Shown here in pieces: positions 1-6,199 of a DNA stretch of 6,199 nt. Below the pieces are notes generated by a model. The model saw nothing but the letters and a program-made list of their open reading frames with translations. It made no database searches and was not told the DNA's origin. Within the stretch, counting starts at the first letter, position 1; each line of letters starts with the position of its first letter. A program made the position numbers and the translations under genes. Origin of the DNA: an archaeon (GTDB lineage Archaea; Asgardarchaeota; Hermodarchaeia; Hermodarchaeales; Hermodarchaeaceae); the NCBI GenBank assembly GCA_016550425.1, contig JABXGS010000148.1, positions 1 to 6,199 on the forward strand, given 5' to 3'.

Positions 1-123
1 ACAATTGCGAATATTGTTGGTGAAACCATTGTTAATGAAGCGTTGAAAGCCCAGTTGATTCACGAACGGGGAATTATTCGTATTCAAAATGTCCCCCATG
101 CACAAGTAGTCGTTACGAAATGA
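1..123 (+). CDS. C-terminal end of an unidentified upstream protein (5' truncated)
   Basis: Frame 1 is open from the window edge to a TGA at 121-123 and encodes 40 residues, ending HAQVVVTK. I do not recognise the family from this tail. The gap to the next start codon is only 6 nt, and the stop codon overlaps the GAGG that probably serves as SD for NMD3. The two genes are therefore very likely co-transcribed and perhaps translationally coupled. Reading-frame continuity, matching codon style and tight spacing support a real gene end; function is unknown. Confidence 0.7.
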   Translation, partial: TIANIVGETIVNEALKAQLIHERGIIRIQNVPHAQVVVTK

Positions 124-129
124 GGAACC

Positions 130-1224
130 ATGACCCGCCAATGTCCCAAATGTGGAAGCCCTCCTACCAAAGCTCAGCCTTTTATTGAAGGCTTTTGCGC
201 GAAGTGTTATTTTACTGATCATCCCTTAATCATCCTGCGCCAATCCCCCGAGGCAAAAATCTGTTCTCGTTGCCAAGCTTATTATGTGGGTGGCAATTGG
301 GTTCATCAAACCGATCAACCAGATGACCTCCACATCTATGAGTTGGTGTGTTCGCTCCTTGACCCGTTATTTACTCCTAGTCAACCAGCTTCCTTTGATG
401 TCCAGCTTAAGGAGCTTCCCGATGGTCCCTTGGCAAAAGCCAAGGAACTCCACGTCGAGGTATCCGCGCAAGCCGAAGAATACCCGTATAAAGAACAGAA
501 AGTTGTAACAATCCCGATTACTCCTGCCCTTTGTACTCAATGCCGACAATCAGCCGGCGGCTATTTCGAAGCAGTTATCCAGATTCGCTCTTCCTCCGGA
601 AAAATCACTCCCGCCCAGATTGATGAGATTGCTGACTTCATCAATAAACGACTAGCCACCGAGGATTTGCCTCCTGCCTCCCTGAAGTTATCGGAAAGCC
701 GTGGTGGCTTTGATATTAAATGCATGACCACACGACTCGGACGCACCTTAGCCAAGGATTTAGCCGATCAGTTCGGGCTAATCCATAAGGTCTCAAGTAA
801 AGTTGTGGGACGAACCCGTGAAGGTAAAAACCTTCGCCGGGACACCTATTCGCTACGATTTCCTTTGTATCGAATTGGTGACTTGATTAGCTACAAAGAA
901 GGCCCCTACCTGATTACCGGGTTGCGTAGTGGTCGATATATTCTGACTAACATCGAAACGCCTCATCGTGAAACGTTAAGTCCTAAGGAGCTTAACGAGA
1001 TTGATGCGGATTTGTTGAATGATGAGATTCGAACCTTCCAGATTATCTCCGTGGAGGGTGCCACTGTTCAATTGATGGACCAAGACGATTATTCTCTCTA
1101 TGATTTTCCCCGTGCAGATCAGAAATTAGAGAGCGGTACGATGATTTCAGCCATTGAGTGGAAGAACCGGTTAGTCCTATTACCCACCGAAATCGATGTT
1201 ACTGAAAAAAACAGCAACGAGTGA
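130..1224 (+). CDS. nmd3: NMD3 family protein (archaeal homologue of the 60S export adaptor)
   Basis: 364 aa. Four CxxC pairs are visible: C5/C8, C23/C26, C45/C48 and C135/C138. This is the zinc-ribbon layout of the NMD3 N-terminal region; the last pair starts the characteristic CTQCRQSAGGYFEA segment. Residues about 140-240 match the middle alpha/beta domain, and about 245-350 (YRIGDLISYKEGPYLITGL) look like the SH3/eIF5A-like beta domain. In eukaryotes NMD3 binds the 60S subunit and recruits the Crm1 exporter. Archaea have no nucleus, so a role in large-subunit assembly or stability is inferred. The nuclear-signal tail of eukaryotic NMD3 is absent, as expected. The ATG follows a GAGG at 122-125 that overlaps the upstream stop. 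Family call is confident; the cellular role is inference. Confidence 0.93.
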   Translation: MTRQCPKCGSPPTKAQPFIEGFCAKCYFTDHPLIILRQSPEAKICSRCQAYYVGGNWVHQTDQPDDLHIYELVCSLLDPLFTPSQPASFDVQLKELPDGPLAKAKELHVEVSAQAEEYPYKEQKVVTIPITPALCTQCRQSAGGYFEAVIQIRSSSGKITPAQIDEIADFINKRLATEDLPPASLKLSESRGGFDIKCMTTRLGRTLAKDLADQFGLIHKVSSKVVGRTREGKNLRRDTYSLRFPLYRIGDLISYKEGPYLITGLRSGRYILTNIETPHRETLSPKELNEIDADLLNDEIRTFQIISVEGATVQLMDQDDYSLYDFPRADQKLESGTMISAIEWKNRLVLLPTEIDVTEKNSNE

Positions 1225-1228
1225 GCAA

Positions 1229-1237
1229 TTTTATATA
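1229..1237 (+). promoter_or_regulatory. TATA box for aIF1A
   Basis: TTTTATATA lies 5 nt after the NMD3 stop, inside the 55-nt gap before aIF1A. A start of transcription about 25-27 nt downstream would fall near 1260. That leaves a short leader carrying the SD AGGAG (1268-1272), 7 nt before the ATG. The gene therefore probably has its own promoter besides any read-through from NMD3. Confidence 0.6.
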
Positions 1238-1279
1238 CTCGGCTTCCTGTTGTAGCCCATCCATTGTAGGAGCATAGTT

Positions 1280-1630
1280 ATGTCTAAACCAAAACGAAAA
1301 GGAAAAGGCAGAGCAGGGCGCAGCATGAAAGGGCAGTCCCGCCAAGATGGTGAAGTCATTCGAGTGCGTATTCCTCGAGAAGGTGAAGTGCTTGGCATCG
1401 CTGTCCAGTTACTCGGCTATGACCGCGTTCGCGTTAAATGTGCGGATGGTAAATCACGTCTCTGCCGGATTCGTGGAACCCTGAAGAAACGAGTTTGGAT
1501 TCGCGAAGGAGATGTAGTATTGGTTGCTCCATGGGACTTTCAAACCGACCAGAGAGGCGACATTCTCTGGCGCTACTCCCAAGGAGAAGCTGGCTGGCTT
1601 GAACGCCGCGGATTCTTAAAAATCGAATAG
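1280..1630 (+). CDS. eif1A: Translation initiation factor aIF1A (eIF1A homologue)
   Basis: 116 aa, the usual archaeal length. A basic, glycine-rich N-terminal tail (residues 1-20) precedes an S1/IF1-type OB fold. Residues about 26-60 contain GEVLGIAVQLLGYDRVRVKCADGK, written here only as its key elements: the VQLLG turn and the V-R-V-x-C strand. The RIRG segment follows, and then the diagnostic PWDFQTDQRGDILWRY. aIF1A binds the A site of the small subunit with aIF1 and promotes scanning-like mRNA and initiator tRNA placement. The SD AGGAG at 1268-1272 fixes the ATG. The acidic C-terminal tail of eukaryotic eIF1A is missing, as is normal for archaea. Confidence 0.95.
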   Translation: MSKPKRKGKGRAGRSMKGQSRQDGEVIRVRIPREGEVLGIAVQLLGYDRVRVKCADGKSRLCRIRGTLKKRVWIREGDVVLVAPWDFQTDQRGDILWRYSQGEAGWLERRGFLKIE

Positions 1631-1649
1631 TCCAGTTCCTTTCAATTCG

Positions 1650-1657
1650 CTTTTTAG
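1650..1657 (+). promoter_or_regulatory. Possible TATA element for Nep1 (leaderless start)
   Basis: CTTTTTAG sits about 27-28 nt upstream of the ATG at 1682. This is the spacing expected if transcription starts at or next to that codon. No SD precedes either candidate start, which fits a leaderless mRNA. The match to a TATA consensus is weak, so this is a suggestion. Confidence 0.3.
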
Positions 1658-1681
1658 CTCTGAGTGGACACTATAATTACT

Positions 1682-2383
1682 ATGTTAACCCTTGGGCTCA
1701 TTGAAACGGCTTTAGAATTAGTTCCCAAGGATCTTGCAAATCATCCAGCGATTGTGGCGAATGCCCAACTGCGGAATAAACCATCTACTCAAATATTGCT
1801 CGATGAAAGACTACATTCCAAGGCTTTTCAAAATCTGCCCGATGCAAAAAAACGAGGCCGCCCGGACATAGCCCATCGTAGCCTCCTAGTAGCACTTGAT
1901 AGCGTCTTAGCGCGAGCCGGACTACTGAAAGTCTTCGTCCACACCTATTCGGGTGACATCATCCAAATCGCTTCTGAGACCCGTTTACCTCGGCGGATTC
2001 AGCGATTTGTCGGTCTCATGGAGCAATTACTACTGACCAAACGTGTACCACCCCAAGGGTCACCATTACTCCAGGTGGTTCCAGGAAATTTAGAAACCTA
2101 CCTCAAAACGCTGAACCCGAGCAGAACCGTGCTTCTTTCTGAAAAAGGTGTCCCAACATCACCCCTGAAGTTGGCAGAAACGCTTCTGACGGAAACCAAA
2201 CCAGTAGTACTCGTTGGAGGATTTGCCCATGGTGATCCCCTATCAGATTTATCCGATCTGGTGGACCAGCAAGTCAGTTTTGACCCTGAACAATTACCCG
2301 TTTCTACCATTGTCGGTATGTTAGTGCATGGAATGGAACTCGCATCAGACTTGATTACTCAGCGGTTTACCGAGTCTGATTAA
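1682..2383 (+). CDS. nep1: 16S rRNA pseudouridine N1-methyltransferase Nep1 (Emg1), SPOUT family
   Basis: 233 aa from ATG 1682, or 239 aa from an in-frame GTG at 1664. Nep1 methylates N1 of a pseudouridine in helix 35 of 16S rRNA using SAM and also acts as an assembly factor. Recognisable family blocks in order are: the N-terminal IETALELVP strand-helix; the KKRGRPDIAHRSLLVALDS block (catalytic and RNA-binding region); VHTYSG; the RLPRRIQRFVGLMEQLL block; and the C-terminal VVLVGGFAHGD with a following hydrophobic segment, which form the SAM-binding trefoil knot. I prefer ATG 1682 because known archaeal Nep1 proteins start about 8 residues before the ALELVP block and because a TATA-like element is at the right distance. 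The six extra residues from GTG are not excluded. It lies between aIF1A and RIO1, consistent with a small-subunit assembly cluster. Confidence 0.93.
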   Translation: MLTLGLIETALELVPKDLANHPAIVANAQLRNKPSTQILLDERLHSKAFQNLPDAKKRGRPDIAHRSLLVALDSVLARAGLLKVFVHTYSGDIIQIASETRLPRRIQRFVGLMEQLLLTKRVPPQGSPLLQVVPGNLETYLKTLNPSRTVLLSEKGVPTSPLKLAETLLTETKPVVLVGGFAHGDPLSDLSDLVDQQVSFDPEQLPVSTIVGMLVHGMELASDLITQRFTESD

Positions 2384-2472
2384 CCTTGTAAAAGAAGTGA
2401 TGACAACCTTTATGAGAGGCGGATAGGCGCTACCAACCGCAGAATATGAAGCAATGCAAATTCCTTCAAACC

Positions 2473-2480
2473 GGAGGTGA
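2473..2480 (+). promoter_or_regulatory. Strong Shine-Dalgarno that selects the GTG start of RIO1
   Basis: GGAGGTGA ends 6 nt before GTG 2487, the ideal spacing. An ATG at 2482 lies only 1 nt after the SD and out of frame; it would give a 13-codon peptide ending at TAG 2521-2523. The SD therefore points to GTG, not to the nearer ATG. Confidence 0.75.
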
Positions 2481-2486
2481 TATGTC

Positions 2487-3257
2487 GTGGCTGATAAAGT
2501 TGACCGATTGGAAGAACGCCTAGATAAGGCCCGAATGCGTATAAAGCGTTCAGAGGACCGACAGGTCATCGAGTCAGTCTTCGACACCAAAACCCTCCTG
2601 ACTCTTTACCACATGTTCAACAAAGGGCTCCTCGATGAAATCAACGGAGTTATTTCTACAGGAAAAGAGGCCAACGTGTATTGGGGAATACAACCAGACG
2701 GCACCGATGTTGCCATCAAAATCTATCGGATTGCCACCTTTAATTTCAAACGGATTACTGTGTACCTTGAAGGAGATCCCCGCTTTTCCCGAATCCCCCA
2801 AGCGCGGAGTGGCTTGATTACTGCCTGGGCCTCCAAGGAATACAAGAACCTCCTGCGAGCTGAAGCGGCGCAGGTTCGAGTCCCCCATCCCATTCATGTA
2901 CAGCGGAACCTCCTCGTGATGGAATTCATTGGAGAAGAGGGATTACCTGCGCCATTAATGCAAAAGGAAAAGCCCGAAGATCCAGAGAAGACGAGGAACA
3001 CTATCCTAAACGCGATATCAAAACTATACCATGACGCACATTTGGTCCATGCTGATTTGAGTGAGTATAATATCATGCTTTGGAAGGAGCCTGTCCTCAT
3101 CGACTTGTCCCAAGCCGTCGTATTAGACCATCCTCATAGCGAGATGTTTTTTGAACGCGATGTTCGCAACATCATTAACTTTTTTGATGACTTTGATATT
3201 CCGAAACTGGACTTGGACGAAACCATCACAGCCATCCGTCGAGGTGACTACCAATGA
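2487..3257 (+). CDS. rio1: RIO1-type serine/threonine protein kinase/ATPase
   Basis: 256 aa. The RIO phosphate-binding loop is STGKEAN (57-63), followed by the ATP-contacting lysine K78 in VAIKIY. The FKRITVYLEGDPRF segment (about 87-100) is the RIO1 flexible-loop signature. The catalytic loop is HADLSEYN (188-195, catalytic D190) and the metal-binding IDLSQ carries D206. All catalytic residues are present, so the enzyme should be active. RIO1 uses its ATPase cycle to release late assembly factors from the pre-small subunit. The separate N-terminal winged helix of RIO2 is absent, which supports RIO1. The start is GTG with a strong SD. It overlaps the KH protein gene by 4 nt (ATGA), an operon link known from other archaea and matching the functional pairing of Rio1 with Dim2/Pno1. 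The 103-nt upstream gap (2384-2486) contains no clear promoter. Confidence 0.95.
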   Translation: MADKVDRLEERLDKARMRIKRSEDRQVIESVFDTKTLLTLYHMFNKGLLDEINGVISTGKEANVYWGIQPDGTDVAIKIYRIATFNFKRITVYLEGDPRFSRIPQARSGLITAWASKEYKNLLRAEAAQVRVPHPIHVQRNLLVMEFIGEEGLPAPLMQKEKPEDPEKTRNTILNAISKLYHDAHLVHADLSEYNIMLWKEPVLIDLSQAVVLDHPHSEMFFERDVRNIINFFDDFDIPKLDLDETITAIRRGDYQ

Positions 3258-3835
3258 GAACCGATGCTCGCATTCGTATTCCCAAAAGTCGTATCGCGGT
3301 AGTCATCGGACCGAGCGGAGCCATTAAACGACAACTGGAAAAAATGACCAATACGTCGGTCTCAATCGACAGCACCGATGGTTTAGTCACCGTTGAATCG
3401 GAGGAAACCTCCAAAGACCCCCTTGCGGTTTGGAAAGCCCGTGATATCGTACAAGCAATTGGGCGCGGATTCAGCCCCCAACGCGCTTTTGCCCTCTTAG
3501 ATGACGATGTGTATCTCCGCATCATCAATTTAGAAGAATTTGGTAACACTCCCAACCAGATTCGCCGCCTGAAAGGGCGAGTTATCGGTCAAGGCGGAAA
3601 GACACGACGCAACATCGAAGAACTCACCGATACCTATGTCGCCATCATGGGCAACACCATTTGCATCATTGGCGAAGTTGAAAACCAGCAAATAGCAGTT
3701 AACGCGATTGTCCGTCTTCTACGGGGTGCTGAACACTCCACAGTCAACCGATACCTCAATACTCAACGCCGGCAAATGAAAAAACGACGAGCACTGGAAC
3801 TATGGCAACCTTTAGGCCCTGATGCAACCGACTAA
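3254..3835 (+). CDS. KH-domain rRNA-processing protein, Dim2/Pno1-Krr1 family
   Basis: 193 aa with two KH domains. KH1 spans about residues 6-70 with its GxxG loop as GPSG (19-22). KH2 spans about 82-160 with GQGG (112-115) preceded by KGRVI. A basic tail (RRQMKKRRA, about 172-180) could contact RNA. In eukaryotes Dim2/Pno1 binds near the 3' end of 18S rRNA and holds the pre-40S site; the archaeal protein is thought to act similarly near the 16S 3' end, and this is inferred here. The ATG lies within the RIO1 stop (ATGA), so translation is probably coupled. Length and two-domain structure match the archaeal family. No signal peptide or membrane segment is seen, so it should be cytosolic. Confidence 0.92.
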   Translation: MRTDARIRIPKSRIAVVIGPSGAIKRQLEKMTNTSVSIDSTDGLVTVESEETSKDPLAVWKARDIVQAIGRGFSPQRAFALLDDDVYLRIINLEEFGNTPNQIRRLKGRVIGQGGKTRRNIEELTDTYVAIMGNTICIIGEVENQQIAVNAIVRLLRGAEHSTVNRYLNTQRRQMKKRRALELWQPLGPDATD

Positions 3836-3876
3836 CTGCAAACCTAACTTGTCTTGAAGGTCAGCTCGATACCACG

Positions 3877-3893
3877 GAAAGAGTTAAAATTAA
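3877..3893 (+). promoter_or_regulatory. Likely BRE/TATA promoter of tRNA-Asn
   Basis: A purine-rich GGAAAGAG directly precedes TTAAAATTAA (3884-3893). A start about 25 nt downstream would lie near 3912-3915, a few bases before the tRNA 5' end at 3921. The rest of the 85-nt gap after the KH gene shows nothing else I can identify. Confidence 0.5.
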
Positions 3894-3920
3894 GCAATGA
3901 AATTGCACAGCTACTCATGT

Positions 3921-4029
3921 GCCGAGGTGGCTCAGCCGGGTTAGAGCGGGAGCCCATACATTCTAGATGAAGTATGGTCCGATGCTGTTAACCTCTAGGT
4001 CAGCGGTTCGAATCCGCTCCTCGGCGCCA
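3921..4029 (+). tRNA. tRNA-Asn (anticodon GTT), intron-containing, CCA encoded
   Basis: The acceptor GCCGAGG (3921-3927) pairs with CCTCGGC (4019-4025); G73 is followed by an encoded CCA (4027-4029). The D stem is GCTC/GAGC and the T arm is AGCGG-TTCGAAT-CCGCT (4002-4018). After removal of a 31-nt intron the anticodon stem reads GGAGG/CCTCT (one G-T pair) around loop CTGTTAA, with anticodon GTT at 3987-3989. The mature length is 75 nt plus CCA. It decodes AAC and AAT. A pyrimidine-rich, T-rich stretch follows at once. Confidence 0.95.
3953..3983 (+). other. tRNA-Asn intron at position 30/31 with a full BHB motif
   Basis: Without this segment the anticodon stem closes; with it the stem cannot form. 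The intron contains a 6-bp hairpin, CCATAC (3954-3959) with GTATGG (3971-3976). Next to it, exon CGGG (3947-3950) pairs with intron TCCG (3978-3981, read with its neighbour), flanked by the 3-nt bulges AGC and ATG. Cutting each bulge after its second base removes exactly these 31 nt. This is the known geometry for the archaeal splicing endonuclease. The position lies inside the anticodon stem rather than at the canonical 37/38. Confidence 0.88.
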
Positions 4030-4046
4030 CTCTTCTCTTTCTTTTA
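4030..4046 (+). terminator. T-rich tract after tRNA-Asn, probable terminator
   Basis: CTCTTCTCTTTCTTTTA follows the CCA of tRNA-Asn without a hairpin. Oligo-T tracts of this kind stop archaeal RNA polymerase. It also covers the end of the convergent 148-aa gene, whose stop codon is at 4044-4046. Confidence 0.4.
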
Positions 4047-4490
4047 CCCAAACATAGCATGCCGCTCAGGGAAGCGTTTCAAACTCATCGATCGCACACA
4101 CGATTCGAGTTCGCGATCCAGTGCTTCTTGACGGTCCGACATAACCGTGCGTAACTGGGAGGTACTCGAATCTGAGTAACGTTGGATGCCTTCCGCCACC
4201 ACTAGCCCCTTCCGTTGAGGCGCCGCAATCTGAAATAAAAACGGTTTCCCTTCTTGCATGATCTGATTATGGAGTCCCTCATCGACTCGACGATGAGTGG
4301 TACCGACGCCAATCATCTCAAAGGGATTTACTGGTTCGGTTTTCATCTGCCACAACCGATCCCGATGCAACACAAAGGTATCATACAACCCATGATCCGC
4401 TGCACCGGATAACACGCGCCAGCCCCGACTATCCTTGTCAAAGCGTTTCTTCATCTCCATAAGCACATCGCCAATGGGCTGAACCGTCAC
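4044..4490 (-). CDS. Hypothetical protein, 148 aa, no recognised family
   Basis: I do not recognise this protein. The start is GTG at 4490-4488, chosen because a strong SD (GAGGAGGTGG, 4510-4501) lies about 11 nt upstream and no in-frame ATG or GTG occurs between them. The sequence is soluble-looking, with no signal peptide or membrane helix. An N-terminal helical segment (about 5-18, IGDVLMEMKKRF) precedes a region rich in aromatic residues and turns (about 22-60, including GWRVLSGAADHGLYD). A beta-like stretch FLFQIAAPQRKGLVVAEG lies at about 83-100, and a charged helical tail with RQEALDRELESC at about 120-131. It converges on tRNA-Asn. On its own strand it lies just downstream of the tRNA-Leu relic, so insertion of the element may have changed its promoter. 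Strong SD and clean composition favour a real gene. Confidence 0.65.
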   Translation of the reverse strand: MTVQPIGDVLMEMKKRFDKDSRGWRVLSGAADHGLYDTFVLHRDRLWQMKTEPVNPFEMIGVGTTHRRVDEGLHNQIMQEGKPFLFQIAAPQRKGLVVAEGIQRYSDSSTSQLRTVMSDRQEALDRELESCVRSMSLKRFPERHAMFG

Positions 4491-4557
4491 CAGCTGACCA
4501 CCACCTCCTCATAAAGAAAATCGTTCCTAAAGAAAGCTCTGGTAGCAAACCGAAAAG

Positions 4558-4585
4558 TGGTGCGGGAGCTGGGAATTTCCACCGT
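4558..4585. repeat. Direct repeat, copy 1 (tRNA-Leu 3' end)
   Basis: These 28 bp are identical to 5953-5980 and in the same orientation, 1,395 bp apart. They cover CCA, the 3' acceptor strand, the 3' T-stem strand and the 3' part of the T-loop intron. The pair brackets the TnpB unit like attachment sites. Confidence 0.9.
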
Positions 4586-4638
4586 CTCAGTTAATTCCGA
4601 TACGGTTTTTGAACCCAGGAACGCGACAGGAGCCTAAA
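4558..4638 (-). pseudogene. Relic of a second tRNA-Leu: anticodon loop to CCA, with T-loop intron
   Basis: Read on the minus strand, the segment runs from an anticodon-loop-like TTTAGGC through a shortened variable region and T stem CTGGG, a 33-nt T-loop intron (4607-4575), CCCAG, the 3' acceptor CTCCCGC, A73 and CCA (4560-4558). It aligns with the intact tRNA-Leu(TAG) at 5953-6072: 14 of 18 bases match from the anticodon loop to the variable region, 14 bp are identical around GAACCCAGGAACGC, and the last 28 bp are identical. No matching 5' half exists upstream. The long variable arm has lost 6 nt (GCGTAGGCG to GCG). It cannot give a normal tRNA by itself. It may be a gene cut by the adjacent TnpB element, or a captured tRNA 3' half used as an attachment site. 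Confidence 0.8.
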
Positions 4639-4780
4639 CTGTTGTCCGAAACCTATCCAGCAGATTCCAAAGAACCTTTAGTGTTCGGTTCCTGCTTCAT
4701 CGATGGGCACTGACCTCGAAGAGGTCTGCAACCTCCCACCTCTAGACAGGCGTTTTCTGTCTCCGCCCAACCAGCGGCGA
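4620..4780 (-). ncRNA. Putative omega-RNA (reRNA) at the 3' end of tnpB
   Basis: TnpB proteins use an RNA made from the 3' end of their gene and the right end of the element; its last 15-20 nt come from flanking DNA and serve as guide. Here the region has a perfect 6-bp hairpin, GACCTC-TTC-GAGGTC (4726-4712), inside the last codons. A second stem has AGGAACC pairing with GGTTCTT (with one G-T pair) around 4694-4672. The downstream flank, and so the guide, is tRNA-Leu anticodon-loop and variable-region sequence. Ends are estimated from the family, not seen. Confidence 0.4.
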
Positions 4781-5864
4781 CCAAATTAATGGCAGCATTC
4801 AAATCTCGATTCAATTCTAGCCCACAGACTTCACAACGAAAATATCTGGTGTATAATGAAAGTTCCTTCTTTGTAAACCCACAACTTGAACATCGTTTCG
4901 AAGATGGAAAGAAGCGCGGTGCGACTATAAGCTCTGATCCATACCATTTTGTTTTATATTCGAGCTGTCTTCGAAACTCGAAGAAGCCGACATCAGTAAT
5001 GGCCTTACTAAGACTTCTATTCTTTATCAATCCTTTAACACAAAGATCTTCAATCATAATTTGACTGTGGTTTTTAGCCAAATATGAAGTGATTTTGTGT
5101 AAAACATCTTTTCGAATATTACTGATACGCCAATGTAATTTTGCTAGGCGTATAACAGCTTTCCTCCGATTTCGAGATCCTCTGCTTTTGCGAGAAACTT
5201 GGCGAGATAATTTCTTGAGTTTCCGAAGTTTTGAAGCTAATGCCCGAGGATTTTCATATGCAATTCCATTAGATAGAGTTGCTAGTGAATGAATACCGAG
5301 GTCAACACCAATTTTCGGACCAAGGACAGGAGAAGGATTTACCCTCTCTTGTTTAACACAAATACTAACAAACCAACGGTCTGCTTTTCTTGAAACTGTT
5401 GCATTGAGAATACGACCAGAGATGGCAGGGATTTCTTTTAGACGGATTTTTCCTAATCTTGGCAGTTGAATAACTTTACCAATGACTTTGATGGTCCCCT
5501 CTAACCTGAAACTATCATTGACCCCCTTTTTCTTGAATTTCGGAAACCCAATGCGTGTTCTATTTTTGAGACCCCTTCGAAAATTATGAAAAGCTTTTTC
5601 AAGATCTTGAAGTGCTGCCTGTGGTGCGCATTTTGAAACCTCATACATCCACGGAAATTTAGATAATTTAAGTTGATTTAGTTCCTTATGCTGTTCAATA
5701 GAATTCGTGAAACGTTCTTTCCCCTTTTTCGTTTCATATCTGCGAATTCTTTCGACTAATCCCCAGTTGTAGGCAAATCTTGCACATCCAGCATGTTTCG
5801 CCATATGCGTACGTTGTCGATTATTTGGATCTAGCTCATAACGATAAGCCTGATAAACCAACAT
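4653..5864 (-). CDS. tnpB: TnpB, RNA-guided RuvC-type endonuclease of a transposon
   Basis: 403 aa from ATG 5864-5862. The frame is open back to 6029, but that stretch runs through tRNA-Leu. The start was chosen because LVYQAYRYELDPNNRQR matches the usual TnpB N-terminus. The RuvC acidic residues are intact: D188 (VDLGI), E272 (IEDL) and D354 (NRDLNAAINL). The zinc ribbon has CSSC (325/328) and CEVC (344/347). A lysine/arginine-rich region lies at about 210-240. TnpB cuts DNA at sites matching the omega-RNA guide next to a short motif (TAM), which helps keep the element after excision. The C-terminal SMKQEPN segment is typical, and its DNA overlaps the putative omega-RNA. There is no obvious SD; transcription may come from the tRNA genes upstream or an internal promoter. 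All key residues are present, so it is probably active. Confidence 0.93.
   Translation of the reverse strand: MLVYQAYRYELDPNNRQRTHMAKHAGCARFAYNWGLVERIRRYETKKGKERFTNSIEQHKELNQLKLSKFPWMYEVSKCAPQAALQDLEKAFHNFRRGLKNRTRIGFPKFKKKGVNDSFRLEGTIKVIGKVIQLPRLGKIRLKEIPAISGRILNATVSRKADRWFVSICVKQERVNPSPVLGPKIGVDLGIHSLATLSNGIAYENPRALASKLRKLKKLSRQVSRKSRGSRNRRKAVIRLAKLHWRISNIRKDVLHKITSYLAKNHSQIMIEDLCVKGLIKNRSLSKAITDVGFFEFRRQLEYKTKWYGSELIVAPRFFPSSKRCSSCGFTKKELSLYTRYFRCEVCGLELNRDLNAAINLVAAGWAETENACLEVGGCRPLRGQCPSMKQEPNTKGSLESAG
4712..4726 (-). other. Hairpin within the tnpB 3' end
   Basis: A perfect 6-bp inverted repeat, GACCTC/GAGGTC, with a 3-nt loop, flanked by GCA/TGC that could extend it with a small bulge. 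The position, just before the SMKQEPN codons, is where omega-RNA stems of this family lie. Confidence 0.55.
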
Positions 5865-5908
5865 CAGTAGAAGCCTACACCAATCTCTAGATGCTATATT
5901 TGTAAGCA

Positions 5909-5926
5909 CTGTTATTAACACAACAG
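5909..5926 (-). other. Hairpin in the left non-coding part of the tnpB element
   Basis: CTGTT and AACAG form a 5-bp stem with an 8-nt loop, 45 nt before the tnpB start and 27 nt after the tRNA-Leu CCA. It could be the left-end subterminal hairpin that IS605-type elements use. The alternative is a processing or termination structure downstream of the tRNA. Confidence 0.35.
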
Positions 5927-5952
5927 AGACTTCAGGAAAAGTAAATGAGAAA

Positions 5953-5980
5953 TGGTGCGGGAGCTGGGAATTTCCACCGT
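5953..5980. repeat. Direct repeat, copy 2 (tRNA-Leu 3' end)
   Basis: Identical over 28 bp to 4558-4585; here it is the 3' end of the intact tRNA-Leu(TAG). Similarity breaks in the middle of the T-loop intron and resumes for 14 bp at 6005-6018. Confidence 0.9.
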
Positions 5981-6001
5981 TCAAATCGTGTTTAAACAGT
6001 T
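5970..6001 (-). other. Intron at position 59/60 in the T loop of tRNA-Leu
   Basis: Read on the minus strand, the T stem is followed by TTCG, a bulge AAA, a stem ACTGTT/AACGGT, then GGAA and a bulge ATT. TTC pairs with GAA, leaving one G-G mismatch in the 4-bp central helix, so the BHB is slightly relaxed. Cutting both bulges after the second base removes 32 nt and leaves the canonical T loop TTCGAAT. T-loop introns are known in some archaea, chiefly Thermoproteales, and are rare elsewhere. Confidence 0.8.
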
Positions 6002-6096
6002 TTCGAACCCAGGAACGCCTACGCGACAAGGTCCTAAGCCTTGCATCTTTGACCAGGCTTGACTACTCCCGCAGGGATTTGTGGTTGTAGTGGGAG

Positions 6097-6175
6097 TGGT
6101 GCCCTGACCGGGATTTGAACCCGGGTCCACGGGGCGAAAGCCCATGATGATTGACCTGGCTACACTATCAGGGCA
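6097..6175 (-). tRNA. tRNA-Glu (anticodon TTC), CCA encoded
   Basis: TGCCCTG (6175-6169) pairs with CAGGGCA (6106-6100), and CCA is encoded at 6099-6097. The D region AGTGTAGCCAGGTCAATCAT is the classic archaeal tRNA-Glu form. The anticodon stem ATGGG/CCCGT encloses CTTTCGC, anticodon TTC. The T arm is CCGGG-TTCAAAT-CCCGG. The gene is 76 nt plus CCA with no intron. It is the first gene of the minus-strand tRNA pair; its promoter would lie beyond the right edge, as only 24 nt remain in the window. Confidence 0.95.
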
Positions 6176-6199
6176 CGGGTTCTGTGAGAAAAGGGCTTC

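Follow-up and report, generated by a model that had tools for sequence, protein, structure and literature searches.

A TnpB element without tnpA, probably inserted in a Hermodarchaeota tRNA-Leu(UAG) gene copy, with a conserved tRNA 3′ half at its predicted guide position

Introduction

The flank that a TnpB element records as its guide is usually arbitrary. When viruses or plasmids of archaea integrate at tRNA genes, the insert comes to lie between an intact tRNA and a displaced 3′ half. Homing endonuclease elements such as the Allomyces atp6 element carry a copy of the 3′ end of their target gene, so that the nuclease gene has the intact gene on one side and this spare end on the other. The locus described here lies in a 6,199-nucleotide stretch of Hermodarchaeota DNA (hereafter, the window), in which a tnpB gene is bracketed by an intact tRNA-Leu(UAG) gene and a tRNA-Leu 3′ half. 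Unlike archaeal tRNA-gene integration, the window has no integrase and the boundary is set by the right end of the TnpB element; unlike elements of the Allomyces atp6 type, its nuclease is predicted to be RNA-guided and the spare end itself would be the guide.

In ISDra2, an IS200/IS605 element of Deinococcus radiodurans, the reRNA comprises the 3′ end of tnpB and the right end of the element, with the last ~16 nt derived from flanking DNA, and a motif stands 5′ of the guide target (excerpt of PMC8612924). Only the proximal 12 nt of the guide are used by Dra2 TnpB (excerpt of PMC10278001). The window resembles ISDra2 in its homologous nuclease, in the predicted origin of its reRNA and in the predicted position of the motif. 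However, the motif is TTGAT for ISDra2 and AGGG for the window family, tnpA is lacking in the window, the window flank is a conserved tRNA gene half, and an intact tRNA-Leu near the left end replaces the other half of the target.

Gene drive by TnpB of plasmid insertion sequences, in which the occupied allele gains when TnpB cuts unoccupied sites, has been shown experimentally on plasmids (excerpt of PMC11870625); the process proposed here is similar, but is inferred and concerns a chromosomal tRNA gene. IStrons, which combine a group I intron with an insertion sequence, are harmless at the gene they occupy (excerpt of PMC4227781). The window element would likewise be harmless, but by virtue of an intact second tRNA copy, and Rfam gave no group I intron match in the window. 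For archaea, the excerpted text of PMC12558985 describes circular omegaRNAs, without a splicing-type motif. Searches of open-licence papers turned up no TnpB element whose guide derives from a tRNA.

At the present locus a conserved tRNA gene takes the place of such an arbitrary flank, and the predicted guide has been retained while neutral sites are near saturation. If active, the element would amount to RNA-guided homing in nature at a tRNA gene and would illustrate how an element of this kind can persist at an important target; att-like tRNA duplications of archaea could then be explained without an integrase. For an Asgard TnpB family, we now propose a target motif and both ends at testable precision.

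Organization of the Locus

The window contig belongs to Hermodarchaeota (Asgard) and carries genes for NMD3, eIF1A, EMG1, RIO1 and a KH-domain protein. On the minus strand the order is tRNA-Glu, intact tRNA-Leu(UAG), a 34-bp gap, the TnpB element, the tRNA-Leu 3′ half, and a gene of 148 aa. The tRNA-Glu(UUC) gene (6097–6174) is the native upstream neighbour of tRNA-Leu and is present in relatives too. The intact tRNA-Leu(UAG) gene (5953–6072) has an encoded CCA and a T-loop intron of ~32 nt (about 5971–6002). As it stands, with the intron in place, it is missed by both ARAGORN and Rfam; with the intron omitted, ARAGORN calls tRNA-Leu(tag) at 5/5 loci (the window and its counterparts L001–L004). 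The gap between the CCA end and the left end of the element spans 5919–5952, the element 4639–5918 (minus strand), and tnpB, a single open frame of 403 codons (403 aa), 4653–5864 (minus strand). The conserved tRNA-Leu 3′ half (4558–4638, minus strand, 81 nt) has its own T-loop intron hairpin and a 6-nt deletion in the variable arm. The 148-aa gene (4044–4490, minus strand), which has no Pfam hit, directly follows tRNA-Leu in element-free relatives.

A sequence-only reading of the window had noticed a 28-bp direct repeat of the tRNA-Leu 3′ end around a unit said to hold only tnpB. The repeat is real: 28 bp are identical between 4558–4585 and 5953–5980, inside a repeat family of 34 nt at 94%, and a further 23 nt match at 91% (4602–4624 and 5996–6018). 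The full repeat is the 81-nt tRNA 3′ half, and the copies differ by the 6-nt variable-arm deletion and by the T-loop intron, of which each copy has a separate one. No integrase is present among the seven window proteins scanned, as that reading had noted, and tnpB is present, but the unit also contains a predicted omegaRNA scaffold (4781–4639). A split or trans-spliced tRNA, whose 3′ half would start at the intron position after the anticodon, is not supported: the 3′ half begins at loop base 32 and includes the anticodon, and an intact tRNA is present.

On the plus strand, 3921–4029 is probably a tRNA-Asn(GUU) gene with a non-canonical intron, as read by eye; ARAGORN reports it as 'tRNA-???'.

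Empty Sites in Relatives

A contig search with the KH protein yielded 11 loci, among which the four from Hermodarchaeota (L001–L004) were compared with the window. L001, from a separate assembly and with a KH protein 90% identical to that of the window, has the element and the 3′ half at the matching place and in the same layout, which makes an assembly artefact unlikely. In L002, L003 and L004, the three close element-free relatives, a single complete tRNA-Leu is followed directly by the 148-aa gene, indicating that something integrated in the window and L001. The comparison thus falls on the side of integration rather than disruption of a tandem pair, the two outcomes that the earlier reading had set against each other; neither two tandem tRNA-Leu copies nor a truncated copy without tnpB occurs in any of these three relatives. 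The class is represented by eight genomes in this set; the 148-aa gene occurs in four of them, and tRNA-Leu(UAG) is single-copy in each of seven, G005 having no match.

The occupied site is known as DNA in two lineages, those of the window and L001. A single insertion event common to both is the simplest history, because both 3′ halves carry the identical 6-nt deletion. The lower dS of tnpB than of host genes (see below) makes a later exchange between the two lineages possible.

In L004, a tRNA-Glu gene at 3580–3690 has an extra insert, a probable intron, that is absent from the window and L001–L003, and ARAGORN misses the gene there.

TnpB Protein

The tnpB product has hits to OrfB_IS605, Cas12f1-like_TNB and HTH_OrfB_IS605 and is homologous to solved TnpB structures, scoring 213 bits against PDB 8bf8, which we take to be ISDra2 TnpB. 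All of 11/11 aligned TnpBs share the Asp/Glu/Asp residues of the RuvC motif, which are catalytic in ISDra2 TnpB, as well as four zinc-ribbon cysteines. The window protein, in which the RuvC and zinc-ribbon motifs are thus retained, is 81% identical to that of L001. The element is best read as a tnpA-less TnpB type of the IS200/IS605 superfamily, for which RNA-guided DNA cleavage is predicted. A TnpB on another contig (P0002), listed as 100% identical to the window TnpB, differs from it at two residues, and three orthologous TnpBs from metagenomes (P0003, P0005 and P0006) are 79–82% identical. In genome G001, a 1.7-Mb assembly for which completeness is not given, the only full-length TnpB of this clade sits at the tRNA-Leu site.

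Right End, omegaRNA Scaffold and Guide Position

A right-end search in four genomes (G001–G004) gave 25 matches, four of which were tRNA-Leu sequence only. The remaining 21 loci, namely the L001 site (as L012) and 20 others, all align with the window to a common terminus. Among the 20 other copies, the terminus is exactly CAACGG in 13, GAACGG in two, and more divergent in five (L016, L022, L025, L027, L029), L022 and L027 being one insertion in two genomes. In the window the element terminates in CAACAG at 4639, and 4638 is already the first base of the tRNA half, with zero gap. Beyond the terminus lies the tRNA half in the window and L001, and other flanks in the 20 other copies. One unrelated copy (L015) has a flank that also starts with TTTAGG, six bases in common with the guide, which is taken as coincidence.

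The predicted omegaRNA (reRNA) scaffold of 143 nt (4639–4781, minus strand), which ends in GACAACAG at 4639, was aligned with the 21 loci and 13 other sequences; its 5′ end was placed from sequence by a conserved GTCGCC start. With the right end at 4639 and the ISDra2 rule of ~16 flank-derived nt (excerpt of PMC8612924), the predicted guide position (4623–4638, minus strand, 16 nt) adjoins the right end and reads tRNA-Leu(UAG) from anticodon-loop base 32.

Over the first 12 bases, compared by eye, the putative guide has one mismatch to the element-free genes of L002 and L003 and two to those of L004 and of genomes G006–G008; G006–G008 are classed as element-free because a search with the right end joined to the 3′ half had no hit in them. 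To the resident tRNA it has two mismatches in L001 and four in the window, so that current self-targeting is doubtful. At the start of this segment, TTTAGG is found in 6/6 tRNAs from genomes without the element and CTTAGG in 2/2 carriers, so that T32 is replaced by C at position 1 of the guide. That the resident tRNA has escaped its own guide would be a possible but weak reading of this pattern, which is suggestive only.

A pattern combining the right end with the tRNA 3′ half matches in 8/225 genomes. One is the known case, G001; inspected by eye, the matches in the seven others bear no resemblance to tRNA halves, and ARAGORN calls no complete tRNA in them. L050 and L055 have no recognisable scaffold. 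Exact guide matches occur in two stretches of viral contigs; these were rejected as tRNA targets, as ARAGORN finds no tRNA at either locus. Acceptor-like pairing between a GTGGGAG stretch of the scaffold and the tRNA half was also rejected: it is present in the fold of the window (z −3.05) but absent from that of L001 (z −0.55), and the GTGGGAG stretch is conserved family-wide. This leaves the tRNA half with no 5′ acceptor partner.

Target Motif and Left End

The scaffold also occurs in other genomes of the phylum, in many copies without the rest of tnpB; those in G222 are ~282 bp long. Left ends were sought at 37 places, of which 19 gave one and 18 had no readable left end. The tetranucleotide preceding the left end is AGGG in 11/19 and [A/G]GGG in 14/19, the other five being GAGG (twice), AAGG, AGGA and CGGT; as a control, AGGG occurs once in 171 upstream positions. 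GGGG precedes the left end of L136, which was read separately. The motif, read mainly from G222, G211 and G208, is a putative one for the window TnpB. Within Hermodarchaeota, L015 and L019 have a common left end that starts behind AGGG, and their left ends align to each other; since the search pattern for Hermodarchaeota left ends itself required GG, lone hits (e.g., L014) were discounted and only these two were used, no left end having been fixed for the other copies. The left end of the window element is inferred from TTAATAACAG, which is common to L015 in the same register. An empty-site comparison between L024 and L016 gave no readable motif, as the two have diverged too far.

In five of the eight tRNA-Leu(UAG) genes read (L001, L003, G006, G007, G008), the guide position is immediately preceded by AGGG. 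The sequence is GTGC-AGGG-TTTAGG in L003, G006, G007 and G008 and AGGG-CTTAGG in L001; the motif place is AAGG in the window and L004, and TGGA in L002. As AGGG precedes the guide position in these five genes, the 3′ half starts where a canonical insertion would leave it.

This register bears on the interpretation of the repeat as attL/attR, a resemblance noted in the sequence-only reading. On such a view, a virus or plasmid was integrated at tRNA-Leu by a tyrosine integrase (with the tRNA 3′ half as attP) and lost all but tnpB. An intact tRNA with a displaced 3′ half at the native place is indeed the att layout, and empty sites exist. However, no integrase was found among the proteins scanned, and the half abuts the TnpB right end without a gap, at a position that follows the TnpB motif in unoccupied genes; for an att site, such agreement would be fortuitous. 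The half does start in the anticodon loop, as had been noted in favour of a tRNA-integrase crossover, but the right end and the AGGG register explain that start without a tRNA integrase. The exon states also run contrary to expectation. In L001, the intact tRNA has a host-like 3′ exon (GCTG, as in L002–L004) and the displaced copy differs (GTGG), the reverse of what att exchange predicts. A displaced att half would moreover be expected to decay, and we consider such an origin very unlikely. In the window, GTGG is found in both tRNA-Leu copies and the resident 3′ exon agrees with that of the 3′ halves (GGTGG), a hint that gene conversion took place in the window lineage.

The left flank of the occupied loci is non-canonical, that is, rearranged or mutated: the motif slot reads TGTG in the window and TAAG in L001, rather than AGGG. 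No significant remnant of a tRNA 5′ half was found in 5863–5952, which includes the gap, or in its L001 counterpart (best p 0.067 of eight comparisons, a weak test at this divergence). The gap is 34 bp in the window, equal to the length of the tRNA 5′ part there, and 40 bp in L001; the equality is treated as coincidence.

Conservation of the 3′ Half

Between the window and L001, the 3′ half is identical at 71/81 columns over its whole length and at 58/59 exon-like positions, the latter count having been chosen after the alignment was seen. Pairs of intact tRNA-Leu genes from five genomes are identical at 53 to 61 of 65 positions. Fourfold sites are identical at 28/86 in the KH gene, 23/59 in the 148-aa gene and 73/142 in tnpB (33–51%), and intergenic spacers are 58–69% identical. 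For tnpB, dN is 0.116, dS 0.97 and dN/dS 0.12, while dS of two host genes is ~1.6. The middle of the intron in the 3′ half is only 56% identical, yet a hairpin fold is found in both. Copying from the resident tRNA was rejected as the cause of this conservation, as the two halves share states that are absent in the residents (the TTTAGGCTCC start and the 6-nt deletion).

As judged by these comparisons, the 3′ half is not decaying, and 'relic', the name it was first given, is misleading. Conservation runs past the ~16-nt guide into the T-stem, the intron hairpin and the acceptor strand, and a second reason beyond the guide is therefore needed, perhaps transcript processing.

The same figures weigh on a simpler view, in which a TnpB element struck one of two tandem tRNA-Leu copies and the 3′ half has since been an unused relic. 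This view draws on the identical right-end and target-motif evidence, and the 34-bp gap may represent a 5′ half that is no longer recognisable, given the low power of the 5′-half test at this divergence. With only two occupied loci readable, it stays a rival. However, 58/59 exon-like identity against 33–51% at fourfold sites and 58–69% in spacers, retention of the intron hairpin despite a changed intron sequence, and the tandem copy seen in 0/3 relatives all speak against an unused relic, which we regard as improbable.

Proposed Mechanism

We consider it probable that a TnpB element without tnpA inserted at AGGG in the anticodon loop of tRNA-Leu(UAG), that its guide has been conserved together with TnpB, and that the element is active or domesticated. 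An element of the IS200/IS605 superfamily would have entered a tRNA-Leu(UAG) copy in the ancestor of the window and L001 lineages. Insertion at AGGG would make the 3′ half downstream of the right end the native target flank, of which the initial ~16 nt would serve as the guide of the TnpB omegaRNA. An intact tRNA-Leu alongside would keep the host alive; this copy may have arisen by tandem duplication before the element inserted, or the locus may later have recombined with an unoccupied copy. The sequence-only reading had offered insertion into the second of two tRNA-Leu genes with loss of the 5′ half as one alternative, which comes close to this account, although neither a tandem ancestor nor a significant 5′ remnant was found.

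Conservation of the guide and the rest of the half together with TnpB suggests that the element is active or domesticated, and selection for homing or for a domesticated role may maintain the guide. In the homing case, transcription of tnpB would yield an omegaRNA with a tRNA-Leu guide, element-free tRNA-Leu(UAG) alleles would be cut, and repair would proceed from the occupied allele. It is also conceivable, though doubtful, that the tRNA gene is a permanent homing target, with the whole 3′ half as a working part: its start would act as the guide, the T-arm intron hairpin as a signal for 3′ processing of the omegaRNA, and the resident tRNA would have drifted beyond reach of the guide.

Other omegaRNA Copies in the Phylum

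Matches to the omegaRNA right end number 39 in G222, 31 in G211, 23 in G208, eight in G199 and seven in G076, and a large part of them stand alone without tnpB (L063–L160). The right-end pattern was matched in 32/60 fetched loci, with flanks that are all different by eye. Besides the one full clade TnpB at tRNA-Leu, G001 has five right-end copies (L016, L021, L025, L028 and L034, the last partial), and TATA-like boxes precede the scaffold in the four that were aligned upstream (L034 excluded). These standalone copies may act in trans with the TnpB at the tRNA-Leu site. Downstream of the standalone copy at L016, the minus strand at ~1375–1210 holds a tRNA-Leu gene (CAG by eye) with two probable introns, one in the D-loop and one in the T-loop.
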